This document shows positions 1-64,000 of a stretch of 64,000 nucleotides of DNA, piece by piece. The notes under the pieces are model-generated. The model searched no databases. It worked only from the letters and a program-made list of their open reading frames with translations, and was not told the DNA's origin. The position numbers and the translations under genes were made by a program. The stretch lies in assembly GCA_016742175.1 (NCBI GenBank), contig JACVCH010000010.1:1-64000 (forward strand), read 5' to 3'. Source of the stretch: Rhizobiaceae bacterium. Its GTDB lineage: Bacteria > Pseudomonadota > Alphaproteobacteria > Rhizobiales > Rhizobiaceae. Each line of letters begins with the position of its first letter. Within the stretch, counting starts at the first letter, position 1.

Positions 1-52
1 GGCCGACGAAACGAACCCGCTCGTCCATAACCGAACACTCCTTCCACGGCAT
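1..52 (-). CDS. IS481-family transposase, N-terminal fragment (cut by window edge)
   Basis: The reading frame starts at the ATG ending at 52 and gives MPWKECSVMDERVRFVG before the window ends. This matches the conserved N-terminus of IS481-family transposases of rhizobia, which have an N-terminal helix-turn-helix and a C-terminal DDE catalytic core. Neither domain can be seen here. A second ATG at 28 lies behind GGAAGGAG, so initiation could also be there. Whether the copy is intact cannot be judged. Confidence 0.75.
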   Translation of the reverse strand, partial: MPWKECSVMDERVRFVG

Positions 53-137
53 CAACACCTCCCGCAAAGCGAAAAGTGTTACCCATGTGTCCGGTACGAA
101 ACGTCACCTATGTCTCAGGTCGTTCTAAATACAGACA
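1..137 (-). mobile_element. IS481-family insertion sequence, terminal part
   Basis: One end of an insertion sequence that continues off the left edge. It holds the first codons of an IS481-type transposase reading leftward. Upstream are two copies of a subterminal motif typical of such ends (on the minus strand CATAGGTGAC near 110-120 and CATGGGTAAC near 80-95). The minus strand reads TGTCTGTATTTAGAACG from 137, and IS481-family ends usually begin with TGT, so 137 is my estimate of the tip. The other end and the target duplication are outside the window. Confidence 0.7.
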
Positions 138-149
138 CGACACGCACAC

Positions 150-171
150 AGCCGCCCGCAGGGCGGCTTTT
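150..171 (+). terminator. Rho-independent terminator without a visible gene
   Basis: A perfect 8-bp stem (AGCCGCCC / GGGCGGCT) with a GCA loop is followed by TTTT on the plus strand. The T-run shows it ends plus-strand transcription, but no plus-strand gene exists between it and the window edge; the IS occupies that place. It may be left over from a gene split from its terminator by the insertion. It could also act on the minus-strand gene that ends at 199, but there is no T-run on that side. Confidence 0.7.
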
Positions 172-198
172 GGCGTTTCAGGGGCGATTCCGTCGTGG

Positions 199-990
199 TC
201 AGCGTCCGGTGAAAGCCGGCGCGCGGCCGTCCCGGAACGCGTTCACCGCTTCCTGGTGGTCGGCGGAGGCGTTGGAGAGGGCCTCGAGGGCTAGGCAGGT
301 GTCCATCATCTGGGCGGCCGCCTGCTTGAGTGGCGCGTTGATCGCGCGCTTGGTGGTGCGGATGGCAACCTGGGCGCCTGCGGCGAGGCGGTCGGCGAAA
401 GCGTCGACGGCGGCGTCGAGTTCTGCGGCGGGGAGGGCGTGGTTGATGAGGCCGATGCGCGTTGCCTCGGGTGCCGGAATCATGTCGCCGGTGAAGAGAT
501 ACTGCTTCGCACGCGCGTAGCCGACGAGCTGCGGCCAGATCAGTGCGCCGCCATCGCCGGCGGTCAGGCCGACCGCGACATGCGGGTCGCCAATCTTCGC
601 GTGGTCGGCGGCGAAGATGACGTCGCAGAAGAGCGCCATGGTCGCGCCGAAGCCTGCGGCATGGCCGTTGAGCTTCGCGATGACCGGCTTGTCGCAATCG
701 AGTAGGTCGAGGACGATGCGCTTGGCCTCGCGGGCGGTCTGGTCGAAGCCCTCGTCGATCATCTTCTGCATCCAGACGATGTCGCCGCCGGCTGAAAAGG
801 CGCGGCCGGCGCCGGTCAGGACGATGACGTCGGAATGCGGATCGTCGGCGGCCGCGGCAAAGATGGTCGCGAGTTCGCCATGCATCTTCTCGTCGACGGC
901 GTTGAGCTTGTCGGGGCGGTTCAATGTGAGTGTCAGGATTCGTCCGCGGCGCTCGGTGAGGATCGTCTCGTAGTTAGAGAAGTCGTTCAT
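199..990 (-). CDS. Enoyl-CoA hydratase/isomerase family protein
   Basis: A 263-residue crotonase-fold protein of usual family length. The N-terminal strand GRILTLTLNRPDKLNAV, the oxyanion-loop sequence FSAGGDI and the second loop HAAGFGATMALFCD are typical. The family hydrates or isomerises 2-enoyl-CoA thioesters; the substrate cannot be read from the sequence. It follows the esterase gene by 5 bp on the same strand, so both are probably one transcript. It ends close to the IS end and the stray terminator. Confidence 0.88.
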   Translation of the reverse strand: MNDFSNYETILTERRGRILTLTLNRPDKLNAVDEKMHGELATIFAAAADDPHSDVIVLTGAGRAFSAGGDIVWMQKMIDEGFDQTAREAKRIVLDLLDCDKPVIAKLNGHAAGFGATMALFCDVIFAADHAKIGDPHVAVGLTAGDGGALIWPQLVGYARAKQYLFTGDMIPAPEATRIGLINHALPAAELDAAVDAFADRLAAGAQVAIRTTKRAINAPLKQAAAQMMDTCLALEALSNASADHQEAVNAFRDGRAPAFTGR

Positions 991-995
991 CTCGG

Positions 996-1919
996 TCAGT
1001 CCTCGAAGCTTGCGGCGATGTCGCCCGCGATGTCGGCGATCGCGGCGAGGGCGACGTCCTCGACGGCGGGCAAAGAGAGGAAGCCGTGGACCATGCCGTC
1101 ATGGCGGCGCAGCGAAACCGCGATGCCCACCTGTCGCAAATGGGCCGCGAACTCTTCGCCCTCGTCGCGTAATATGTCGAACTCGGCGGTCGAGATCGAC
1201 ACCGGCGGCAGGGCGGAGAGCTCGGCCGGGCTTGCCGCGAGCGGCGAGGCGAGGGGATTGCCGGAATGCGCGCTGTCGCCGAGATAGCAGTCCCAGAACC
1301 ATTTCATGCCGTCACCGCTCAGGAGGTAGCCTTCCGCGAACTCGCGCTGCGAGGGGCTGGCACAGGCGGCGTCGAGCACCGGATAGATCATTGCCAGATG
1401 GCGGATGCCCATGGCGTAGTTGCCGGCGACCATCGCCATGGTGCAGGCGATGTTGCCCCCGGCACTGTCGCCGCAAAGCGCGATCCGCGTGCCGTCGAGG
1501 TCGAGCGGACCGGCTTCGGCGCGCAGCCAGCGCAGCGCCGCGAGGCCGTCCTCGAGCTGGCCGGGGAAGCGCGTTTCGGGCGCGAGGCGGTAGTCGACCG
1601 CGACCACCGCGGCCCCGGATCTTCGTGCGAGCGCGCGGCAGATCGTGTCGTGCGTGTCGAGATCGCCCCAGACCCAGCCGCCGCCGTGCATGAAGAGGAT
1701 GATCGGAAGGCCGGGCGCCTCGGTCGGACGGTAGAGCCTAAGCTCGATGTCGCCGGGGCCGGCGAGCGCCCGGACTTCGGCAAGTTCGACCGTTTCCGGA
1801 CCGGGCATGGCCGCGTTGGCGGCCCGGCGGACCTTTTCCATCGGCACATGGGCGGGCGGCGGGCGCACATGGTTGCGCGGGTCGGCCAGAAACGCTTCCA
1901 GACGCGGATCGAGCGGCAT
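996..1919 (-). CDS. Alpha/beta hydrolase, HSL-type esterase or lactonase
   Basis: A 307-residue serine hydrolase of the hormone-sensitive-lipase family. It has the oxyanion motif HGGGW (residues 78-82), the nucleophile elbow GDSAGG (Ser152), an acid in the DILRDEG segment and a His in MVHGF near the C-terminus, so the triad looks complete. Such enzymes cleave short-chain esters and some lactones. With a Baeyer-Villiger monooxygenase in the same region (16290-17930), hydrolysis of the ester or lactone product is a reasonable inference. It starts at an ATG with a weak ribosome site and is divergent from the ligase at 2076. Confidence 0.88.
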   Translation of the reverse strand: MPLDPRLEAFLADPRNHVRPPPAHVPMEKVRRAANAAMPGPETVELAEVRALAGPGDIELRLYRPTEAPGLPIILFMHGGGWVWGDLDTHDTICRALARRSGAAVVAVDYRLAPETRFPGQLEDGLAALRWLRAEAGPLDLDGTRIALCGDSAGGNIACTMAMVAGNYAMGIRHLAMIYPVLDAACASPSQREFAEGYLLSGDGMKWFWDCYLGDSAHSGNPLASPLAASPAELSALPPVSISTAEFDILRDEGEEFAAHLRQVGIAVSLRRHDGMVHGFLSLPAVEDVALAAIADIAGDIAASFED

Positions 1920-1936
1920 GTCGGTGACCCTTGCAA

Positions 1937-1966
1937 ACTTGTAAGTTGCGATACTTACGTGTAAGT
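1937..1966. promoter_or_regulatory. Candidate TetR operator between divergent genes
   Basis: In the 156-bp space between the divergent esterase and ligase genes lie ACTTGTAAGT (1937-1946) and ACTTACGTGTAAGT (1953-1966). The second has perfect 6-bp arms (ACTTAC/GTAAGT) with a 2-base centre; the first has 4-bp arms. Palindromes of this size in a divergent promoter are typical TetR operators, and a TetR gene lies at 4855, at the end of the plus-strand operon. The pairing is inferred. Confidence 0.5.
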
Positions 1967-2075
1967 AGGTTTTGTTGCTGGTGAGGACGGTAGTGTGGAT
2001 GCGGCGTCGTGTAAAGCCGTTCTCCTCCATCGCAAGGCTCGCAGCCCGGCGGTGCCGGGCCGGCAGGGAGGCGCA

Positions 2076-3776
2076 ATGAAGTCGAGCTTGAAGGAACGGC
2101 AGGAGGCTCTGGTGCGGCGCCATCCGCAATGGGTCGCCCGCACGCTCCACGAGATGCTCGACCACGCCGCCGCAAGCTTTCCCGACCGTCCCTACGTCGT
2201 GACCGACGAGCTCGTCTGGTCCTACGCGGACGTGAAGTCGCGTTCCGAAAAGATTGCCGCAGGGCTCGTCGCAGCGGGGGTGGAGCCAGGCGACCATGTT
2301 GCGATGGTGCTCGCCAACCATCCGGATTTCGTCGCGCTGAAATATGCGATCTCGCGGGTCGGCGCGACCGCGATCCCGGTCAATTTCCTCAATCGCCGCG
2401 ACGAGCTCGGCTATGTGCTGAAGCAGTCGGACGCGGCGTTCCTCGTGACGATGGACCGCTTCCGCGACCTCGACTATCTCGCCGCGCTCGACGCGCTGAT
2501 GCCCGGCTGGGAACGCGCAGGCGGGGGCGAGGCCTTTCCCCGGCTGAAGCGGGTGGTGGTGTTTCCGACCGGTGACGCGCCGGTCCGCGCGGGGGCGATG
2601 GGGTTCGACCAGCTCTTGGCGATGAGTGCGGGGCCGGCGACGTGTCCAGCCGCCGATCCGCAATCGGTCAGCGACATCATCTACACGTCCGGCACGACCG
2701 GTGCGCCGAAGGGCGTGATGCTGACGCATGACATGCTCTTGCGCGCGGCGTTCGGCAGCGCCTATTGCCGCGGCTTCGACGATGGCTGGCGCGTCACGTT
2801 CTCGCTGCCGATGTATCATGTCTATGGCTATGTCGAGGGCATGCTGACGGTGCCGTTCGTCGGCGGGGCGATCATTCCGCAAGTTCAGTTCAGCCCGGCA
2901 GGCACGCTCGACGCGATCGACGCGCACCGGGCGGTCGACGTGCTTCTGGTGCCGACGATGACGTCCGTCATCCTCGACGAATTGCGCGCGCGGCCGCGCG
3001 AACTGCCGTCGCTGCGGGCGGTGATCTCGTCGGGCCAGCGCTCGCCGCAGGGTATCTTCCGGGAAATCTTCGACCTGATGACGCCCGACGAGGTCACGAC
3101 CGGCTACGGCATGACGGAGGTCACCGCGACGACGATGGCGACGCGAGCGGACGATCCGTATGAGCGGCTCGCGGCGACCAACGGGCGGATGCGCGAGATC
3201 GGGCCGGCGGGCGAGCCGAGTCTCGGCGGACGGCTGGTCGACTACCGCATCGTCGATCCCGAGACCGGCAAGGTGCTCGGCCCGGGCGAGGTCGGCGAGT
3301 TGATGGCGAAAGGGCCGGGCGTGACCAAGGGCTATTACAACAAGCCCGAAGCTACGGCCGAGGCGTTCGACGCCGAGGGCTGGCTCCACACTGGCGATCT
3401 CGCGCTGTTGGACGCCGACGGCTACATGACGCTGGTCGGGCGGCGCAAGGAATCCTATCGCTGCGGCGGCGAGCAGGTGATGCCGACCGAAATCGAGGAC
3501 GTGCTGACGGCGCATCCGGCGGTTTTGCAGGCGCATGTCGTGCCGGTGCCGGACAGGCGCATGGGCGAGGCGGGCGCGGCCTATGTCGTGCTGCGCGACG
3601 GCGTGCCGGTCGCGCCGGACGAACTGATCGCGCTCTGCGCCGACAGGCTCGCGCGATTCAAGGTGCCGAAATACGTGCTGCCGATCCGGGCCGAGGATTT
3701 GCCGACCACGCCGTCCGGCCGTGCCCGCAAATTCCTGCTCACCCAGCGCGCCATCGAGGAGTTGCAACTGACATGA
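2076..3776 (+). CDS. AMP-dependent acyl-CoA synthetase/ligase
   Basis: A 566-residue adenylate-forming ligase that activates a carboxylic acid to its CoA thioester through an acyl-AMP. The P-loop-like motif TSGTTGAPKG is at residues 204-213, then TGYGMTE and the hinge region GWLHTGDL. The C-terminal part has SGRARKF, where the Lys probably takes the catalytic role of the family's SGK motif. The ATG at 2076 is chosen because AGGGAGG precedes it; longer in-frame starts lack this. It is first in an operon with two MaoC-like genes and a TetR gene; its stop overlaps the next start (ATGA). Medium- to long-chain or cyclic acids are possible substrates. Confidence 0.9.
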   Translation: MKSSLKERQEALVRRHPQWVARTLHEMLDHAAASFPDRPYVVTDELVWSYADVKSRSEKIAAGLVAAGVEPGDHVAMVLANHPDFVALKYAISRVGATAIPVNFLNRRDELGYVLKQSDAAFLVTMDRFRDLDYLAALDALMPGWERAGGGEAFPRLKRVVVFPTGDAPVRAGAMGFDQLLAMSAGPATCPAADPQSVSDIIYTSGTTGAPKGVMLTHDMLLRAAFGSAYCRGFDDGWRVTFSLPMYHVYGYVEGMLTVPFVGGAIIPQVQFSPAGTLDAIDAHRAVDVLLVPTMTSVILDELRARPRELPSLRAVISSGQRSPQGIFREIFDLMTPDEVTTGYGMTEVTATTMATRADDPYERLAATNGRMREIGPAGEPSLGGRLVDYRIVDPETGKVLGPGEVGELMAKGPGVTKGYYNKPEATAEAFDAEGWLHTGDLALLDADGYMTLVGRRKESYRCGGEQVMPTEIEDVLTAHPAVLQAHVVPVPDRRMGEAGAAYVVLRDGVPVAPDELIALCADRLARFKVPKYVLPIRAEDLPTTPSGRARKFLLTQRAIEELQLT

Positions 3777-4258
3777 CCGCCGCACTCAAGGCGCAGGCCG
3801 AACCGATGGAAAATCCGTCCGCGACGGCCGTGCGGATCACGAAGGATACGCCGGTCGGCTTCGAACTGATCGGCGTGAAGAAGAAGGCGGCGATCCAGCT
3901 CATGGGCTCGCGGCTCTGGGGCCGGTTCAACCCGAACCACTGGGACCCGGTCTATGCGGCCGAGACAGGGCTGAAAGCGCCGATCCAGACGGGCGAGATG
4001 TCGTCGGCCTATATCGCCGAGATGTGCGTGAACTATTTCGGCGCCGACTTTTTCGTCGGCTCGCGCATGCAGTGCAAATACGTCGCCTCGACCTTCGCCA
4101 ACGAAATCATCGCCACGCATGGCGTGGTGCGCGAGAAGACGCCGAAGGGCGAGGGCTTTCGCTTCAGGGTCGAGTTCTGGGCCGACAACGAGGCGGGCGA
4201 GGTCAAGACGGTCGGCTTCCTCGAAGTCGATGTCGGGGTTAAGGGAGAACCGGCATGA
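3773..4258 (+). CDS. MaoC-like single hot-dog domain protein (putative hydratase subunit)
   Basis: A 161-residue protein with one hot-dog domain of the MaoC N-terminal hydratase type. The hydratase-2 signature region reads GRFNPNHWDPVYA, keeping N-P-x-H but with Arg where the catalytic Asp of the SGDxNPxH motif usually sits. It overlaps both neighbours by ATGA. The next gene also encodes a single hot-dog protein, so the two may pair, like the two-subunit enoyl-CoA hydratases of actinobacterial steroid degradation. Activity is inferred. Confidence 0.75.
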   Translation: MTAALKAQAEPMENPSATAVRITKDTPVGFELIGVKKKAAIQLMGSRLWGRFNPNHWDPVYAAETGLKAPIQTGEMSSAYIAEMCVNYFGADFFVGSRMQCKYVASTFANEIIATHGVVREKTPKGEGFRFRVEFWADNEAGEVKTVGFLEVDVGVKGEPA

Positions 4259-4788
4259 GGCCCGAGCCAAGGACGGACGATCTGCGTCCGATGACGCCGC
4301 TGCAGGTCGCGCAGGAGCGCGCCTTCGTCGAAGGGCTGCAGGAGGAGTGCCAGACCTATTGGGACATGGTCGAGGTGGGCGACGTCCTGTCGCGCGAGCT
4401 CTATCTCGCGCCCGAGCTGATCATCCTCTATGCCGACGCCGTGGAGGACTACAATCCCTGGTACGAGGGATGGCGGATGAACAAGTGGCGGATCGAGGGC
4501 GAGTCGCCCTTCGGCCCGGCCATCGTGCCGCCGCTGCTCGTCTCGCATTTCGTGCTTTCGGTCCAGTTCGACCACACCAAGCCGTTCGCGATCGGGTCGA
4601 TCCACACCTTCCACGACACCGAGATCGTGGCGCCGATCCCGGTCGGCGCGACGATCCGGATCACGACGAAGGCGACCGATAAATATGTGAAGCGCGAGCG
4701 GCGGTATGTGCGCCACGAGGTGACGGTCGAGGATGTCGAGACAGGCAAGCTCTACATGACGGAAATTCGGGACATTCTGTCCCTTTGA
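4255..4788 (+). CDS. MaoC-like hot-dog domain protein, partner of upstream gene
   Basis: A 177-residue protein with a MaoC-type hot-dog domain. The signature region is EDYNPWYEG: Asp and Asn-Pro are present but the catalytic His is replaced by Trp. The upstream paralogue keeps the His and lacks the Asp, so a composite active site at the interface of the two is conceivable. It starts at an ATGA overlap at 4255 and is followed by the TetR gene after a short gap. It could alternatively be a thioesterase-like or structural subunit. Confidence 0.72.
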   Translation: MRPEPRTDDLRPMTPLQVAQERAFVEGLQEECQTYWDMVEVGDVLSRELYLAPELIILYADAVEDYNPWYEGWRMNKWRIEGESPFGPAIVPPLLVSHFVLSVQFDHTKPFAIGSIHTFHDTEIVAPIPVGATIRITTKATDKYVKRERRYVRHEVTVEDVETGKLYMTEIRDILSL

Positions 4789-4854
4789 GGCGGGGAATCG
4801 CCTAGACTGGCTGCGGAACGCGCCTCTAATCAGGTGCTTGAGGAAATGAAGGCG

Positions 4855-5508
4855 ATGGCCAAAGAAGCCCAAGGGCACCTGAAGATCCGCGACGAGGTTG
4901 CGGCACTGAAGCGCGAGCGCACGGTGAGCGCGGCGGCCGATCTCTTCTACGAGAAGGGCTACGACAACACGACGCTGGACGAGGTCGCCGAGCGGCTGGG
5001 CGTCACCAAGCCATTCATCTATGCCAATTTCGGCTCGAAGAGCGAGCTTCTGGCCGAAATCTGCGAGCGCGGCGTGCGCGCGGCGCTCGACGAGATCGAG
5101 GGCGTGCTCGCCGAGGAACTCGGGCCGACGGACAGCCTGCGCCTGTTCGGCAAACGCTATGTGACCTCGATCCTGATGAACCAGAAGAACATCGCGATCT
5201 ATACGCGCGAGGAAAAGAACCTCGAGCCGGCCGATGCGCGGCGGCTCGGCGACATGCGGCGGCGGTTCTTCGGCCAGGTGGCGAGCCTTTTGCAGGCCGG
5301 CTCCGACGCGGGTGAATTCGACCTCGAGGACGCCAAGATGGGCGCGCTCGCGATCGGCGGCGCAGTAAGCTGGTCGACCTTCTGGTATCGGCCGGAAGGG
5401 CGGCTCGAGGTCGCCGGCATCGCGGCCGAGATGACGCGGCTGATCCTCGGCATCGCCGGCGCCAAGCGCGCCCCGATTCAGCGCAAGCCCGCGGTGGTGG
5501 CTGGCTAG
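4855..5508 (+). CDS. TetR/AcrR family transcriptional regulator
   Basis: About 217 residues. The N-terminal helix-turn-helix reads TTLDEVAERLGVTKPFIYANFGSKSELL, a clear TetR DNA-binding domain, followed by an all-helical ligand-binding domain. Possible starts are GTG 4834, ATG 4846 and ATG 4855; I prefer 4855 because GAGGAA lies about 9 bases ahead. It closes the ligase/MaoC operon and converges on livG with 3 bp between stops. A likely role is an acyl-CoA-responsive repressor of the surrounding catabolic genes through the palindromes at 1937-1966 and 17997-18008. Confidence 0.88.
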   Translation: MAKEAQGHLKIRDEVAALKRERTVSAAADLFYEKGYDNTTLDEVAERLGVTKPFIYANFGSKSELLAEICERGVRAALDEIEGVLAEELGPTDSLRLFGKRYVTSILMNQKNIAIYTREEKNLEPADARRLGDMRRRFFGQVASLLQAGSDAGEFDLEDAKMGALAIGGAVSWSTFWYRPEGRLEVAGIAAEMTRLILGIAGAKRAPIQRKPAVVAG

Positions 5509-5511
5509 ACC

Positions 5512-6282
5512 CTACTCGTCGGTGCCCAGATAGGCGGCGATCACGGCCGGGTCGGAGCGAACCGCGCGCGGGTCGCCATCTGCGATCTTGCGGCCGAAAT
5601 CGAGCACCACGATCTTGTCCGAAACGTCCATGATGACCGGGATGTCGTGCTCGACGATCAGGAAGGTCATGCCCATTTCGGCGCGCACGCGCTGGATCAG
5701 CGCCGTCATGGCGGCCTTTTCGGTCTTGCTCATGCCCGCCATCGGCTCGTCGAGCAGGATGAGCTTCGCCTTCTGCATCAGGGCGCGGCCGAACTCGATG
5801 CGCTTCTGCTGGCCGTAGGGCAGTTGGGAGGGTTTTGCGTCGGCGACGTCGTCGAGGCCGAGATAGGCGAGGATTTCGCGCGCCTGCGCTTCGGCCTCCG
5901 CCTCTTCCGTGCGGGTCGCGCCGGTGCGGAACATGCCCTGCAGAAGGCCGGACGAGCCCTTGAGATAGGCGCCGACGAGAAGGTTTTGCAGCACCGTCAG
6001 GCCGGAGAACAGGGCCAGATTCTGGAAGGTACGGGCGATGCCGTGCCGTGCGATGCGGTGGGCTTTGAGGCCGGTGATGGTCTCTCCGGCGAAACGGATG
6101 GCGCCGTCCGTTGGCCTGTACATGCCGGTCACGCAGTTGAACATCGTCGTCTTGCCGGCGCCGTTGGGGCCGATCAGGGCCGTCACCTTGCCTTCGTCGA
6201 GTGAGAATGAGACGTCGTCCAGCGCGACGATGCCCTGGAAGCGCATGTGAAGCGCATCGATCTCGAGAAGCGGCCGGGTCAT
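5512..6282 (-). CDS. livG: LIV-type ABC transporter ATP-binding protein LivG
   Basis: A 256-residue ATPase with Walker A GPNGAGKTT, signature region LPYGQQKRIEFGRAL, Walker B LILLDEPMAG and the switch His in IVEHD. The sequence ARTFQNLALFSGLTVLQN is typical of LivG, one of the two ATPases of branched-chain-amino-acid-type importers. The upstream livF stop overlaps its start (ATGA near 6279). It is the last gene of livKHMFG. The context of CoA ligases and hydratases suggests the importer serves a small organic acid or amide rather than amino acids. Confidence 0.93.
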   Translation of the reverse strand: MTRPLLEIDALHMRFQGIVALDDVSFSLDEGKVTALIGPNGAGKTTMFNCVTGMYRPTDGAIRFAGETITGLKAHRIARHGIARTFQNLALFSGLTVLQNLLVGAYLKGSSGLLQGMFRTGATRTEEAEAEAQAREILAYLGLDDVADAKPSQLPYGQQKRIEFGRALMQKAKLILLDEPMAGMSKTEKAAMTALIQRVRAEMGMTFLIVEHDIPVIMDVSDKIVVLDFGRKIADGDPRAVRSDPAVIAAYLGTDE

Positions 6283-7046
6283 GCGTGCGCTCCTTCGTTG
6301 CCCACGCGCTCGGTGCCGAGATAGGAATCGCGGATGGCGGTGCTTGCGGCGACGTCGGCCGCGAAGCCGGAGAGCGCGATGCGGCCGCGATCCAGCACAT
6401 AGGCCTGTTCGGCGAAGCCGAGCGCCAGCTTGGCATTCTGTTCGACGATGAGCATCGACGAGCCAAAAAGTTCGCGCACTTTTTTCAGTTCCTCGTAGAT
6501 GGAGCGGACGAGAAGCGGCGCGAGGCCGAGCGACAATTCGTCGACCAGCAGGAGTTGCGGGCGGCCGATCAGCGCGCGGCCGAGCGCCAGCATCTGCTGC
6601 TCGCCGCCCGACATCCAGCCGGCCGACTGGCCGCGACGTTCCTTGAGGCGCGGGAAAAGCGCGTAGACCGCGTCGAGCCCGTCCTGACGCTTCGCGCTCG
6701 GCAGGATCGCGGCGCCGACGAGCAGATTGTCCTCGACGGTCAGGTTCTTGAAGATCAGGCGGCCTTCGGGCGATTGCGCCATGCCGAGGCGGATGCGCTT
6801 GTGCGGCGGAAGGGCGTTGACGACGCGTCCGTCGAAGCGGACCTGACCGCTTTCGATGCGTCCGTGATGGTGGTCGAGCAGGCCGGAGATCGCGCGGATG
6901 AGCGTCGTCTTGCCGGCGCCGTTGGCGCCGAGCAGGGCGACGATGCCGCCTCGCGGGACCGTCAGGCTGACATCGTCGAGCGCGAGCCCCTTGCGGGCAT
7001 AGCCGACCGACAGGTTTTCGACGGAGAGGATGGTGTCGTGGCTCAT
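6279..7046 (-). CDS. livF: LIV-type ABC transporter ATP-binding protein LivF
   Basis: A 255-residue ATPase with Walker A GANGAGKTT, signature WMSGGEQQMLALGRAL and Walker B LLLVDELSLG. The sequence AQSPEGRLIFKNLTVEDNL (family form PEGRxiFxxlTVeENL) identifies the LivF half. The start at 7046 overlaps the stop of livM and its own stop overlaps livG, so translation is probably coupled along the operon. Confidence 0.93.
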   Translation of the reverse strand: MSHDTILSVENLSVGYARKGLALDDVSLTVPRGGIVALLGANGAGKTTLIRAISGLLDHHHGRIESGQVRFDGRVVNALPPHKRIRLGMAQSPEGRLIFKNLTVEDNLLVGAAILPSAKRQDGLDAVYALFPRLKERRGQSAGWMSGGEQQMLALGRALIGRPQLLLVDELSLGLAPLLVRSIYEELKKVRELFGSSMLIVEQNAKLALGFAEQAYVLDRGRIALSGFAADVAASTAIRDSYLGTERVGNEGAHA

Positions 7047-8137
7047 CCGTGCCTCCTGCCGAAAAGAGCCGCGCGCAGCTTCGCGATCAGGTCGGCCATG
7101 CCGCCCGGCGCGAAGATCAGGAGCACGATGACGATCAGGCCGAAGATCATCTGCACGAGCTGCGGGCGGTGGTCGACGAGGACGGTGCGCACGATGCCGG
7201 TGGAATCGGCGGCAAAGGACGTCAGGCCTGTGATGATGGTGGGCAGGAGCAGCCAGACGGCGGCGCCGAGGAGAGACCCGGACAGCGAGCCCAGCCCGCC
7301 GATGATGATCATGGCGATGAACTGGATGGCGAAATTGATGCCGAAGACTTCGGACGTCGCGTTGGTCAGGAGATGCGCATAGAGCGCCCCGGCGACGGCG
7401 GCGATGGCCGAGCTCAGCGCGAAAGCCTTGAGCCGCAGGATGCGCACGTCCGCGCCCATGGCCGTTGCGGCGAGTTCGTGGTCGCGCATGGCCATCAGCG
7501 CGCGGCCCTCGCGCGTGGCGAGGACGTTGCGCAGGCCGAAATAGACGAGGGCGACGAGCGGCAGCAGGAAGAAATACCAGCGGATCGGGCTGTCGATCGC
7601 GATCGGGCCGATGCTCGGCTGGGCGAAGGGCACGCCGACGACGCCGAAGAAGGCGAACTGGTATTCCTGGAACAGGAAAACGACGACGTAGTGCACCGCC
7701 AGCGTGGAGAGGACGAAATAGAGCCCGCGAACGCGCAGCGATGGCAGGCCCGCGAGGATGCCGGCGAGCGCGCCGGCGATGGCCGCGCAGACGAGGACCA
7801 GCGGGAACGGCCAGCCGAGCTGCGTGCCGAAGATCGCGGCCGTCATCGCGCCGGTGGCGTAGAAGGCGGCATGGCCGATCGAGATCAGGCCGGCGCTGCC
7901 GGTCAGGAAATTCAGCGACAGCGCGCCGAGCATGGCGATCAGCATCAGATTGATCTGGGTGAGACCCAGATTGAGAAGCTGCATGTTCGACAGCGGGATG
8001 CCGAAGATCGAGCGGCTGGTGAGGACGAAGGGGGCGTAGATCAGCACGGCGAGGACGATCGCGCGCACGATCCATTTTCCCGGCGACGTCTTGGCGCGGG
8101 CTGCTGCGACGGTTGCAGGGGCGAGCGTGTCGGACAT
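7043..8137 (-). CDS. livM: LIV-type ABC transporter permease LivM
   Basis: A 364-residue inner-membrane permease with about ten hydrophobic segments. NFLTGSAGLISIGHAAFYATGAM and the EGRALMAMRDHELAATAMG coupling loop are family hallmarks. The cytoplasmic N-terminus of about 25 residues is normal for LivM. It starts one base into the livH stop codon (TGATG at 8137) and overlaps livF at its end. Confidence 0.93.
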   Translation of the reverse strand: MSDTLAPATVAAARAKTSPGKWIVRAIVLAVLIYAPFVLTSRSIFGIPLSNMQLLNLGLTQINLMLIAMLGALSLNFLTGSAGLISIGHAAFYATGAMTAAIFGTQLGWPFPLVLVCAAIAGALAGILAGLPSLRVRGLYFVLSTLAVHYVVVFLFQEYQFAFFGVVGVPFAQPSIGPIAIDSPIRWYFFLLPLVALVYFGLRNVLATREGRALMAMRDHELAATAMGADVRILRLKAFALSSAIAAVAGALYAHLLTNATSEVFGINFAIQFIAMIIIGGLGSLSGSLLGAAVWLLLPTIITGLTSFAADSTGIVRTVLVDHRPQLVQMIFGLIVIVLLIFAPGGMADLIAKLRAALFGRRHG

Positions 8138-9003
8138 CAGACCCTCCCCAGTTCGCGCTGGCCGAGCAGGCCCCAGGGACGGACCATCAGGATCAGGAGA
8201 AGCAGGCCGTAGATGACGATGTCGGTCGACTTCGGCGAGATGTAGGAGCCGGCGAACTGCGCGATCAGGCCAACGAGCAGGCCGCCGATGATGGCGCCGG
8301 GAATGGACTGCATGCCGCCGATGACGACGGCGGGAAGCGCGAGGAGGCCGATGGCCTCGAGCTCGGGTGAGACGATCTGGAGCTGGCCGAGGAAGAGTCC
8401 GCCGATACCGGCCAGCACGGCGCCGATGGCCCAGGCGAGGCGGTTCATGGCGTTGACGTTGACGCCGGAGACGAGCGCGGCCTCGTGGCCGTCGGCCGTC
8501 GCCCGCATCAGGAGCCCGACCGAGGTGAAACGGAAGAAGGCGCCGAAGATTGCCATGCAGGCCCAGCTCGTCAGCGCCGCGATGAGGTGAAGCTGCGAGA
8601 TGCGCAGATCGCCGATGCGGATGACGCCGGAGGGCAGCGGCGTCGTCAGGACGCGGCCTTGCGGGCCGTAGAAGATCTCGATGCCCGCCCGCAGGACGAT
8701 CGACAGCGCGATCGTCACCATGATGATGGCGAGCATCGAGCGTCCCGCGAGCGGCTGGATGAGGAAGATGTGCGCAAGCACGCCCAACGTCGCGCAGGCC
8801 GCGATCATGAACAGGATCGCCAGCCCGAACGGCAGATCGAGCGCGGAAATGGCGGTGACGGCGAAGTAGGCGCCGCACACCGCGAACATTCCCTGCGCGA
8901 AGTTGAACACGTCAGTGGCCTTGAACACGACGGCGAAGCCGAGGGCAACGAGCCCGTAGATGCTGCCGAGGGCGAGACCGCTGAAGAGGACTTGCGCGAA
9001 CAT
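8137..9003 (-). CDS. livH: LIV-type ABC transporter permease LivH
   Basis: A 288-residue permease starting MFAQVLFSGLALGSIYGLVALGF, the usual LivH N-terminus. The ATG ending at 9003 is preceded by a GGAG site; a longer in-frame start is unlikely since it would run into livK. It contains many membrane segments and the coupling motif region around LLMRATADGHEAALVSG. The gap to livK is 4 bp. Confidence 0.93.
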   Translation of the reverse strand: MFAQVLFSGLALGSIYGLVALGFAVVFKATDVFNFAQGMFAVCGAYFAVTAISALDLPFGLAILFMIAACATLGVLAHIFLIQPLAGRSMLAIIMVTIALSIVLRAGIEIFYGPQGRVLTTPLPSGVIRIGDLRISQLHLIAALTSWACMAIFGAFFRFTSVGLLMRATADGHEAALVSGVNVNAMNRLAWAIGAVLAGIGGLFLGQLQIVSPELEAIGLLALPAVVIGGMQSIPGAIIGGLLVGLIAQFAGSYISPKSTDIVIYGLLLLILMVRPWGLLGQRELGRV

Positions 9004-9007
9004 CCAA

Positions 9008-10264
9008 TCACTCCGCCGGCTTGGTGTACTTCTCGTAGTCGGCGTAGTCCCCGTCGGCCGTGAAGGCCGAATTGTCGTAGTCATAGCTGAACATCTTCAG
9101 CACCTGCGGGCCGGTGTGGTCCTCGGGCGTAAAGACGATGGGGGCGGCGAGGCCCTTGCTGTCAACCGTGAAGCCGCCTTCGAGCGCCGCGACGAGGCTT
9201 TCGCGGGTCGGGTTCTCGCCCGCCATTTCCAGCGCCTGCGCGGCGAGCTGGCCGGCGACCCAGCCGGCGACGTAGTTGATGTTGCCGGACAGGTCCGCGT
9301 TGCCCGCTTCCGCTGCATAGGCGACGAGTTCGGCATTGCCTTCCGCGTCGTCCGCGCCGCCGGGGGTGAAGCAGGAGATGAAGTTGTAGTTGGCGCCGGC
9401 TTCGGCGCCGAGCGCGGCGTAGACCGAGGGCGTGCCGAGATAGGTGATGCCGAAGGCCGGCGTCTCCAGCCCGTATTGCGCCAGCGTCTTCATCGTCAGG
9501 ATCGCGGTGTTCTCGATGCCGTAGATGGTGATGAAGTCGGGCTCTTCCGACATGATCTGCTGGACCTGCGGCGTGACGTCGGCGGCGGTCACCTTCATCG
9601 TCGTGGACGAGGCCGTGCCATTATATTTGGCGACGGCGTCCGCCACGAACTGCGCATATTCCTGGCCGCCGGCCGTCTCGATGGCGACGGTCATGACCTT
9701 GGGATTTTCGAGGCCCAACTTCTCGACCATGTAGCCGACGCCGGCCTCGGCCTGCTGCCGGTAGCCGCAAAAGCCGTTATAGACCATCGGCGAGACGGGC
9801 TCGGACAGCGCCTTGGTCGGCGTGTAGGTGCCGATGACCGGTACCTTGCCGTTCTTGATCGTGTCGGCGAGGGCGACCTGCGAGACCGAGCTGCCCATGC
9901 CGGAAATGGCGATGACGGGCGTCTGGCCGACGAGTTTTTCGAAGGCGATCTTGTCGGTGGCCGCATCGAAGCGGTTGTCCTCGACGAGGAGGTTCAATTC
10001 GCGGCCGTTGATGCCGCCATCCTCGTTGACCTTGGCGGCGTAGTCCTGGAAGCCGCGCACCCACACGCTCTGCGAGGAGGCGGTCGGGCCGGACATGTCC
10101 ATCAGGATGCCCCAGTCGACGCGGTCGGCATGGACGCCGTCGGCGGGCGATTCCTGCGCGTGGGCGCTGAAGGTTGTGAGGCCGGCGGCGAGCGTCAGCG
10201 CGACTGACAGGGCGACCGGGCGAAGGCTGCGATCGTTCGATCGCGTGAATGAATTCTGTGTCAT
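9008..10264 (-). CDS. livK: LIV-type ABC transporter substrate-binding protein LivK
   Basis: A 418-residue periplasmic binding protein. The N-terminal signal peptide (basic SNDRSLRP, hydrophobic core, probable cleavage after AHA, residues 34-36) is followed by two Rossmann-like lobes of the Peripla_BP_6 type. The ATG ending at 10264 has an ideal AGGAGG site. The rest of the importer follows. The ligand is not evident; members of this family bind branched amino acids, amides, urea or aromatic acids. Confidence 0.92.
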   Translation of the reverse strand: MTQNSFTRSNDRSLRPVALSVALTLAAGLTTFSAHAQESPADGVHADRVDWGILMDMSGPTASSQSVWVRGFQDYAAKVNEDGGINGRELNLLVEDNRFDAATDKIAFEKLVGQTPVIAISGMGSSVSQVALADTIKNGKVPVIGTYTPTKALSEPVSPMVYNGFCGYRQQAEAGVGYMVEKLGLENPKVMTVAIETAGGQEYAQFVADAVAKYNGTASSTTMKVTAADVTPQVQQIMSEEPDFITIYGIENTAILTMKTLAQYGLETPAFGITYLGTPSVYAALGAEAGANYNFISCFTPGGADDAEGNAELVAYAAEAGNADLSGNINYVAGWVAGQLAAQALEMAGENPTRESLVAALEGGFTVDSKGLAAPIVFTPEDHTGPQVLKMFSYDYDNSAFTADGDYADYEKYTKPAE

Positions 10265-10384
10265 GGTTCCTCCTGCTGACACGTCGATGATCTTGGTCGT
10301 CACCGGATCGGCCATCAATGGCGAAGCCGGCTCATTCCTCCGTCTTATCCCTTTGCCTGATCGGTCACCTCCTTCGACCCCGCA

Positions 10385-11167
10385 TCATCGACCCCGCCAG
10401 TTCGGCCGGCGCTTTTCCGCAAATGCCCGCGCGCCTTCGCGCGCGTCCTCGGACGCGATGACTTCCTCCAGAAGGGCGCGCTGGCGCGTCCAGACCTCGC
10501 CAGCCGGCCATCCGCCCGCCTCGTTGACGATGCGCTTCGACATGGCGACGGAGAGCGGCGCGTTGGCGGCGATCTCGCGGGCGAGTTCGCGCGCGGCGTC
10601 GAGCGCCTTGCCCGGTTCGGTCAGGGTGTTGACGAGCCCGAAGCGATGCGCCTCGGCGGCGGTCATCAGGCGGCCGGTCAGGGCGTATTCCATCGCGATC
10701 TGGCGCGGGACGCGCTGCGGCAGGCGGATCAGACCGCCCGAACCGGCGATCAAGCCGGTCTTCACCTCCGGAATGCCGAAACGGGCTTCGTTCGAGGCGA
10801 CGATCAGGTCGCAGGCGAGCGCGATCTCGCAGCCGCCGGCCAGCGCATAGCCCTCGACGGCGGCGATCAGCGGCTTTGCCGGCGGGGTCTCGCAGATGCC
10901 GGCAAGGCCGCGTCCGTCGAGTTCGACGCGCTCGCCAGCGAGGAAGGCCTTCAGGTCCATGCCGGACGAGAAATGGCCGCCTGCACCGGTGATGATTCCA
11001 ACGGCAAGCTGGGGATCGACGTCGAGCCGGTCGATCGCATCGGCGATCGCCTGCGAGGTCGCGCGATCGATCGCGTTGCGCGCCTGCGGGCGGTTGATGG
11101 TGACGACGAGGATGGGGCCGCCGATCTCGACGAGGACGGTTTGCGCTTGGGTCGGATGAACCGTCAT
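10385..11167 (-). CDS. Enoyl-CoA hydratase/isomerase family protein
   Basis: A 260-residue crotonase-family enzyme. Oxyanion-hole elements are seen in HFSSGMDLKAFL and ALAGGCEIALACD; the helix FGIPEVKTGLIAGSGGLIRLPQ carries the usual Glu position. Its start overlaps the stop of the ligase-SnoaL fusion (ATGA at 11164), so it belongs to the six-gene minus operon that begins with the flavin monooxygenase. A 120-bp gap separates it from livK. Confidence 0.9.
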   Translation of the reverse strand: MTVHPTQAQTVLVEIGGPILVVTINRPQARNAIDRATSQAIADAIDRLDVDPQLAVGIITGAGGHFSSGMDLKAFLAGERVELDGRGLAGICETPPAKPLIAAVEGYALAGGCEIALACDLIVASNEARFGIPEVKTGLIAGSGGLIRLPQRVPRQIAMEYALTGRLMTAAEAHRFGLVNTLTEPGKALDAARELAREIAANAPLSVAMSKRIVNEAGGWPAGEVWTRQRALLEEVIASEDAREGARAFAEKRRPNWRGR

Positions 11168-13464
11168 CGCATCACCCGTTCGAGCGCAGCCTGGAGGCCG
11201 ACGCGATCGCGAATGATGCGGCCGGAGACGACTTGGCCGCCTTCGACGCGCACGATGCCATTGACGTAGAGCGTCGCGGGCAGGTCGATCGCGCCGATCT
11301 TTGCCAGGCCGCCACGATAGAGGCCGGTCTGGCGGACATGGAAGACGACGTCCGTTCCGGACGAACTGAGGAAGACGATCTGGGTTTCGGTCACGTCGAA
11401 GCGGAGCGGTACGCCGGTGACGTGGTCGTCGTCGCAGCGGACCGTCGAGGGTTCGCGGGGCCATGCGCCCTGCAGCCAGTCGGCGACGATTTTTTCCGCC
11501 GTCTCGTCGCGAGGCAAGGGCGCGGCGTCCCAGGGGGCGACGGCGGGCGGGTCGAGCGGATCGGCGATGCCGGATTTGAGCTGGCGCTGGCGTGTCATGT
11601 AGTCTTCCTGCGCGATGCAGCCGGTAAGGACGTCGCCGTTCGAGCGCCAGATGCCGACGCCGGACCAGACGGCCTGCCGGCCCTCGGACGCGCCATGTTC
11701 GGAGAAGAAGGCGGCGGCCCAATTCTCGCCGGTAACCGTCTGGTGGACGGTCATGCCGAGGCCGGGGAACCGCTTCATCTGGACGTCGACGGCGGGCAGC
11801 CAGACATCGTCGCGGCCGGCGAGCGTTACGTCGCCGATTTCCAGCGCATAGTCCGGTGCGACGAAAGCGGCGCACGCAGCGGCATCGTGGCGGTTGAAGT
11901 AGTCGTTGACCCAGCGGCGCACGAGCGCCAGGGCCGGTACGGCGGGGCGGCGATAGATGCGCCGCATCTCGTGCTTCAGAAGCTTGCCCGATGCGTTGCG
12001 CGGCAGGGCATCGACGAAGACGACGCTCGTCGGGCATTTGTAGCGCGCGAGGCGGCCGCGGGTGAATTCGATGATGTCGCCGGCCGTGGCCGTGCCGTCT
12101 TGATGCAGCACGACCACGGCCATCGGCGTCTCGCCCCAACGAGAATGCTCGATGCCGATCACGCCGACCTCTCGGACGGCGGGATGGGCATTGAGCGCAT
12201 TCTCGATCTCGGCCGGGTAGATGTTCTCGCCGCCGGAGATGATCATGTCCTTGAAGCGGTCGACCAGATAAAGGTAGCCCTCGGCATCGCAATAGCCGGC
12301 GTCGCCGGTGCGATACCAGCCTTCCTCGACGATCGCCTCGCGGGTCGCTGCCGGGTTGTTCCAGTAGCCCTTCATGATCATGGCCGAACGCAGCCAGATC
12401 TCGCCGACCGTTCCCGTCGCGGCGTCGGTCTGCGTCGCCGGGTCGATGACGCGCAGCTCGACCCAGGGCAAGGGCTTGCCGCAGGATTTGAGCAGGCTCG
12501 CGCGGGGGCCGTCCGGCTCGTGGTCGGCCGGCGGCAGGATCGTCACCGTGCCGGATGCCTCGGTCATGCCATAGGCGTGCATGAAGCCGCAGTTGAGCTT
12601 TTCGATCGCGCGCTTCAGGAGCACGTCGCCGATGGGCGCGGCGCCGTACATCAGGAGTTCGAGGCTGGAGAGGTCGGCGTCCTCGATGCCTGAGACCAGC
12701 AAAAGCATCTGCACGACTGCGGGGACGAAGAAGGTGTGGGTGACGCGGTGGCGGGCGATGAGTTCGATGGCGCGGGCGGGATCGACCTCGCGCATCAGCA
12801 CCGTGTGGCCGCCCGCCATCATCGTGCTCGACCCGTAGCCGCAGCCGCCGATGTGGAACATCGGCATGGCGACGAGATTGACGCTGGCGCTCGTCATCCC
12901 CCACGCATCGGCGAGCTTGCGCGTATAGGACATGCCCTCATTGGTGAGCATCACGCCCTTCGGCAGGCCGGTCGTGCCGGAGGTGTAGAGAAGGAGGATC
13001 ACCTCGTCCGGCGCGCCGCGATGGCCGGGATCGGTTGCGGGGTGGGTGTCGCGCCATGCGTCGTAGGCCTCGCCGAAGACGATGGCACGGATCGGCGTTT
13101 CGGGCAGGAGCGACCTTTCCTGCGGACCGGCGATGACGATGGCGGGCGCGGCGTCCGCGAGGATGGCCGCGATTTCGGGAGCGGCCAGGCGCCAGTTCAG
13201 GCCGACGAGGATCGCGCCGATCTTGCTGCAGGCGATGATGAGCTCAAAGAATTCGGCACGGTTCTTCGTCAGCACCGCGACGCGGTCGCCGGGCCGGATG
13301 CCCTCTGCACGAAGCGCGCTGGCGGCGCGCGAGCTCGACGCATCGAGTTCGGCGAAGCTCTGCGTCACATCCTCGAAGGTGAGGGCAGGCGCGTTCGGGC
13401 GCGTGGCGGCATGGCCGCGGATGATGTCGGCGAATGTGCTGGCGGTCTGGTGTGCCATATTCAT
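11164..13464 (-). CDS. Acyl-CoA synthetase fused to tandem SnoaL/NTF2-like domains
   Basis: A 766-residue fusion. Residues 1-505 are a full adenylate-forming ligase: TSGTTGLPKG at 161-170, YGMTE near 298, WYRTGDAG near 385 and the catalytic Lys494 in NASGKLL. After a short linker come about 250 residues resembling two SnoaL/NTF2-like alpha+beta barrels (about 515-640 and 655-766; the first contains VNDYFNRHD..ACAAFVAPDY). SnoaL-type domains are polyketide cyclases, ketosteroid isomerases or binding folds. The fusion suggests the CoA ester is passed to a cyclisation, ring-opening or isomerisation step. The second start Met at 13458 is also possible. Confidence 0.85.
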   Translation of the reverse strand: MNMAHQTASTFADIIRGHAATRPNAPALTFEDVTQSFAELDASSSRAASALRAEGIRPGDRVAVLTKNRAEFFELIIACSKIGAILVGLNWRLAAPEIAAILADAAPAIVIAGPQERSLLPETPIRAIVFGEAYDAWRDTHPATDPGHRGAPDEVILLLYTSGTTGLPKGVMLTNEGMSYTRKLADAWGMTSASVNLVAMPMFHIGGCGYGSSTMMAGGHTVLMREVDPARAIELIARHRVTHTFFVPAVVQMLLLVSGIEDADLSSLELLMYGAAPIGDVLLKRAIEKLNCGFMHAYGMTEASGTVTILPPADHEPDGPRASLLKSCGKPLPWVELRVIDPATQTDAATGTVGEIWLRSAMIMKGYWNNPAATREAIVEEGWYRTGDAGYCDAEGYLYLVDRFKDMIISGGENIYPAEIENALNAHPAVREVGVIGIEHSRWGETPMAVVVLHQDGTATAGDIIEFTRGRLARYKCPTSVVFVDALPRNASGKLLKHEMRRIYRRPAVPALALVRRWVNDYFNRHDAAACAAFVAPDYALEIGDVTLAGRDDVWLPAVDVQMKRFPGLGMTVHQTVTGENWAAAFFSEHGASEGRQAVWSGVGIWRSNGDVLTGCIAQEDYMTRQRQLKSGIADPLDPPAVAPWDAAPLPRDETAEKIVADWLQGAWPREPSTVRCDDDHVTGVPLRFDVTETQIVFLSSSGTDVVFHVRQTGLYRGGLAKIGAIDLPATLYVNGIVRVEGGQVVSGRIIRDRVGLQAALERVMR

Positions 13465-13477
13465 CGCCCGATCGCCC

Positions 13478-14653
13478 TCAATAGCTCTTCGGCAGGCCCA
13501 GCGAATGCTGGGCGACGAAGTTGAGGACCATTTCCCGGCTGACCGGGGCCGTCTTGTGGAGGCGGGCGATGAACCAGAGATCGGCCAGCCCGTATTCGAG
13601 CGCAAGGCCGTTGCCGCCATGGGTCTGGATCGCCTGGTCGAGCGCTTCGAGCGAGGCGTCGGCGGCGGCGAACTTGGCCATGTTGGCCGCCTCTCCGGCT
13701 TCGCCCGAGCCCTGATCGTAGAGTTGTGCCGCCCGCGCCGTCATCAGCCGCGCCTGCTGGACCGCGACATAGGCCTTGGCGAGCGGATGGGCGACGCCCT
13801 GATGCGCGCCGATCGGCGTCTTCCAGACGCTGCGCTCGCCGGCGTAGGCCGCGCCTTTTTCGAGCGCGTAGCGTGCGATGCCATTGTTGATGGCGGCGGC
13901 GCAGATGCGTTCGGGGTTGAGGCCGGCGAAGAGATGCTTCAGCCCCTGGCCTTCCTGCCCGACGAGCGCGTCGGTCGGCAGCTTCACGTCGTCGAAATAG
14001 AGCATGAACTGCGTCTCGGGCACGTGCAAAGCGGTCTCGATGGGCGTCTTCGAGATGCCTGTCGCATCCGGCGGCACGATAAAGATCGAGAGCTGGCCGC
14101 GGCCTTGCGCATCGAGCGTCTCGCCGCGCGCGACGACCATGATCGCATCGACCTCGTCGACGGCGGAGGTCCAGTATTTCGTGCCCTTCAGGCTCCAGCC
14201 ATTGCCGTCGCGACGGGCGATGGTGGACACCTTGTGGGTGTTCGAGCCAGCGTCCGGCTCGGTGATTGCGAAGGCGAGGCGCAGCTTGCCGCTGGCAAGG
14301 CCCGGCAGCCAGAGCTTCTTGAGCTCGTCGCTCGCATGTTGCTCGATGATGGGCGCGCAGATGGAGCCGATCACCAGCGAGAGGATCGGGCAGCCCTGCG
14401 CCGCTGCTTCCTCGACGATGACGTTGTAGTCGGCCAGGCCGCTGCCGGAGCCGCCATATTCCTCGGAGATGTGGACGCCGAGGAAGCCGGCATCGGCCAT
14501 CGCGTTCCACAGCGCCTCGGGCTTTTCCTTGCGCTTGACGATGTCCTGGAAGTAGCGCCGGCCATAGCCGCCGACGAGCTTGCCGACGCTGTCGCGCAGC
14601 ATGGCGTGGTGGTCGGCGGTGTCGACGAGCGTGGTGTTGAAAAGGCTAGCCAT
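13478..14653 (-). CDS. Acyl-CoA dehydrogenase family protein
   Basis: A 391-residue flavoprotein of the acyl-CoA dehydrogenase fold: N-terminal helices, middle beta domain with AFAITEPDAGSNTHK and KGTKYWTSAVDEVD, and C-terminal helices with QTHGGNGLALEYGLADLW. The C-terminal YEGTxxI segment, whose Glu is the catalytic base in medium-chain enzymes, is replaced by ARLHKTAPVSREM. The base may lie elsewhere, as in isovaleryl-CoA dehydrogenase, or the enzyme may act on unusual substrates. It is 13 bp before the ligase fusion and overlaps the hydroxyacyl-CoA dehydrogenase gene by 8 bp. Confidence 0.88.
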   Translation of the reverse strand: MASLFNTTLVDTADHHAMLRDSVGKLVGGYGRRYFQDIVKRKEKPEALWNAMADAGFLGVHISEEYGGSGSGLADYNVIVEEAAAQGCPILSLVIGSICAPIIEQHASDELKKLWLPGLASGKLRLAFAITEPDAGSNTHKVSTIARRDGNGWSLKGTKYWTSAVDEVDAIMVVARGETLDAQGRGQLSIFIVPPDATGISKTPIETALHVPETQFMLYFDDVKLPTDALVGQEGQGLKHLFAGLNPERICAAAINNGIARYALEKGAAYAGERSVWKTPIGAHQGVAHPLAKAYVAVQQARLMTARAAQLYDQGSGEAGEAANMAKFAAADASLEALDQAIQTHGGNGLALEYGLADLWFIARLHKTAPVSREMVLNFVAQHSLGLPKSY

Positions 14654-15527
14654 GGCGTCGCAGCGCCCTTTTCTCGTCGGGCTTCGCCCAGTCGAAGAAG
14701 CCCTTGCCGGTCTTCGCCCCGAGATCGCCGCGCGCCACCATGTCTTCGAGCAGCTTCGGCGGCGCGTAGCGGGGGCCGAGCGTCGCGGAGAGCTGGCGGG
14801 CGATGTCGAGCCGCACGTCGAGCCCGACCATGTCGGAGAGGCGCAGCGGGCCGATCGGATGGCGGTAGGCGACGAGCATGGCGCGATCGATGTCGTCGGC
14901 GGAGGCGACGCCGTCTTCCAGCATGCGGATCGCTTCCAGCGCGGCGATCAGGTCGAGCCGGCTGGTGGCGAAGCCAGGCACGTCGCGCACGGTGATCGTG
15001 GTCTTGCCGGCGGCTTCGGCGAAGGCGCGGGCGGCGGCGAGGGTCGCATCGCTCGTCTGCGTGCCGCGGATCAGTTCGACGAGTTGCAGCGACCAGACGG
15101 GATTGAAAAAGTGCATGCCGAGGAAGCGCGACGCGTCGGCGACGTTCTCGGCGAGCGCGTCGATGGACAGGGCGCTGGTGTTGCTGGCGATGATCTTCGG
15201 GTGTCGCGCATCGATGGCGCGCAGCACGTCGCGCTTGATCTCGATGCGCTCGGGCACGGTTTCGACGACGAGGTCGAGCGCTTCGGGCAGGTCGGCAGCA
15301 TCGCCGAGATGGCGGATCGCGTCGATGCGGGACTGCGCATCCTCGGCTGACACCTTGCCGCGTTTGACTGCGCCGTCAGCGACTTCGGCCAGCGTGCGCC
15401 GGACGGTGGCGATGCGCGTCGCGGACGTCTCGACCAGCGTCACGTCGAAGCCGGCCATGGCGAAGACGTAGACGATGCCGACGCCCATCGTGCCGCCGCC
15501 GACGACCGCGATGCGTTCAGATCGCAT
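14646..15527 (-). CDS. 3-hydroxyacyl-CoA dehydrogenase (NAD-binding)
   Basis: A 293-residue dehydrogenase. The N-terminal Rossmann fold has GGGTMG (residues 10-15) and the catalytic His lies in GMHFFNPVW. The C-terminal helical dimerisation domain is complete (RHPIGPLRLSDMVGLD). It oxidises the 3-hydroxyacyl-CoA formed by the neighbouring hydratases to 3-ketoacyl-CoA. It overlaps the SDR gene by 11 bp upstream and the acyl-CoA dehydrogenase by 8 bp downstream. Confidence 0.9.
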   Translation of the reverse strand: MRSERIAVVGGGTMGVGIVYVFAMAGFDVTLVETSATRIATVRRTLAEVADGAVKRGKVSAEDAQSRIDAIRHLGDAADLPEALDLVVETVPERIEIKRDVLRAIDARHPKIIASNTSALSIDALAENVADASRFLGMHFFNPVWSLQLVELIRGTQTSDATLAAARAFAEAAGKTTITVRDVPGFATSRLDLIAALEAIRMLEDGVASADDIDRAMLVAYRHPIGPLRLSDMVGLDVRLDIARQLSATLGPRYAPPKLLEDMVARGDLGAKTGKGFFDWAKPDEKRALRRHG

Positions 15528-16293
15528 GGCTGCCTCCATTGATATGGATGCCCTGGCCGGTGATGTGGCGGGCATGGTCGGAGGCGAGGTAGATCATCAG
15601 GTCGGCGACTTCTTCGGGCGCGGCGTAGCGTCCGTCCGGGATCGACGCGGTGCGGCGGCGGCGCAGTTCGGCCGCATCGCCGCCGGCCTGCGCGGCCTCG
15701 ATCTCGTCGAGCATGGCGGTGGCGACCGGGCCGGGGCAGACGGCGTTGACGCGCACGCCCTTGCGCGCGACTTCGAGCGCCGCGGTCTTGGTCAGGCCGA
15801 GGACGGCGTGCTTGCTGGCGGTGTAGGGGCCGAGATTGCGGGTGGCGACATGCGAGCCGAGCGAGGCGGTGTTGACGACCGCGCCGCGCCCGTTCGCGGT
15901 CATCACGGGCAGGACGTGCTTGAGGCCGAGGAAGACGCCGCCGACATTGATCGCCATGACGCGCTCGAAATCCTCCAGCGAATAGGAGGAGATGGGCGCG
16001 ATCGGTCCCTGCCAGCCGGCATTGTTCATGAAGATGTCGATCGTGCCCCAGCGCCGCGTCGCCTCGCCGACATAGGCGGCGACGTCGGCCTCGCGGGTGA
16101 CGTCGGCGCGCTGAAAGACGATGTCCTGTCCAGCGGCGCGGCCCTGCTTTTCGGTCTCGCGGCCACCCGCTTCCGATAGGTCGACCGCAAGGACGCCCGC
16201 GCCGAGGGCGGCAAGGCCGAGTGCGACCGCGCGGCCGATGCCGCCGCCCGCGCCCGTGACCACCGCAGCCCTGCCGGCGAAGTCGATCCTCAT
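15517..16293 (-). CDS. SDR family NAD(P)-dependent oxidoreductase
   Basis: A 258-residue classical short-chain dehydrogenase: TGAGGGIGRA cofactor motif, NNAG, catalytic YTASK, and a C-terminal GQGIHINGGSH. It follows the flavin monooxygenase gene with an ATGA overlap. An alcohol dehydrogenase producing the ketone used by the monooxygenase is the natural reading of this pairing, but a 3-hydroxyacyl-CoA role is also possible. Confidence 0.9.
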   Translation of the reverse strand: MRIDFAGRAAVVTGAGGGIGRAVALGLAALGAGVLAVDLSEAGGRETEKQGRAAGQDIVFQRADVTREADVAAYVGEATRRWGTIDIFMNNAGWQGPIAPISSYSLEDFERVMAINVGGVFLGLKHVLPVMTANGRGAVVNTASLGSHVATRNLGPYTASKHAVLGLTKTAALEVARKGVRVNAVCPGPVATAMLDEIEAAQAGGDAAELRRRRTASIPDGRYAAPEEVADLMIYLASDHARHITGQGIHINGGSHAI

Positions 16294-17930
16294 GACGATG
16301 CCGCGCTCCGCTGGTCGCCTGCGGCAGCGCCGAGCGGCGCCTCGCGCAGGACGAAGCCCGAATAGCCTTGGGCCGCGCAGTCGTTGAGGATGCGGCGATA
16401 GCCCCGGATGCCGCCCGAATAGGGCATGAAGACGCGCGGCTTTCCGGCGATCTCGGCGCCGTTGTAATAGGAGTTGGTGGACATGTAGAGCGTCTCGCGC
16501 GCCCGCTCGTTGACGTGCTCGACCCAGGCGCGCTCGGCTTCCGGCTCCGCCTCGAATTCGACGATGTCGTTGGCGTCCATATAGGCGACAAGGTCGGCCA
16601 GCCAGTCGATCTGCTCCTCGATCGACACCATCACGTTCGACAGGAGCGAGGGGCTGCCGGGGCCGACGATGATCAGCATGTTGGGAAAGCCCGCGACGCC
16701 GACGCCGAGCTGGGTGATCGGGCCTTCCGACCATTTCTCCTTGAGTGTCAGCCCGTCGCGTCCCTCGATGCGGGGCTTCAGGATCGAGCCGGTGAAGGCG
16801 TCGAAGCCGGTCGCAAAGATCACGATGTCGAATTCGTGGGTCTTGTCGGCCGTGCGGATGCCCTTCGGCGTGAACTCCTGGATGGGGAATTCGCGCAGGT
16901 CGGCGAGCTCGACATTGTCGCGGTTGAAGGCCTGGAAATAGCCGCTGTCGACCGAAGGACGGCGGGCGGCGAAGGGATGGCCGCTCGGGACGAGCTTTTC
17001 GCGCAGTTTCGGATCGTCGATCACGGAGCCGATCTTCTTCTGGATGAATTCGGCGGCGGTGTCGTTTGCCGGCTTCGACAGGAGAATGTCGTAATAGGCG
17101 AGGGCGAAGCCGAAGCCGAGCCTGTGCCAGGCGGCCTCGTAGACGCGGTCGCGCTCCTCGGCCGGCACATCGAGCGCGGACTGCCGGTTGGGCTTGAAGC
17201 CAAGGCCGGTTGGGGAATTGCGGCACTGTTCGCGGCGCGCGCGGTAGTCCGCCTTGACGCGGCGGTCTTCTTCGTCGGTCACCGGCGCATTGGCGGCGGG
17301 AACGCTGTAGTTCGGCGTGCGCTGGAAGACGGTCAGATGCGCCGCCTTTTCGGCGATGACGGGCGTCATCTGCATGCCGGACGAGCCGGTGCCGATGATC
17401 GCGACGCGCCTGCCTTCGTAGGTGACCTCGTGCTTCGGCCAGATGCCGCTGTGGATGATCTCGCCTTTGAACGAGGACTGGCCGGGATAGTCGGGCTCCT
17501 TGGTCGTCGAAAGCTGGCCGACGGCCATGACGAGATATTGCGCCGACCATCGGCGGCCGTCGGTCGAGGTGATCGTCCAGCGCGCGGCGGCCTCGTCGTA
17601 GACGGCGCTTTCCATGCGCGTCTTAAGGACGATGTCGCGGCGCAGGTCGAACCGGTCGGCGACGTGGTTGATGTAGCGCAGGATTTCCGGCTGGGTGGCG
17701 TAGCGCTCGCTCCAGCGCCATTCCTGTTCGAGCTCGGGCGAGAAGCTGTAGGAGTAGTCGTAGCTTTCGACGTCGCAGCGGGCGCCGGGATAGGCGTTGT
17801 GATACCAGACGCCGCCGATGTCGTCGGCGGCTTCGAGGACCACGACGCGCTTGCCCATGCCGCGCAGGCGCCACAGGGCGCGCAATCCCGCAAAGCCAGC
17901 GCCGATGATGACCGCGTCGATGACTTCCAC
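16290..17930 (-). CDS. Flavin-containing monooxygenase, Baeyer-Villiger type
   Basis: About 546 residues. Two dinucleotide folds are present: GAGFAG near residue 10 for FAD and GTGSSG near 180 for NADPH. Between them is FKGEIIHSGIWP (about 154-165), which fits the type I Baeyer-Villiger fingerprint FxGxxxHxxxWP. The family inserts oxygen next to a ketone carbonyl to give an ester or lactone. GTG codons end at 17933 and 17930; I chose 17930 because the AGGGAGG site is then 6 bases away rather than 3. It is the first gene of the minus operon. Confidence 0.88.
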   Translation of the reverse strand: MEVIDAVIIGAGFAGLRALWRLRGMGKRVVVLEAADDIGGVWYHNAYPGARCDVESYDYSYSFSPELEQEWRWSERYATQPEILRYINHVADRFDLRRDIVLKTRMESAVYDEAAARWTITSTDGRRWSAQYLVMAVGQLSTTKEPDYPGQSSFKGEIIHSGIWPKHEVTYEGRRVAIIGTGSSGMQMTPVIAEKAAHLTVFQRTPNYSVPAANAPVTDEEDRRVKADYRARREQCRNSPTGLGFKPNRQSALDVPAEERDRVYEAAWHRLGFGFALAYYDILLSKPANDTAAEFIQKKIGSVIDDPKLREKLVPSGHPFAARRPSVDSGYFQAFNRDNVELADLREFPIQEFTPKGIRTADKTHEFDIVIFATGFDAFTGSILKPRIEGRDGLTLKEKWSEGPITQLGVGVAGFPNMLIIVGPGSPSLLSNVMVSIEEQIDWLADLVAYMDANDIVEFEAEPEAERAWVEHVNERARETLYMSTNSYYNGAEIAGKPRVFMPYSGGIRGYRRILNDCAAQGYSGFVLREAPLGAAAGDQRSAASS

Positions 17931-17996
17931 CACGATCCTCCCTGTGACGAGCGCCTGACGGGCAGGTCGCTCGCTATCCTCATGAACAGAATGTCT

Positions 17997-18008
17997 TACT
18001 CATGAGTA
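17997..18008. promoter_or_regulatory. Perfect 12-bp palindrome upstream of the monooxygenase operon
   Basis: TACTCATGAGTA is a perfect inverted repeat 67-78 bp before the GTG start of the monooxygenase gene, in an otherwise unassigned 120-bp space. It resembles the TTAC..GTAA-type palindrome at 1953-1966, so both could bind the same TetR protein. This is a pattern-based inference. Confidence 0.45.
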
Positions 18009-18052
18009 TTTTGCAAGGGTGGGCGGTATTAAGTTTCCGCGATCGCCTCGGA

Positions 18053-18829
18053 TCAGTCGTCGATGATCGCGACCGCGCGCGTCCAGCCGGCGGAGGCCTT
18101 TTCGATCTTCACGGGGAAGCAGCTCACGGTGAAGCCGGTGGCGGGCAGTTCTTCCAGGCGGTGCAGCTTCTCGATGTGGCAATAGCCGGTGTGGCGGCCG
18201 GCCTTGTGGCCTTCCCAGATGAGCGAGGCGTCGCCGGTCTCGGCGTATTTGCGGGCGGTGTGGACGAAGGGGGCGTCCCAGCTCCAGCCGTCGGTTCCGG
18301 TGACACGGATGCCGCGGTCGAGGAGGTACATCGTCGCCTCGTAGCCCATGCCGCAGCCACTCGCGACATAGTCGGGCTGGCCGAATTTCATGCCGGCCGA
18401 CGTGTTGACGACGACGATCTCGAGCGGTTGCAATTCGTGGCCGATGCGCTTCAGCTCCGCCACGACATCGGCGGCCGTCGCGACATAGCCGTCGGCGAAA
18501 TGGCGGAAGTCGAGCTTCACGCCGGGCTGGTAGCACCAGTCGAGCGGCACCTCGTCGATACGCCACGCCGGTTCGCCGTGGTTCATGGTCGGGTGGTAGT
18601 GCCAAGGTGCGTCGAGATGGGTGCCGTTGTGGGTCGACAGCACCACGCGCTCGACCGCCCAGCCGGCGCCGTCGGGCAGGTCCTCGGCCTTGAGGCCGGG
18701 GAAGAAGGGCAGGAGCTGGCCGATGCTCTGCTTGTGGTCGATATATTCGATCGCGGGGATCTGGATCGGCGGATCGGCGGGGATGTCGTTGGCGATCGGC
18801 ACGGACAGGTCGACGATGCGGCGGGCCAT
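18053..18829 (-). CDS. Cyclase family protein (kynurenine-formamidase-like metal hydrolase)
   Basis: A 258-residue protein with the signature HNGTHLDAPWHYH (residues 67-79), the metal-binding HxGTHxDxPxH motif of the cyclase/kynurenine formamidase superfamily. Members hydrolyse amides or cyclic compounds, including ring-opening steps, with a divalent metal. The ATG at 18829 has a strong GGAGGAGA site. It is divergent from the RraA-like gene and lies 120 bp upstream of the monooxygenase on the same strand, so it could share that transcript or have its own. Confidence 0.85.
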   Translation of the reverse strand: MARRIVDLSVPIANDIPADPPIQIPAIEYIDHKQSIGQLLPFFPGLKAEDLPDGAGWAVERVVLSTHNGTHLDAPWHYHPTMNHGEPAWRIDEVPLDWCYQPGVKLDFRHFADGYVATAADVVAELKRIGHELQPLEIVVVNTSAGMKFGQPDYVASGCGMGYEATMYLLDRGIRVTGTDGWSWDAPFVHTARKYAETGDASLIWEGHKAGRHTGYCHIEKLHRLEELPATGFTVSCFPVKIEKASAGWTRAVAIIDD

Positions 18830-19004
18830 GGGTTCTCCTCCGAAGGTTGCCCGCATAGGCGTACAAAGCGGAAGGCCGGTCGCGCAACTGGCCGGCGACG
18901 GGGCCAGCGGCGAATGCGATCGGTCCAGGCCATGTGGGCGGTTTCCCCGGCGCGCATTTGCGCTTAGAGGGAGTGCAACCAACCCAAGCGAGGAGTTTTC
19001 AGGA

Positions 19005-19715
19005 ATGGCATTGGATCAGGCGGCAATCGAGACGCTGAAGGGCGTTTCCACCGCGACGCTCACTACGGTTCTGTTGAAGAAGGGGCTGCGCAACGTGTGG
19101 ATGCGCGGCACCAAGCCGCTGCGTCCCGGCCAGCCGCGCTCGGTCGGCCCGGCCTTCACCTTCCGCTTCGTGCCCGCGCGCGAGGATCTTGCGACGCCGG
19201 CAAGCTGGGGCTCGCCGATTTCGACCCGCGCCGCCATCGAGGCGATGCCGGAAGGCGCGATCGCCGTCATCGACGGCCAGGGCGTGATGGACGCCGGCGT
19301 CTTCGGCGACATCCTCGTCTCGCGCATGGCCAAGCGCGGCGTCGCCGCGATGGTGACGGACGGCGTGGTGCGCGACCTCGCCGGCGTGCTCGGCGCGAAT
19401 TTTCCGGTCTGGTGCAACGGCGTCGCCGCCTCGCCGTCGGTCGCCGGGCTGACATTCGTCAACTGGCAGGAACCGATCGGCTGCGGCGGCGTCGCGGTGT
19501 TCCCCGACGACGTGATCGTGGTCGACGATGACGGCGCGGTCGTCATTCCCGCCGCGCTCCTCGACGAAGTCCTTGCAGAGGCGCCTGAACAGGAGCGCAT
19601 GGAAGCCTGGATCATGGAAGAGGTCGACCGCGGCGTCGCGCTGCCGGGCCTCTATCCGATGAATGCCGAGACGAAGGCCCGCTACGAGGCCTTCAAGGCC
19701 GGCTCGTCGAAATAG
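19005..19715 (+). CDS. RraA family protein (HMG/CHA-aldolase-like)
   Basis: A 236-residue protein of the RraA / demethylmenaquinone methyltransferase-like family. The metal- and pyruvate-binding motif appears as TDGVVRD (Arg and Asp of GxxRD), preceded by VIDGQGVMDAGVFGDIL. Family members are 4-hydroxy-4-methyl-2-oxoglutarate/oxaloacetate aldolases or the unrelated-function RNase E inhibitor RraA; in catabolic clusters the aldolase or decarboxylase role is more likely. An AGGAG site precedes the ATG by 10 bp. It is divergent from the cyclase gene. Confidence 0.82.
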   Translation: MALDQAAIETLKGVSTATLTTVLLKKGLRNVWMRGTKPLRPGQPRSVGPAFTFRFVPAREDLATPASWGSPISTRAAIEAMPEGAIAVIDGQGVMDAGVFGDILVSRMAKRGVAAMVTDGVVRDLAGVLGANFPVWCNGVAASPSVAGLTFVNWQEPIGCGGVAVFPDDVIVVDDDGAVVIPAALLDEVLAEAPEQERMEAWIMEEVDRGVALPGLYPMNAETKARYEAFKAGSSK

Positions 19716-19762
19716 GGAAGACTGCCGGGCGTAGGCGGTTGCCGCGCCCGGCTTCCCCGCGC

Positions 19763-20068
19763 TCAGCGCAGGGAGATGATCTCGGCCATCCAGGGTTCGG
19801 CGTCGCGACGCGCGGCGATCGCCTGGTCGACCTCGTTGAAGAAAGCGCCGACGGCTTCATCCTGCGCGCGTTCCGGCAGGCCGAGGAGCTCGAGTTCGGC
19901 GAACATGGTCTGCGCCACGCGGCCGGCATAGCGATCCGCGACGCGGTCGTTGCTCGCACGTTGCAAGGCGGTGGCGACGGCCTCGATGCGGCCCTGCCGG
20001 CGCTCCATCGGAAACAGCCGGATCGCGGCGCTGGCCGCTTCATCTTCATTCAAACGCACGCTACCCAT
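19763..20068 (-). CDS. DUF6074-like small protein
   Basis: A 101-residue protein from the ATG at 20068; a TTG at 20089 would add seven residues. The pattern AIRLFPMERRQGRIEAVATAL..ASNDRVADRYAGRV..GLPERAQDEAVGAFFNEVDQAI resembles short alphaproteobacterial proteins grouped as DUF6074, whose function I do not know. No signal or membrane segment is visible. It faces the plus-strand TPR gene at 20245 across a 176-bp region that must contain both promoters. Confidence 0.6.
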   Translation of the reverse strand: MGSVRLNEDEAASAAIRLFPMERRQGRIEAVATALQRASNDRVADRYAGRVAQTMFAELELLGLPERAQDEAVGAFFNEVDQAIAARRDAEPWMAEIISLR

Positions 20069-20244
20069 CCCCTCGGTCACGAAATGCAAGTCCGCCGGTG
20101 CGAATCGCCCGGCCTTGTCCGCATGATTGTCGCCGCGTGGTTGACGAGATGTTACTTTCGCCGAAATGCGCGTGAACGCTGCGGGCTTGGCATCGGGTCC
20201 GCGGCGGGCGTAGGCTCGGCGCCGTCATCAACCGGGACTGTTTC

Positions 20245-21567
20245 ATGGCGACCGATGCGCTCGATCTTTCCATCTCCGGCGGTGCGAACGGGGCGGATGC
20301 GCATCTGATGCGCGGCGTCGCCGACCTGCAATGCTTCATCGGCGATCCGGTGGGTGCGGCGCATGCGGCGATCGCGGCCGATCCGGACACGGTGATGGCG
20401 CATGTGCTGAAGGGCTATCTCTACGGGCTCTCGACCGAGCCGACCGCCGCGCCCGTCGTTCGCGCCGCCCATGCGGCCGCAGCAGTGCTGCCGGCCAATC
20501 CGCGCGAGCGCGTGCATGTCGAAGCGCTCGGCCATCTGGCCGAAGGCCGCTGGCACGATGCGGGCCGGGTGCTCGCCGACCTGACTGCCGAGCATCCTAG
20601 AGATGCGCTGGCGCTGCAGGCGGGGCACCAGATCGACTTCTTCACCGGCAATGCGGCGATGCTGCGCGGGCGGATCGAGCGCGCGCTGCCGGTCTGGGAC
20701 GAGAGCATGGCGGGCTACCACGCGATCCTCGGCATGCGCGCCTTCGGGCTTGAGGAAAACGCCGACTACGGCGAGGCCGAGCAGGCCGGGCGGCGGGCGG
20801 TCGAGCTCAATCCGCGCGACGGCTGGGCGCAGCATGCGGTGGCGCATGTCATGGAGATGCAGTGCCGGCAGCGCGAGGGCATCGCCTGGATGCGCGGCAA
20901 TGCCGAGCATTGGACGAAGGAGAGTTTTCTGCAGGTCCACAATTGGTGGCACCTCGCGCTCTACCATTTCGACCTCGGCGAGACCGACGAGGTGCTGGCG
21001 CTTTATGACGGCCCGATCTTCGGTGCCCGCTCCACGATCGCGCTCAACATGGTCGATGCGTCGGCGATACTCTGGCGGTTGCACCTTGGCGGCGTCGATG
21101 TCGGCGGGCGCTGGACGCCGCTCGCCGCGCAATGGGCGCCGCATGCAGGTGCGTCGGCCTATGCCTTCAACGACATGCACGCGATGATGGCTTTCGTCGC
21201 GGGCGGGCGCGAGGAGGAGGCGGCGCGCCTTCTCGCCGCGCAGGACGACGCGGTCGCCGGCGCCGGCGACAATGCCGGCTTCACGCGCGATGTCGGCCGG
21301 CCGATCGCCCGCGCGCTCGACGCCTTCGGGCGCGGCGACTATGCCGAGACGGTGCGGTTGCTCGGCGCCGTGCGGTCGCGGGCGCATTCCTTCGGCGGAA
21401 GCCACGCGCAGCGCGACGTGATCGACCTGACGCTGATCGAGGCGGCGATCCGCTCCGGCGACCGTTCGACGGCCGGACAACTGACCGCCGAGCGCGCCGG
21501 CCAGCGCGAGGCGAGCCCGATGTCGGGCATCCTGCGGCAGCGCGCGGACGCCATCGCTGCCCTCTGA
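20245..21567 (+). CDS. Tetratricopeptide-repeat protein, TTC38-like
   Basis: A 440-residue soluble protein made of helical TPR-like repeats. HNWWHLALYHFDLGETDEVL and YDGPIF..RSTIALNMVDASAILWRL match the TTC38 (tetratricopeptide repeat protein 38) family, found in bacteria and animals and without a defined biochemical function. It lies 83 bp before xylB on the same strand but there is no evidence that it takes part in xylose use. Confidence 0.75.
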   Translation: MATDALDLSISGGANGADAHLMRGVADLQCFIGDPVGAAHAAIAADPDTVMAHVLKGYLYGLSTEPTAAPVVRAAHAAAAVLPANPRERVHVEALGHLAEGRWHDAGRVLADLTAEHPRDALALQAGHQIDFFTGNAAMLRGRIERALPVWDESMAGYHAILGMRAFGLEENADYGEAEQAGRRAVELNPRDGWAQHAVAHVMEMQCRQREGIAWMRGNAEHWTKESFLQVHNWWHLALYHFDLGETDEVLALYDGPIFGARSTIALNMVDASAILWRLHLGGVDVGGRWTPLAAQWAPHAGASAYAFNDMHAMMAFVAGGREEEAARLLAAQDDAVAGAGDNAGFTRDVGRPIARALDAFGRGDYAETVRLLGAVRSRAHSFGGSHAQRDVIDLTLIEAAIRSGDRSTAGQLTAERAGQREASPMSGILRQRADAIAAL

Positions 21568-21650
21568 TCGCGATTTATTGCGAGTTCCGAAAAAATTCGA
21601 CTCGGCGGCGGCGTGCAATCTGCTAAGAGTGCGTCCGGGAGGAATTCGCC

Positions 21651-23099
21651 ATGTATCTCGGGCTCGATCTCGGCACGTCCGGTCTGAAGGCGCTGCTGAT
21701 CGACGCCGACCAGAAGGTCGTCGCGTCGGCATCTGCCGCGCTTTCCGTCTCGCGCCCGCATGAGGGCTGGTCCGAGCAGGACCCGGCCGACTGGATCGCG
21801 GCGGCCGAGGAGGCGATCGGGGCGCTCGTCCTGTCCCACGCGAAGCAGATGGCCGCGTTGCGCGGCATCGGCCTGTCCGGCCAGATGCATGGCGCGACAC
21901 TGGTCGACGGCGCCGGCATGGTGCTGCGGCCGTGCATCTTGTGGAACGACACGCGCAGCCATGCCGAGGCGCGCGCGCTCGACGCCGATCCGCGCTTCCG
22001 TCAGATCACCGGCAACATCGTCTTTCCCGGCTTCACCGCGCCCAAGCTCGCCTGGATCCGCACCAACGAGCCGGAGATTTTTGCGCGCGTCGCAAAGGTG
22101 CTCTTGCCGAAGGATTATCTGCGCCTCTGGCTCACCGGCGAGACGATCTCGGACATGTCGGATTCGGCCGGAACCGCCTGGCTCGACGTTGCGGGCCGGC
22201 GCTGGTCGCCGGACCTTCTCGCCGCGACCGGCCTTGGCGAAGAGCACATGCCGCGCCTCGTCGAGGGCACCGCACCTGCCGGCCAGTTGCGCGGCGAGCT
22301 TGCCGCCAAATGGGGCATGACCGGCCATGTCGTCGTGGCGGGCGGGGCGGGGGACAATGCGGCCTCGGCCTGCGGGCTCGGCGTCGCCAAGGGTGGCGAG
22401 GCTTTCGTTTCGCTCGGCACGTCGGGCGTCGTCTTCGCCGCGACGGATGCCTATCTGCCGAACCCGCAAAGTGCCGTTCACACGTTCTGTCACGCGATCC
22501 CGCAGACATGGCACCAGATGGGCGTCATCTTGTCGGCAACGGACGGGCTCAACTGGCTGGCCGGCGTCACCGGCGCGAAGCCGGCCGAGCTGACGGGCGA
22601 ACTCGGCGCCGAGCTGCGCGCGCCGTCGGGCGTCACCTTCCTGCCTTACCTTTCCGGCGAGCGCACGCCGCACAACGACGCCGCTATCCGCGGCGCCCTC
22701 ATCGGCCTGTCGCACCAGAGCGACCGCGCGAGCCTGACGCAGGCGGTGCTCGAAGGCGTCGCCTTTGCACTGCGCGACAATCTCGAGGCGCTGCGCGCGG
22801 CAGGGACCGAGCTTGCCGCCGTCATGGCGGTCGGCGGCGGCTCGCGCTCGCAGCTCTGGCTGAAGACGATCGCCACAGTGCTCGGCATCCCGGTCGAGCT
22901 GCCGGCCGACGGCGATTTCGGCGCGGCTTTCGGTGCCGCAAGGCTCGGCCTCATCGCGGCTGAAAACGCCGAGCCGTCATCCGTCCTGACGCGGCCCGGC
23001 ATTGCCTCGATCATCGAACCCGACCGCGCGCTGGCTTCGGCCTATGGGGACGCCTATGCGCGTTTCCGCGCGCTTTATCCTGCACTCAAAGGAGTCTGA
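21651..23099 (+). CDS. xylB: Xylulokinase
   Basis: A 482-residue FGGY-family sugar kinase. The N-terminal ATPase motif [14 protein letters not shown], the substrate segment [22 protein letters not shown] and the C-terminal [12 protein letters not shown] are typical of xylulokinases. It phosphorylates D-xylulose to xylulose 5-phosphate. GGGAGGAA precedes the ATG, and xylA starts 4 bp after its stop. No XylR or xylose transporter lies nearby in the window. Confidence 0.95.
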
Positions 23100-23103
23100 C
23101 CCC

Positions 23104-24414
23104 ATGAGCACCGGTTTCTTCGGCGACATCAAGCCGATCAGGTTCGAAGGCCCGCAATCGACGTCCGAACTCGCCTACAGGCACTACGATCCCGACGAGG
23201 TCGTTCTCGGCAAGCGGATGGAGGACCATCTGCGCTTTGCCGTCGCCTACTGGCACTCCTTTGCCTGGCCGGGCGGCGACCCGTTCGGCGGCCAGACCTT
23301 CGAGCGGCCCTGGTTTGGCGACACGATGGAAGCGGCGAAGAAAAAGGCCGACGTCGCTTTCGAGATGTTCCAGCTTCTCGGCGCGCCCTTCTACTGCTTC
23401 CACGATGCCGACGTGCGGCCCGAGGGCGCGACGCTCAAGGAGAGCATTTCGCGTCTGGACGAGATCGCAGATGTATTCGCGAAGAAGCAGGAAGAGAGCG
23501 GCGTGAAGCTCCTCTGGGGCACCGCCAATCTCTTCTCGCATCGCCGCTACATGGCGGGCGCGGCGACCAATCCGGACCCGGACGTCTTCGCCTATGCGGC
23601 CGTGACCGTGAAGAGCTGCGTCGACGTCACCAAGCGGCTCGGCGGCCAGAACTACGTGCTGTGGGGCGGGCGCGAGGGCTACGAGACGCTTCTCAACACC
23701 GACATGAAGCGCGAGCGCGAGCAGGCGGGGCGGTTCCTGTCGCTCGTCGTCGACTATGCGAAGAAGATCGGGTTCAACGGCACGATCCTGATCGAGCCCA
23801 AGCCGCAGGAGCCGACCAAGCACCAGTATGATTTCGACGTTGCGACCGTCTATGGCTTCCTCAAGGATTTCGGTCTGGAGAAGGAGGTCAAGGTCAATAT
23901 CGAGCAGGGCCACGCCATCCTCGCCGGCCATTCCTTCGAGCACGAACTGGCGCTCGCCGGCGCGCTCGGGATCTTTGGTTCGATCGACATGAACCGCAAC
24001 GACTACCAGTCCGGCTGGGACACCGACCAGTTCCCCAACAATGTGCCGGAAATGGCGCTCGCCTATCTGGAGGTGCTGAAGGCCGGCGGCTTCACCACCG
24101 GCGGCACCAATTTCGACGCCAAGCTGCGCCGCCAGTCGCTCGATCCGGTCGACCTGCTGGCGGCCCATGTCGGCGGCATGGATTGCTGCGCGCGCGGCCT
24201 CAAGGCGGCAGCGAAGATCATCGAGGACAAGGCGCTCTCCGCCCCGCTCGAGGAGCGCTATGCCGGCTGGTCCGACCCGGACGCGGCAAAGATGCTCGAT
24301 GGGTCTTATTCGCTCGAAGAGATCTCAAACTGGGCGCTCGATGCCGGCATCGACCCGCAGCCGGTCTCGGGCCGGCAGGAGCGGCTGGAGAACATCGTCA
24401 ACCGCTACGTCTAG
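23104..24414 (+). CDS. xylA: Xylose isomerase
   Basis: A 436-residue class II xylose isomerase of usual length. Metal- and substrate-binding motifs are all present: FCFHDAD-type segment ([12 protein letters not shown]), [39 protein letters not shown] and [10 protein letters not shown]. It interconverts D-xylose and D-xylulose. The ATG at 23104 follows AAAGGAG and is separated from xylB by only 4 bp; an in-frame extension upstream would overlap xylB and is rejected. Confidence 0.96.
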
Positions 24415-24557
24415 CAGCGCAAAAGCAAGGCGCGTTTACGTCTGGGGCGGCACGGGGAAGAAAAGTCTCACCCCCGCCCCATTTCGAACGCGCCCTTGTC
24501 TTCGCTCTGTCATCGATCCCGGCTATTTCTTCGCGCAATCGACGAAAGGAGGAATCG

Positions 24558-24776
24558 ATGCTTCATCATTTTCACCATGCCGCCCGTCCGGACCGTGCGC
24601 TCCGCAATGGTTCCGCCGACATGGTATCGATCGTCGACCGGCTCTTGGCCGTTGCGGAGCTTCCCGAAACTGACAACGAGATCGACCGCGCCATCGCGCA
24701 GCACCGCCAGTTGACGCTCGCCCGCACGATCAAGGGCCTGATTGAGCGCGACGAAGGCGGCTGCGAAGCGGCCTGA
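24558..24776 (+). CDS. Small hypothetical protein, 72 residues
   Basis: A short frame with a very strong ribosome site (AAAGGAGG) 5-8 bases before its ATG. The product begins with a His-rich stretch (MLHHFHH) and has an amphipathic helical body, VDRLLAVAELPETDNEIDRAIAQHRQLTLARTIKGL; it carries two acidic-Cys residues near the end. I do not recognise the family. It lies 143 bp after xylA and is followed directly by a palindromic repeat. Confidence 0.55.
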   Translation: MLHHFHHAARPDRALRNGSADMVSIVDRLLAVAELPETDNEIDRAIAQHRQLTLARTIKGLIERDEGGCEAA

Positions 24777-24785
24777 TTGCGTCGC

Positions 24786-24955
24786 TGCGTCCTTCGAGGC
24801 CCGCCGAAGAGGCGGGCACCTCAGGATGAGGCAGGTTTGCGTTTCGAGCTCGCTGCGTCTTTCAGTCGAGCACCAACCGTCCTCATCCTGAGGTGCGAGC
24901 CTCCACGACATCGACGAGCGGCCACACCCTCGCCGGGCGAGCCTCGAAGGACGCA
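24786..24955. repeat. Dispersed palindromic element, type C (170 bp)
   Basis: Outer perfect 15-bp inverted repeats, TGCGTCCTTCGAGGC (24786-24800) and its complement (24941-24955), enclose inner perfect 16-bp inverted repeats, GCACCTCAGGATGAGG (24816-24831) and its complement (24881-24896). The nested hairpin lies between the small ORF and the convergent pca regulator. The sequence resembles palindromes scattered through many alphaproteobacterial genomes. Confidence 0.85.
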
Positions 24956-24959
24956 CTCC

Positions 24960-25754
24960 CTACTGCACCACGAAAAAATCCTCGATCGAATTGGCTGCCT
25001 TCTTCAGGAGCGGGAGGAATTCCCGCTCCATTTCCGACAGCGGCATTCGCGCCGATTGCGTCGAGACGTTGATCGCCGCGACGATCGCGCCGGTGCGGTC
25101 GCGGATCGGGACGGCGATGGAGCGCAGGCCGATCTCCAGTTCCTGGTCGACGATGGCGTAGCCGTCCGTGCGCGCCTTGGCGACGAGGCGAGCGAGTTCG
25201 ACCGGGTCGATCACCGTCCGGTCGGTCTTGGCGGCAATCCTTGCACGGGTGAGGAATGCTGCGAGGTCTGCTTCGGGCAGACCTGAAAGAAGAACCCGGC
25301 CCATCGACGTGCAGAAGGCCGGCAGGCGCGTGCCGACATGGAGCGCAACGCCGAGAATGCGCGCGCCGGCGATGCGCGCGACATAAACCACGTCCTCATC
25401 CGCCAGCACCGCCGCCGAGCAGCTTTCGTTCAGCGCCTGCGAGACCTCGCGCATGAAGGGTTCGGCATAGGTCCACAGCGAGGCGCCGGATAGCCATGTG
25501 CGGCCGAGCGTGATGAGGCGCGGCGACAGGCGGAAGATGCGCCCGTCCTGCCTTGCATAGCCGGCTGCGACGAGGGTCAGCAGGAAGCGCCGTGCGCCGG
25601 CGCGGGTCAAGCCGGCGCGGTCGGCGACCTCGCTCATCGTCAGGCCGGCCGGATGCGCCGCCAGGATTTCCATGACGCCCAGCCCGCGCTCCAAGGACCC
25701 GACGAGGTCGGAGCGGCTTGCCTGCTCTTCGATTGACACGTTACCCTCGGTCAT
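24960..25754 (-). CDS. pcaR: IclR family regulator, PcaR/PobR type
   Basis: A 264-residue regulator: N-terminal winged helix-turn-helix (GLTMSEVADRAGLTRAGARRFLLTL) and C-terminal effector domain with ILGVALHVGTRLPAFCTSMGRVLLSGL and IVDQELEIGLRSIAVPI, the pattern of the PcaR/PcaU/PobR subgroup. Members activate beta-ketoadipate pathway genes in response to pathway intermediates. It is divergent from the pcaIJF genes; the 104-bp space holds two palindromes. Symbol assigned by subgroup and context. Confidence 0.85.
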   Translation of the reverse strand: MTEGNVSIEEQASRSDLVGSLERGLGVMEILAAHPAGLTMSEVADRAGLTRAGARRFLLTLVAAGYARQDGRIFRLSPRLITLGRTWLSGASLWTYAEPFMREVSQALNESCSAAVLADEDVVYVARIAGARILGVALHVGTRLPAFCTSMGRVLLSGLPEADLAAFLTRARIAAKTDRTVIDPVELARLVAKARTDGYAIVDQELEIGLRSIAVPIRDRTGAIVAAINVSTQSARMPLSEMEREFLPLLKKAANSIEDFFVVQ

Positions 25755-25770
25755 CTAGAGCATGTATCGC

Positions 25771-25798
25771 ATATGGAACATATGTTCGCAATGCGAAC
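25771..25798. promoter_or_regulatory. Double palindrome, candidate PcaR operator
   Basis: ATATGGAACATAT (25771-25783, 5-bp arms) is directly followed by GTTCGCAATGCGAAC (25784-25798, perfect 7-bp arms around one base). They lie between the divergent regulator and pcaI. IclR-family activators of this subgroup bind repeated 10-bp half-sites containing GTTCG-like sequence, which fits. Confidence 0.6.
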
Positions 25799-25858
25799 TT
25801 TTGCTGAAGTCGAACTGCGGTCGGCGTTCTGCCTTCCGTCCAAATTTCCGGGAGCGAG

Positions 25859-26596
25859 ATGAACAAGATCACCCCCAGCATCGAGGATGCGATCGCCGGC
25901 ATAACGGACGGCATGACCGTCATGATCGGCGGTTTCGGCGGCTCGGGCGCACCGATCGAACTGATCGACGCGCTGGTCGCGCGCTACAAGGCGACCGGCT
26001 CGCCCGGCCGACTGACCGTCATCAACAACAATGCCGGCAATGGCGCGGTCGGCATCGCCGCGATGATCTATGCCGACATGGTCGCCAAGATGGTCTGCTC
26101 GTTTCCGCGCTCGACGGATTCGCGCGCCTTCACCGAGCGCTACCAGGCCGGCGAGATCGAGCTGGAGCTCGTGCCGCAGGGCACGCTCGCCGAGCGCATC
26201 CGCGCGGGCGGCGCCGGCATTCCGGCCTTCTATACGCCGACGAGCTTCGGCACGGACATTGCCAAGGGCAAGCCGGTCGCCGAGTTCGACGGCCGTTCCT
26301 ACGTCCAGGAGCGCTGGCTGAAGGCGGATGTCGCGATCATCAAGGCGGAGCTTGCCGACCGCAAGGGCAACCTCACCTACAACAAGGCGGCCCGCAATTT
26401 CGCGCCGCTGATGGCGATGGCGGCGGAAAAGACGATCGTCCAGGCGCGGCAGGTTGTCGAGCCCGGCGCGATCGATCCCGAGCATGTCGTCACGCCCGGC
26501 ATCTTCGTCGACATGGTCGTAGAGATCGCCGATGCGAAGCAGGAAGAGGCATTGTTGCGCGAAGCGGCGCTCGTGAAGGAAGGGGCGGGCGCATGA
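25859..26596 (+). CDS. pcaI: 3-oxoadipate CoA-transferase subunit A
   Basis: A 245-residue subunit A of a class I CoA transferase. The GGFGGSGAP glycine loop and the NNNAGNG motif for CoA binding are visible. With subunit B it moves CoA from succinyl-CoA to 3-oxoadipate. Its stop overlaps the pcaJ start (ATGA at 26593). The thiolase and divergent PcaR-type regulator support beta-ketoadipate over acetoacetate as substrate. Confidence 0.9.
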   Translation: MNKITPSIEDAIAGITDGMTVMIGGFGGSGAPIELIDALVARYKATGSPGRLTVINNNAGNGAVGIAAMIYADMVAKMVCSFPRSTDSRAFTERYQAGEIELELVPQGTLAERIRAGGAGIPAFYTPTSFGTDIAKGKPVAEFDGRSYVQERWLKADVAIIKAELADRKGNLTYNKAARNFAPLMAMAAEKTIVQARQVVEPGAIDPEHVVTPGIFVDMVVEIADAKQEEALLREAALVKEGAGA

Positions 26597-27264
26597 CCGT
26601 GAAACTCACCAACGCCCAGATCGCCTGGCGCGCGGCGCAGGACATTCAGGACGGGGCCTATGTCAATCTGGGCATCGGCTTTCCCGAGATGGTGGCGAAG
26701 TTCAAGCCCAAGGGCCGCGAGGTCATCTACCACACCGAGAACGGCGTGCTCGATTTCGGCGAAGCACCGCCGGCCGGCGAGGAAGACTGGGACCTGATCA
26801 ATGCCGGCAAGAAGGCGGTGACGCTCAATCCGGGCGCGTCCTTCTTCAACCATGCCGACAGCTTCGCCATGGTGCGCGGCGGGCATCTCGACGTCGCGAT
26901 CCTCGGCGCCTACGAGGTTGCGGAGAACGGCGACCTCGCCAACTGGTCGACGGGTCCGAAATCGGTGCCGGCCGTGGGCGGCGCGATGGATCTCGTGCAC
27001 GGCGCCAAGCGCGTCTGCGTCATCACCGACCACGTCACCAAGGACGGCAAGCCGAAGCTCGTCGAGCGCTGCGCGCTGCCGCTGACCGGCGTCGGCTGCG
27101 TGACGACGGTCTATACCAGCCTTGCCGTCGTCGAAATCATCGACAAGCGTTTCGTCCTGCGCGAAAAGCTGCCGTCCATCAGCATGGAAGATCTGCAGGC
27201 CGTGACCGGAGCAAAGCTCGTGGTCGAGGGCGCCTGCAAGGATTTGATCGTACCGGAGGTTTGA
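26593..27264 (+). CDS. pcaJ: 3-oxoadipate CoA-transferase subunit B
   Basis: A 223-residue subunit B. NLGIGFPEMVAKF and HTENGVLDFG contain the conserved region with the catalytic Glu (ENGxxG). It is translationally coupled to pcaI by ATGA and is followed 2 bp later by pcaF. It forms the 3-oxoadipyl-CoA that pcaF cleaves. Confidence 0.92.
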   Translation: MTVKLTNAQIAWRAAQDIQDGAYVNLGIGFPEMVAKFKPKGREVIYHTENGVLDFGEAPPAGEEDWDLINAGKKAVTLNPGASFFNHADSFAMVRGGHLDVAILGAYEVAENGDLANWSTGPKSVPAVGGAMDLVHGAKRVCVITDHVTKDGKPKLVERCALPLTGVGCVTTVYTSLAVVEIIDKRFVLREKLPSISMEDLQAVTGAKLVVEGACKDLIVPEV

Positions 27265-27266
27265 AC

Positions 27267-28475
<1,209 letters not shown>

Positions 28476-28488
28476 TCTCGGCAAGGCC

Positions 28489-28617
28489 GGCGTCATCCCG
28501 GCCGAAATCGAGCGCAGCGAGATGAGAGCCGGGACCCATTCCGCGGTCTTCGAGAGCACGGAATGGGTCCCGGATTCGACGCATCGCTGACGCGCTGCGC
28601 CGCTCCGGGATGACGCC
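28489..28617. repeat. Dispersed palindromic element, type D (129 bp)
   Basis: Outer inverted repeats GGCGTCATCCCGG (28489-28501) and CCGGGATGACGCC (28605-28617) enclose CCGGGACCCATTCCG (28529-28543) and its complement (28559-28573); all are perfect. It fills the space between the convergent ends of pcaF and caiD and could form a stable hairpin that ends or protects both transcripts. Confidence 0.85.
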
Positions 28618-28625
28618 TGTTTTGG

Positions 28626-29411
28626 CTATTTTCCCTTCCAGACCGGGTCGCGTTTTTCCGCGAACGCCTTGAAGCCTTCGAGGCCGTCTTCGGAATTGTA
28701 AAGCCTGTCGACCGTGGCGAACTGGCGCTTGGTGATGCGGTTCATCGCGGTCTGGAAGCTTTGGCCTTCGGCCTCGCGCGCGACTTCCTTGATGGCGGCG
28801 AAGACGAGCGGCGGGCCGGAGGCGAGGAGGCGGGCGACGTCCCAGACGCGCTCTTCCAACTGGTCGGCCGGATGGACCTCGTTGACGAGGCCCCAGCGAT
28901 GGGCCTCCAGCACATCCATCCAGCGGCCCGTCAGGAGCATGTCCATCGCGACGTGATAGGGGATGCGGCGCGGCAGCTTGATCGTCGCGGCATCGGCCAG
29001 CGTGCCGGCCTTGATCTCGGGCAGGGCGAAGCTCGACGTCTCGGACGCGTAGATCAGGTCGCAGGACAGCGCCAGTTCGAACCCGCCGCCGACCGCCATG
29101 CCGTGAACGCAGGCGATGACCGGCTTGTTCATGTCGCGCAGTTCCTGCAAACCGCCGAACCCGCCGACGCCATAATCGCCGTCGACGGCATCGCCATCCG
29201 CCGCCGCCTTCAGGTCCCAGCCGGCCGAGAAGAACTTGTCGCCGGCGGTTTTCACGATCGCGACGCGCAGGTCGGGTTCGTCGCGGAAGGCCTTGAAGGT
29301 TTCGCCCAGCAGCCGCGAGGTCGCAAGGTCGATCGCGTTCGCCTTCGGCCGGTCGAGCGTCACCTCCAGGATCGCCCCCTCGCGGCGGGTTTTGACGACG
29401 TTGTCGCTCAT
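28626..29411 (-). CDS. caiD: Carnitinyl-CoA dehydratase (crotonobetainyl-CoA hydratase), CaiD-like
   Basis: A 261-residue crotonase-family enzyme. Beyond the general fold, the segments EVTLDRPKANAIDLATS, FFSAGWDLKAAADGDA, GGFELALSCD and AFAEKRDPVWKGK at the very end closely follow E. coli CaiD. It would interconvert crotonobetainyl-CoA and L-carnitinyl-CoA. It overlaps the upstream acyl-CoA ligase gene by ATGA and is the last gene of the proposed carnitine operon. Confidence 0.82.
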   Translation of the reverse strand: MSDNVVKTRREGAILEVTLDRPKANAIDLATSRLLGETFKAFRDEPDLRVAIVKTAGDKFFSAGWDLKAAADGDAVDGDYGVGGFGGLQELRDMNKPVIACVHGMAVGGGFELALSCDLIYASETSSFALPEIKAGTLADAATIKLPRRIPYHVAMDMLLTGRWMDVLEAHRWGLVNEVHPADQLEERVWDVARLLASGPPLVFAAIKEVAREAEGQSFQTAMNRITKRQFATVDRLYNSEDGLEGFKAFAEKRDPVWKGK

Positions 29412-31570
29412 GGGGTTTTCTCCAAGATTTCAAAATCGCCGACGAGCAGCGCATCGGCGATGAACGCTCCGCGCTCGCAGACGATCAGCGGGTTGATGTC
29501 GAGTTCGACGATCCGGCCGGCATTGTCGACGACGAAATCGGAAATGGCGAGGATCGTGTCGATCGCGGCGGCGACATCGCCTTTCGGGCGGCCGCGATAG
29601 CCGTCGAGAAGCGGGAAGAGTTTCAGCGAGCGCAACGCGGCCTCGATCTCGTCGCGGGTTGCGGGGAGGAGAAGCGTTGCGGTGTCGGCTAGGAGTTCGA
29701 CGAGAACGCCGCCGGAGCCGATGGTGAGCAGCGCACCGAAGACGGGATCGGGGGAGATGCCGACGATGAGCTCGGCGATCGCGTTTTCGATCATGCGCTC
29801 GACATAGAGGCCGGTGCCGAGGGGGAGGAGGGCGGAGGCGGCGGCTTCGATCTCGGCTTGGGTGTGGAGGTCGAGGCGGACGGCGCCGTGCTCGGATTTA
29901 TGCGCGAGGCCGAGTGATTTGAGTGCGACGGGGAGGCCGAGGGTCCGGGCTGCGGCGAGGGCTTCGGGGACGGAGGATGCGCGGCGGCCGGCGGGGATGG
30001 GGAGGCCTTGGGCTGCAAGGAGGGATTTGGCGGATGCTTCGTCGAGGGGGCGCCGTTCCTCTCCCCCTTTGAGGGGGAGAGGTGCCGAGCCACGCGAGGC
30101 GGAGTGGGGGTTACGCGCCGACGCCTCCCCCCCACTCCGTCCCGGCTTCGCCGGGCCACCTCTCCCCCCGTTGGGGGTAGAGGAAAGATCGCGCCAGGCT
30201 CGCCCCACAAACGCCGCCTCCGCCGCCGCCGCCATCGCTTCCTCGATGCCGTGCAACGGCACGATGCCGCGCGAAAAAAGTTCGTCCGCGTGCTCTTCCG
30301 GCAAATTTTCCGCCATCGACGCCACGATCGCGCCGCGCGCGTCGTTGGCCCTCAACGCCGCCTCGAACGCACGCACCGTCGGCCACCAGTCGGCATCCGA
30401 GCAGCGGTCGGTGCGGGGGAAGTCGAGCACCAGCATGTCGAGGTCGAAGCCGCCCGCCACCATCGCCGTGAAGGTCGCGGTCATGGCCGGCTCGTCGTTC
30501 CAGATGAAGGTGTGGTAGTCGAGCGGGTTGGCAACGGCGACGAGGGGACCGAGCGTCGCCTTCACCCGGTCGCGATGCGTCTCGCCGAGCGGCGGGAAGG
30601 TCACCGCGCGCCCGTCGGCCGCGTCCGCCATCACCGAAGCCTCGCCGCCTGAGCAACTCATCGAGGAGAGCCGGTTGCCTGAGAGCGGGCCGACGCCATG
30701 AAGCAGCTTCAGCGTTTCGAGGAATGCCGGGATCGAGTGGACGCGCGCGATGCCGAGACGCTTCAGGAAGGCATCGGAGCCGGCGTCCGAACCGGCCAGC
30801 GAGGCCGTGTGCGAGATCGTCGCGGCCCGGGCCTGCTCCGAGCGGCCGACCTTCATGGCGACGATCGGCTTTTTCAGTTCGCGGGCGCGGTCGGCGAGGC
30901 GCTCGAAGCCGGGGATGGAATCGAAGCCCTCGATGTGGAGGCCGAGCACGGAGACGCGCTCGTCCTCGATCAGGCCGAGCGCCATCTCCGACAGACCGGT
31001 CTGGGCCTGGTTGCCTGCCGTCATCAGGAACGCGATGGGCAGGCCGCGCTTCTGCATCGTGAGGTTGCAGGCGATGTTGGACGATTGCGTGATGATTGCC
31101 GCGCCGCGCGTGCCGGGTGCCAGCCGTCGGCCGCCATGCTGGTCGGGCCAGAGCAGCGCGCCGTCGGCATAGTTGATCAGCCCGTAGCAGTTCGGCCCGA
31201 TGACGGGCATGTCGCCGGCGGCCTCAATGAGTTCCCGCTGGAGGCGTGGGCCGTCCGGGTCGTCGGCCTCGAGGAAGCCGGCAGCGAAAGAGATCGCGCC
31301 GCCTGCTTTGCGTGCGGCAAGCTCGCGCAGGATGTCGATCGTGGCAAAGCGATTGACGCCGATGAAGGTCGCGTCGGGTGGAACTGGCAGGTCGGCGATG
31401 GAGCGGAAGGCGGGGATGCCTTCGATGTCTGGTTTCGTTGGGTGGATGGGCCAGATGTGGCCGGTGAAGCCCATCTTGAGCGATTGCCTGACGACGTTGG
31501 TCGCGAAGGCGCCGCCGCCGACGACGGCGATGGAGCTGGGGTGCAGGAGGCGGTGCAGGCGGGCCGTCAT
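29408..31570 (-). CDS. NDP-forming acyl-CoA synthetase with an in-frame palindromic insert
   Basis: A 720-residue ligase of the acetate-CoA ligase (ADP-forming) superfamily: CoA-binding domain (1-130), ligase domains with the phospho-His motif ISHTASLAGSD (His254), and a C-terminal ATP-grasp domain (about 505-720, ending in EVDINPLI-like ELDINPLIVCE). Residues about 463-505 (STPNGGRGG..LPLKGGEER) are not family sequence; they are the translation of a 129-bp palindromic element inserted in frame in the linker before the ATP-grasp domain. It probably activates carnitine or gamma-butyrobetaine. It is coupled to caiD. Confidence 0.88.
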   Translation of the reverse strand: MTARLHRLLHPSSIAVVGGGAFATNVVRQSLKMGFTGHIWPIHPTKPDIEGIPAFRSIADLPVPPDATFIGVNRFATIDILRELAARKAGGAISFAAGFLEADDPDGPRLQRELIEAAGDMPVIGPNCYGLINYADGALLWPDQHGGRRLAPGTRGAAIITQSSNIACNLTMQKRGLPIAFLMTAGNQAQTGLSEMALGLIEDERVSVLGLHIEGFDSIPGFERLADRARELKKPIVAMKVGRSEQARAATISHTASLAGSDAGSDAFLKRLGIARVHSIPAFLETLKLLHGVGPLSGNRLSSMSCSGGEASVMADAADGRAVTFPPLGETHRDRVKATLGPLVAVANPLDYHTFIWNDEPAMTATFTAMVAGGFDLDMLVLDFPRTDRCSDADWWPTVRAFEAALRANDARGAIVASMAENLPEEHADELFSRGIVPLHGIEEAMAAAAEAAFVGRAWRDLSSTPNGGRGGPAKPGRSGGEASARNPHSASRGSAPLPLKGGEERRPLDEASAKSLLAAQGLPIPAGRRASSVPEALAAARTLGLPVALKSLGLAHKSEHGAVRLDLHTQAEIEAAASALLPLGTGLYVERMIENAIAELIVGISPDPVFGALLTIGSGGVLVELLADTATLLLPATRDEIEAALRSLKLFPLLDGYRGRPKGDVAAAIDTILAISDFVVDNAGRIVELDINPLIVCERGAFIADALLVGDFEILEKTP
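30056..30184. repeat. Family B palindromic element inside the acyl-CoA synthetase gene
   Basis: The ends TTCCTCTCCCCCTTTGAGGG and its complement (right end near 30158-30184, with a few mismatches) define a 129-bp element, exactly 43 codons. Inside are the CCCCCACTCCGTCCCGG-type arms shared with copies at 32976-33124 and 57091-57358. The frame stays open through it, so the element is translated. Boundaries are good to a few bases. Confidence 0.85.
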
Positions 31571-31606
31571 GAATCGGCCAGAGTGGAAGCGGGGCGCTCG
31601 ACGTTA

Positions 31607-31754
31607 CCCCCCTCTGTCCTGCCGGCCGCCCTGGCCCGAGCCACGGGTCTCGGCCCGTCCTTCGGACCCCCCGCGAGGGGGGAGATTATGCTCGTCGCCG
31701 AAACCGCGTGATCTCCCCCCTCGCGGGGGAGATGTCCGGCAGGACAGAGGGGGG
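31607..31754. repeat. Family A palindromic element with 40-bp insert (148 bp)
   Basis: Begins CCCCCCTCTGTCCTGCCGG and ends with its complement. Relative to most copies, the left arm has about 40 extra bases (a GGCCCGAGCCACGGGTCTC-containing segment), present also in the copy at 51086-51233. Loop type 1 (CTCGTCGCCGAAACCGCGTG). It lies between the acyl-CoA dehydrogenase (upstream) and the synthetase of the carnitine operon. Confidence 0.9.
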
Positions 31755-31779
31755 CGCGAAGGGGTGCTGCCATGACCGA

Positions 31780-32943
31780 CTAGCCTCCAACCGCCCTCAA
31801 CAGCGCCCGGCTGATGATATGCCGCTGGATCTCGCTCGTGCCTTCCCAGATGCGCTCGACCCGCGCGTCGCGCCAGATGCGTTCCAGCGGAAGCTCGTCC
31901 ATCAGTCCCATGCCGCCATGGATCTGGATCGCCTCGTCGGCGACGAAGGCGAGCATTTCGGTGGCCTTCAGCTTGGCCATCGCCATGTCCATGTCGGTCA
32001 CGGTGCCGGCGTCGTATTTCCAGCCGGCTTCCATCAGCATCAGGTCGGCGGCCTTCAGTTCCGTCGCCATGTCGGCGAGCTTGAAGGAAACGCCCTGGAA
32101 CTTGCCGATCTTCTGGCCGAACTGCTCGCGATTGGCGGCCCAGTCGACGGCGTGGCCGAGCGCGCGTTCGGCGCGGCCGATGCAGGTGGCGGCGACCTGC
32201 AGGCGCGTCGCACCCAGCCAGGAATTGGCGACCTCGAAGCCTTTGTGGACTTCACCGAGGACCTGAGACGCGGGCAGGCGGCAATCGTCGAATTCGAGGA
32301 TGGAGTTGGTGTAGCCGCGATGCGAGACGTTGCGGTAGCCGTCGCGGACGGTGAAGCCCGGCGTGCCCTTGTCGACGAAGAAGGCAGTGATCAGCTTTTT
32401 GGGGCCGCGCGGTGTTTCTTCCTCGCCGCTCGCCATGAAGACGATGGCGAAGTCAGCGATATCGGCATGGGAGATGAAGTGCTTGGTGCCGTTGAGCACC
32501 CAGTCGTCGCCATCCTGTCGCGCGCTCGCCTTCATGCCGCGCAGGTCGGAGCCGGCGCCGGGTTCCGTCATGGCGAGGCAATCCCATTTCTCGCCGCGGA
32601 TGCAGGGGAAGAGATAGCGCTCCTTCTGCTCGTCCGTGCCGGCGAGAAGGATGTTGGACGGGCGCGCGACGCAGGTCCAGTGCAGCGCGTAATTGGCGCG
32701 GCCGAGTTCCTTTTCGTAGAGCAGCCAGGTCGGCGTATCGAGCCCCGCGCCGCCGACCTCCTCGGGCATGTTGGCCGCGTAGAGGCCGGCCGCGATGGCC
32801 TTGGCCTGAAGCTCCCTGACGAGGTCCACGCGCAGATGGCCGGTGCGCTCGACCTCCGCCTCGTGCGGATAGAGCTCGTTCTCGACGAAGGCGCGGGTGG
32901 TCTCGACGATGAGGCGTTGTTCTTCGGTGAGCGAGAAGTTCAT
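31780..32943 (-). CDS. Acyl-CoA dehydrogenase, putative gamma-butyrobetainyl/crotonobetainyl-CoA type
   Basis: A 387-residue flavoprotein with all usual elements: LAMTEPGAGSDLRGMK, NGTKHFISHAD, QIHGGMGLMDELPLERIWRDARV and a canonical IWEGTSEIQR whose Glu is the base. It could oxidise gamma-butyrobetainyl-CoA to crotonobetainyl-CoA, the substrate of the downstream CaiD-like hydratase; E. coli CaiA belongs to the same superfamily. This assignment rests on context. Palindromic elements lie on both sides of the gene. Confidence 0.85.
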   Translation of the reverse strand: MNFSLTEEQRLIVETTRAFVENELYPHEAEVERTGHLRVDLVRELQAKAIAAGLYAANMPEEVGGAGLDTPTWLLYEKELGRANYALHWTCVARPSNILLAGTDEQKERYLFPCIRGEKWDCLAMTEPGAGSDLRGMKASARQDGDDWVLNGTKHFISHADIADFAIVFMASGEEETPRGPKKLITAFFVDKGTPGFTVRDGYRNVSHRGYTNSILEFDDCRLPASQVLGEVHKGFEVANSWLGATRLQVAATCIGRAERALGHAVDWAANREQFGQKIGKFQGVSFKLADMATELKAADLMLMEAGWKYDAGTVTDMDMAMAKLKATEMLAFVADEAIQIHGGMGLMDELPLERIWRDARVERIWEGTSEIQRHIISRALLRAVGG

Positions 32944-32975
32944 GGCTGAAACTCCGGCGTCATCCCGGCGGGTCG

Positions 32976-33124
32976 ACCCCCACTCCGGCCCTTCGGGCCA
33001 CCTCTCCCCCGATCGACGGGGGAGAGGAAGCCAGGCTGGAGAAGCGCATGCGTTGCGGCAGCGCCGATCCTCTCCCACGTCGATCGGGGGAGAGGTGGCC
33101 CGCGCAGCGGGACGGAGTGGGGGT
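32976..33124. repeat. Family B palindromic element (149 bp)
   Basis: ACCCCCACTCCGGCCC at the left and GGACGGAGTGGGGGT at the right form the tips; inner arms CCACCTCTCCCCCGATCGAC and its near complement form the main stem. It fills the space between the carnitine dehydrogenase and the acyl-CoA dehydrogenase. The outer flanks GTCGA/TCGAT extend the symmetry slightly. Confidence 0.88.
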
Positions 33125-33136
33125 CGATCGCTTCGC

Positions 33137-34204
33137 TCATCTGGGTTGCACCTTGACCACCTTCCTCGGCTTCTCCGCCTTCGCCTTGGCGGCCGCCTTC
33201 GAAACCGGCTTCGCCTTGCCGAGCCGGTCCACATAGGCTTTGTGCAACTGCCCCGCACCCCAGCCCTTGCCCTTGTTCTCCTTCGATAGCGCTTCCATGA
33301 TCGCGACGAGATTGTCGTCGCGGATCTTTTCCAGTTCGCGGATCGACCATTTGCCGGACTGCGCGTCCGACTGGCTGGCGATCAAGTCCACGAGTTCGTC
33401 GTTGAACTCGGGCACGTCCATCAGCTTGGTCCACGGCCAGGACAGGCACGGGCCGAACTGGGCCATGAAGTGGCGCATGCCGGCCTCGCCGCCGGCGATG
33501 CGGTAGACCTGGAACATGCCCATCTGCGCCCAGCGCAGGCCGAAGCCGTAGCGCATGATGTCGTCGAGTTCCTCGACGGTGCAAATGCCGTCCTTGATCA
33601 GCCACAGCGCCTCGCGCCACATGGCCTCCAGCAGGCGGTCGCCGACGAAGGCCTCGATTTCCTTGCGGATCACGACCGGCTTCATGCCGATTTCGGCATA
33701 GCACTCGCGCGCGAGCTCGATCGCTTCGGGCCAGGTCTGCTCGCCGCCGACGATCTCGACGACGGGCAGGAGGTAGACCGGGTTGAACGGGTGGGCGACC
33801 ACCAGCCGTTCGGGATGGTTCTTCATCGCCACGGCCATGTCGGTCGGCTTGATGCCGGAGGTCGACGAGCCGACGAGCGCGGAGGAGGGGGCGTGGGCGT
33901 CGATCTCGGCCAGCACCTTGTGCTTCAGGTCGAGCCGCTCGGGCACGCTTTCCTGGATGAAGTCGGCATCGACGACGGCCTCGGCGATGCTCGGGGCGTA
34001 GGTGATGGCGCCTTCCTTCGGACGGCCCGACGTTGCCAGACGCTTATAGGCGCGCCGCGCGCCCGCCATGACCTCGTCGACCTTGCGCTTGGCCTCCGGA
34101 TCGGGATCGAAGATCGCGACGTCGATGCCGTTCAGCACCAGCCGGGCGACCCATCCCGCCCCGATGACGCCGCCGCCGATGCACGCTGCCTTGGTGATGA
34201 TCAT
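33137..34204 (-). CDS. cdhA: L-carnitine 3-dehydrogenase
   Basis: A 355-residue NAD-dependent dehydrogenase of the 3-hydroxyacyl-CoA dehydrogenase fold: GGGVIG at residues 10-15, catalytic His138 in VVAHPFNPVYLLPVVEIVGG, and a helical domain with MRYGFGLRWAQMGMFQVYRIAGGEAGM, as in carnitine dehydrogenases. It oxidises L-carnitine to 3-dehydrocarnitine. Some rhizobial homologues are fused to a thioesterase; here the extra C-terminus is only a Lys/Ala-rich tail of about 30 residues (SKAAAKAKAEKPRK). It lies downstream of the BKACE gene. Confidence 0.85.
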   Translation of the reverse strand: MIITKAACIGGGVIGAGWVARLVLNGIDVAIFDPDPEAKRKVDEVMAGARRAYKRLATSGRPKEGAITYAPSIAEAVVDADFIQESVPERLDLKHKVLAEIDAHAPSSALVGSSTSGIKPTDMAVAMKNHPERLVVAHPFNPVYLLPVVEIVGGEQTWPEAIELARECYAEIGMKPVVIRKEIEAFVGDRLLEAMWREALWLIKDGICTVEELDDIMRYGFGLRWAQMGMFQVYRIAGGEAGMRHFMAQFGPCLSWPWTKLMDVPEFNDELVDLIASQSDAQSGKWSIRELEKIRDDNLVAIMEALSKENKGKGWGAGQLHKAYVDRLGKAKPVSKAAAKAKAEKPRKVVKVQPR

Positions 34205-34243
34205 TTGGTTTGCTCCACTTGGCGGAGGTCGCACTCTACGTTG

Positions 34244-34353
34244 CCCCCCTCTGTCCTGCCGGACATCTCCCCCGCGAGGGGGGAGATCAGTCTCGTCATC
34301 GACACCGCGTGATCTCCCCCCATGCGGGGAGATGTCCGGCAGGACAGAGGGGG
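34244..34353. repeat. Family A palindromic element (110 bp)
   Basis: Arms CCCCCCTCTGTCCTGCCGGA and complement, with inner palindromes around CGCGAGGGGGGAGAT. Loop type 1 (CTCGTCATCGACACCGCGTG). It lies between the BKACE gene and cdhA, inside the presumed carnitine operon. Confidence 0.9.
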
Positions 34354-34385
34354 CGTGAAGGATCGCAACATTCTCCATTTGGTTC

Positions 34386-35300
34386 CTAAGCCACCGGCGC
34401 GCGCTTCGTCAGGTTGAGCTTTCTGCGCACCTCGTCCGGCCCGATGACCCGTGCGCCCATCGTCTCGACGATCGTCACCGCGCGCTCGACGAGCTGCGCA
34501 TTGGTGGCGAGTTCGCCCTTGCCGAGCCACAGATTGTCCTCCAACCCGACGCGGACATTGCCGCCCGCGAGGACGGCGGCGGCGACGTAGGCCATCTGGC
34601 TGCGGCCGAGCGAGAAGGCGGACCAGGTCCAGTCCTTTGGCACGTTGTTGACCATCGCCATGAAGGTGTTCAAATCGTCCGGCGCGCCCCAGGGCACGCC
34701 CATGCAAAGCTGCACCAGCGCGTCGGGCGCGAGGACGCCTTCCTTCACCAGTTCCTTGGCGAACCAGAGATGGCCGGTGTCGAAGGCCTCGATCTCGGGC
34801 TTCACGCCCATCTTCGTCATCATGCCGCCCATGGCGCGCAGCATGCCGGGCGTGTTGGTCATCACGTAGTCCGCCTCGGCGAAGTTCATCGTGCCGCAAT
34901 CGAGCGTGCAGATTTCCGGAAGGCACTGGCGCACGTGCTCGACGCGCTCGGCGGCGCCGGCCATGTCGGTGCCCTGTTCCTTCAGTGGCAGGGGCTTGTC
35001 CGTCGAGCCGAACACCATGTCGCCGCCCATGCCGGCGGTCAGGTTCAGGACGACGTCGACTTCCGCGTCGCGAATGCGCTCGGTCACCTCGCGGTAGAGC
35101 GCGATGTCGCGCCGCGGGGCGCCGCTCTCGGGATCGCGGACATGGCAGTGGACGATCGCCGCGCCGGCCTTGGCCGCCTCGATCGCCGAATCCGCGATCT
35201 GTTTCGGCGAGCGCGGCACGTGCGGCGAGCGGTCCTGCGTGCCTCCCGAGCCGGTGACGGCGCAGGTGATGAAGACCTCGCGGTTCATTTCGAGCGGCAT
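34386..35300 (-). CDS. BKACE family enzyme (3-keto-5-aminohexanoate-cleavage family), dehydrocarnitine-cleaving
   Basis: A 304-residue beta-keto-acid cleavage enzyme. The zinc ligands sit in IVHCHVRD (His51, His53); NLTAGMGG and GLEDNLWLGKG are conserved family segments. BKACE enzymes cleave a beta-keto acid with acetyl-CoA; next to carnitine dehydrogenase the expected reaction is dehydrocarnitine plus acetyl-CoA to betainyl-CoA and acetoacetate. The ATG at 35300 is chosen because GGAGG is 6 bases ahead; the in-frame ATG at 35306 touches that site. It is divergent from the CdhR-like regulator. Confidence 0.87.
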   Translation of the reverse strand: MPLEMNREVFITCAVTGSGGTQDRSPHVPRSPKQIADSAIEAAKAGAAIVHCHVRDPESGAPRRDIALYREVTERIRDAEVDVVLNLTAGMGGDMVFGSTDKPLPLKEQGTDMAGAAERVEHVRQCLPEICTLDCGTMNFAEADYVMTNTPGMLRAMGGMMTKMGVKPEIEAFDTGHLWFAKELVKEGVLAPDALVQLCMGVPWGAPDDLNTFMAMVNNVPKDWTWSAFSLGRSQMAYVAAAVLAGGNVRVGLEDNLWLGKGELATNAQLVERAVTIVETMGARVIGPDEVRRKLNLTKRAPVA

Positions 35301-35337
35301 GTGCATCCTCCAAGACTGCCGCCAGCTTCGCGTCCCT

Positions 35338-35365
35338 TGCGTCAACATGTTTTGCGATTTACGCA
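35338..35365. promoter_or_regulatory. Inverted repeat in the cdh divergent promoter
   Basis: TGCGT (35338-35342) and ACGCA (35361-35365) are inverted across 18 bases in the 74-bp space between the divergent BKACE and GlxA-type regulator genes. A binding site for that regulator is plausible but the arms are short. Confidence 0.3.
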
Positions 35366-35374
35366 TGAGAATTG

Positions 35375-36352
35375 ATGAAAAACGAAAAGCACTCGATCTT
35401 TCGGCCCGACGGGGCGCCACTGACGGTGACGTTTCTCGTGCTGCCGGGCTGCTCGCTGATGTGCGTCGCCTCCGCCATCGATCCCCTGCGCGCCGCCAAT
35501 CGGGTCTGTGGGCGGCCGGTGTTCGACTGGCGCGTGGTCTCGCTCGACGGAGCGCCGCCGCAGACGACCAGCGGATTGCCGATCGCGGTTTCAGGCGCAT
35601 TCGACGCCGGGCGGGCGGGTGATTTCGTCATCGCGATCGGCGGGTTCGGTTCGCGCGGCGCGCTTTCCGGCCCCGAGCTTGCGGCGTTCAAAAGGGCGGC
35701 GGGTGCTGCGCGTGCGGTCGGGGGCATCGAGGCGGGAACGTGGGTTCTCGGCCATGCCGGGCTGCTCGACGGCCGCGCGGCGACGACGCATTGGGAAGAC
35801 CTCGAGGACTTCGCCGCCGCTTTTCCCGAAGCCGACATCCGGCCGGATCGATACGTCATTGACGGGCCTGTCGTCACGGCGGGCGGCGCATCGCCCGGCT
35901 TCGACCTGATGCTCCATCTCATCCGGTCTCGGCTCGGCATGAGCGTCGCGCTCGATGTCGCGAGCGTCTTCATCTACGACCAGGCGCGGGCGGCGAGCGA
36001 CGCGCAGCCGCTGGTCTCGCTCGGCCGGCTCGATGGCCATGACCCGCGCCTTGCGCAGGCGGTGCGGATCATGGAAGCGCATGTCGACCGGCCGCTGACC
36101 ATCGCGGCGATCGCGCGACGGTCCAAATTGTCGGTGCGCACAATGGAACTCGTCTTCCGCCGCGCGATCGGCGAGAGCCCCGGCGCCTACTATCTGCGGC
36201 TGCGCCTCAACGCGGCGCGGCGCCTCGTGCTCGACACGCGCGAGCCGATGGCGGACATCGCGGCGCGCACCGGGTTTTCGAGTTCTGCCGCCTTTTCGCG
36301 CGCGTTCGGGCGGGCATTCGGCAAGACGCCGAGCGCGATGCGGCGGGGGTGA
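35375..36352 (+). CDS. cdhR: GlxA family AraC-type regulator, CdhR-like
   Basis: A 325-residue regulator: N-terminal DJ-1/PfpI-like domain (FLVLPGCSLMCVASAIDPLRAAN, with AGTWVLGHAGLL in place of the glutamine amidotransferase elbow) and C-terminal AraC helix-turn-helix pair (RPLTIAAIARRSKLSVRTMELVFRRA and MADIAARTGFSSSAAFSRAFGRAFG). CdhR activates carnitine catabolism in Pseudomonas, and this gene is divergent from the BKACE/carnitine dehydrogenase operon. The ATG at 35375 is preferred over an overlapping TTG 3 bases earlier. Confidence 0.85.
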   Translation: MKNEKHSIFRPDGAPLTVTFLVLPGCSLMCVASAIDPLRAANRVCGRPVFDWRVVSLDGAPPQTTSGLPIAVSGAFDAGRAGDFVIAIGGFGSRGALSGPELAAFKRAAGAARAVGGIEAGTWVLGHAGLLDGRAATTHWEDLEDFAAAFPEADIRPDRYVIDGPVVTAGGASPGFDLMLHLIRSRLGMSVALDVASVFIYDQARAASDAQPLVSLGRLDGHDPRLAQAVRIMEAHVDRPLTIAAIARRSKLSVRTMELVFRRAIGESPGAYYLRLRLNAARRLVLDTREPMADIAARTGFSSSAAFSRAFGRAFGKTPSAMRRG

Positions 36353-36429
36353 GAAAAATCAAAAATAACCCCTCTGCCTGACCTTCGGGTGGGTGCAGAC
36401 TGCCTGCCGTCGCCACAGGAGTTTGTCCC

Positions 36430-36912
36430 ATGCACGGAAATGCCATCGCCAAGGTTCTGGAACGCAAGCCGCCGAAGATCGTCCGCCAGTTGCCGGCGGG
36501 CGTCGCGCACTGGGCGCCGCCGGGCGGCTCGATGGTCGTCTCTTCGGCCGGAGAGGTCTACGAGCTCATGCAACTCGTGCCGCACGGCAAGGTGATCACG
36601 CTCGACACGATCCGCGACGCGCTGTCCATCAGGCACGGCACCAGCATCGCCTGCCCGGTCTCGACCGCGATCTTCATCAATCTCGCCGCCCAGGCCGCCG
36701 AGGACTGGCGCGCGATGGGCCGCAACGATGCGATCGCCTGGTGGCGCACGCTCAAATCCGGCGGCCATTTGAACGACCGCTATCCCGGAGGGCTGGACCG
36801 GCACGAGGCCGAGTTGGAAGGTGAAGGTCACCGGGTCCGGCGCAAGACCAAACGCGCGTGGATCGAAGACCTCGACAGGAAGGAATTCGACCTTTTGGCA
36901 GCGATGGCGTGA
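36430..36912 (+). CDS. MGMT-like (alkyltransferase-like) family protein
   Basis: A 160-residue protein. Residues 43-100 (YELMQLVPHGKVITLDTIRDAL..IACPVSTAIF) resemble the DNA-binding domain of O6-alkylguanine-DNA alkyltransferases, including VPxGKV. The PCHRV motif is replaced by ACPVST, with Cys75. The C-terminal half (WRTLKSGGHLNDRYPGG) is shared by a set of bacterial MGMT-like proteins. Whether Cys75 accepts alkyl groups is unknown. AGGAG precedes the ATG. Its stop is 4 bp from the convergent toxin gene. Confidence 0.65.
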   Translation: MHGNAIAKVLERKPPKIVRQLPAGVAHWAPPGGSMVVSSAGEVYELMQLVPHGKVITLDTIRDALSIRHGTSIACPVSTAIFINLAAQAAEDWRAMGRNDAIAWWRTLKSGGHLNDRYPGGLDRHEAELEGEGHRVRRKTKRAWIEDLDRKEFDLLAAMA

Positions 36913-36916
36913 CCGA

Positions 36917-37219
36917 CTATCCCTGCGGCGTCAATTGAGCAGCAACATCCATGCGTCGATGGAGAATCCGGATGACGTCGATCGTCGCCGGCGTCTGGCG
37001 GAAGACGATGAGGTGCGAGCCGACGGGCAACTGGAGATAGTCCTGCCGGACCTGATCGATCCGGCGACCCCTGGAGGCGCCGCTGCAAAGCTGGTTCACG
37101 GCGTCAACGAGTTCGCGGATGTAGCGGTCGGCCTGATCGACGCTCCAGCGATCCGCCGTGTAGTCCCAGATGGAATCCAGATCGCCGCGTGCTGCAGGCG
37201 AGAGGCGGTATCGCCTCAA
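36917..37219 (-). CDS. parE: RelE/ParE family toxin
   Basis: A 100-residue toxin: RRYRLSPAARGDLDSIWDYTADRW at the N-terminus and VGSHLIVFRQ..IDVIRILHRRMD at the C-terminus are standard for ParE-type proteins, which poison DNA gyrase. Translation appears to start at TTG 37219, overlapping the antitoxin stop as TTGA, so it is coupled to the antitoxin. Confidence 0.9.
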   Translation of the reverse strand: MRRYRLSPAARGDLDSIWDYTADRWSVDQADRYIRELVDAVNQLCSGASRGRRIDQVRQDYLQLPVGSHLIVFRQTPATIDVIRILHRRMDVAAQLTPQG

Positions 37220-37461
37220 GCGTTTCGCTCGCGGCGCTTGGCGGCCAAAAATTCATCGATGTCGAACGCTTCAAGCGGGCCGCTCGCCTCTCCGGCAGCG
37301 ATTGCGGAGCGCAGTTCCTCGATCCGCAACTCGCGCTCTTCGAGGAGCCGCAAGCCCGCGCGGACGACTTCGCTGGCGGTGGCGTAGCGGCCGTCGCCGA
37401 CCTGCTTTTCGACGAAGCCGGAAAAGTGGTCGCCCAGCGAAATGGATGTATTCCTGCTCAT
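37216..37461 (-). CDS. parD: ParD family antitoxin
   Basis: An 81-residue ribbon-helix-helix antitoxin (SISLGDHFSGFVEKQVGDGRYATASEVVRAGLRLLEERE) with an acidic, toxin-binding C-terminus. GGAGG precedes the ATG. The AT-rich segment just upstream (near 37476-37500) is probably the autoregulated promoter. Confidence 0.92.
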   Translation of the reverse strand: MSRNTSISLGDHFSGFVEKQVGDGRYATASEVVRAGLRLLEERELRIEELRSAIAAGEASGPLEAFDIDEFLAAKRRERNA

Positions 37462-37506
37462 GGCATCACCTCCGATACCAAAAAATAATACATCCCATGT
37501 GTCTTT

Positions 37507-39168
37507 TCAATTGCCGGCCGCCGCCATGCGCCGCCCGGAAATCGCCTTTTCAAGCCAGCCGATCTCCATCTCGGGAACCGAGGAGAGAAGTAGCTGGGTG
37601 TAGTCGTCATAGGGCGGTTCGAGGACTTTCGACTTCGGGCCGTAGCGCACGACTTCTCCGCGATACATGACGGCGATGGAATCGGCGATCGCGCGGACGG
37701 TCGCGATGTCGTGGGTGATGAAGAGGTAGGAGACCTGCTCCTGTTTCTGGAGCTCCAGAAGCAGCTTGAGGATGCCGTTGGCAACGAGCGGATCGAGCGC
37801 GCTGGTCACCTCGTCGCATATGATCAGCTTCGGATCGGCGGCGAGCGCGCGGGCGATGCAGACGCGCTGTTTCTGGCCGCCGGAAAGTTCGGCCGGGTAG
37901 CGATCTGCAAAGCCGCGGCCCATCTCGATCTTTTCGAGGAGTTCATTGACGCGGCGGTCGCGCTCGGCGCCGGGCAGGTTGAAGTAGAATTCAAGCGGGC
38001 GGCCGATGATCGTCGCGACCGTCTGGCGCGGGTTCATCGCCACGTCCGCCATCTGGTAGATCATCTGGAGTTCGCGCAAGTCCTCGCGCTTTCGGTCGGC
38101 GAGGCGGGCTGGAAGTTCACGTCCGTCGAAGGTGATCGTCCCTTCCTTCGGCGGCAGAAGGCCGGTGATGGCGCGCGCGAGCGTCGATTTGCCGGAGCCG
38201 GATTCGCCGACGACGGCGAGCGTCTGGCCGGGCCGGATGTCGACCGTGACGTTCTTCAGGACGTTGATGTGACCGCCGCCATAGGCCGCCGTGATGTTCT
38301 TGACCGACAGGAGCGGCGTGCCTTCCGGCGCGTGTTCGTCATGCTCGACATGGTGGGCGGCGACGAGCTGCTGGGTATAGGTCTCGCGCGGCTGGTCGAT
38401 GATCTGGCGCGTGTCGCCCCATTCCACGGTCTTGCCGTGGCGCAGCACCATGATCTCGTCGGAGACCTGCGCGACGACGGCGAGGTCGTGCGTGATGTAG
38501 AGCGCGGCGACGCCGGTCGCGGCGATGGCTTCCTTGATGGCGGCGAGGACGTCGATCTGCGTCGTCACGTCGAGCGCGGTCGTCGGCTCGTCGAAGATGA
38601 TGAGATCCGGCTCGGAGCAGAGCGCCATCGCCGTCATCACGCGCTGGAGCTGGCCGCCGGACACCTGATGCGGGTAGCGCTTGCCGATGTTCTCCGGATC
38701 GGGCAGCGAGAGTTTGCGGAAAAGCTCGACCGCGCGCGCCTCCGCCTCGCGGCGCGAGGAGATGCCATGCTTGAGCGTCGCCTCGACGACCTGGTCCATC
38801 AGCCTGTGCGCGGGGTTGAAGGCGGCTGCGGCGGATTGCGCGACGTAGCAGACTTCGCGCCCGCGCAGGCGGCGCACCTTGCGGTTGCCCCCCTTCAGGA
38901 TGTCGCGGCCATTGACGATGACCTCGCCGCCGGTGATGCGCACGCCGCCGCGGCCATAGGCCATGGGCGACAGGCCGATCGTCGACTTGCCGGCACCGGA
39001 TTCGCCGATGAGGCCGAGCACCTTGCCCTTGTGCAGCGTCAGCGAGACGCCGTCGACGATGGTGATGTCGTGCGGGTCTTCGTCGGGCGGATAGACGGTC
39101 GCCTCGATCTTCAGATTGCGGATCTCGAGCAGCGGCGCGCCCTTGAGATGGATTTGATCCTCAGGCAT
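37507..39168 (-). CDS. Dipeptide/oligopeptide-type ABC transporter, fused double ATPase (DppD-DppF)
   Basis: A 553-residue protein with two full ATPase halves. Half 1 (1-260): Walker [10 protein letters not shown], signature VSGGQLQRV, Walker [13 protein letters not shown]. Half 2 (285-553): [30 protein letters not shown]. Each has a His switch (YITHD, FITHD). Fusion of the two ATPases is common in this family. It ends the operon and overlaps the permease gene by 8 bp. Confidence 0.92.
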
Positions 39169-39988
39169 TGCCGCGCCCTCCCTTCAGGTCGGTGGTGCGG
39201 TTCAAGATCCAGTCGGCGACGAGATTGACCGAGATCGCCAGCGCAGCGATGGCGCCGGCGGGGATCAACGCGGCCGGTATGCCGAAGACGATGCCCTCGC
39301 GGTTCTCGCGCACCATGCCGCCCCAGTCGGCATCCGGCGGCTGGACGCCGAGGCCGAGGAAGGAGAGGGCGGAGAGGAACAGCACCGCGTAGATGAAGCG
39401 CAGGCCGAGTTCGGAGACCAGCGGCGAGAGCGCATTCGGCAGGATTTCCCGGAAGATGATCCAGCGCGTGCCTTCGCCGCGCAGCTTGGCCGCCTCGACG
39501 AAATCCATGACGTTGATGTCGACCGCGACCGCGCGCGACAGGCGGTAGACGCGGGTGGAATCGAGGATGCCCATGACGAGGATCAGGATCGGGATGGTCG
39601 AGGGCAAGACGGACAGGACGACGAGGCCGAAGATCAGCGTCGGGATCGACATCAGAAGGTCGACGAAGCGCGACATGATCGTATCGAACCAGCCGCCGAT
39701 GACCGCCGCCATGAAGCCGAGGATGGAGCCGAGCGTGAAGGCCAGCGCCGTGGAGGCGACGGCGATGAAGACCGTGATCCGCGCGCCGTAGATCATGCGC
39801 GAAAGGAGGTCGCGGCCGAGATTATCCGTGCCGAGCCAGTATTGCGCCGAAGACGGCTCCCACACGCCGCCGAGGACGCGCGAGCCCGGATAGGGCGCGA
39901 TCCACGGCGCGAAGACGGCGACGACGAGCAGAACGATGGTGACAAAAAGGCCGATCGCCGCGCCGATGGGCATGCGCTTGAACATCAT
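39161..39988 (-). CDS. Dipeptide-type ABC transporter permease (DppC)
   Basis: A 275-residue permease with six hydrophobic segments. YWLGTDNLGRDLLSRMIYGAR and the EAA-loop region EAAKLRGEGTRWIIFREILPNAL are DppC hallmarks. It lies 4 bp after dppB and overlaps the ATPase gene. Confidence 0.92.
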   Translation of the reverse strand: MMFKRMPIGAAIGLFVTIVLLVVAVFAPWIAPYPGSRVLGGVWEPSSAQYWLGTDNLGRDLLSRMIYGARITVFIAVASTALAFTLGSILGFMAAVIGGWFDTIMSRFVDLLMSIPTLIFGLVVLSVLPSTIPILILVMGILDSTRVYRLSRAVAVDINVMDFVEAAKLRGEGTRWIIFREILPNALSPLVSELGLRFIYAVLFLSALSFLGLGVQPPDADWGGMVRENREGIVFGIPAALIPAGAIAALAISVNLVADWILNRTTDLKGGRGNA

Positions 39989-39992
39989 CGCG

Positions 39993-40955
39993 TCACCTCC
40001 GGTGCCTGAGGCGCGGATTGGCGAGGATCGCCACGATGTCCGCGATGAGGTTGAGGCCGATATAGACGGCGGCGAAGATCAGCCCCACGGCCTGCACCAC
40101 CGGCACGTCGCGCTTGGAGACGTGGTCGACGAGATACTGCCCCATGCCCGGATAGACGAAGATGACCTCGATCACCACGACGCCGACCACGAGGAAGGCG
40201 AGGTTCAGCATCACGACGTTGACGATCGGCGCGATGGCGTTCGGGAAGGCGTGCTTGCGGATGATCTCGAAGAGCGACAGGCCCTTCAGTTCCGCGGTTT
40301 CGATGTAAGCCGACTGCATGACGTTGAGGATTGCCGCGCGGGTCATGCGCATCATGTGAGCCAGAACGACGAGCGTCAGCGCGGTCGCCGGCAGCGCGAT
40401 GGCGCGCATGCGGTCGGCGAAAGGCATGGTGTCGTAAACGGTCGAAACGCTCGGAAACCAGCCGAGGCGGACGGCGAAGAAGTACATCAGCACGTAGCCG
40501 ATGAAGAATTCCGGCAGCGAGGTCGCCGAGAGGGCAAGGCCCGAGATCGTCTTGTCGACGAAGCCGTTGCGGTAGCGCACGGCGACGAGGCCGAGCAGGA
40601 TCGCCAGCGGCACCGACACGATGGCGGCCCAGAAGGCGAGGAAGAGCGTGTTCTTCAGCCGCGGCCAGATCGACGAGGCGATGTCCATGCGGTTGGAAAG
40701 CGCGGTGCCGAGGTCGCCGGTCAGGACGCCGCCGAGCCAGGTGAAATAGCGGATATAGGCCGGTTCGTTGAGGCCGAGTTCGCGGCGCAGATTTTCCAGC
40801 GCCTGCGGCGTCGCCGCCTGGCCGAGGATCGACTGGGCGACGTCTCCCGGCAGGATTTCCGTGCCGAGGAAGATCAGCACCGAAACCGCCAGGAGGAGAA
40901 GGAAGCCCAGCGCGATGCGCTGGGCGATGAGTGTCAATACCGGGTGTGCCCCCAC
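39993..40955 (-). CDS. Dipeptide-type ABC transporter permease (DppB)
   Basis: A 320-residue permease. LGTEILPGDVAQ, RRELGLNEPAYIRYFTWLGGVLTGDLG and the EAA loop ETAELKGLSLFEIIRKHAFPNA are typical. The GTG at 40955 gives the usual N-terminus but overlaps nothing and has only a weak ribosome site; a start slightly further in is possible. It follows the binding-protein gene by 13 bp. Confidence 0.9.
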   Translation of the reverse strand: MGAHPVLTLIAQRIALGFLLLLAVSVLIFLGTEILPGDVAQSILGQAATPQALENLRRELGLNEPAYIRYFTWLGGVLTGDLGTALSNRMDIASSIWPRLKNTLFLAFWAAIVSVPLAILLGLVAVRYRNGFVDKTISGLALSATSLPEFFIGYVLMYFFAVRLGWFPSVSTVYDTMPFADRMRAIALPATALTLVVLAHMMRMTRAAILNVMQSAYIETAELKGLSLFEIIRKHAFPNAIAPIVNVVMLNLAFLVVGVVVIEVIFVYPGMGQYLVDHVSKRDVPVVQAVGLIFAAVYIGLNLIADIVAILANPRLRHRR

Positions 40956-40968
40956 GTTCCCGCCCCGA

Positions 40969-42561
40969 TCAGGCCTGGTCGAGCCAGACGCGGGTGGCCG
41001 CCCTCAGATTGGACGTCTCGTGGTTGGGGTCCTGCACCCAGCCCTTGACCTCCTCGCGGCGCGCGTCGAGGAAGTCGTTGAACATCGGCAGGATCAGGCC
41101 GCCATCGTCGCGCACCTTGGTCGCCGCCTCGCGGTACATCTCGGCGCGCTTGGTGTCGTCGAGCTCGGCGCGGGCGGTGCGGATGAGCGTGTCGAAGCCC
41201 TCGTCGAAGAAGCGCGTGTCGTTCCAGTCGGCGCCGGTGATGTAGGCGGTCGAATACATCGAATCCTGCGTCGGCCGGCCGCCCCAATAGGAGGCGCAGA
41301 AGGGCTGGGCGTTCCAGACTTCCGTCCAGTAGCCATCGCCCGGCTCGCGCTGGACCTGGATCTCGATGCCGGCGGCCTGCGCCTGCTGCTGGTAGAGCTG
41401 CGCGGCGTCGACGGCGCCGGGGAAGGCGACTTCGGACGTGCGCAGGAGGACAGGACCCGAATGGCCCGACTTCTTGTAGTGGAAGGCGGCCTGTTCTGGA
41501 TCGTAGGTGCGCTGCTCGATGCCTTCCGGATAAAGCGCATAGGAGGGCGAGATCGGGAAATCGTTGCCGATCGAGGCGTGGCCCGCGAGAATCTGCTCCA
41601 CCATCTGTTCGCGGTCGATGGCGAGCTTCAGCGCCATCCGCAGGTCGGCATTGTCGAACGGCGCGGTGTTGCAGTGCATGATGAAGACGTAGTGGCCCTT
41701 GGAGGGCACGCTTTCGATATGCACGCCCGGCATGCGCGCCAGAAGCGCGACGGTGCGCGGCTCGACGCGGTTGATGATGTGGACCTGGCCGGACTGCAGC
41801 GCCGAGGTGCGCGCCGTCGCGTCGTTCATGACCACGACCTCGACCGAGGCGACGTGGCCGACATCGTCGTTCCAGTAGCCGTCATATTTCGTCGAGACGT
41901 GGCGGATGCCCGGCTCGTTGACCTCGACCTTGTAGGGCCCGGTGCCGATGCCGGCGAGCGGGTCGTCATAGCCGCCATTGGGCTGGATCACGAGGTGGTA
42001 GTCGGTCAAAAGCAGCGGCAGGTCGGCATTGCCGGAGGCCAGCTTGAAGACGACGTTGTCGCCGTCGATCGAAATGTCCTCTATGTCGCGCAGCACGCCG
42101 AGCGCGGCCGATTCCGTCGCCTCGTCGGAGTGGCGGCGGATCGTCTGGGCGACGTCTTCCGGTGTCAGGTCCTTGCCGTCGTGGAAGGTGACGCCCTTGC
42201 GGATCTTGAAGCGCCATTCCATCGCGTCGTCCGACGCTTCCCAGGATTCGGCGAGCACCGGCTGCGGCGTGCCGTCCGTCGGCGACTGGAGGACGAGAAG
42301 CTCGCCCCAGGTCGAGCCGAAATTCTGCGGCACCTGCGTCAGCCACTGGGCGGGGTCGAGGCTGTTTGTCGATTCACCGCCCTGCAGGCCCATACGCAGA
42401 TCGCCGCCCTTTTGCGGTCCCTGCGCACGCGCCGCGCCGATCAGCAGCGAATTGGCAAATGTCGAGGTGACGCCGAGCGCGGCCGCGCGGCCGAGAAAAT
42501 CGCGACGGTTCAGCTTGCCGCGCGCGACATAGCGGCTCAAAAATTCCAGTTCCTTCGACAT
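40969..42561 (-). CDS. ABC transporter substrate-binding protein, family 5, Tat-exported
   Basis: A 530-residue extracytoplasmic binding protein of the DppA/OppA/NikA family (SBP_bac_5). The N-terminus carries a twin-arginine signal, NRRDFLGRAAALG at 18-30, with probable cleavage after ARA (44-46). The conserved segment VTFHDGKDLTPEDVAQTI is present. It starts the importer operon, 244 bp downstream of the ureide-operon deaminase on the same strand, so purine-derived or other N-rich compounds are conceivable cargo. Confidence 0.9.
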   Translation of the reverse strand: MSKELEFLSRYVARGKLNRRDFLGRAAALGVTSTFANSLLIGAARAQGPQKGGDLRMGLQGGESTNSLDPAQWLTQVPQNFGSTWGELLVLQSPTDGTPQPVLAESWEASDDAMEWRFKIRKGVTFHDGKDLTPEDVAQTIRRHSDEATESAALGVLRDIEDISIDGDNVVFKLASGNADLPLLLTDYHLVIQPNGGYDDPLAGIGTGPYKVEVNEPGIRHVSTKYDGYWNDDVGHVASVEVVVMNDATARTSALQSGQVHIINRVEPRTVALLARMPGVHIESVPSKGHYVFIMHCNTAPFDNADLRMALKLAIDREQMVEQILAGHASIGNDFPISPSYALYPEGIEQRTYDPEQAAFHYKKSGHSGPVLLRTSEVAFPGAVDAAQLYQQQAQAAGIEIQVQREPGDGYWTEVWNAQPFCASYWGGRPTQDSMYSTAYITGADWNDTRFFDEGFDTLIRTARAELDDTKRAEMYREAATKVRDDGGLILPMFNDFLDARREEVKGWVQDPNHETSNLRAATRVWLDQA

Positions 42562-42805
42562 TGCCCGTTCCTCATTCGATCGATTGATCCGAACCCATTG
42601 AGCGGACCCGTTGGCGGGTCTCGTTGGGTAAGGATATTGACGGCATCATGCGACATTTCACATGACCGTTTGCGACATTGGATGGCGTAATTGGTTCCGC
42701 CTGAGACGAGGCGAACTATAGCCTCCCATGCCGCGGGATCAACCGCTGGGGGAAAATTCGTGAGGATTTGCCGATAGTTGGTCGCGCGAGGCGATCATCG
42801 GTCGA

Positions 42806-43396
42806 TCAATTGAGCGGGATGTCGTTGGCGTCCTTCGACGCCTGATAGACTTGCGAAAGCGCGTCATAACGGCCGGCGATGCGCTCTGCCCGACCGGCCA
42901 GTTCGGAACGCTCCGCTGCGTCCATTCCGGCGATCTCGCGGCGGATGGAATGGCTCTTCCAATAGGCGTTCTCAGCCCGGTAGCCGCCCGGTTCCAGCCC
43001 GAAGACTTCCTTCAGGATCTTCAGATCGTGCGGGATCGCGAAGCTGTCGCGCGAATCCGCGTGACTGAAGAAATAGTGGAAATTGTCGAACCCCGCCCAG
43101 GTGATGGCCGACAGGCACAGCGAGCAGGGCTCGTGCGTCGACAGGAAGACGCAGTCCTTCGTGTCGGGCCGATCCGCCTTCGGCAGTTCGTAGAAGCGCT
43201 TCATGGCGTGCATCTCGCCGTGCCAGAGCGCGTTTTCCATCTCGTTGTTGGTCTCGGCGATCACCACCGACAGGTCGGACTTGCGCAGGATCGCCGCGCC
43301 GAAGATCTTGTTGCCGGCGGCGACGCCGGCTTCTGTCTTCGGCACGATGTCGTCTTCGATCACGTCGAACAGGCGGTGGATCAGCGCCGCGCTCAT
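42806..43396 (-). CDS. CDA-superfamily zinc deaminase, substrate unknown
   Basis: A 196-residue cytidine/deoxycytidylate-deaminase-fold protein. Zinc and proton-transfer residues are visible as HGEMHA (His and Glu of the HxE motif, with Gly in place of Ala) and PCSLC. The C-terminal 80 residues (YRAENAYWKSHSIRREIAGM..) are an extension beyond the core. It is coupled by ATGA to allA, so a role on a purine or ureide-derived amine is likely. The base-type guanine deaminase of this locus is a different, amidohydrolase-type protein at 54323. Confidence 0.8.
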   Translation of the reverse strand: MSAALIHRLFDVIEDDIVPKTEAGVAAGNKIFGAAILRKSDLSVVIAETNNEMENALWHGEMHAMKRFYELPKADRPDTKDCVFLSTHEPCSLCLSAITWAGFDNFHYFFSHADSRDSFAIPHDLKILKEVFGLEPGGYRAENAYWKSHSIRREIAGMDAAERSELAGRAERIAGRYDALSQVYQASKDANDIPLN

Positions 43397-43902
43397 GGCT
43401 GGAAGCCATCCGGCAGGCGGATTTCCCACGGCTCCTCGAAGAAGAATTCCTCGAGGTTGGTGCCGTCGCCGCCGCGGTCGACGACGATGAAATCCTGGTT
43501 CTGCCCGATCGGCGTCAGGACGGCGTGCCACGTGTTGCGGTGATAGTTGATGCCCTGGCCGGGCGCCGTGACGAAGGCGTGCGGCTCGCCCGGCCCGTCA
43601 TTCGTGTCGTGGCAGACGATGACGAGGAACGGGCGCTGGTCGAGCGGCATGAAGATCTGGCTGCCGAAGGGGTGGCGCTCGACCATCTTGAGCGCCAGCG
43701 GCATTTCGTAGGGCGTGCCGCGGGCGATGGAGACGAGGACGCGCGCGTTCGGACCCATGGCCTCGACCTTGGCGAGGTCGTGATAGCGCTCGCACTTGCC
43801 GTTGTTGATGGGGAAATGGTTGTCGCCGGAGGCGTCGAGGACGTCGCCGAAGGGGGCGAAGGCTTCGCGGGTTAGGGGGAGGGCGGTGATGGTGCGGGTC
43901 AT
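43393..43902 (-). CDS. allA: Ureidoglycolate lyase
   Basis: A 169-residue cupin-like enzyme with FGDVLDASG, VERHPFGSQIFMPL, NYHRNTWHAVLTPIG and a C-terminal DRGGDG.NLEE, all typical of AllA. It splits ureidoglycolate to glyoxylate and urea. Its stop overlaps the deaminase start. A family A element separates it from allE upstream. Confidence 0.92.
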   Translation of the reverse strand: MTRTITALPLTREAFAPFGDVLDASGDNHFPINNGKCERYHDLAKVEAMGPNARVLVSIARGTPYEMPLALKMVERHPFGSQIFMPLDQRPFLVIVCHDTNDGPGEPHAFVTAPGQGINYHRNTWHAVLTPIGQNQDFIVVDRGGDGTNLEEFFFEEPWEIRLPDGFQP

Positions 43903-43943
43903 TTTTGCACGCTCCAACCGATGAAGGGCTGCGCCTCGTCGCG

Positions 43944-44059
43944 CCCCCCTCTGCCCTGCCGGGCATCTCCCCCGCATGGGGGGAGATCAGCTAATCGCAC
44001 ACCTTGAGACGCGTGATCTCCCCCCATGCGGGGGAGATGCCCGGCAGGGCAGAGGGGGG
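43944..44059. repeat. Family A palindromic element (116 bp)
   Basis: Arms CCCCCCTCTGCCCTGCCGGG and complement: both arms carry matching changes against the consensus (GTCC to GCCC, GGAC to GGGC), a compensatory pattern. Loop type 2 (AGCTAATCGCACACCTTGAG..). It lies between allE and allA. Confidence 0.9.
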
Positions 44060-44079
44060 CAACGTAGGGGAGCATCACG

Positions 44080-44907
44080 TCAGACCTTGTGCAGCTTCAT
44101 ATGCCGGTTCACGTCCTTGTAGAGCAGATACCGGAACCGGCCCGGCCCGCCTGCATAGCAGGCCTGCGGGCAAAAGGCGCGCAGCCACATGTAGTCGCCG
44201 GCCTCCACCTCGACCCAGTCCTTGTTGAGCTTGTAGACCGCCTTGCCCTCGAGGACGTAGAGGCCATGCTCCATGACATGCGTTTCCTCGAAGGGGATCA
44301 GCCCGCCGGGCTCGAAGGTGACGACCGTCACGTGCATGTCGTGGCGCAGATCCGCCAGGTCGACGAAGCGCGTCGTCGCCCAGGTGCCGCCGGTGTCGGG
44401 CATCGGCGCGGGGGCGATGTCGTTTTCGTTGAGGAAGAGCGGGTCGGGCGCATCGAGGCCTTCCACGAAGTCATACGCCTTGCGGACCCAGTGGAAGCGG
44501 GCGACTTCCTTGCCGTCATTCCTGAGGGTCCAGCCGCTTGCGGGCGGCAGATAGGCGTAGCCGCCGGGCGTCAGGATGTGGGCCTCGCCATCGAGCGTCA
44601 CGGTGATCTCGCCCTCGACGACGAAGAACACGCCCTCGGCGTCGGCTTCCGGCTCGGGCTGGTCCGAGCCGCCGCCCGGCTGCACTTCCATGATGTATTG
44701 CGAGAAGGTTTCGGCGAAGCCGGAGAGCGGGCGCGAGAGGACCCAGAGCCGCGTCTTGTCCCAGAAGGGCAGGTAGCTCGTCACGATATCGCTCATGACG
44801 CCTTTCGGAATCACCGCATAGGCCTCGGTGAAGACGGCGCGGCCGGTATGGAGTTCAGTCTGCGCTGGCAGGCCGCCAGTGGGTGCGTAATAGGTTCGCT
44901 CGGTCAT
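44080..44907 (-). CDS. allE: (S)-ureidoglycine aminohydrolase, bicupin
   Basis: A 275-residue double-cupin protein. Cupin 1 spans about 60-145 (GVFFVVEGEITVTLDGEAHIL) and cupin 2 about 185-265 (PGGLIPFEETHVMEHGLYVLEGKAVY, with metal ligands Glu and His). It releases ammonia from ureidoglycine to give ureidoglycolate for AllA. The start overlaps the puuE-uraD stop (ATGA at 44904). Confidence 0.92.
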   Translation of the reverse strand: MTERTYYAPTGGLPAQTELHTGRAVFTEAYAVIPKGVMSDIVTSYLPFWDKTRLWVLSRPLSGFAETFSQYIMEVQPGGGSDQPEPEADAEGVFFVVEGEITVTLDGEAHILTPGGYAYLPPASGWTLRNDGKEVARFHWVRKAYDFVEGLDAPDPLFLNENDIAPAPMPDTGGTWATTRFVDLADLRHDMHVTVVTFEPGGLIPFEETHVMEHGLYVLEGKAVYKLNKDWVEVEAGDYMWLRAFCPQACYAGGPGRFRYLLYKDVNRHMKLHKV

Positions 44908-46349
44908 TGGGGCAGGATGTCCTTCAGCCGCAGATAGGCGATGCGCTCGACCTGCTTGCAGGCCGTCGTGAATTCGGCGTCGCGGTCGTTAGCGACGCGG
45001 CGCTGGAACGCTTGGAGGATCGACGCCTTGGTGTTGTCCTTGACGGCGATGATGAACGGGAAGCCGAATTTGTCGACATAGGCGTCGTTCAGTTCGGTGA
45101 AGGTCGCGCGCTCCGCGTCGGTCAGGGCGTCGAGACCGGCGGAAGCCTGTTCCTTCGTCGATTCCTCGGTCAGCCGTTTGGCTTGCGCCAGCTTGCCGGC
45201 AAGATCGGGGTGGGCCTGCAGGACGCCCAGCCGCTCCGCCTCGCTGGCCGAGCGGAACATGCGTGCCAGTGCGTTGTGCAGGCCGCCCGCGCTGTCATGG
45301 GCCGGGCCGAGTTCGAGGTCGTAGGCGCGTTCGGCGATCCAGGGCGAATGCTCGAAGATCGAGCCGAAGCGCGAGACGAACTCGTCGCGCGCCATGCGGC
45401 TTGGGCTCAGCGCATGCGGCTTGTAGGGGTGGTTCGCGATCCAGTGATCGGCGATGTCGATGCGGCGCGCGACCCACGCCTTGTCGTGGCTCTTCACATA
45501 ATCGACGAAGCGCTTCAGCGCCGCGACTCGCCCCGGCCGCCCGACGAGGCGGCAATGGAGCCCGATGCTCATCATCGAGGGCCGGCCGGCGGCGCCTTCC
45601 GCATGATGCGTGTCGAACGCGTCCTTCAGATAGGCGAAGAACTGGTCGCCCGAGTTGAACCCCTGCGGCGTTGCGAAGCGCATGTCGTTGGCGTCGAGCG
45701 TATAGGGGATGACGAGTTGCGGATCGATCGCGCGGCCCTGTCCGTCATGGTCGAGCCAATAGGGCAAATCGTCGTCATAGGTGTCGGAAATCCAGGTGAA
45801 GCCGCCTTCCTGCGCTGCCAGCTTCACGGTGTTGACCGAGGTGCGGCCGACATAGAGCCCGTTCGGGCGCTCGCCGACGACTTCCGCATGGAGCCGGATC
45901 GCCTCGGTGAGATCGGCGCGCTCGGCGTCTTCGTCGTGGTCGCGATAGTCGATCCATTTCAAGCCGTGCGAGGCGATCTCCCAACCGGCGTCCTGCATCG
46001 CCGCTACCTGATCGGGCGAGCGGGCGAGCGCGTCTGCGACGCCGTAGACCGTCACCGGCAGGTCGGCCTCGGTGAACAGGCGATGGAGCCGCCAGAAGCC
46101 GGCGCGCGCGCCATATTCGTAGATCGATTCCATGTTCCAGTGGCGCTTGGCCGGCCAAGGCGCGGCGCCGACGACTTCGGACAGGAACGCTTCGGAGGCG
46201 GTGTCGCCATGAAGGACGCAGTTCTCGCCGCCTTCCTCGTAGTTGACGACGAAGGACACCGCCACATGCGCGCCGCCCGGCCAGTTCGCCTTTGGCGGAT
46301 TGGCGCCATAGCCGCGCATGTTGCGGACATATCGCTTCGGCTCGGTCAT
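44904..46349 (-). CDS. puuE-uraD: Fused allantoinase (PuuE type) and OHCU decarboxylase (UraD)
   Basis: A 481-residue fusion. Residues 1-305 form a polysaccharide-deacetylase-like allantoinase of the PuuE type (NYEEGGENCVLHGD, WEIASHGLKWIDYRDHD, GLYVGRTSVNT). Residues about 312-481 form the 2-oxo-4-hydroxy-4-carboxy-5-ureidoimidazoline decarboxylase (FVSRFGSIFEHSPWIAERAY, catalytic His in QAHPDLAGKLA, FGFPFIIAVKD). Order is later step first: UraD makes allantoin, PuuE opens it. Fusions of this kind occur in several rhizobia. It is divergent from uraH. Confidence 0.93.
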   Translation of the reverse strand: MTEPKRYVRNMRGYGANPPKANWPGGAHVAVSFVVNYEEGGENCVLHGDTASEAFLSEVVGAAPWPAKRHWNMESIYEYGARAGFWRLHRLFTEADLPVTVYGVADALARSPDQVAAMQDAGWEIASHGLKWIDYRDHDEDAERADLTEAIRLHAEVVGERPNGLYVGRTSVNTVKLAAQEGGFTWISDTYDDDLPYWLDHDGQGRAIDPQLVIPYTLDANDMRFATPQGFNSGDQFFAYLKDAFDTHHAEGAAGRPSMMSIGLHCRLVGRPGRVAALKRFVDYVKSHDKAWVARRIDIADHWIANHPYKPHALSPSRMARDEFVSRFGSIFEHSPWIAERAYDLELGPAHDSAGGLHNALARMFRSASEAERLGVLQAHPDLAGKLAQAKRLTEESTKEQASAGLDALTDAERATFTELNDAYVDKFGFPFIIAVKDNTKASILQAFQRRVANDRDAEFTTACKQVERIAYLRLKDILPQ

Positions 46350-46411
46350 CGACGTCTCCCCTGAGATCTTCAGGATAAGCGCGGAACGACGCGCCCATTC
46401 CCGGCGAAAAA

Positions 46412-46421
46412 TTTGAAAGTC
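46412..46421 (+). promoter_or_regulatory. Motif shared by two purine-gene promoters
   Basis: TTTGAAAGTC in the puuE/uraH divergent space; the same 10 bases occur at 53027-53036 in the LysR/puuD divergent space. It may be a common promoter or regulator element; two occurrences only. Confidence 0.3.
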
Positions 46422-46508
46422 TTTTTGTGGCCGCTCGCCTCCAGAGGGCTTATGACTTGCCTTAGGATCACCGACAATGGCTCGATAACAACAAAGAGGT
46501 GCTCGCAA

Positions 46509-46871
46509 ATGGCCAGTGGCGGAGGGCGTCTGACGACGCATGTGCTCGATACGGCTTCGGGCCGCCCGGCCGCGGGGCTGAAGATCGCGCTCTACAGGCT
46601 CGATGGGGATGACCGCGCGCATGTCAAATCCGTCACCACCAATGCGGACGGCCGCTGCGACGCGCCGCTGCTCGAAGGCGCGGACTTCGCGCCGGGGCAG
46701 TACGAACTGGTGTTTGCGGCGGGGGATTACCTGCGCGGTTCTGGGGTGCCCCTGCCCGAACCGCCGTTTCTCGATGAGGTGCCGATCCGGTTCGGGATGG
46801 CGGAGGCCGCGCATTACCACGTGCCGCTGCTGATCTCGCCTTATGGTTATTCGACGTATCGGGGGAGTTGA
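46509..46871 (+). CDS. uraH: 5-hydroxyisourate hydrolase
   Basis: A 120-residue transthyretin-like enzyme: N-terminal [14 protein letters not shown] and the C-terminal signature YSTYRGS. It hydrolyses 5-hydroxyisourate, the product of PuuD, to OHCU. The ATG at 46509 is preceded by AAAGAGGTG. It is followed by a palindromic element and xdhA. Confidence 0.95.
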
Positions 46872-46902
46872 GGGTTGATGACGATGTGTATGCCCTACGT
46901 TG

Positions 46903-47014
46903 CCCCCCTCTGTCCTGCCGGACATCTCCCCCGCACGGGGGGAGATCACGCGCGTCATCTATGGAGGCTAATCTCCCCCCTCGCGGGGGAGATGCCCGGC
47001 AGGGCAGAGGGGGG
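46903..47014. repeat. Family A palindromic element (112 bp)
   Basis: Left arm CCCCCCTCTGTCCTGCCGGA, right arm GCCCGGCAGGGCAGAGGGG: the arms differ at two positions, showing partial decay or mosaic origin. The loop is in the opposite orientation to most copies. It lies between uraH and xdhA. Confidence 0.88.
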
Positions 47015-47053
47015 CGTGAAGGGGCGCAGCCGTAAACCGAACGAGGTCGCAAA

Positions 47054-48517
47054 TTGACCCCCCGCTCCCACCTCCGCTTCCTCCTCAACGGCGAGGACGT
47101 CACCCTCCCCGACGTCCGCCCCGACGCGACGCTGCTCGATTTCCTGCGCCTCGACCGCGCGCTGAAAGGCACCAAGGAAGGCTGTGCGGAAGGCGATTGC
47201 GGCGCATGCACGGTGCTGGTCGGGCGCCTGGCCGGCGACAGGCTCGTCTATGAAGGCGTCAATGCCTGCATCCGGTTCACCGGGTCACTCGACGGCTGCC
47301 ACGTCGTCACCATCGAGCATCTGCGCGGTGCAGATGGCGGACTTCACCCGGTCCAGCAGGCGATGGTGGATTTCCACGGCTCGCAATGCGGCTTCTGCAC
47401 GCCCGGATTCGTCATGTCGCTCTATGCGCTGTGGATGCGCGAGCCGAACCCGTCCGACGCGACGATCGAAAAGGCGCTTCAGGGCAATCTGTGCCGCTGC
47501 ACCGGTTACGAGGCGATCATGCGCGCGGCGCGGGCGATCTCGTCCTATGGCGAAGCGGGCCGCGACCCGCTCGTCGCCGAGCGCGCCGAGGTGATCGCCA
47601 GGCTGAAAGCCATGCGCGACGGAACGCGCGTCGAGATCGGCGCGGGCAAGGGCCGGCTCGTCGTGCCTGCGTCTGTCGACGACCTCGCGGCGGTCCTCGA
47701 AGCCGAGCCGAATGCGCGCATCGTCGCCGGTTCGACCGATGTCGGGCTTTGGGTCACCAAGCATTTCCGCGATATCTCGCCCGTCGTCTTCATCGGTGGG
47801 CTCGACGCGTTGCGGCAGGTGTCGGAGGCGGACGGCACGATCACGATCGGCGCCAGCGTCAGCTACACGGACGCCTATGCGGCGCTCGCGACACGCATTC
47901 CGGCGCTGCGGCCGCTGCTCGACCGGATCGGCGGCGACCAGGTGCGCAACATGGGCACCATCGGCGGCAACATCGCCAATGGTTCGCCGATCGGCGACAC
48001 GCCGCCGCCCTTGATCGCGCTCGGCGCGTCGGTGACCCTGCGCAAGGGCGCGGCGCGCCGCACGATCGCGCTCGAGGAGTTCTTCATCGATTACGGCAAG
48101 CAGGACCGGGCGCCGGGCGAATTCGTCGAGGCGGTGCATGTGCCGGTGCCGGATGCCGGGGCGCTGTTCGCGGTCCACAAGATCACCAAGCGCCGCGACG
48201 AGGACATCACCGCCGTGCTCGGGGCGTTTTTGCTGACCATTGATGGCGGCAAGGTCGCATCCGCGCGCATCGCCTATGGCGGCATGGCGGCGACGCCGAA
48301 GCGGGCGAGGGCCGTCGAGGTGGCGCTCGTAGGAAACGCTTGGACGGAGGAGACGGTCGGGGCTGCGATGGCGGTTTATGAGCAGGATTTCCAGCCGATC
48401 TCCGACATGCGTGCGAGCGCGGAGTATCGGATGATGACGGCGAGGAACTTGCTGATGCGGGTGTTTGTGGAAAGTTCCGGCGAGACGGCGACCGTTTCGC
48501 GGCATGAGGCGGCCTGA
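47054..48517 (+). CDS. xdhA: Xanthine dehydrogenase small subunit (Fe-S/FAD)
   Basis: A 487-residue subunit. N-terminal plant-type 2Fe-2S domain (CAEGDCGACTVLV), second cluster domain (GSQCGFCTPGF, CRCTGY), then the FAD domain with AGSTDVGLW and GTIGGNIANGSPIGDTPP. Translation seems to begin at TTG 47054, with GAGGT about 7 bases ahead. It carries electrons from the molybdenum subunit XdhB to NAD. Confidence 0.93.
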   Translation: MTPRSHLRFLLNGEDVTLPDVRPDATLLDFLRLDRALKGTKEGCAEGDCGACTVLVGRLAGDRLVYEGVNACIRFTGSLDGCHVVTIEHLRGADGGLHPVQQAMVDFHGSQCGFCTPGFVMSLYALWMREPNPSDATIEKALQGNLCRCTGYEAIMRAARAISSYGEAGRDPLVAERAEVIARLKAMRDGTRVEIGAGKGRLVVPASVDDLAAVLEAEPNARIVAGSTDVGLWVTKHFRDISPVVFIGGLDALRQVSEADGTITIGASVSYTDAYAALATRIPALRPLLDRIGGDQVRNMGTIGGNIANGSPIGDTPPPLIALGASVTLRKGAARRTIALEEFFIDYGKQDRAPGEFVEAVHVPVPDAGALFAVHKITKRRDEDITAVLGAFLLTIDGGKVASARIAYGGMAATPKRARAVEVALVGNAWTEETVGAAMAVYEQDFQPISDMRASAEYRMMTARNLLMRVFVESSGETATVSRHEAA

Positions 48518-48537
48518 AATGTATCTGCTCCACGCCA

Positions 48538-48649
48538 CCCCCCTCTGGCCTGCCGGCCATCTCCCCCTCAAGGGGGGAGATCATGCGGTGTCGGCGACGA
48601 GACTAATCTCCCCCCTCGCGGGGGAGATGTCCGGCAGGACAGAGGGGGG
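48538..48649. repeat. Family A palindromic element (112 bp)
   Basis: Arms CCCCCCTCTGGCCTGCCGGC / GTCCGGCAGGACAGAGGGGG, loop type 1 in reverse orientation. It separates xdhA and xdhB, whose products form one enzyme, so it lies inside an operon. Confidence 0.9.
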
Positions 48650-48682
48650 CGCGAAGGATCGCAACGTTTCGGGGGCAGGCCG

Positions 48683-51028
48683 ATGAACAAGCACGCCCAG
48701 CCCGACCTGACCGCAGCCGCCATCAAGGGCGGGGTCGCGACCGACCAGCGGCATGATTCCGCCGCCAAGCACGTCACCGGCAGCGCCGTCTATATCGACG
48801 ACATCGCCGAGCCGGCGGGCACGCTGCACGGGTGTCTCGGCCTCTCGACCATCGCGCACGGCGCGGTCAAATCCATCGACCTCGATGCGGTTGGTTCCTC
48901 GCCGGGCGTCGTCGCGGTGCTGACCGGCCATGACGTGCCCGGTGTCAACGACATCTCGCCGACCGGTCGGCATGACGAGCCGGTGCTGGCAACGGAAAAG
49001 GTCGAGTTTTTCGGCCAGCCGCTCTTCGCCGTCGTCGCCGAAACGCGCGAGGCTGCGCGGCGGGCGTGCAGACTGGCGAAGATCGAGTACGACGCGCTGC
49101 CCTTCACCACGGACATCGGCGGCCTGGATGCGAAGTCTGGCCGCATGGTCGCGCCGCCGTTGACGCTGAAGCGCGGCGAAGCGGAACAGGCCATCGCGTC
49201 GGCGCCGCACCGGCTCAAGGGCCGAATGCGCGTCGGCGGGCAGGACCATTTCTACCTCGAAGGCCATATCGCGCTCGCGATCCCCGGCGAGGATGACGAC
49301 GTCACCGTTCATTCCTCGACCCAGCATCCGAGCGAAGTCCAGCACATGGTCGCGCACGCGCTCGGGGTTGCCTCGCACGCCGTCACGGTCGAGGTGCGGC
49401 GCATGGGCGGCGGGTTCGGCGGCAAGGAGACGCAGTCGAACCAGTTCGCCGCTATCGCCGCCATCGCGGCGAAGAAGCTGAAGCGACCGGTGAAGATCCG
49501 TCCCGATCGCGATGACGATATGATCGCCACGGGCAAGCGCCACGACTTCCTGATCGACTACGAGGTTGGCTTCGACGAGGATGGTACGATCCGCGGCGTG
49601 GACTACACCTACGCCGCGCGCTGCGGCTTCTCGTCGGACCTGTCCGGTCCGGTCACCGACCGCGCGCTGTTCCACTGCGACAATTCCTATTTCTACCCGG
49701 CGGTCCACGCGCAATCCGCGCCGCTCTATACCAACACGGTCTCGAACACCGCGTTTCGCGGTTTCGGCGGCCCGCAGGGCATGATGGGGGCCGAGCGCGT
49801 CATCGACGAGATCGCATTCGCGCTCGGCAAGGACCCGCTGGAGGTGCGCAAGGCGAATTTCTACGGCACTTCCGATCGCAACGTGACGCCCTACCACCAG
49901 ACGGTGGAGGACAACATCGTCCACCGCATTGTCGCCGAACTGGAGGCGTCCTGCGACTACCAGCGCCGGCGCGCGGAGATCGCCGCCTTCAACGCGACGA
50001 GCCGCATCGTCAAGCGCGGCCTTGCGCTGACGCCGGTCAAGTTCGGCATCTCCTTCACCGCCACGCATTTCAACCAGGCGGGCGCGCTCGTGCATGTCTA
50101 TACGGACGGCTCGGTTCACCTGAACCATGGCGGCACGGAGATGGGGCAGGGGCTCTACGTCAAGGTCGCGCAGGTGGTGGCCGAAGAGTTCCAGATCGAC
50201 ATCTCGAACGTGAAGATCACCGCGACGACGACGGGCAAGGTGCCGAACACGTCGGCCACCGCCGCTTCGTCCGGCACGGATCTGAACGGCATGGCGGCGC
50301 AGAACGCGGCACGTCAGATCAAGGATCGGCTGTGCGATTTCGCGTCCGAGAAATACGGCCTGCCGAAGGACCAGATCGTCTTCCTGCCCAACCGGGTGCG
50401 GATCGGCAACCAGGAAATTCCCTTCGCCGATCTCGTCAAGCAAGCCTACATGGCGCGCGTCCAGCTTTCGGCGGCCGGATTCTACAAGACGCCGAAAATC
50501 CACTGGGATCGCGACAAAGGCGAGGGACGGCCGTTCTATTATTTCGCCTATGGCGCTTCGTGCTCGGAAGTGTCGATCGACACGCTGACCGGCGAATATG
50601 TCGTCGAACGCACCGACATCCTGCACGAGACGGGCCGCTCCTTGAACCGGATCATCGACCTTGGCCAGATCGAGGGCGGGTTCGTGCAGGGCATGGGCTG
50701 GCTGACGACGGAGGAACTCGTCTGGGACGACAAGGGGCGCCTCAGGACCCACGCGCCGTCGACCTACAAGATACCGCTCGCCTCGGACCGGCCGAAGATC
50801 TTCAACGTGACGCTGGCCGATTGGCCGGAGGCGAACGAGCCGACGGTGCACCGCTCAAAGGCCGTCGGCGAGCCGCCTTTCATGCTGGCGATGTCGGTGT
50901 TCCATGCGCTCTCGGATGCGGTGGCGAGCGTCGGCGGGCACAAGGTTTTTCCCGCGCTCGATGCGCCCGCGACGCCGGAGCGGGTGTTGATGGCGGTGGA
51001 GCGGGTGCGCAAGGTTGCGAGCGGCTAG
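48683..51028 (+). CDS. xdhB: Xanthine dehydrogenase molybdenum-binding subunit
   Basis: A 781-residue subunit of the molybdenum hydroxylase family. QDHFYLEGH, MGGGFGGKE, AFRGFGGPQG, GGTEMGQGLYVK and the catalytic Glu730 in KAVGEPPF are all present. It oxidises hypoxanthine and xanthine to urate. It follows xdhA across a family A element and precedes xdhC across another. Confidence 0.95.
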   Translation: MNKHAQPDLTAAAIKGGVATDQRHDSAAKHVTGSAVYIDDIAEPAGTLHGCLGLSTIAHGAVKSIDLDAVGSSPGVVAVLTGHDVPGVNDISPTGRHDEPVLATEKVEFFGQPLFAVVAETREAARRACRLAKIEYDALPFTTDIGGLDAKSGRMVAPPLTLKRGEAEQAIASAPHRLKGRMRVGGQDHFYLEGHIALAIPGEDDDVTVHSSTQHPSEVQHMVAHALGVASHAVTVEVRRMGGGFGGKETQSNQFAAIAAIAAKKLKRPVKIRPDRDDDMIATGKRHDFLIDYEVGFDEDGTIRGVDYTYAARCGFSSDLSGPVTDRALFHCDNSYFYPAVHAQSAPLYTNTVSNTAFRGFGGPQGMMGAERVIDEIAFALGKDPLEVRKANFYGTSDRNVTPYHQTVEDNIVHRIVAELEASCDYQRRRAEIAAFNATSRIVKRGLALTPVKFGISFTATHFNQAGALVHVYTDGSVHLNHGGTEMGQGLYVKVAQVVAEEFQIDISNVKITATTTGKVPNTSATAASSGTDLNGMAAQNAARQIKDRLCDFASEKYGLPKDQIVFLPNRVRIGNQEIPFADLVKQAYMARVQLSAAGFYKTPKIHWDRDKGEGRPFYYFAYGASCSEVSIDTLTGEYVVERTDILHETGRSLNRIIDLGQIEGGFVQGMGWLTTEELVWDDKGRLRTHAPSTYKIPLASDRPKIFNVTLADWPEANEPTVHRSKAVGEPPFMLAMSVFHALSDAVASVGGHKVFPALDAPATPERVLMAVERVRKVASG

Positions 51029-51085
51029 CCCGATGCGAATGCGCGCGGACAGGCTATAGAACAGCGATGCTTGTGATCCTTCACG

Positions 51086-51233
51086 CCCCCCTCTGTCCTG
51101 CCGGCCGCCCTGGCCCGAGCCACGGGTCTCGGCCCGTCCTTCGGACACCCCGCAAGGGGGGAGATTATTCTCTTCGCCGACATAGCGTGATCTCCCCCCT
51201 TGCGGGGGAGATGTCCGGCAGGACAGAGGGGGG
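51086..51233. repeat. Family A palindromic element with 40-bp insert (148 bp)
   Basis: Same extended left arm as the copy at 31607-31754, nearly identical over the additional 40 bases. Loop is a type 1 variant (CTCTTCGCCGACATAGCGTG). It lies between xdhB and xdhC. Confidence 0.9.
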
Positions 51234-51260
51234 CAACGTAGGGTGCAGTGCCTCCCACAC

Positions 51261-52079
51261 ATGGCGCGCTCCATGACCACCCTCCCCACCTTCCTCTCCA
51301 CCCACCCCGACCTCGCCATCGTCGAGGTCCGCTCCGCCGTCGGCTCCACGCCGCGCGAGGTCGGGGCGTGGATGCTCGTCTCGCCGACCGCCATCTTCGG
51401 AACGATCGGCGGCGGGCAGCTCGAATTCATGGCGATCGACCGCGCGCGCGAGATGATCGCCGCCGGCAGCCCGAAGACCGACCTCCTCGACATCCCCCTC
51501 GGGCCCGAGATCGGCCAGTGCTGCGGTGGGCGAACGGGGATCGACATCGCCCTCGTCGATGCCGAACTGCGCGCCGCGATCACGAAGCGGGTCGAGCGAG
51601 AAGAAGCGATGCAGCCGCACGTGCTGCTCTTCGGCGGCGGCCATGTGGGCCATGCGCTCGCGGCGGCGCTGGCGCTCGTGCCGGTGCACGTCACCATCGT
51701 CGAGACGCGCGCCGATGCACTCGACGGCATGCCGGACAGCGTGGCGACGCGGCTGACTCCGGTGCCCGAAGAGAGCGTGCGCGACGCACCGGCCGGCTCC
51801 GCCTTTGTCGTCCTGACGCACGACCACGCGCTCGATTTCCTGATCGTCGCCGAAGCGCTCAAGCGCGATGACGCGGCCTATGTCGGCATGATCGGATCGA
51901 AGACCAAGCGTGCGACGTTCAAAAGCTGGTATCTGAAGGAAGCCGGCGGCTCGGAGGCTGACCTTGCCCGGCTCGTCTGCCCGATCGGAGGCTCCACGGT
52001 GAAGGACAAGCGCCCCGCCGTCATTGCGGCGATGGCGACCGCGGAGATTTCGGCCGCGCTTTTCAGCGCGGCTTCATGA
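51261..52079 (+). CDS. xdhC: Xanthine dehydrogenase accessory protein XdhC
   Basis: About 272 residues. GSTPREVGAWM, GTIGGGQLE and LGPEIGQCCGG form the N-terminal XdhC domain; a Rossmann fold (LLFGGGHVGHAL) follows, and YVGMIGSKTKRATF closes it. XdhC binds and sulfurates molybdenum cofactor and inserts it into XdhB. The start could be ATG 51261 or 51273; neither has a clear ribosome site. Its last 17 bp overlap the convergent LysR gene. Confidence 0.92.
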   Translation: MARSMTTLPTFLSTHPDLAIVEVRSAVGSTPREVGAWMLVSPTAIFGTIGGGQLEFMAIDRAREMIAAGSPKTDLLDIPLGPEIGQCCGGRTGIDIALVDAELRAAITKRVEREEAMQPHVLLFGGGHVGHALAAALALVPVHVTIVETRADALDGMPDSVATRLTPVPEESVRDAPAGSAFVVLTHDHALDFLIVAEALKRDDAAYVGMIGSKTKRATFKSWYLKEAGGSEADLARLVCPIGGSTVKDKRPAVIAAMATAEISAALFSAAS

Positions 52080-52983
52080 TGTCGCGGATCAGGCGCTGGC
52101 AGCGCTCGGCCATGAAATCGAGCAGCAGGCGCACCTTCGGGTCCTGAAACTTGCGGTGCGGATAGACCGCTGCAAGCTGGACCGGCGTCGGCGGCGTTTC
52201 GGGCAGGATGACCTTCAGCCGCCAGTCGCGGATGAAGGGCTCGACCTCGAAGCGCGGCTTCATGACGATGCCCCGCCCGGACAGGGCCCAACTCGTCAAC
52301 ACGTCGCCATCGTCGGAATCGAACGGCCCGCGCACGTCGAATTTCTGGACGCCTTCGGCGGTCTGCAGCGGCCAGTAGAATTCGCGCGCGCCGGGAAAGC
52401 GCAATAGCAGGCAGTCGTGGCGCTGGTCGATCAAATCCTGCGGCTGTTGCGGTTCGCCGCGCGCTTCAAGGTATTGCGGAGCGGCGACCAGCACGCGCTC
52501 GCAGTCCATGACGCCACGCATCCGAAGGCTCGAATCCTCCAATTGGCCGAGCCGGAAGGCGACGTCGATGCCTTCCTTCATCATGTCGACATTGTGGTCC
52601 GACAGGCGCAGCCGCACCTCGATATCGGGATAGCGGTCGTGGAAATCGGGAATGCCCGACGCGATCAGCCGGCGGCCGAGCCCGAGCGGCGCAGTGACGC
52701 GGATCGTGCCGCGCGGCTGGCCGGACAGCGAGGTGACCGCGGCTTCCGCGTCGGTCACCGCATCGAGCACCTTCTTGGCGCCGTCATAGAAGATGCGGCC
52801 GTGCTCGGTCGGCATCAGTTGCCGCGTGGTGCGGTTGAAGAGCCGCACGCCGAGGTGCTTTTCCAGTTCCTTGATGCGGTTGGAGGCGACGGCGGGCGAA
52901 ATGCGCATGTCGCGCCCGGCGGCCGACAGATTGCCGAGTTCCACCACGCGCACGAAGACCGCGATATTGTCCAGATAGGCCAT
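52063..52983 (-). CDS. LysR family transcriptional regulator
   Basis: A 306-residue regulator: N-terminal winged helix (FVRVVELGNLSAAGRDMRISPAVASNRIKELEKHLGVRLFNRTTRQL) and C-terminal periplasmic-binding-like effector domain. It is divergent from puuD across 128 bp, so it probably controls puuD-guaD and perhaps the xdh genes; the effector may be urate or another purine intermediate. This is inferred from position. Confidence 0.9.
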   Translation of the reverse strand: MAYLDNIAVFVRVVELGNLSAAGRDMRISPAVASNRIKELEKHLGVRLFNRTTRQLMPTEHGRIFYDGAKKVLDAVTDAEAAVTSLSGQPRGTIRVTAPLGLGRRLIASGIPDFHDRYPDIEVRLRLSDHNVDMMKEGIDVAFRLGQLEDSSLRMRGVMDCERVLVAAPQYLEARGEPQQPQDLIDQRHDCLLLRFPGAREFYWPLQTAEGVQKFDVRGPFDSDDGDVLTSWALSGRGIVMKPRFEVEPFIRDWRLKVILPETPPTPVQLAAVYPHRKFQDPKVRLLLDFMAERCQRLIRDIMKPR

Positions 52984-53026
52984 CAGCCGCTCCCAAGCCC
53001 CTGCGGCCTAGCATTTTAGAGTTTTT

Positions 53027-53036
53027 TTTGAAAGTC
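53027..53036 (+). promoter_or_regulatory. Motif shared by two purine-gene promoters
   Basis: Second copy of TTTGAAAGTC, within the LysR/puuD divergent space and following a run of T. The first copy is at 46412-46421. Confidence 0.3.
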
Positions 53037-53111
53037 ATCGCGTCGCTTCCCTCTTCCGCATTGAACCGTCGCGCGTAAAGTCCGAGGCTGGAATTTGCCG
53101 AGGGCTCACAC

Positions 53112-54323
53112 GTGTACGATTTCGCGATCTTCTGGGACTGGTTGAGCTTTGCCGCGCGCTGGCTGCACGTCATCACCGCGATCGCGTGGATCGGCTCGTC
53201 CTTCTACTTCATCGCGCTCGACCTCGGCCTGCGTCGCAACGGCCAGTTGCCGCCCGGCGTCAATGGCGAGGAGTGGCAAGTCCATGGCGGTGGCTTCTAC
53301 CACATCCAGAAATACATGGTCGCACCGCCCAACATGCCGGAGCACCTGATCTGGTTCAAATGGGAGAGCTACGCGACCTGGCTGTCGGGCTTCTTCCTGC
53401 TCGCCATCGTCTACTATGCCGGCGCCGACCTCTACCTCGTCGACCGCAACGTGCTCGACGTCTCGGCCCCCGTCGCGATTCTGATCTCGATCGCCTCGCT
53501 CGGCATCGGCTGGCTGATCTACGACCAGCTTTGCAAGTCGCCGCTCGGCAACAACGACACGGCGCTGATGCTGATCCTCTACGGCGTGCTCGTCGCGATG
53601 GCGTGGGGCTATACGCAACTCTTCACCGGCCGCGCCGCCTTCCTGCACCTCGGCGCCTTTACCGCCACGATCATGTCGGCCAACGTCTTCCTGATCATCA
53701 TCCCGAATCAGAAGATCGTGGTCGCGGACCTGAAGGCCGGCCGCGCGCCCGATCCGAAATACGGCAAGATCGCCAAGCAGCGCTCGACGCACAACAACTA
53801 CCTGACGCTGCCCGTCATCTTCCTGATGCTGTCGAACCACTATCCCCTGGCCTATGCCACGGAATTCAACTGGGTGATCGCCTCGCTGGTGTTCATCATC
53901 GGCGTCCTGATCCGGCATTATTTCAACTCGGTGCATGCCGGCAAAGGCAAGCCGCACTGGACATGGGGCGCGTCGGCCGTGCTCTTCATCGTCATCATGT
54001 GGCTGTCGACCGTGCCGGCCGCGCTGACCGGCGAGCCGCGCGCCTCTGCCCGGGCGGAGACGCTGATGGCGTCGACCCATTTCGACGCGGTGCGCGATAC
54101 CGTCATGGGCCGTTGCGCCATGTGCCATGCGGCGGAGCCGGGCTGGGAAGGCATCCATCTCGCGCCGAAGGGCGTGCTTCTGGACGGCGAGGCGCAGATC
54201 GCCGAGCACGCGCGCGAGATCTATCTCCAGGCCGGCCGCAGCCACGCCATGCCGCCCGGCAACGTCTCGGGCATGACCGACGATGAGCGCCGCCTGCTGG
54301 TCGCCTGGTTCGAGGGGCGGTGA
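53112..54323 (+). CDS. puuD: Urate hydroxylase PuuD (membrane protein with cytochrome c domain)
   Basis: A 403-residue protein: about eight membrane segments in residues 1-305, then a periplasmic c-type cytochrome domain with the heme motif CAMCH (335-339) and a distal Met in SHAMPPGNV. PuuD oxidises urate to 5-hydroxyisourate and passes electrons to the cytochrome. A GTG at 53112 is the start. The stop shares one base with the guaD start. Confidence 0.93.
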   Translation: MYDFAIFWDWLSFAARWLHVITAIAWIGSSFYFIALDLGLRRNGQLPPGVNGEEWQVHGGGFYHIQKYMVAPPNMPEHLIWFKWESYATWLSGFFLLAIVYYAGADLYLVDRNVLDVSAPVAILISIASLGIGWLIYDQLCKSPLGNNDTALMLILYGVLVAMAWGYTQLFTGRAAFLHLGAFTATIMSANVFLIIIPNQKIVVADLKAGRAPDPKYGKIAKQRSTHNNYLTLPVIFLMLSNHYPLAYATEFNWVIASLVFIIGVLIRHYFNSVHAGKGKPHWTWGASAVLFIVIMWLSTVPAALTGEPRASARAETLMASTHFDAVRDTVMGRCAMCHAAEPGWEGIHLAPKGVLLDGEAQIAEHAREIYLQAGRSHAMPPGNVSGMTDDERRLLVAWFEGR

Positions 54324-55636
54324 TGTCGACGCTTCTCCTGCGCGGCCGCCTGCTGTCCTTCCTCACCGAACCCGAAAGCATCGAGGACCGCGCCTCCTAT
54401 CGCTACGAGGAAGATGGCGGGCTGCTGATCCGCGACGGCAAGATCGCGGCGATGGGCGATTTCCATCTGGTGTCGCGTGAAGCGGGCAGGGACGTCGCCG
54501 TCGTCGATCATCGCCCGCACCTCATCCTGCCGGGCTTCATCGACACGCATGCGCATTTCCCGCAGATGCAGGTGATCGCCAGCTACGGGACCGAGCTTCT
54601 CGAATGGCTCAACAAGTACACGTTTCCGGAGGAGACGCGCTTCGCCGACCTCCAGCATGGACGGCGCATCGCGCGGCTGTTCCTGGATGAATTGATCCGC
54701 CAGGGTACCACGACGGTCGTCGCCTATTGCTCGGTCCACAAGGAGAGCGCGGACGCGTTCTTCGCCGAGGCGGAAAGCCGCGACATGCTGGTCGTTGGCG
54801 GCAAGGTGATGATGGACCGCAATGCGCCCGCCGCGCTGACCGACACGCCGCAATCCTCCTATGACGACACGAAGGAGCTGATCGCCCGCTGGCATGGCCG
54901 CGCGCGCGGCCACTATGCGATCACGCCGCGCTTTGCGATCACTTCCTCGCCCGAGCAGATGGAGATGGCGGGCGCGCTCGCCGCCGAGCATCGCGACCTC
55001 CACATCCAGACGCATCTGTCCGAGAACCACGCCGAGATCGCCTTCACCCAGGAGCTCTATCCCTGGTCGAAGGACTATACCGACATTTACGAGCACTACG
55101 GCCTCGCCGGGCCGAAGACGCTGTTCGGCCATTCGATCCATCTGTCGGAACGCGAGGCGGATGCGCTTTCGGACGCCGGTTCGATCGCCGTCTTCTGCCC
55201 GACCTCGAACCTCTTCCTCGGCTCCGGGCTTTTCGATTACCAGCGCTATCGCAAGCGCGCGAAGCCGCTGCGCATCTCGACGGCGACGGATGTCGGCGGC
55301 GGCACGAACTATTCGATGCTGCGCACGATGGACGAGGCCTACAAGATCATCGCGCTCAACGGCGAGAAGCTGAACCCGCTCGCCTCGTTCTGGCAGATCA
55401 CGCTCGGCAACGCCAAGGCGCTGTCGCTGGAAGGGAAGATCGGCACGCTCGACGTCGGCACCGATGCCGACCTCGTCGTGCTCGATGGCAAGGCGACGCC
55501 GGCGATGCGGCTGCGCATGGAGCGGATCGAGACGCTGGCCGAAGAGCTGTTCCTGATGCAGACGATGGGGGACGATCGGTGCGTGCGGGAGGTTTATGTG
55601 GCGGGGAAGTCGATGAAGAGCGAGTTGGCGGGGTGA
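54323..55636 (+). CDS. guaD: Guanine deaminase
   Basis: A 437-residue amidohydrolase. Metal ligands are seen in FIDTHAHFPQ, QTHLSENHAEI, GHSIHLSE and the ATDVGGG Asp. PFIDTHAHFPQ-type sequence plus the YTFPEE segment are specific to guanine deaminase. It converts guanine to xanthine, feeding XdhAB. Its ATG overlaps the puuD stop. Confidence 0.94.
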   Translation: MSTLLLRGRLLSFLTEPESIEDRASYRYEEDGGLLIRDGKIAAMGDFHLVSREAGRDVAVVDHRPHLILPGFIDTHAHFPQMQVIASYGTELLEWLNKYTFPEETRFADLQHGRRIARLFLDELIRQGTTTVVAYCSVHKESADAFFAEAESRDMLVVGGKVMMDRNAPAALTDTPQSSYDDTKELIARWHGRARGHYAITPRFAITSSPEQMEMAGALAAEHRDLHIQTHLSENHAEIAFTQELYPWSKDYTDIYEHYGLAGPKTLFGHSIHLSEREADALSDAGSIAVFCPTSNLFLGSGLFDYQRYRKRAKPLRISTATDVGGGTNYSMLRTMDEAYKIIALNGEKLNPLASFWQITLGNAKALSLEGKIGTLDVGTDADLVVLDGKATPAMRLRMERIETLAEELFLMQTMGDDRCVREVYVAGKSMKSELAG

Positions 55637-55665
55637 GGTATCTGTGACGATTGCGCTCGACGTTG

Positions 55666-55781
55666 CCCCCCTCTGTCCTGCCGGACATCTCCCCCGCGAG
55701 GGGGGAGATCAGCTAGTCGCAAAGGTCGAAGCGCGTGATCTCCCCCCATGCGGGGGAGATGTCCGGCAGGACAGAGGGGGG
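55666..55781. repeat. Family A palindromic element (116 bp)
   Basis: Consensus arms; loop type 2 (AGCTAGTCGCAAAGGTCGAAGCGCGTG). The same loop, reversed and with one difference, is in the copy at 61737-61852. It lies between guaD and the glycerate kinase gene, and its frame stays open into that gene. Confidence 0.9.
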
Positions 55782-55816
55782 CGCGAAGGATCGCAAACGC
55801 TGCGCGGTGCCTCGCG

Positions 55817-57079
55817 ATGACCGACCCGCACACCCTCTTCACCTCGATCTTCACCGCCGCCGTCGCCGCCGCAGACCCGGAACGCACCATCCGCGACCAC
55901 CTCCCCCCGCGCCCCAAGGGCCGCACCATCGTCATCGGCGCTGGGAAGGGCTCGGCGCAGATGGCGCGGGCGTTGGAGCGCGCATGGGACGGCCCGCTGG
56001 AAGGCGTGGTCGTCACGCGCTACGGCTATGGCTGCGCCTGCGAGCGCATCGAGATCATCGAGGCCGCCCATCCCGTCCCCGACGAAGCGGGGCTCAAGGC
56101 AGGGCGACGGCTTCTCGCTGCCGTCCAAGGTCTCACCGCGGACGACCTCGTCATCGCGCTGATCTCCGGCGGCGGCTCGGCGCTGCTGCCCGCACCGCCC
56201 GCCGGCCTGACGCTTGCCGACGAAATCGCCGTCAACGAGGCGCTGCTCGACTCCGGCGCGCCGATTTCGGCCATGAACACGGTGCGCAAGCACGTCTCGT
56301 CCATCAAGGGCGGGCGGCTTGCCGCGGCCGCGCGCCCCGCGCGCGTCGTCTCGCTCATCGTCTCCGACATTCCCGGCGACAACCCCGCCCATGTCGCCTC
56401 GGGCCCCACCGTTCCGGATGGCGCGGTGCGTGCCGACGCGCTCTCGGTCATCGAGACCTACCGGCTGAACCTGCCCGACGCCGTCATGGCGCATATCCGC
56501 TCAACCGCTGCCGATGCGCCGATGCCGGATGATCCGCGCTTTGCCGGCAACGCGGTGCGGGTCATCGCGTCGGCAGGGATTTCGCTCGAAGCGGCCGTCG
56601 CCGAGGCGAGACGCCATGGCATCGAGGCCGTCATTCTCTCCGATGCGATCGAGGGCGAAGCACGCGAGGTGGGCAAGGTCCATGCGGCGATCGCCCGCGA
56701 GATCGCGCTGCGCGACCGGCCGTTCGCCAGACCCGCCCTGCTGCTTTCCGGCGGCGAGACGACGGTGACGATTGCGCAGAAGGGCGGCCGGGGTGGGCGC
56801 AACACGGAATTCCTGCTGTCGCTCGCGCTCGGCATCGAGGGGTTGGCGGGCGTTCATGCGTTTGCGGCCGATACGGACGGGGTCGACGGGTCGGAAGCCA
56901 ATGCCGGCGCGTTCGCCGACGGAACGACTTCGGCGCGCTTGCGCACGTTAGGGCATGATCCGCGCGGGATGCTGGCACGGCACGATGCGTGGGGGGCGTT
57001 CGATACGCTGGGGGATCTGTTCGCGCCGGGCCCGACGGGAACGAATGTCAATGACTTGCGGGCGGTGCTGGTGCGGTAG
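55817..57079 (+). CDS. gckA: Glycerate 2-kinase (MOFRL family)
   Basis: A 420-residue glycerate kinase of the GckA/TtuD type. VIGAGKGSAQMARA, ALISGGGSALLP and SDIPGDNPAHVASGPTVPD mark the N-terminal domain and LLSGGETTVTI, GRNTEFLLSLAL and DTDGVDGSEANAGAF the C-terminal MOFRL domain. It makes 2-phosphoglycerate from glycerate, the exit route for glyoxylate made by AllA. The ATG at 55817 is chosen; the frame is open through the upstream repeat, so a longer form cannot be fully excluded. Confidence 0.9.
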   Translation: MTDPHTLFTSIFTAAVAAADPERTIRDHLPPRPKGRTIVIGAGKGSAQMARALERAWDGPLEGVVVTRYGYGCACERIEIIEAAHPVPDEAGLKAGRRLLAAVQGLTADDLVIALISGGGSALLPAPPAGLTLADEIAVNEALLDSGAPISAMNTVRKHVSSIKGGRLAAAARPARVVSLIVSDIPGDNPAHVASGPTVPDGAVRADALSVIETYRLNLPDAVMAHIRSTAADAPMPDDPRFAGNAVRVIASAGISLEAAVAEARRHGIEAVILSDAIEGEAREVGKVHAAIAREIALRDRPFARPALLLSGGETTVTIAQKGGRGGRNTEFLLSLALGIEGLAGVHAFAADTDGVDGSEANAGAFADGTTSARLRTLGHDPRGMLARHDAWGAFDTLGDLFAPGPTGTNVNDLRAVLVR

Positions 57080-57090
57080 CGGGGCGAAAC

Positions 57091-57235
57091 ACCCCCACTC
57101 CGGCCCTTCGGGCCACCTCTCCCCCTGCCCGGGGGAGAGGAAATGCGCTGCCGGATCGGTGACGCTTTTCCAGTTGGCGTTCCTCTCCCCTTTTGAGGGG
57201 GAGAGGTGGCGCGCGAAGCGCGACGGAGTGGGGGT
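57091..57235. repeat. Family B palindromic element, first of two in tandem (145 bp)
   Basis: The 302-base space 57080-57381 between the convergent gckA and udgX genes holds only two family B elements. This copy starts ACCCCCACTCCGGCCC and ends CGGAGTGGGGGT, with an inner segment TGCCCGGGGGAGAGGAAAT that recurs in the next copy. Confidence 0.88.
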
Positions 57236-57358
57236 CTGCGCATCCCCTGCCCGGGGGAGAGGAAATCGCGCTGCCGGATTGGTGACGCTTTTCCAGCTTG
57301 GGTTCCTCTCCCCTTTTGAGGGGGAGAGGTAGCCCGGCAACGGGCCGAAGTGGGGGTC
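57236..57358. repeat. Family B palindromic element, second tandem copy (123 bp)
   Basis: Repeats the right-hand part of the preceding copy with a period of about 122 bases: the segments from TGCCCGGGGGAGAGGAAAT to GAGGGGGAGAGGT (57126-57209 and 57248-57332) differ at few positions. It lacks its own left tip, so it arose by tandem duplication of part of the first element. Confidence 0.85.
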
Positions 57359-57381
57359 TGCGCTTCCTCATCTTGTGCGTG

Positions 57382-58848
57382 TCACCCCGCCATCAGCTTC
57401 CTCACCGCCACCATGTCCGCCACGAACCGCTCGCGCTCCGCCTCGGCCTCATCACGTTCGCGGATGCGCAGGATGAAGGAGGGGTGGATGGTGATGAAGA
57501 CGCGCAGGCCGTCCTCGCGCGTGACGACCTCGCCGCGCATCTTCGTCACCGGGATCGCCTTGCCGAGCAGCGACTGCGCGGCGGTCGCGCCGAGCGCGAC
57601 GGCGAGGTCGGGCTTGATGAAGCCGAGTTCCTGCTCCACCCACCAGCGGCAGGCCTGCACCTCGCCGGCATTCGGCTTGGAATGGATGCGGCGCTTGCCG
57701 CGCGGCTCGAACTTGAAGTGCTTCACCGCATTGGTGACGTAGGTGATGCGTCGGTCGACGCCGGCTTCGTCGAGCACGCCGTCGAAGACCTTGCCGGCCG
57801 GGCCGACGAAGGGCTTGCCGGCAATGTCCTCCTGGTCGCCCGGCTGTTCGCCGACGAAGACGATGCGCGCGTCCTGCGGTCCCTCGCCGAAGACGGTCTG
57901 CGTCGCGTCGCGCCAGAGCGGGCAGCGGCGGCAGCCCTCGGCCTGCCTTTGCGCCTCGTCCAGCGAGCGGGTGGGCGCCTCGGCGTCGGCAGGCGTTTCC
58001 TTCGCCGACCAGTATTTCTCCTGGACCTTCGCATGATGCGGCGCCGGCACGGTGGGCATCCTTTCGATCATCTCCCTGGCGGCCCTGTCCGCGCCCTTGA
58101 TCAAATCGGGGATCAGCGTGGCCTCGGGCAGGTTCTTCCAGTATTTCTTCGGCATCTCGGCCTGCATCGCCTTCACCTTCAGCCGCGCGGGGTTGAAAAT
58201 GTTTGTGAAATAGGTGCGCCACAAATCCTCGGTCGCATCGGCCGCCGGCGCGTCGGTCTTCGAGGCCGGCGGGCCAATGGTCAGGGTCTCGCCATCCCAT
58301 TCGGCCGTGCCCTTCGGCGTCAGGATCGTCCAGGCCATGCCGGTGAAGCGGCGCACGAAGAAGGGCGCGTTGCGCTCGACGATGAAATGGTCGGGCTCGA
58401 ACCACGCCGCATAGCGAATGTCCTCGCCTTCGCCGACTTCCACGAACCGCACGAAGGCGCGCATCTTGTGGATGTCGCGGCGCACGGACTTTTCCATCTC
58501 GTAGAGCTTCATCACGTCCGGATCGGACGCGATCTTCAGCAGGTTCGGCTCGGTGCGCAGCCGGAAGAGGATGCGGTAGAGGAGGGCGAAACGGGCCGGG
58601 TCCGAATGACAGATCACCGCCTCGGCGCGGTCGATGAACTCGCGCGGGACGTTGAGCGTGACGCCGGTCGCAACGGCGGGGAGGGGCGTGTCGGCGGCGA
58701 AGAGGTCGGAGTTGTCGCCGACGGTCCAGACGATGTCGGCGGGCGGGATGTCGTTGGTGGCGAGACGGCGGGCGGCGTCGCGCCAGGCGGCGAAGTCGGT
58801 CTGGGAGGCGAGGGGGGCGGTTTGGAGGGTTGTGGATGTGGGGATCAT
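57382..58848 (-). CDS. udgX: DUF4130 domain fused to UdgX-type uracil-DNA glycosylase
   Basis: A 488-residue protein. Residues 1-270 match the DUF4130 domain that accompanies radical SAM repair proteins; residues 295-488 are a uracil-DNA glycosylase fold. VGEQPGDQEDIAGKPFVGPAG is the active-site region and KRRIH (385-389) is the UdgX loop, whose His forms a covalent bond to the abasic site in characterised UdgX. CRRCPLW is an iron-sulfur-type Cys cluster. It lies downstream of the radical SAM gene, separated by a family A element. Confidence 0.9.
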   Translation of the reverse strand: MIPTSTTLQTAPLASQTDFAAWRDAARRLATNDIPPADIVWTVGDNSDLFAADTPLPAVATGVTLNVPREFIDRAEAVICHSDPARFALLYRILFRLRTEPNLLKIASDPDVMKLYEMEKSVRRDIHKMRAFVRFVEVGEGEDIRYAAWFEPDHFIVERNAPFFVRRFTGMAWTILTPKGTAEWDGETLTIGPPASKTDAPAADATEDLWRTYFTNIFNPARLKVKAMQAEMPKKYWKNLPEATLIPDLIKGADRAAREMIERMPTVPAPHHAKVQEKYWSAKETPADAEAPTRSLDEAQRQAEGCRRCPLWRDATQTVFGEGPQDARIVFVGEQPGDQEDIAGKPFVGPAGKVFDGVLDEAGVDRRITYVTNAVKHFKFEPRGKRRIHSKPNAGEVQACRWWVEQELGFIKPDLAVALGATAAQSLLGKAIPVTKMRGEVVTREDGLRVFITIHPSFILRIRERDEAEAERERFVADMVAVRKLMAG

Positions 58849-58872
58849 CGGGAGGCTTTGCGCCCTGTCACG

Positions 58873-58984
58873 CCCCCCTCTGTCCTGCCGGACATCTCCC
58901 CCGCGAGGGGGGAGATTAGCCTCGTCATCGATACCGCGTGATCTCCCCCCATGCGGGGGAGATGTCCGGCAGGACAGAGGGGGG
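58873..58984. repeat. Family A palindromic element (112 bp)
   Basis: Consensus arms with loop type 1 (CTCGTCATCGATACCGCGTG), nearly the same as the copy at 34244-34353. It lies between the radical SAM gene and udgX. Confidence 0.9.
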
Positions 58985-59016
58985 CAACGTCGAGCGAACC
59001 CATGACAGATCCCGCG

Positions 59017-60252
59017 CTAGAACAAACTCAACTGCGTCGGCCTGCCAACCAGCCGTGCCCGCAGATGTTCCGCATCCGTCGCCCCGCCCGGGGACCAGCC
59101 GTCGGCGACGATGAAGGGGCGGACCTTGGCGATCGACTGGCAGAGCCGGCCGACATCTTCGAGCCGCAGGCGCCGGTAGCGGCGCACGTCGAGCATCTTC
59201 TTAACCGCCTTGCTGCCGAAGCCTGGCACGCGCAGGAGCATCTCGCGCGGCGCGCGGTTGACGTCGACCGGAAACGCGCCGCGATTGGCGAGCGCCCAGG
59301 ACAGCTTCGGGTCGATTTCGAGATCAAGCATCCCGTCCTGCCGGTTCGCGACGATCTCGTGCCGGTCGAAGCCGTAGAAGCGCATCAGCCAGTCGGCCTG
59401 GTAGAGCCGGTGCTCGCGCATCAGCGGCGGCTTTAGCAACGGCAGCGCGGACGAAGCGTCCGGAATCGGGCTGAAGGCGGAATAGTAGACGCGGCGAAGC
59501 TGGTAGCTGCCGTAGAGCCGCGCGCTGGTGCCGAGGATGTCGGCATCGTTCGTCGCATCCGCGCCGATGATCATCTGCGTCGACTGGCCGCCCGGCGCGA
59601 AGCGCTGGCGCTTCTTCGTCTTCAGCGTCGGATCGGCCTTCTCCTCGATCTTGGCGCGCAGCTTCGCCATCGAGACGCGGATCGTCTCGGGCCGCTTTTC
59701 CGGCGCAAGCCGCTTCACGCCCTCATCGGTCGGCAGTTCGACGTTGATCGACAGGCGGTCGGCGTAAAGCCCGGCCTGTTCGAGCAGTTCGGGCGAACAT
59801 TCCGGGATCGTCTTCAGATGGATGTAGCCCCCAAATTTCTCATCGACCCGCAGCCGCCGCGCGATCTCCACCATCTCGCCCATCGTCTCGTCGGGCGATC
59901 GGATGACGCCGGAGGAGAGGAACAGGCCCTCGATGTAGTTGCGCTTGTAGAATTCGAGCGTCAGCCGCACGACTTCGTCGATCGAGAAGCGCGCGCGCTT
60001 CACGTTGGAGGAGGAGCGGTTGATGCAGTAGCTGCAATCATAGATGCAGAAATTGGTCAGGAGAATCTTCAGGAGCGAGATGCAGCGTCCGTCCGGCGCG
60101 TAGGAGTGGCAGATGCCCATGCCCTCGGTCGAGCCGATGCCGCCCGATTTCAGCGAGTTGCGCTTCGCCGCCCCGGAGGAGGCGCAGGAGGCGTCGTATT
60201 TGGCGGCATCCGACAGGATCGCCAGCTTGTCGCGGGTCGAAAGAACGCTCAT
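59017..60252 (-). CDS. Putative DNA-repair radical SAM protein (UdgX-linked)
   Basis: A 411-residue radical SAM enzyme. The 4Fe-4S ligands are in CIYDCSYC (Cys69, 73, 76). The C-terminus has a helix-hairpin-helix DNA-binding motif (NRAPREMLLRVPGFGSKAVKKML). Such proteins are consistently paired with a DUF4130/uracil-DNA glycosylase gene and are named putative DNA modification or repair proteins; their reaction is not defined. Confidence 0.88.
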   Translation of the reverse strand: MSVLSTRDKLAILSDAAKYDASCASSGAAKRNSLKSGGIGSTEGMGICHSYAPDGRCISLLKILLTNFCIYDCSYCINRSSSNVKRARFSIDEVVRLTLEFYKRNYIEGLFLSSGVIRSPDETMGEMVEIARRLRVDEKFGGYIHLKTIPECSPELLEQAGLYADRLSINVELPTDEGVKRLAPEKRPETIRVSMAKLRAKIEEKADPTLKTKKRQRFAPGGQSTQMIIGADATNDADILGTSARLYGSYQLRRVYYSAFSPIPDASSALPLLKPPLMREHRLYQADWLMRFYGFDRHEIVANRQDGMLDLEIDPKLSWALANRGAFPVDVNRAPREMLLRVPGFGSKAVKKMLDVRRYRRLRLEDVGRLCQSIAKVRPFIVADGWSPGGATDAEHLRARLVGRPTQLSLF

Positions 60253-60315
60253 TCGTTCTTGATATGTTCTGACCGCGCCCAGCGCTATAAACTTTGACGT
60301 GAAGTGCCGAAAAGC

Positions 60316-61701
60316 TCAGACCGCTTGCAGATAGAGGTGGTAGTCGAGTTCGCTCACCGTGCGCGCGACGCGCAGATATTCGGCGCGCTTGATGGCGCAG
60401 AAGGTGCGGTGCATTTCCTTGCCGAGCGCTGATTTGAGGAAGGCCGATCCTTCCGCCGCTTCGATCGCGGCGAGCCAGTTGGACGGCATCGCCGGGCCGG
60501 CGGGTTCGTCCGCATAGCCGTTTCCGACCGTCACCGGCCCTGGATCGAGCCGCTCGTCCATGCCCTTGGCGATGCCGGCGAGGACCGTCGCGGCAACCAG
60601 ATAGGGGTTGGCGTCGACGCCCGACGGACGGTGCTCGATGCGCCGCGCCGATTTCGAGCCGGCCGGAATTCTGAGCGCGACCGAACGGTTGTTGACGCCC
60701 CATGTCGGCGCGACCGGCGCATAGGACTGCGCGACGAACCGCCGCCAGGAATTGGCGTGCGGGGCGAAGACGAGCATCGATTCGCCCATTGTGCCGGCAA
60801 GCCCGCCGAGTGCGGTGAGGATCGTGTCGCTCCAGGCGCCTTCCTCTTCCTCGGTGAAGACGTTGCGGCCCGCCTCGTCCTGCATCGAGACGTGGAGGTG
60901 CATGCCGGAACCCGCATAATCCTCGATGGGCTTTGCCATGAAGCAGGCGGTGACGCCGTGCCGGCGCGCCTGCAGCCGCACCAGCCGCTTCAGCATCAAC
61001 AGATCGTCGGCAGCGCGCAGGATGTCCTTGCGATAGTTCAGCGTCAGCTCGTACTGGCCGGGCGCGTATTCGGAGATCACCGTCTCGGCGGGGATGCCCT
61101 GTGCCTTCGCGGCCGCGTAGATGTCGGAGAAAAGCGGCTCCATGCCGTGCAGATGATCGACCGAATAGACCTCGGTCTTGGCGCTGGCGAGCCCGTCGAG
61201 AACGGCGCGCGCGGGCTGGATACGACCATTGCCGTCGCGCTCGTTGGCGAGCAGGAAGAACTCCAGTTCGAAGGCACCGGCGGGCTCGAGACCCTTCGCC
61301 GCGAAGGCCTCGACCTGCCTTGCCAGCGCGTGGCGCGGGTCGGAGCCCATGGGCGCGCCGTCGAGATGGTACATCGACATCAGCACCTGCCCGCGCGCAG
61401 GCTGCGTGCCGTGGAGCGGCACGAGCGTGCCGGGGATCGGCCATGCGCGCAGGTCCCCGTCGCCCGAATCCCAGATCAGCCCCGTCTCGTGGACATCCTC
61501 ACCGACGATGTCGAGGCCGAGGATTGAGATCGGCAGGTGCCGGCCGTTCTCGTAGAGGCCGGGAAGTTCGTGCCGCCGGATGATCTTGCCGCGCCCGATG
61601 CCGTTGGCGTCGGTGAGGACGATGTCGAAGGCCTCGATATCGGGGTGGGCGGCGAGGAAGTCGCGCGCTTCGGTGGGGGTGGAGCCGGAGGGGGAGGTCA
61701 T
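60316..61701 (-). CDS. Glutamine synthetase family protein (gamma-glutamyl-amine ligase-like)
   Basis: A 461-residue protein with a beta-grasp N-terminus and the GS catalytic domain: EYAPGQYELTLNY, GSGMHLHVSM, RRIEHRPSGVDANPYL and the NNRSVALRIP segment. It lacks the Tyr adenylylation signature of housekeeping GlnA, and the overall pattern is that of PuuA/GlnT-like ligases that join glutamate to amines such as putrescine or ethanolamine. An upstream class III aminotransferase is on the same strand; a family A element is between them. Confidence 0.87.
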   Translation of the reverse strand: MTSPSGSTPTEARDFLAAHPDIEAFDIVLTDANGIGRGKIIRRHELPGLYENGRHLPISILGLDIVGEDVHETGLIWDSGDGDLRAWPIPGTLVPLHGTQPARGQVLMSMYHLDGAPMGSDPRHALARQVEAFAAKGLEPAGAFELEFFLLANERDGNGRIQPARAVLDGLASAKTEVYSVDHLHGMEPLFSDIYAAAKAQGIPAETVISEYAPGQYELTLNYRKDILRAADDLLMLKRLVRLQARRHGVTACFMAKPIEDYAGSGMHLHVSMQDEAGRNVFTEEEEGAWSDTILTALGGLAGTMGESMLVFAPHANSWRRFVAQSYAPVAPTWGVNNRSVALRIPAGSKSARRIEHRPSGVDANPYLVAATVLAGIAKGMDERLDPGPVTVGNGYADEPAGPAMPSNWLAAIEAAEGSAFLKSALGKEMHRTFCAIKRAEYLRVARTVSELDYHLYLQAV

Positions 61702-61736
61702 GCTGTGGCTCCGCTGAAATGTTGCGATCCGTCGCG

Positions 61737-61852
61737 CCCCCCTCCGTCCTGCCGGACATCTCCCCCGCATGGGGGGAGATCACGCGCTTCGATCTTTGCG
61801 ACTAGCTGATCTCCCCCCATGCGGGGGAGATGTCCGGCAGGACAGAGGGGGG
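61737..61852. repeat. Family A palindromic element (116 bp)
   Basis: Arms CCCCCCTCCGTCCTGCCGGA and complement (one arm mismatch). Loop type 2 in reverse orientation, one base different from the copy at 55666-55781. It lies between the aminotransferase and the glutamine-synthetase-like gene. Confidence 0.9.
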
Positions 61853-61872
61853 CAACGTAGGGCGCGAACATC

Positions 61873-63249
61873 TCAGGCAACCAATGCCCCCAAAATCTCC
61901 CCGAACGCCGCCACCAGCCCATCCACCTGCCGCTTGCGCGTCATCGGCGAGACCAGCATCATGTTGTGGAACGGCGCGATGAGGCAGCCGCGGTTGACGA
62001 GCGCGAGGTGGAGCGCGGCTTCGAGTTCGGGCTGGTGCGCGGCTTCCGCCTCGCCGCCGTTTCTCAGCGGCCCCGGCGCGCAGATGAACTCGACCCGCGC
62101 GCCGACGCGGGCGACGTGCCAGGGCAGGCGGTGTTTCGCTATCGCCTTGGCGAGCCCCTTCTCCAGCCGCGCGGCGAGCTTTTCCATGTGGTCGTAGGCT
62201 TCCTGCGTCATCACCTCCTCCAACGTCGCGCGCATCGCGGCGAACTGGAGGGGATTGGCCGAAAGCGTCGTGCCCATGCCCGAATAGCCGGGCTCCTTCG
62301 CCGCCTGGTACGTCGCCCAGCGCGCAGCTATGGCGGCACTCATGCCCCAGACGCTGGCCGGAACGCCGCCGGCGACCGGCTTGCCGAGCACGAACAGATC
62401 GGGCTCGAGCCCATATGTTTTGGTGTAGCCGCCGCGCGCGGTGGAGATCGTGTGCGTCTCGTCGATGAGCAGCAATGTGCCGTGCTCACGGGTCGCCGCG
62501 CGCAGGGCGGCATGGAAGCCCTCGTCGGGCAGCACCATGCAGGAATTGGTCAGCACCGGCTCGGTAATGACGCAGGCGACGTCGCCATGCGCGAGTTCCC
62601 GCTCCAGCGCCACGACGTCGTTGAACTCGACGATCCGCGTCGCCTGCGCCAGCTCGCGGAACTCGCCGGCAAGGCCGGGGCGGTTGACGGGCTTTCCGTC
62701 CTTCAGCCGCACCATCGTCTCGTCCACCGCGCCATGGTAGCAGCCGTTGAAGACCAGGATCTTGTCGCGTCCGGTCACCGCCCGCGCGACGCGCAGCGCG
62801 AAGCGGTTGGCGTCGCTCGCCGTCGTCGCGATCTGCCAGAAGGGCAGGCCGAACATGTCCGACAGAAGCTTGCCGAGTTCGAGCGCATCCTCGCTCGGCA
62901 GCATGTAGGTGAGGCCCCGCTTCGCCTGCCGGCGGATCGCGCGCGCCACCGGCACTGGTGAATGGCCGAACATCGAGCCGGTGTCGCCGAGACAGAAATC
63001 GTCGAGCGCGTGGCCGTCGATGTCGGTCAGCGTCGCGCCCGACGCCTTGTCGACGACCATCGGAAACGGCATCGGCCAATCGGCCATCCAGTGCATCGGC
63101 ACGCCGCCGAGGAACCCGGTCAGGCCATGTCCGGCGGCCTTTTGCGATCTCGGCCGCGCCTTGGCGAACGTGCGCTCCTCGCGCGCCCGCAATTCGCGGA
63201 TGCGCGCGACGTCGACGCCGCCTATCGCCTGCGAGACCTGTCCGTCCAT
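61873..63249 (-). CDS. Class III PLP-dependent aminotransferase
   Basis: A 458-residue aminotransferase of the class III fold. Asp263 in LLIDETHT contacts the PLP pyridine and Lys290 in LFVLGKPVAGG forms the Schiff base; GCYHGAVDE and SGMGTTLSANPLQ are further family segments. The group is usually annotated aspartate aminotransferase family; omega-amino acid or amine donors are common. The ATG at 63249 has GGAG 8-12 bases before; the longer frame has no support. Confidence 0.88.
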   Translation of the reverse strand: MDGQVSQAIGGVDVARIRELRAREERTFAKARPRSQKAAGHGLTGFLGGVPMHWMADWPMPFPMVVDKASGATLTDIDGHALDDFCLGDTGSMFGHSPVPVARAIRRQAKRGLTYMLPSEDALELGKLLSDMFGLPFWQIATTASDANRFALRVARAVTGRDKILVFNGCYHGAVDETMVRLKDGKPVNRPGLAGEFRELAQATRIVEFNDVVALERELAHGDVACVITEPVLTNSCMVLPDEGFHAALRAATREHGTLLLIDETHTISTARGGYTKTYGLEPDLFVLGKPVAGGVPASVWGMSAAIAARWATYQAAKEPGYSGMGTTLSANPLQFAAMRATLEEVMTQEAYDHMEKLAARLEKGLAKAIAKHRLPWHVARVGARVEFICAPGPLRNGGEAEAAHQPELEAALHLALVNRGCLIAPFHNMMLVSPMTRKRQVDGLVAAFGEILGALVA

Positions 63250-63340
63250 CAGATGTGCTCCAATCGCCGCCGGTTCTAGCGCGCGCGATCCGCTGCGGCA
63301 ATCGCTTGACGCGGCGTGGCGAAGCGGACAGAGGGTCGGC

Positions 63341-63814
63341 ATGACGACGCTCGATCCGATCACGCCCGCCCTGCTCGCACCCGTTCTCGAACTGAACCGG
63401 CTGCACGAGAACGAATTGTCGCCGCTGACGGCGTCGCGCCTCGCCCGGCTCGTCGATGCTGCCTATTTCGCGCGCGTCTGCGACAATGGGGATGCGTTCA
63501 TCATCGCCTTCGACGAGACGAGCGACTATGACAGCCCCAACTTCCTGTGGTTCCGCGAGCGCTATGGGCGCTTTGCCTATGTCGACCGCATCGCCGTCGC
63601 CGATCACGCGCGGGGCAGGGGGCTGGCGCGCCGGCTCTACGCGGCGCTGTTCGCGCAGGCGGCGGCGGATGGGCACGGCATGATCGCCTGCGAGGTCAAT
63701 CTCGACCCGCCGAACCCGGCATCCGACGCGTTTCACGCCGCGCTCGGCTTTCGCGCGGTCGGAACCGGCGGATACGGCGCCAAGACGGTCCGCTATTTCG
63801 TCAGGGAGCTCTGA
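63341..63814 (+). CDS. GNAT family N-acetyltransferase
   Basis: A 157-residue acetyltransferase: central strand YVDRIAVADHARGRGLARRLY contains the acetyl-CoA-binding RxxGxA-type loop, and FHAALGFRAVGTGGYG closes the fold. The substrate is unknown. It is divergent from the aminotransferase across 91 bp and ends directly before the WD40-like gene on the other strand. Confidence 0.88.
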   Translation: MTTLDPITPALLAPVLELNRLHENELSPLTASRLARLVDAAYFARVCDNGDAFIIAFDETSDYDSPNFLWFRERYGRFAYVDRIAVADHARGRGLARRLYAALFAQAAADGHGMIACEVNLDPPNPASDAFHAALGFRAVGTGGYGAKTVRYFVREL

Positions 63815-64000
63815 TCAGCCGGCGATGTCGATGACGCCGCATTCGCCGGCCTCGGAGCCGAAGGCGATGCGGCGGCCTTCGCGGTCCCAGTCCATCGAGG
63901 TGATCGCGCCCTTGCCCGGCCGGCGCAGCAGCACTTCCTTGGCGTCGGCCACGCGCACGGCCATCACCATGCCGTCGCCATAGCCGATGGCGAGGATTTC
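63815..64000 (-). CDS. WD40-like repeat protein, C-terminal fragment (cut by window edge)
   Basis: The last 61 codons of a gene that enters from the right edge; stop at 63815-63817, just after the GNAT stop. The sequence ILAIGYGDGMVMAVRVADAKEVLL and ITSMDWDREGRRIAFGSEAGECGVIDI has the spacing and GxxDG / W..R.G.. pattern of WD40 blades. Function unknown. Confidence 0.75.
   Translation of the reverse strand, partial: EILAIGYGDGMVMAVRVADAKEVLLRRPGKGAITSMDWDREGRRIAFGSEAGECGVIDIAG

What the first reader, a model, noticed from the sequence alone, without database searches (positions are those of the whole stretch)
30056..30184. A palindromic repeat translated in frame inside an acyl-CoA synthetase
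A 129-bp family B element sits in the linker before the ATP-grasp domain of the NDP-forming acyl-CoA synthetase. It is exactly 43 codons, keeps the frame open and encodes a Gly/Pro/Arg-rich stretch foreign to the family. In-frame palindromic inserts are established for Rickettsia (RPE); a rhizobial case with an element that is mainly intergenic would show how such repeats enter proteins.
Basis: partly seen in the sequence, partly recalled or inferred. Interest (0 to 1): 0.8.

Follow-up and report, generated by a model that had tools for sequence, protein, structure and literature searches.

The report
DNA repeats recurring inside one enzyme
A mobile-looking palindromic DNA repeat sits, in frame, in the loop joining the two halves of a bacterial metabolic enzyme, and relatives carry quite different repeats in that same loop, so the spot seems to have taken in and replaced repeats more than once.

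Summary
The repeat is real, at the stated place and in frame. A 126-nt inverted repeat (30058-30183) fills the junction between the CoA-ligase (alpha) and ATP-grasp (beta) parts of a fused NDP-forming acyl-CoA synthetase. Its family has at least 40 places in this genome; only this one scores as lying inside a gene. AlphaFold predicts residues 468-505 as a loop without structure. The reading changes in three ways. (1) There is no clean 43-residue gap: 60 of 97 measured loci have 40-43 residues between two anchors, against 69 here. (2) It is not a lone case: 17 of 80 named relatives also carry a palindromic repeat in this loop, in frame, of several types, and close relatives differ (one Aminobacter has another type, one has none). 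The site looks like a recurrent landing site with turnover. (3) Where species share the repeat, codon positions 1, 2 and 3 change alike, so the peptide is unconstrained. Yet the arms differ by 2-5%, against 25-34% at third positions of the same gene: they are kept as nucleic acid. In-frame palindromic inserts are known (Rickettsia RPE, REPs). New here is one protein junction occupied by unlike repeats. Translation and activity are inferred, not shown.

The parts
29408..31570 (-). fused NDP-forming acyl-CoA synthetase, 720 aa (CoA_binding_2 13-132, Succ_CoA_lig 156-290, ATP-grasp_5 504-708)
   Evidence: ORF; Pfam; purifying selection: differences to L061 in 300 alpha codons 17/11/97 at positions 1/2/3; AlphaFold mean pLDDT 81.8
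30044..30193 (-). alpha/beta junction (linker) between W459 and D510, 50 residues here
   Evidence: separate chains 4xyl_A (query 5-359) and 4xyl_B (query 497-709) match either side of it; length survey of 97 loci; residues 468-505 have pLDDT under 50 and no secondary structure
   Evidence: linker shared with L061 (94.7% over 152 nt)
30130..30183 (-). first arm, one unit of the repeat
   Evidence: boundaries as set; many own-genome matches cover query 4-62 or 80-136 of the 141-nt query
30110..30129 (-). spacer between the two inverted units
30058..30109 (-). second arm, inverted copy of the unit
   Evidence: the element matches its own reverse complement at 73% over 130 nt

Best explanation
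A dispersed palindromic repeat (two inverted units of about 55 nt) lies in frame in the alpha/beta junction of a fused NDP-forming acyl-CoA synthetase and is read through as extra, unstructured linker. Shown: the junction is where some solved relatives have two separate chains, and in this bacterial group it carries palindromic repeats of several types, with the frame kept in each of the 18 rows found. Inferred: repeats land there, only in-frame copies survive because the fused enzyme is needed, the peptide itself is free to be anything, and copies are replaced, inverted or decay into ordinary linker. The junction behaves like a piece of spacer DNA inside a gene. The arms evolve far more slowly than synonymous sites of the same gene, so something acting on the DNA or RNA (selection on the hairpin, or repair between the arms) maintains them even inside the gene.
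For: Location. Disordered loop predicted at 468-505. Repeat nature: for 18 of 18 element-bearing rows the own genome holds dispersed relatives; 8 were searched with their own linker, 10 with the linker of another row of like type. Unlike types at one site. Tree: L080 (type C3) is sister to L073 (type Am) inside Aminobacter (98/86); L071/L086 and L001/L007 are close pairs with and without the element. Rows of one type are not one clade: p 0.002 for Am-, 2e-5 for B, 1e-40 for C3, 2e-5 for the C3 pair, 2e-74 for P30. Insertion points differ: about 38 nt after W in L063, about 14 nt in L098. Frame: 96 of 97 measured linkers are multiples of 3; the exception is G002/L007. Outside the gene, 58 repeat clusters in 462,475 bases of 80 loci, 0 in frame within a gene. 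Own genome: best flank score 0.25 here, 0.09 or less at the other places with an open frame. Arms 2.1-5.2% against third positions 25-34% (7 pairs, Fisher p 8e-11 to 7e-8); holds at G/C sites against fourfold sites (6 pairs, p 6e-8 to 1e-5).
Against: No protein evidence. If 14 rows with short or unclear linkers are left out, presence/absence needs only 5 changes, so part of the pattern fits one old insertion with losses. The orientation difference of the Am type need not mean re-insertion, because cores of such repeats seem to flip in place elsewhere. The long L004/G036 linker has no relative in its genome. The L064 query found nothing in L071's genome, though the L084 query did. The types were assigned by hand and share arm stretches. 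The 18 clusters that one search found in linkers are partly by construction, since its library was made from these linkers (17 of 18 are also hit by another entry). The AU groups were named after a tree had been seen. The arm comparison rests on two groups of species, whose pairs share rows. Low pLDDT in the loop may partly reflect the variable alignment there.
Confidence: 0.78

Rival explanations
1. One ancient insertion at the base of the group; later differences come from divergence, in-place inversion and gene conversion with other genomic copies, not from new insertions.
For: By eye many elements start about 6-14 nt after W and end shortly before D510; only 5 presence/absence changes if 14 uncertain rows are dropped; cores seem to flip in place at a nearby intergenic site; L084 and L071 match along the whole linker (77% over 173 nt).
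Against: Matches between types are at most 54 nt, but for L064 with L084 (69% over 110 nt). L063 lies mid-linker with host sequence on both sides. Linkers of the Aminobacter clade match each other over the whole length (90-94% to L073) better than own-genome copies (at most 80% over more than 100 nt, though 92-93% over 53-54 nt), against steady conversion. AU tests reject one clade for each shared type.
Confidence: 0.2
2. The palindrome arms are kept in the gene for a function of the DNA or RNA (for example a hairpin that slows the ribosome at the alpha/beta seam, or an RNase or protein site), so retention is adaptive.
For: Arms about 6-12 times slower than third positions while codon positions change alike; location at the domain seam; occupation by several types. 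Unpaired sites change more than paired ones in 2 of 5 pairs at p under 0.05.
Against: Intergenic copies of family A show slow arms too (8-9% against 23% at ACS third positions), so the constraint may be general to these repeats or due to repair between arms. Changed stem pairs are often broken (1 of 2, 2 of 6, 3 of 6, 3 of 4, 3 of 4). The core Mesorhizobium clade does without an element.
Confidence: 0.15
3. The gene is a decaying copy in this strain and the open frame through the repeat is luck.
For: The sister genome G002 has a frame break at the junction; open frames through these repeats are common (30 of 40 places).
Against: Third positions change most in both halves; the same element is open in YIM 152430; 96 of 97 linkers are in frame.
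Confidence: 0.04
4. The peptide is selected as such (a functional Gly/Pro/Arg-rich segment).
For: The segment is shared by two species of the window's group.
Against: Differences fall on codon positions 1, 2 and 3 as 23/37/34 summed over 7 pairs, and other species encode unrelated peptides there.
Confidence: 0.02

Closest known systems
Rickettsia palindromic elements, RPE (passages read in PMC2229807, PMC3767692, PMC3733652)
   Same: 100-150 nt palindromic repeats, dispersed, some read in frame in conserved proteins, inserts modelled in solvent-exposed places. PMC3767692 reports orthologues with different RPE groups near one site; it prefers one common origin but calls insertion hotspots 'still not negligible'.
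   Different: Other bacteria and a GC-rich repeat; one protein junction takes several repeat types across genera; AU tests speak against a single origin of each shared type; arms compared with synonymous sites.
Intragenic GTAG/CGTC REPs with RAYT transposases (passages of PMC3733652)
   Same: [quoted passage not shown] clusters encoding 43-82 residues are reported.
   Different: No Y1_Tnp (RAYT) gene found in this genome; GTAG/CGTC tags were not tested; the reported targets vary, many in DNA synthesis and repair.
Enterobacterial RU-1/RU-2/RU-3 and Neisseria Correia elements fused to open frames (passages of PMC2229807; two passages and the listed abstract start of PMC2759123)
   Same: Small mobile inverted repeats found in frame inside genes.
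   Different: Sequence relation not tested; I saw no report there of one junction occupied by several families.
RIME repeats of Sinorhizobium/Rhizobium (recalled; search listing only)
   Same: Rhizobial palindromic intergenic mosaic repeats.
   Different: Sequence relation not tested; not known to me inside proteins.

Membership tests
NDP-forming acyl-CoA synthetase | CoA_binding_2, Succ_CoA_lig and ATP-grasp_5 domains in this order | tested here: met
   all three above Pfam cut-offs; PDB relatives
Rickettsia palindromic element (RPE) | 100-150 nt palindromic repeat dispersed in the genome | tested here: met
   126 nt, at least 40 places
Rickettsia palindromic element (RPE) | in frame inside a conserved protein gene | tested here: met
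   translation itself not shown
Rickettsia palindromic element (RPE) | insert at a solvent-exposed place | tested here: inconclusive
   predicted unstructured loop at 468-505, at the seam of two chains of 4xyl; exposure itself not computed
Rickettsia palindromic element (RPE) | sequence homology to RPE families | not tested
   not filed as an RPE; likeness only
REP element mobilised by a RAYT | Y1_Tnp transposase in the genome | tested here: not met
   0 of 1 genome, 96.1% complete; controls ring in 5 of 14
REP element mobilised by a RAYT | GTAG or CGTC tag at one end | not tested
   -
MITE | target-site duplication | tested here: inconclusive
   no empty site with an otherwise unaltered linker was recognised; host linker residues are missing here
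RNA family of Rfam 15 | match to a covariance model | tested here: not met
   none up to E 0.1 over 29400-31800

The most novel reading that the evidence does not exclude
The alpha/beta seam of this enzyme is a standing port for palindromic repeats in Phyllobacteriaceae and their kin, and their hairpin arms are kept there for a nucleic-acid function, such as slowing the ribosome between two independently folding halves, so that unlike repeats have been recruited at one seam as interchangeable RNA pause structures while the peptide they encode is irrelevant.
Probability: 0.14. Interest if true: 0.88.

Novelty: new variant of a known kind. Interest (0 to 1): 0.7.

Why it matters
In-frame palindromic repeats in Rickettsia raised the question whether shared sites are hotspots or one old insertion; PMC3767692 prefers the latter but does not exclude hotspots. 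Here several repeat types occupy one junction, some of them in named culture-collection strains, with close relatives that have, lack or have swapped the element. That makes the question testable by resequencing and by comparing enzymes with natural linkers. It also shows DNA inside a coding frame that is held at the nucleic-acid level and not at the protein level, and a possible route by which linkers between fused subunits lengthen.

Tried and rejected
Clean 43-residue insertion: rejected by linker lengths. Assembly error: unlikely, the same element is in another assembly. Residues shared by distant relatives as ancestral protein: rejected, the DNA is a dispersed repeat there too. Known RNA family: none. 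RAYT mobilisation: no Y1_Tnp found in the genome. Low mutability of G/C as the reason for slow arms: rejected at G/C sites against fourfold sites. Wholesale gene conversion with other copies: disfavoured. L004/G036 counted as an element: rejected, no relative in its genome. Orientation (Am+ against Am-) as proof of re-insertion: withdrawn after apparent in-place inversion at another site. Comparing 18 linker clusters with 58 elsewhere as a density: not used, since the library was made from the linkers. Folding z-scores alone do not separate all elements (L070 -1.7, L071 -1.9, L067 -1.9, L064 -2.3), so element status rests on likeness to dispersed copies. Rows dropped before counts: 4 of 101 loci without both anchors (L014, L015, L020, L021) and 5 duplicates (L002, L003, L005, L006, L009); the careful tree also left out 6 long outgroup rows and 36 core Mesorhizobium rows. 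One search found 18 linkers with a repeat hit among L061-L140: the 17 I count plus L119, whose linker has the common length and looks like a half copy.

Full report
What is there. The gene 31570-29408 (minus strand) encodes a 720-residue fused NDP-forming acyl-CoA synthetase. Its junction between the alpha half and the ATP-grasp (beta) half carries a 126-nt inverted repeat, 30058-30183, in frame. The 141 nt around it have a minimum free energy of -99 kcal/mol, z -7.2 against 200 shuffles. The repeat is made of two inverted units of about 55 nt with a 20-nt spacer. The same units occur at 40 or more places in the genome (79 units as I merged the matches; 27 of the 40 places hold two units, 6 three, 7 one; 40 of 68 candidate places were scored). 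A codon-usage score on both sides of the repeat in one open frame is 0.25 here, 0.09 at the next best place and below zero at the other places with an open frame (first look). An open frame through the repeat is itself common: 30 of 40 places.

Where in the protein. The solved alpha and beta chains of 4xyl match query residues 5-359 and 497-709 (the archaeal source of 4xyl is recalled). The repeat therefore lies where some relatives have two separate chains. AlphaFold2 (39 sequences, mean pLDDT 81.8, pTM 0.81) gives residues 468-505 a pLDDT under 50 and no secondary structure, between a helix ending at 460 and one starting at 511. This makes tolerance of extra residues plausible (inference). 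The loop's low score may partly reflect its variable alignment.

Not a clean gap. Of 101 loci tried, 97 gave both anchors, 5 of them duplicates. Sixty of the 97 have 40-43 residues between G441 and D510; the window has 69. The net gain is 26-29 residues, not 43. In 96 of 97 the length is a multiple of three; the exception is G002 (L007), nearest relative of the window's gene in the tree, with 28 nt between the W and L codons. Fourteen of these nt match one end of the family A repeat of L098 exactly, and the frame is broken.

Not a lone case. Pairwise comparison of the long linkers and own-genome searches show palindromic repeats with dispersed relatives in this junction in 18 of 92 distinct rows: the window (L001), L061, L063-L067, L070, L071, L073, L074, L076, L077, L080, L084, L087, L089 and L098. 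The 80 named loci are the best 80 of 241 relatives found. Eight rows were searched in their own genome with their own linker, ten with the linker of another row. Matches between types are at most 54 nt, but for L064 with L084 (69% over 110 nt). Mesorhizobium ciceri (L135) has dispersed matches to the C3 type (8) but none in its linker. The long linker of G036 (L004) has no relative in its genome and is not counted. L119 has a repeat hit, and L062, L072 and L075 look like decayed copies by eye; they are not counted.

How often. On the gene tree without the linker (92 rows; 50 rows, careful), presence/absence needs 12 changes and the typed states 16. If 14 uncertain rows are left out, presence/absence needs only 5. 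Rows of one type are not one clade: Am- p 0.002, B p 2e-5, C3 p 1e-40, C3 pair p 2e-5, P30 p 2e-74; for L001 with L061 alone p is 0.048. These groups were named after the first tree had been seen. Close relatives differ: L080 (C3) is sister to L073 (Am, 98/86); L064 has an element and L068/L069 none (100/95); L071 has one and L086 none (100/100). Insertion points differ too: in L063 the repeat starts about 38 nt after the W codon, in L098 about 14 nt. I read this as repeated arrival and replacement. One old insertion with later replacement in place is the main rival.

Control. In the 80 named loci, 58 repeat clusters lie in 462,475 bases outside the gene. None of them is in an open frame with coding-like sequence on both sides (best minimum score 0.04, threshold 0.15). 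The same search hits 18 linkers, but its library was built from the linkers. Seventeen of the 18 are also hit by an entry other than their own, and 5 by the window's two intergenic copies alone.

What is conserved. In seven pairs of species sharing the element, differences in the linker codons fall on positions 1, 2 and 3 as 23, 37 and 34 in sum, while the flanks change mainly at position 3. The peptide is thus not constrained. Yet the arms differ by 2.1-5.2%, against 25-34% at third positions of the same genes (Fisher p 8e-11 to 7e-8). In the Aminobacter clade the spacer differs by 15-26%, not distinguishable from third positions, so the element is not a recent arrival there. In L001/L061 the 20-nt spacer is also slow, 1 of 20, p 0.012. 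At G/C sites against fourfold-degenerate sites the contrast holds in six pairs (p 6e-8 to 1e-5). The pairs are not independent: six of the seven come from four rows. Within the element, unpaired sites change more than paired ones in 2 of 5 pairs at p under 0.05, and changed stem pairs are often broken, so pairing as such is not proven to be selected. Intergenic family A copies at one site show slow arms too (0.08-0.09 against 0.23 at ACS third positions, 14 sequences).

Mechanism. Best supported: a dispersed repeat entered the subunit seam; copies that keep the frame survive; the peptide is free; the arms are kept by something acting on nucleic acid; copies are replaced, inverted or decay. Shown: location, repeat nature, frame, diversity of types, slow arms. 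Inferred: translation, tolerance by the enzyme, insertion as the event, cause of the slow arms. The mobilising enzyme is unknown; no RAYT-type transposase gene was found in the genome.

Known background. From passages read in PMC2229807, PMC3767692, PMC3733652 and PMC2759123: RPEs and REPs are known in frame inside proteins. PMC3767692 prefers one common origin for RPE-4, -6 and -7 at shared sites but does not exclude hotspots. Passages of PMC2635572 list RPE proteins. Full-text searches listed no paper that I could recognise from title and abstract start as describing palindromic repeats in this enzyme or in a rhizobial protein. Most listed papers were not opened, lists were cut, and most subscription papers are not held. 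I judge the case a new variant of a known kind.

Noticed in passing
L082, L095, L102, L103, L104, L109, L124, L125, L131, L134, L135, L137, L140 near 5870-6030 and L073 near 6086-6240: An intergenic family A repeat (154 nt) has a 62-nt core that falls into two orientations: each pair matches at 0.50-1.00 ungapped in one orientation and 0.24-0.45 in the other (shuffled null, 99.9th percentile 0.42). Of 4 family A copies found elsewhere in the 80 loci, 3 have cores that do not resemble it and 1 (L128) appears to be the same site in a shorter locus. It looks like in-place inversion between the arms.
   Followed up: partly
L107 near 5857-5966: The same downstream intergenic site that holds family A in many core Mesorhizobium rows holds an unlike palindromic repeat here: same-site replacement outside genes too.
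   Followed up: no
L007 2814-2902 (genome G002): The nearest relative's gene has a frame break at the junction beside a 14-nt family A end; the beta frame stays open (274 aa) with a GTG codon just after a G-rich stretch, so two chains could be made, or it is a broken gene or a sequencing error in a G run.
   Followed up: partly
window 31607-31755, 34243-34356, 43943-44060, 46902-47015, 48537-48650, 51086-51234, 55665-55782, 58837-58985, 61736-61853: Dense copies of a second palindromic family (A) in this half of the window; 103 matches in the genome with 40 of 138 candidate places scored.
   Followed up: partly
L004 (genome G036), linker after W: A 57-residue stretch between W and the TDEA motif without any relative elsewhere in its genome; origin unexplained.
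   Followed up: partly
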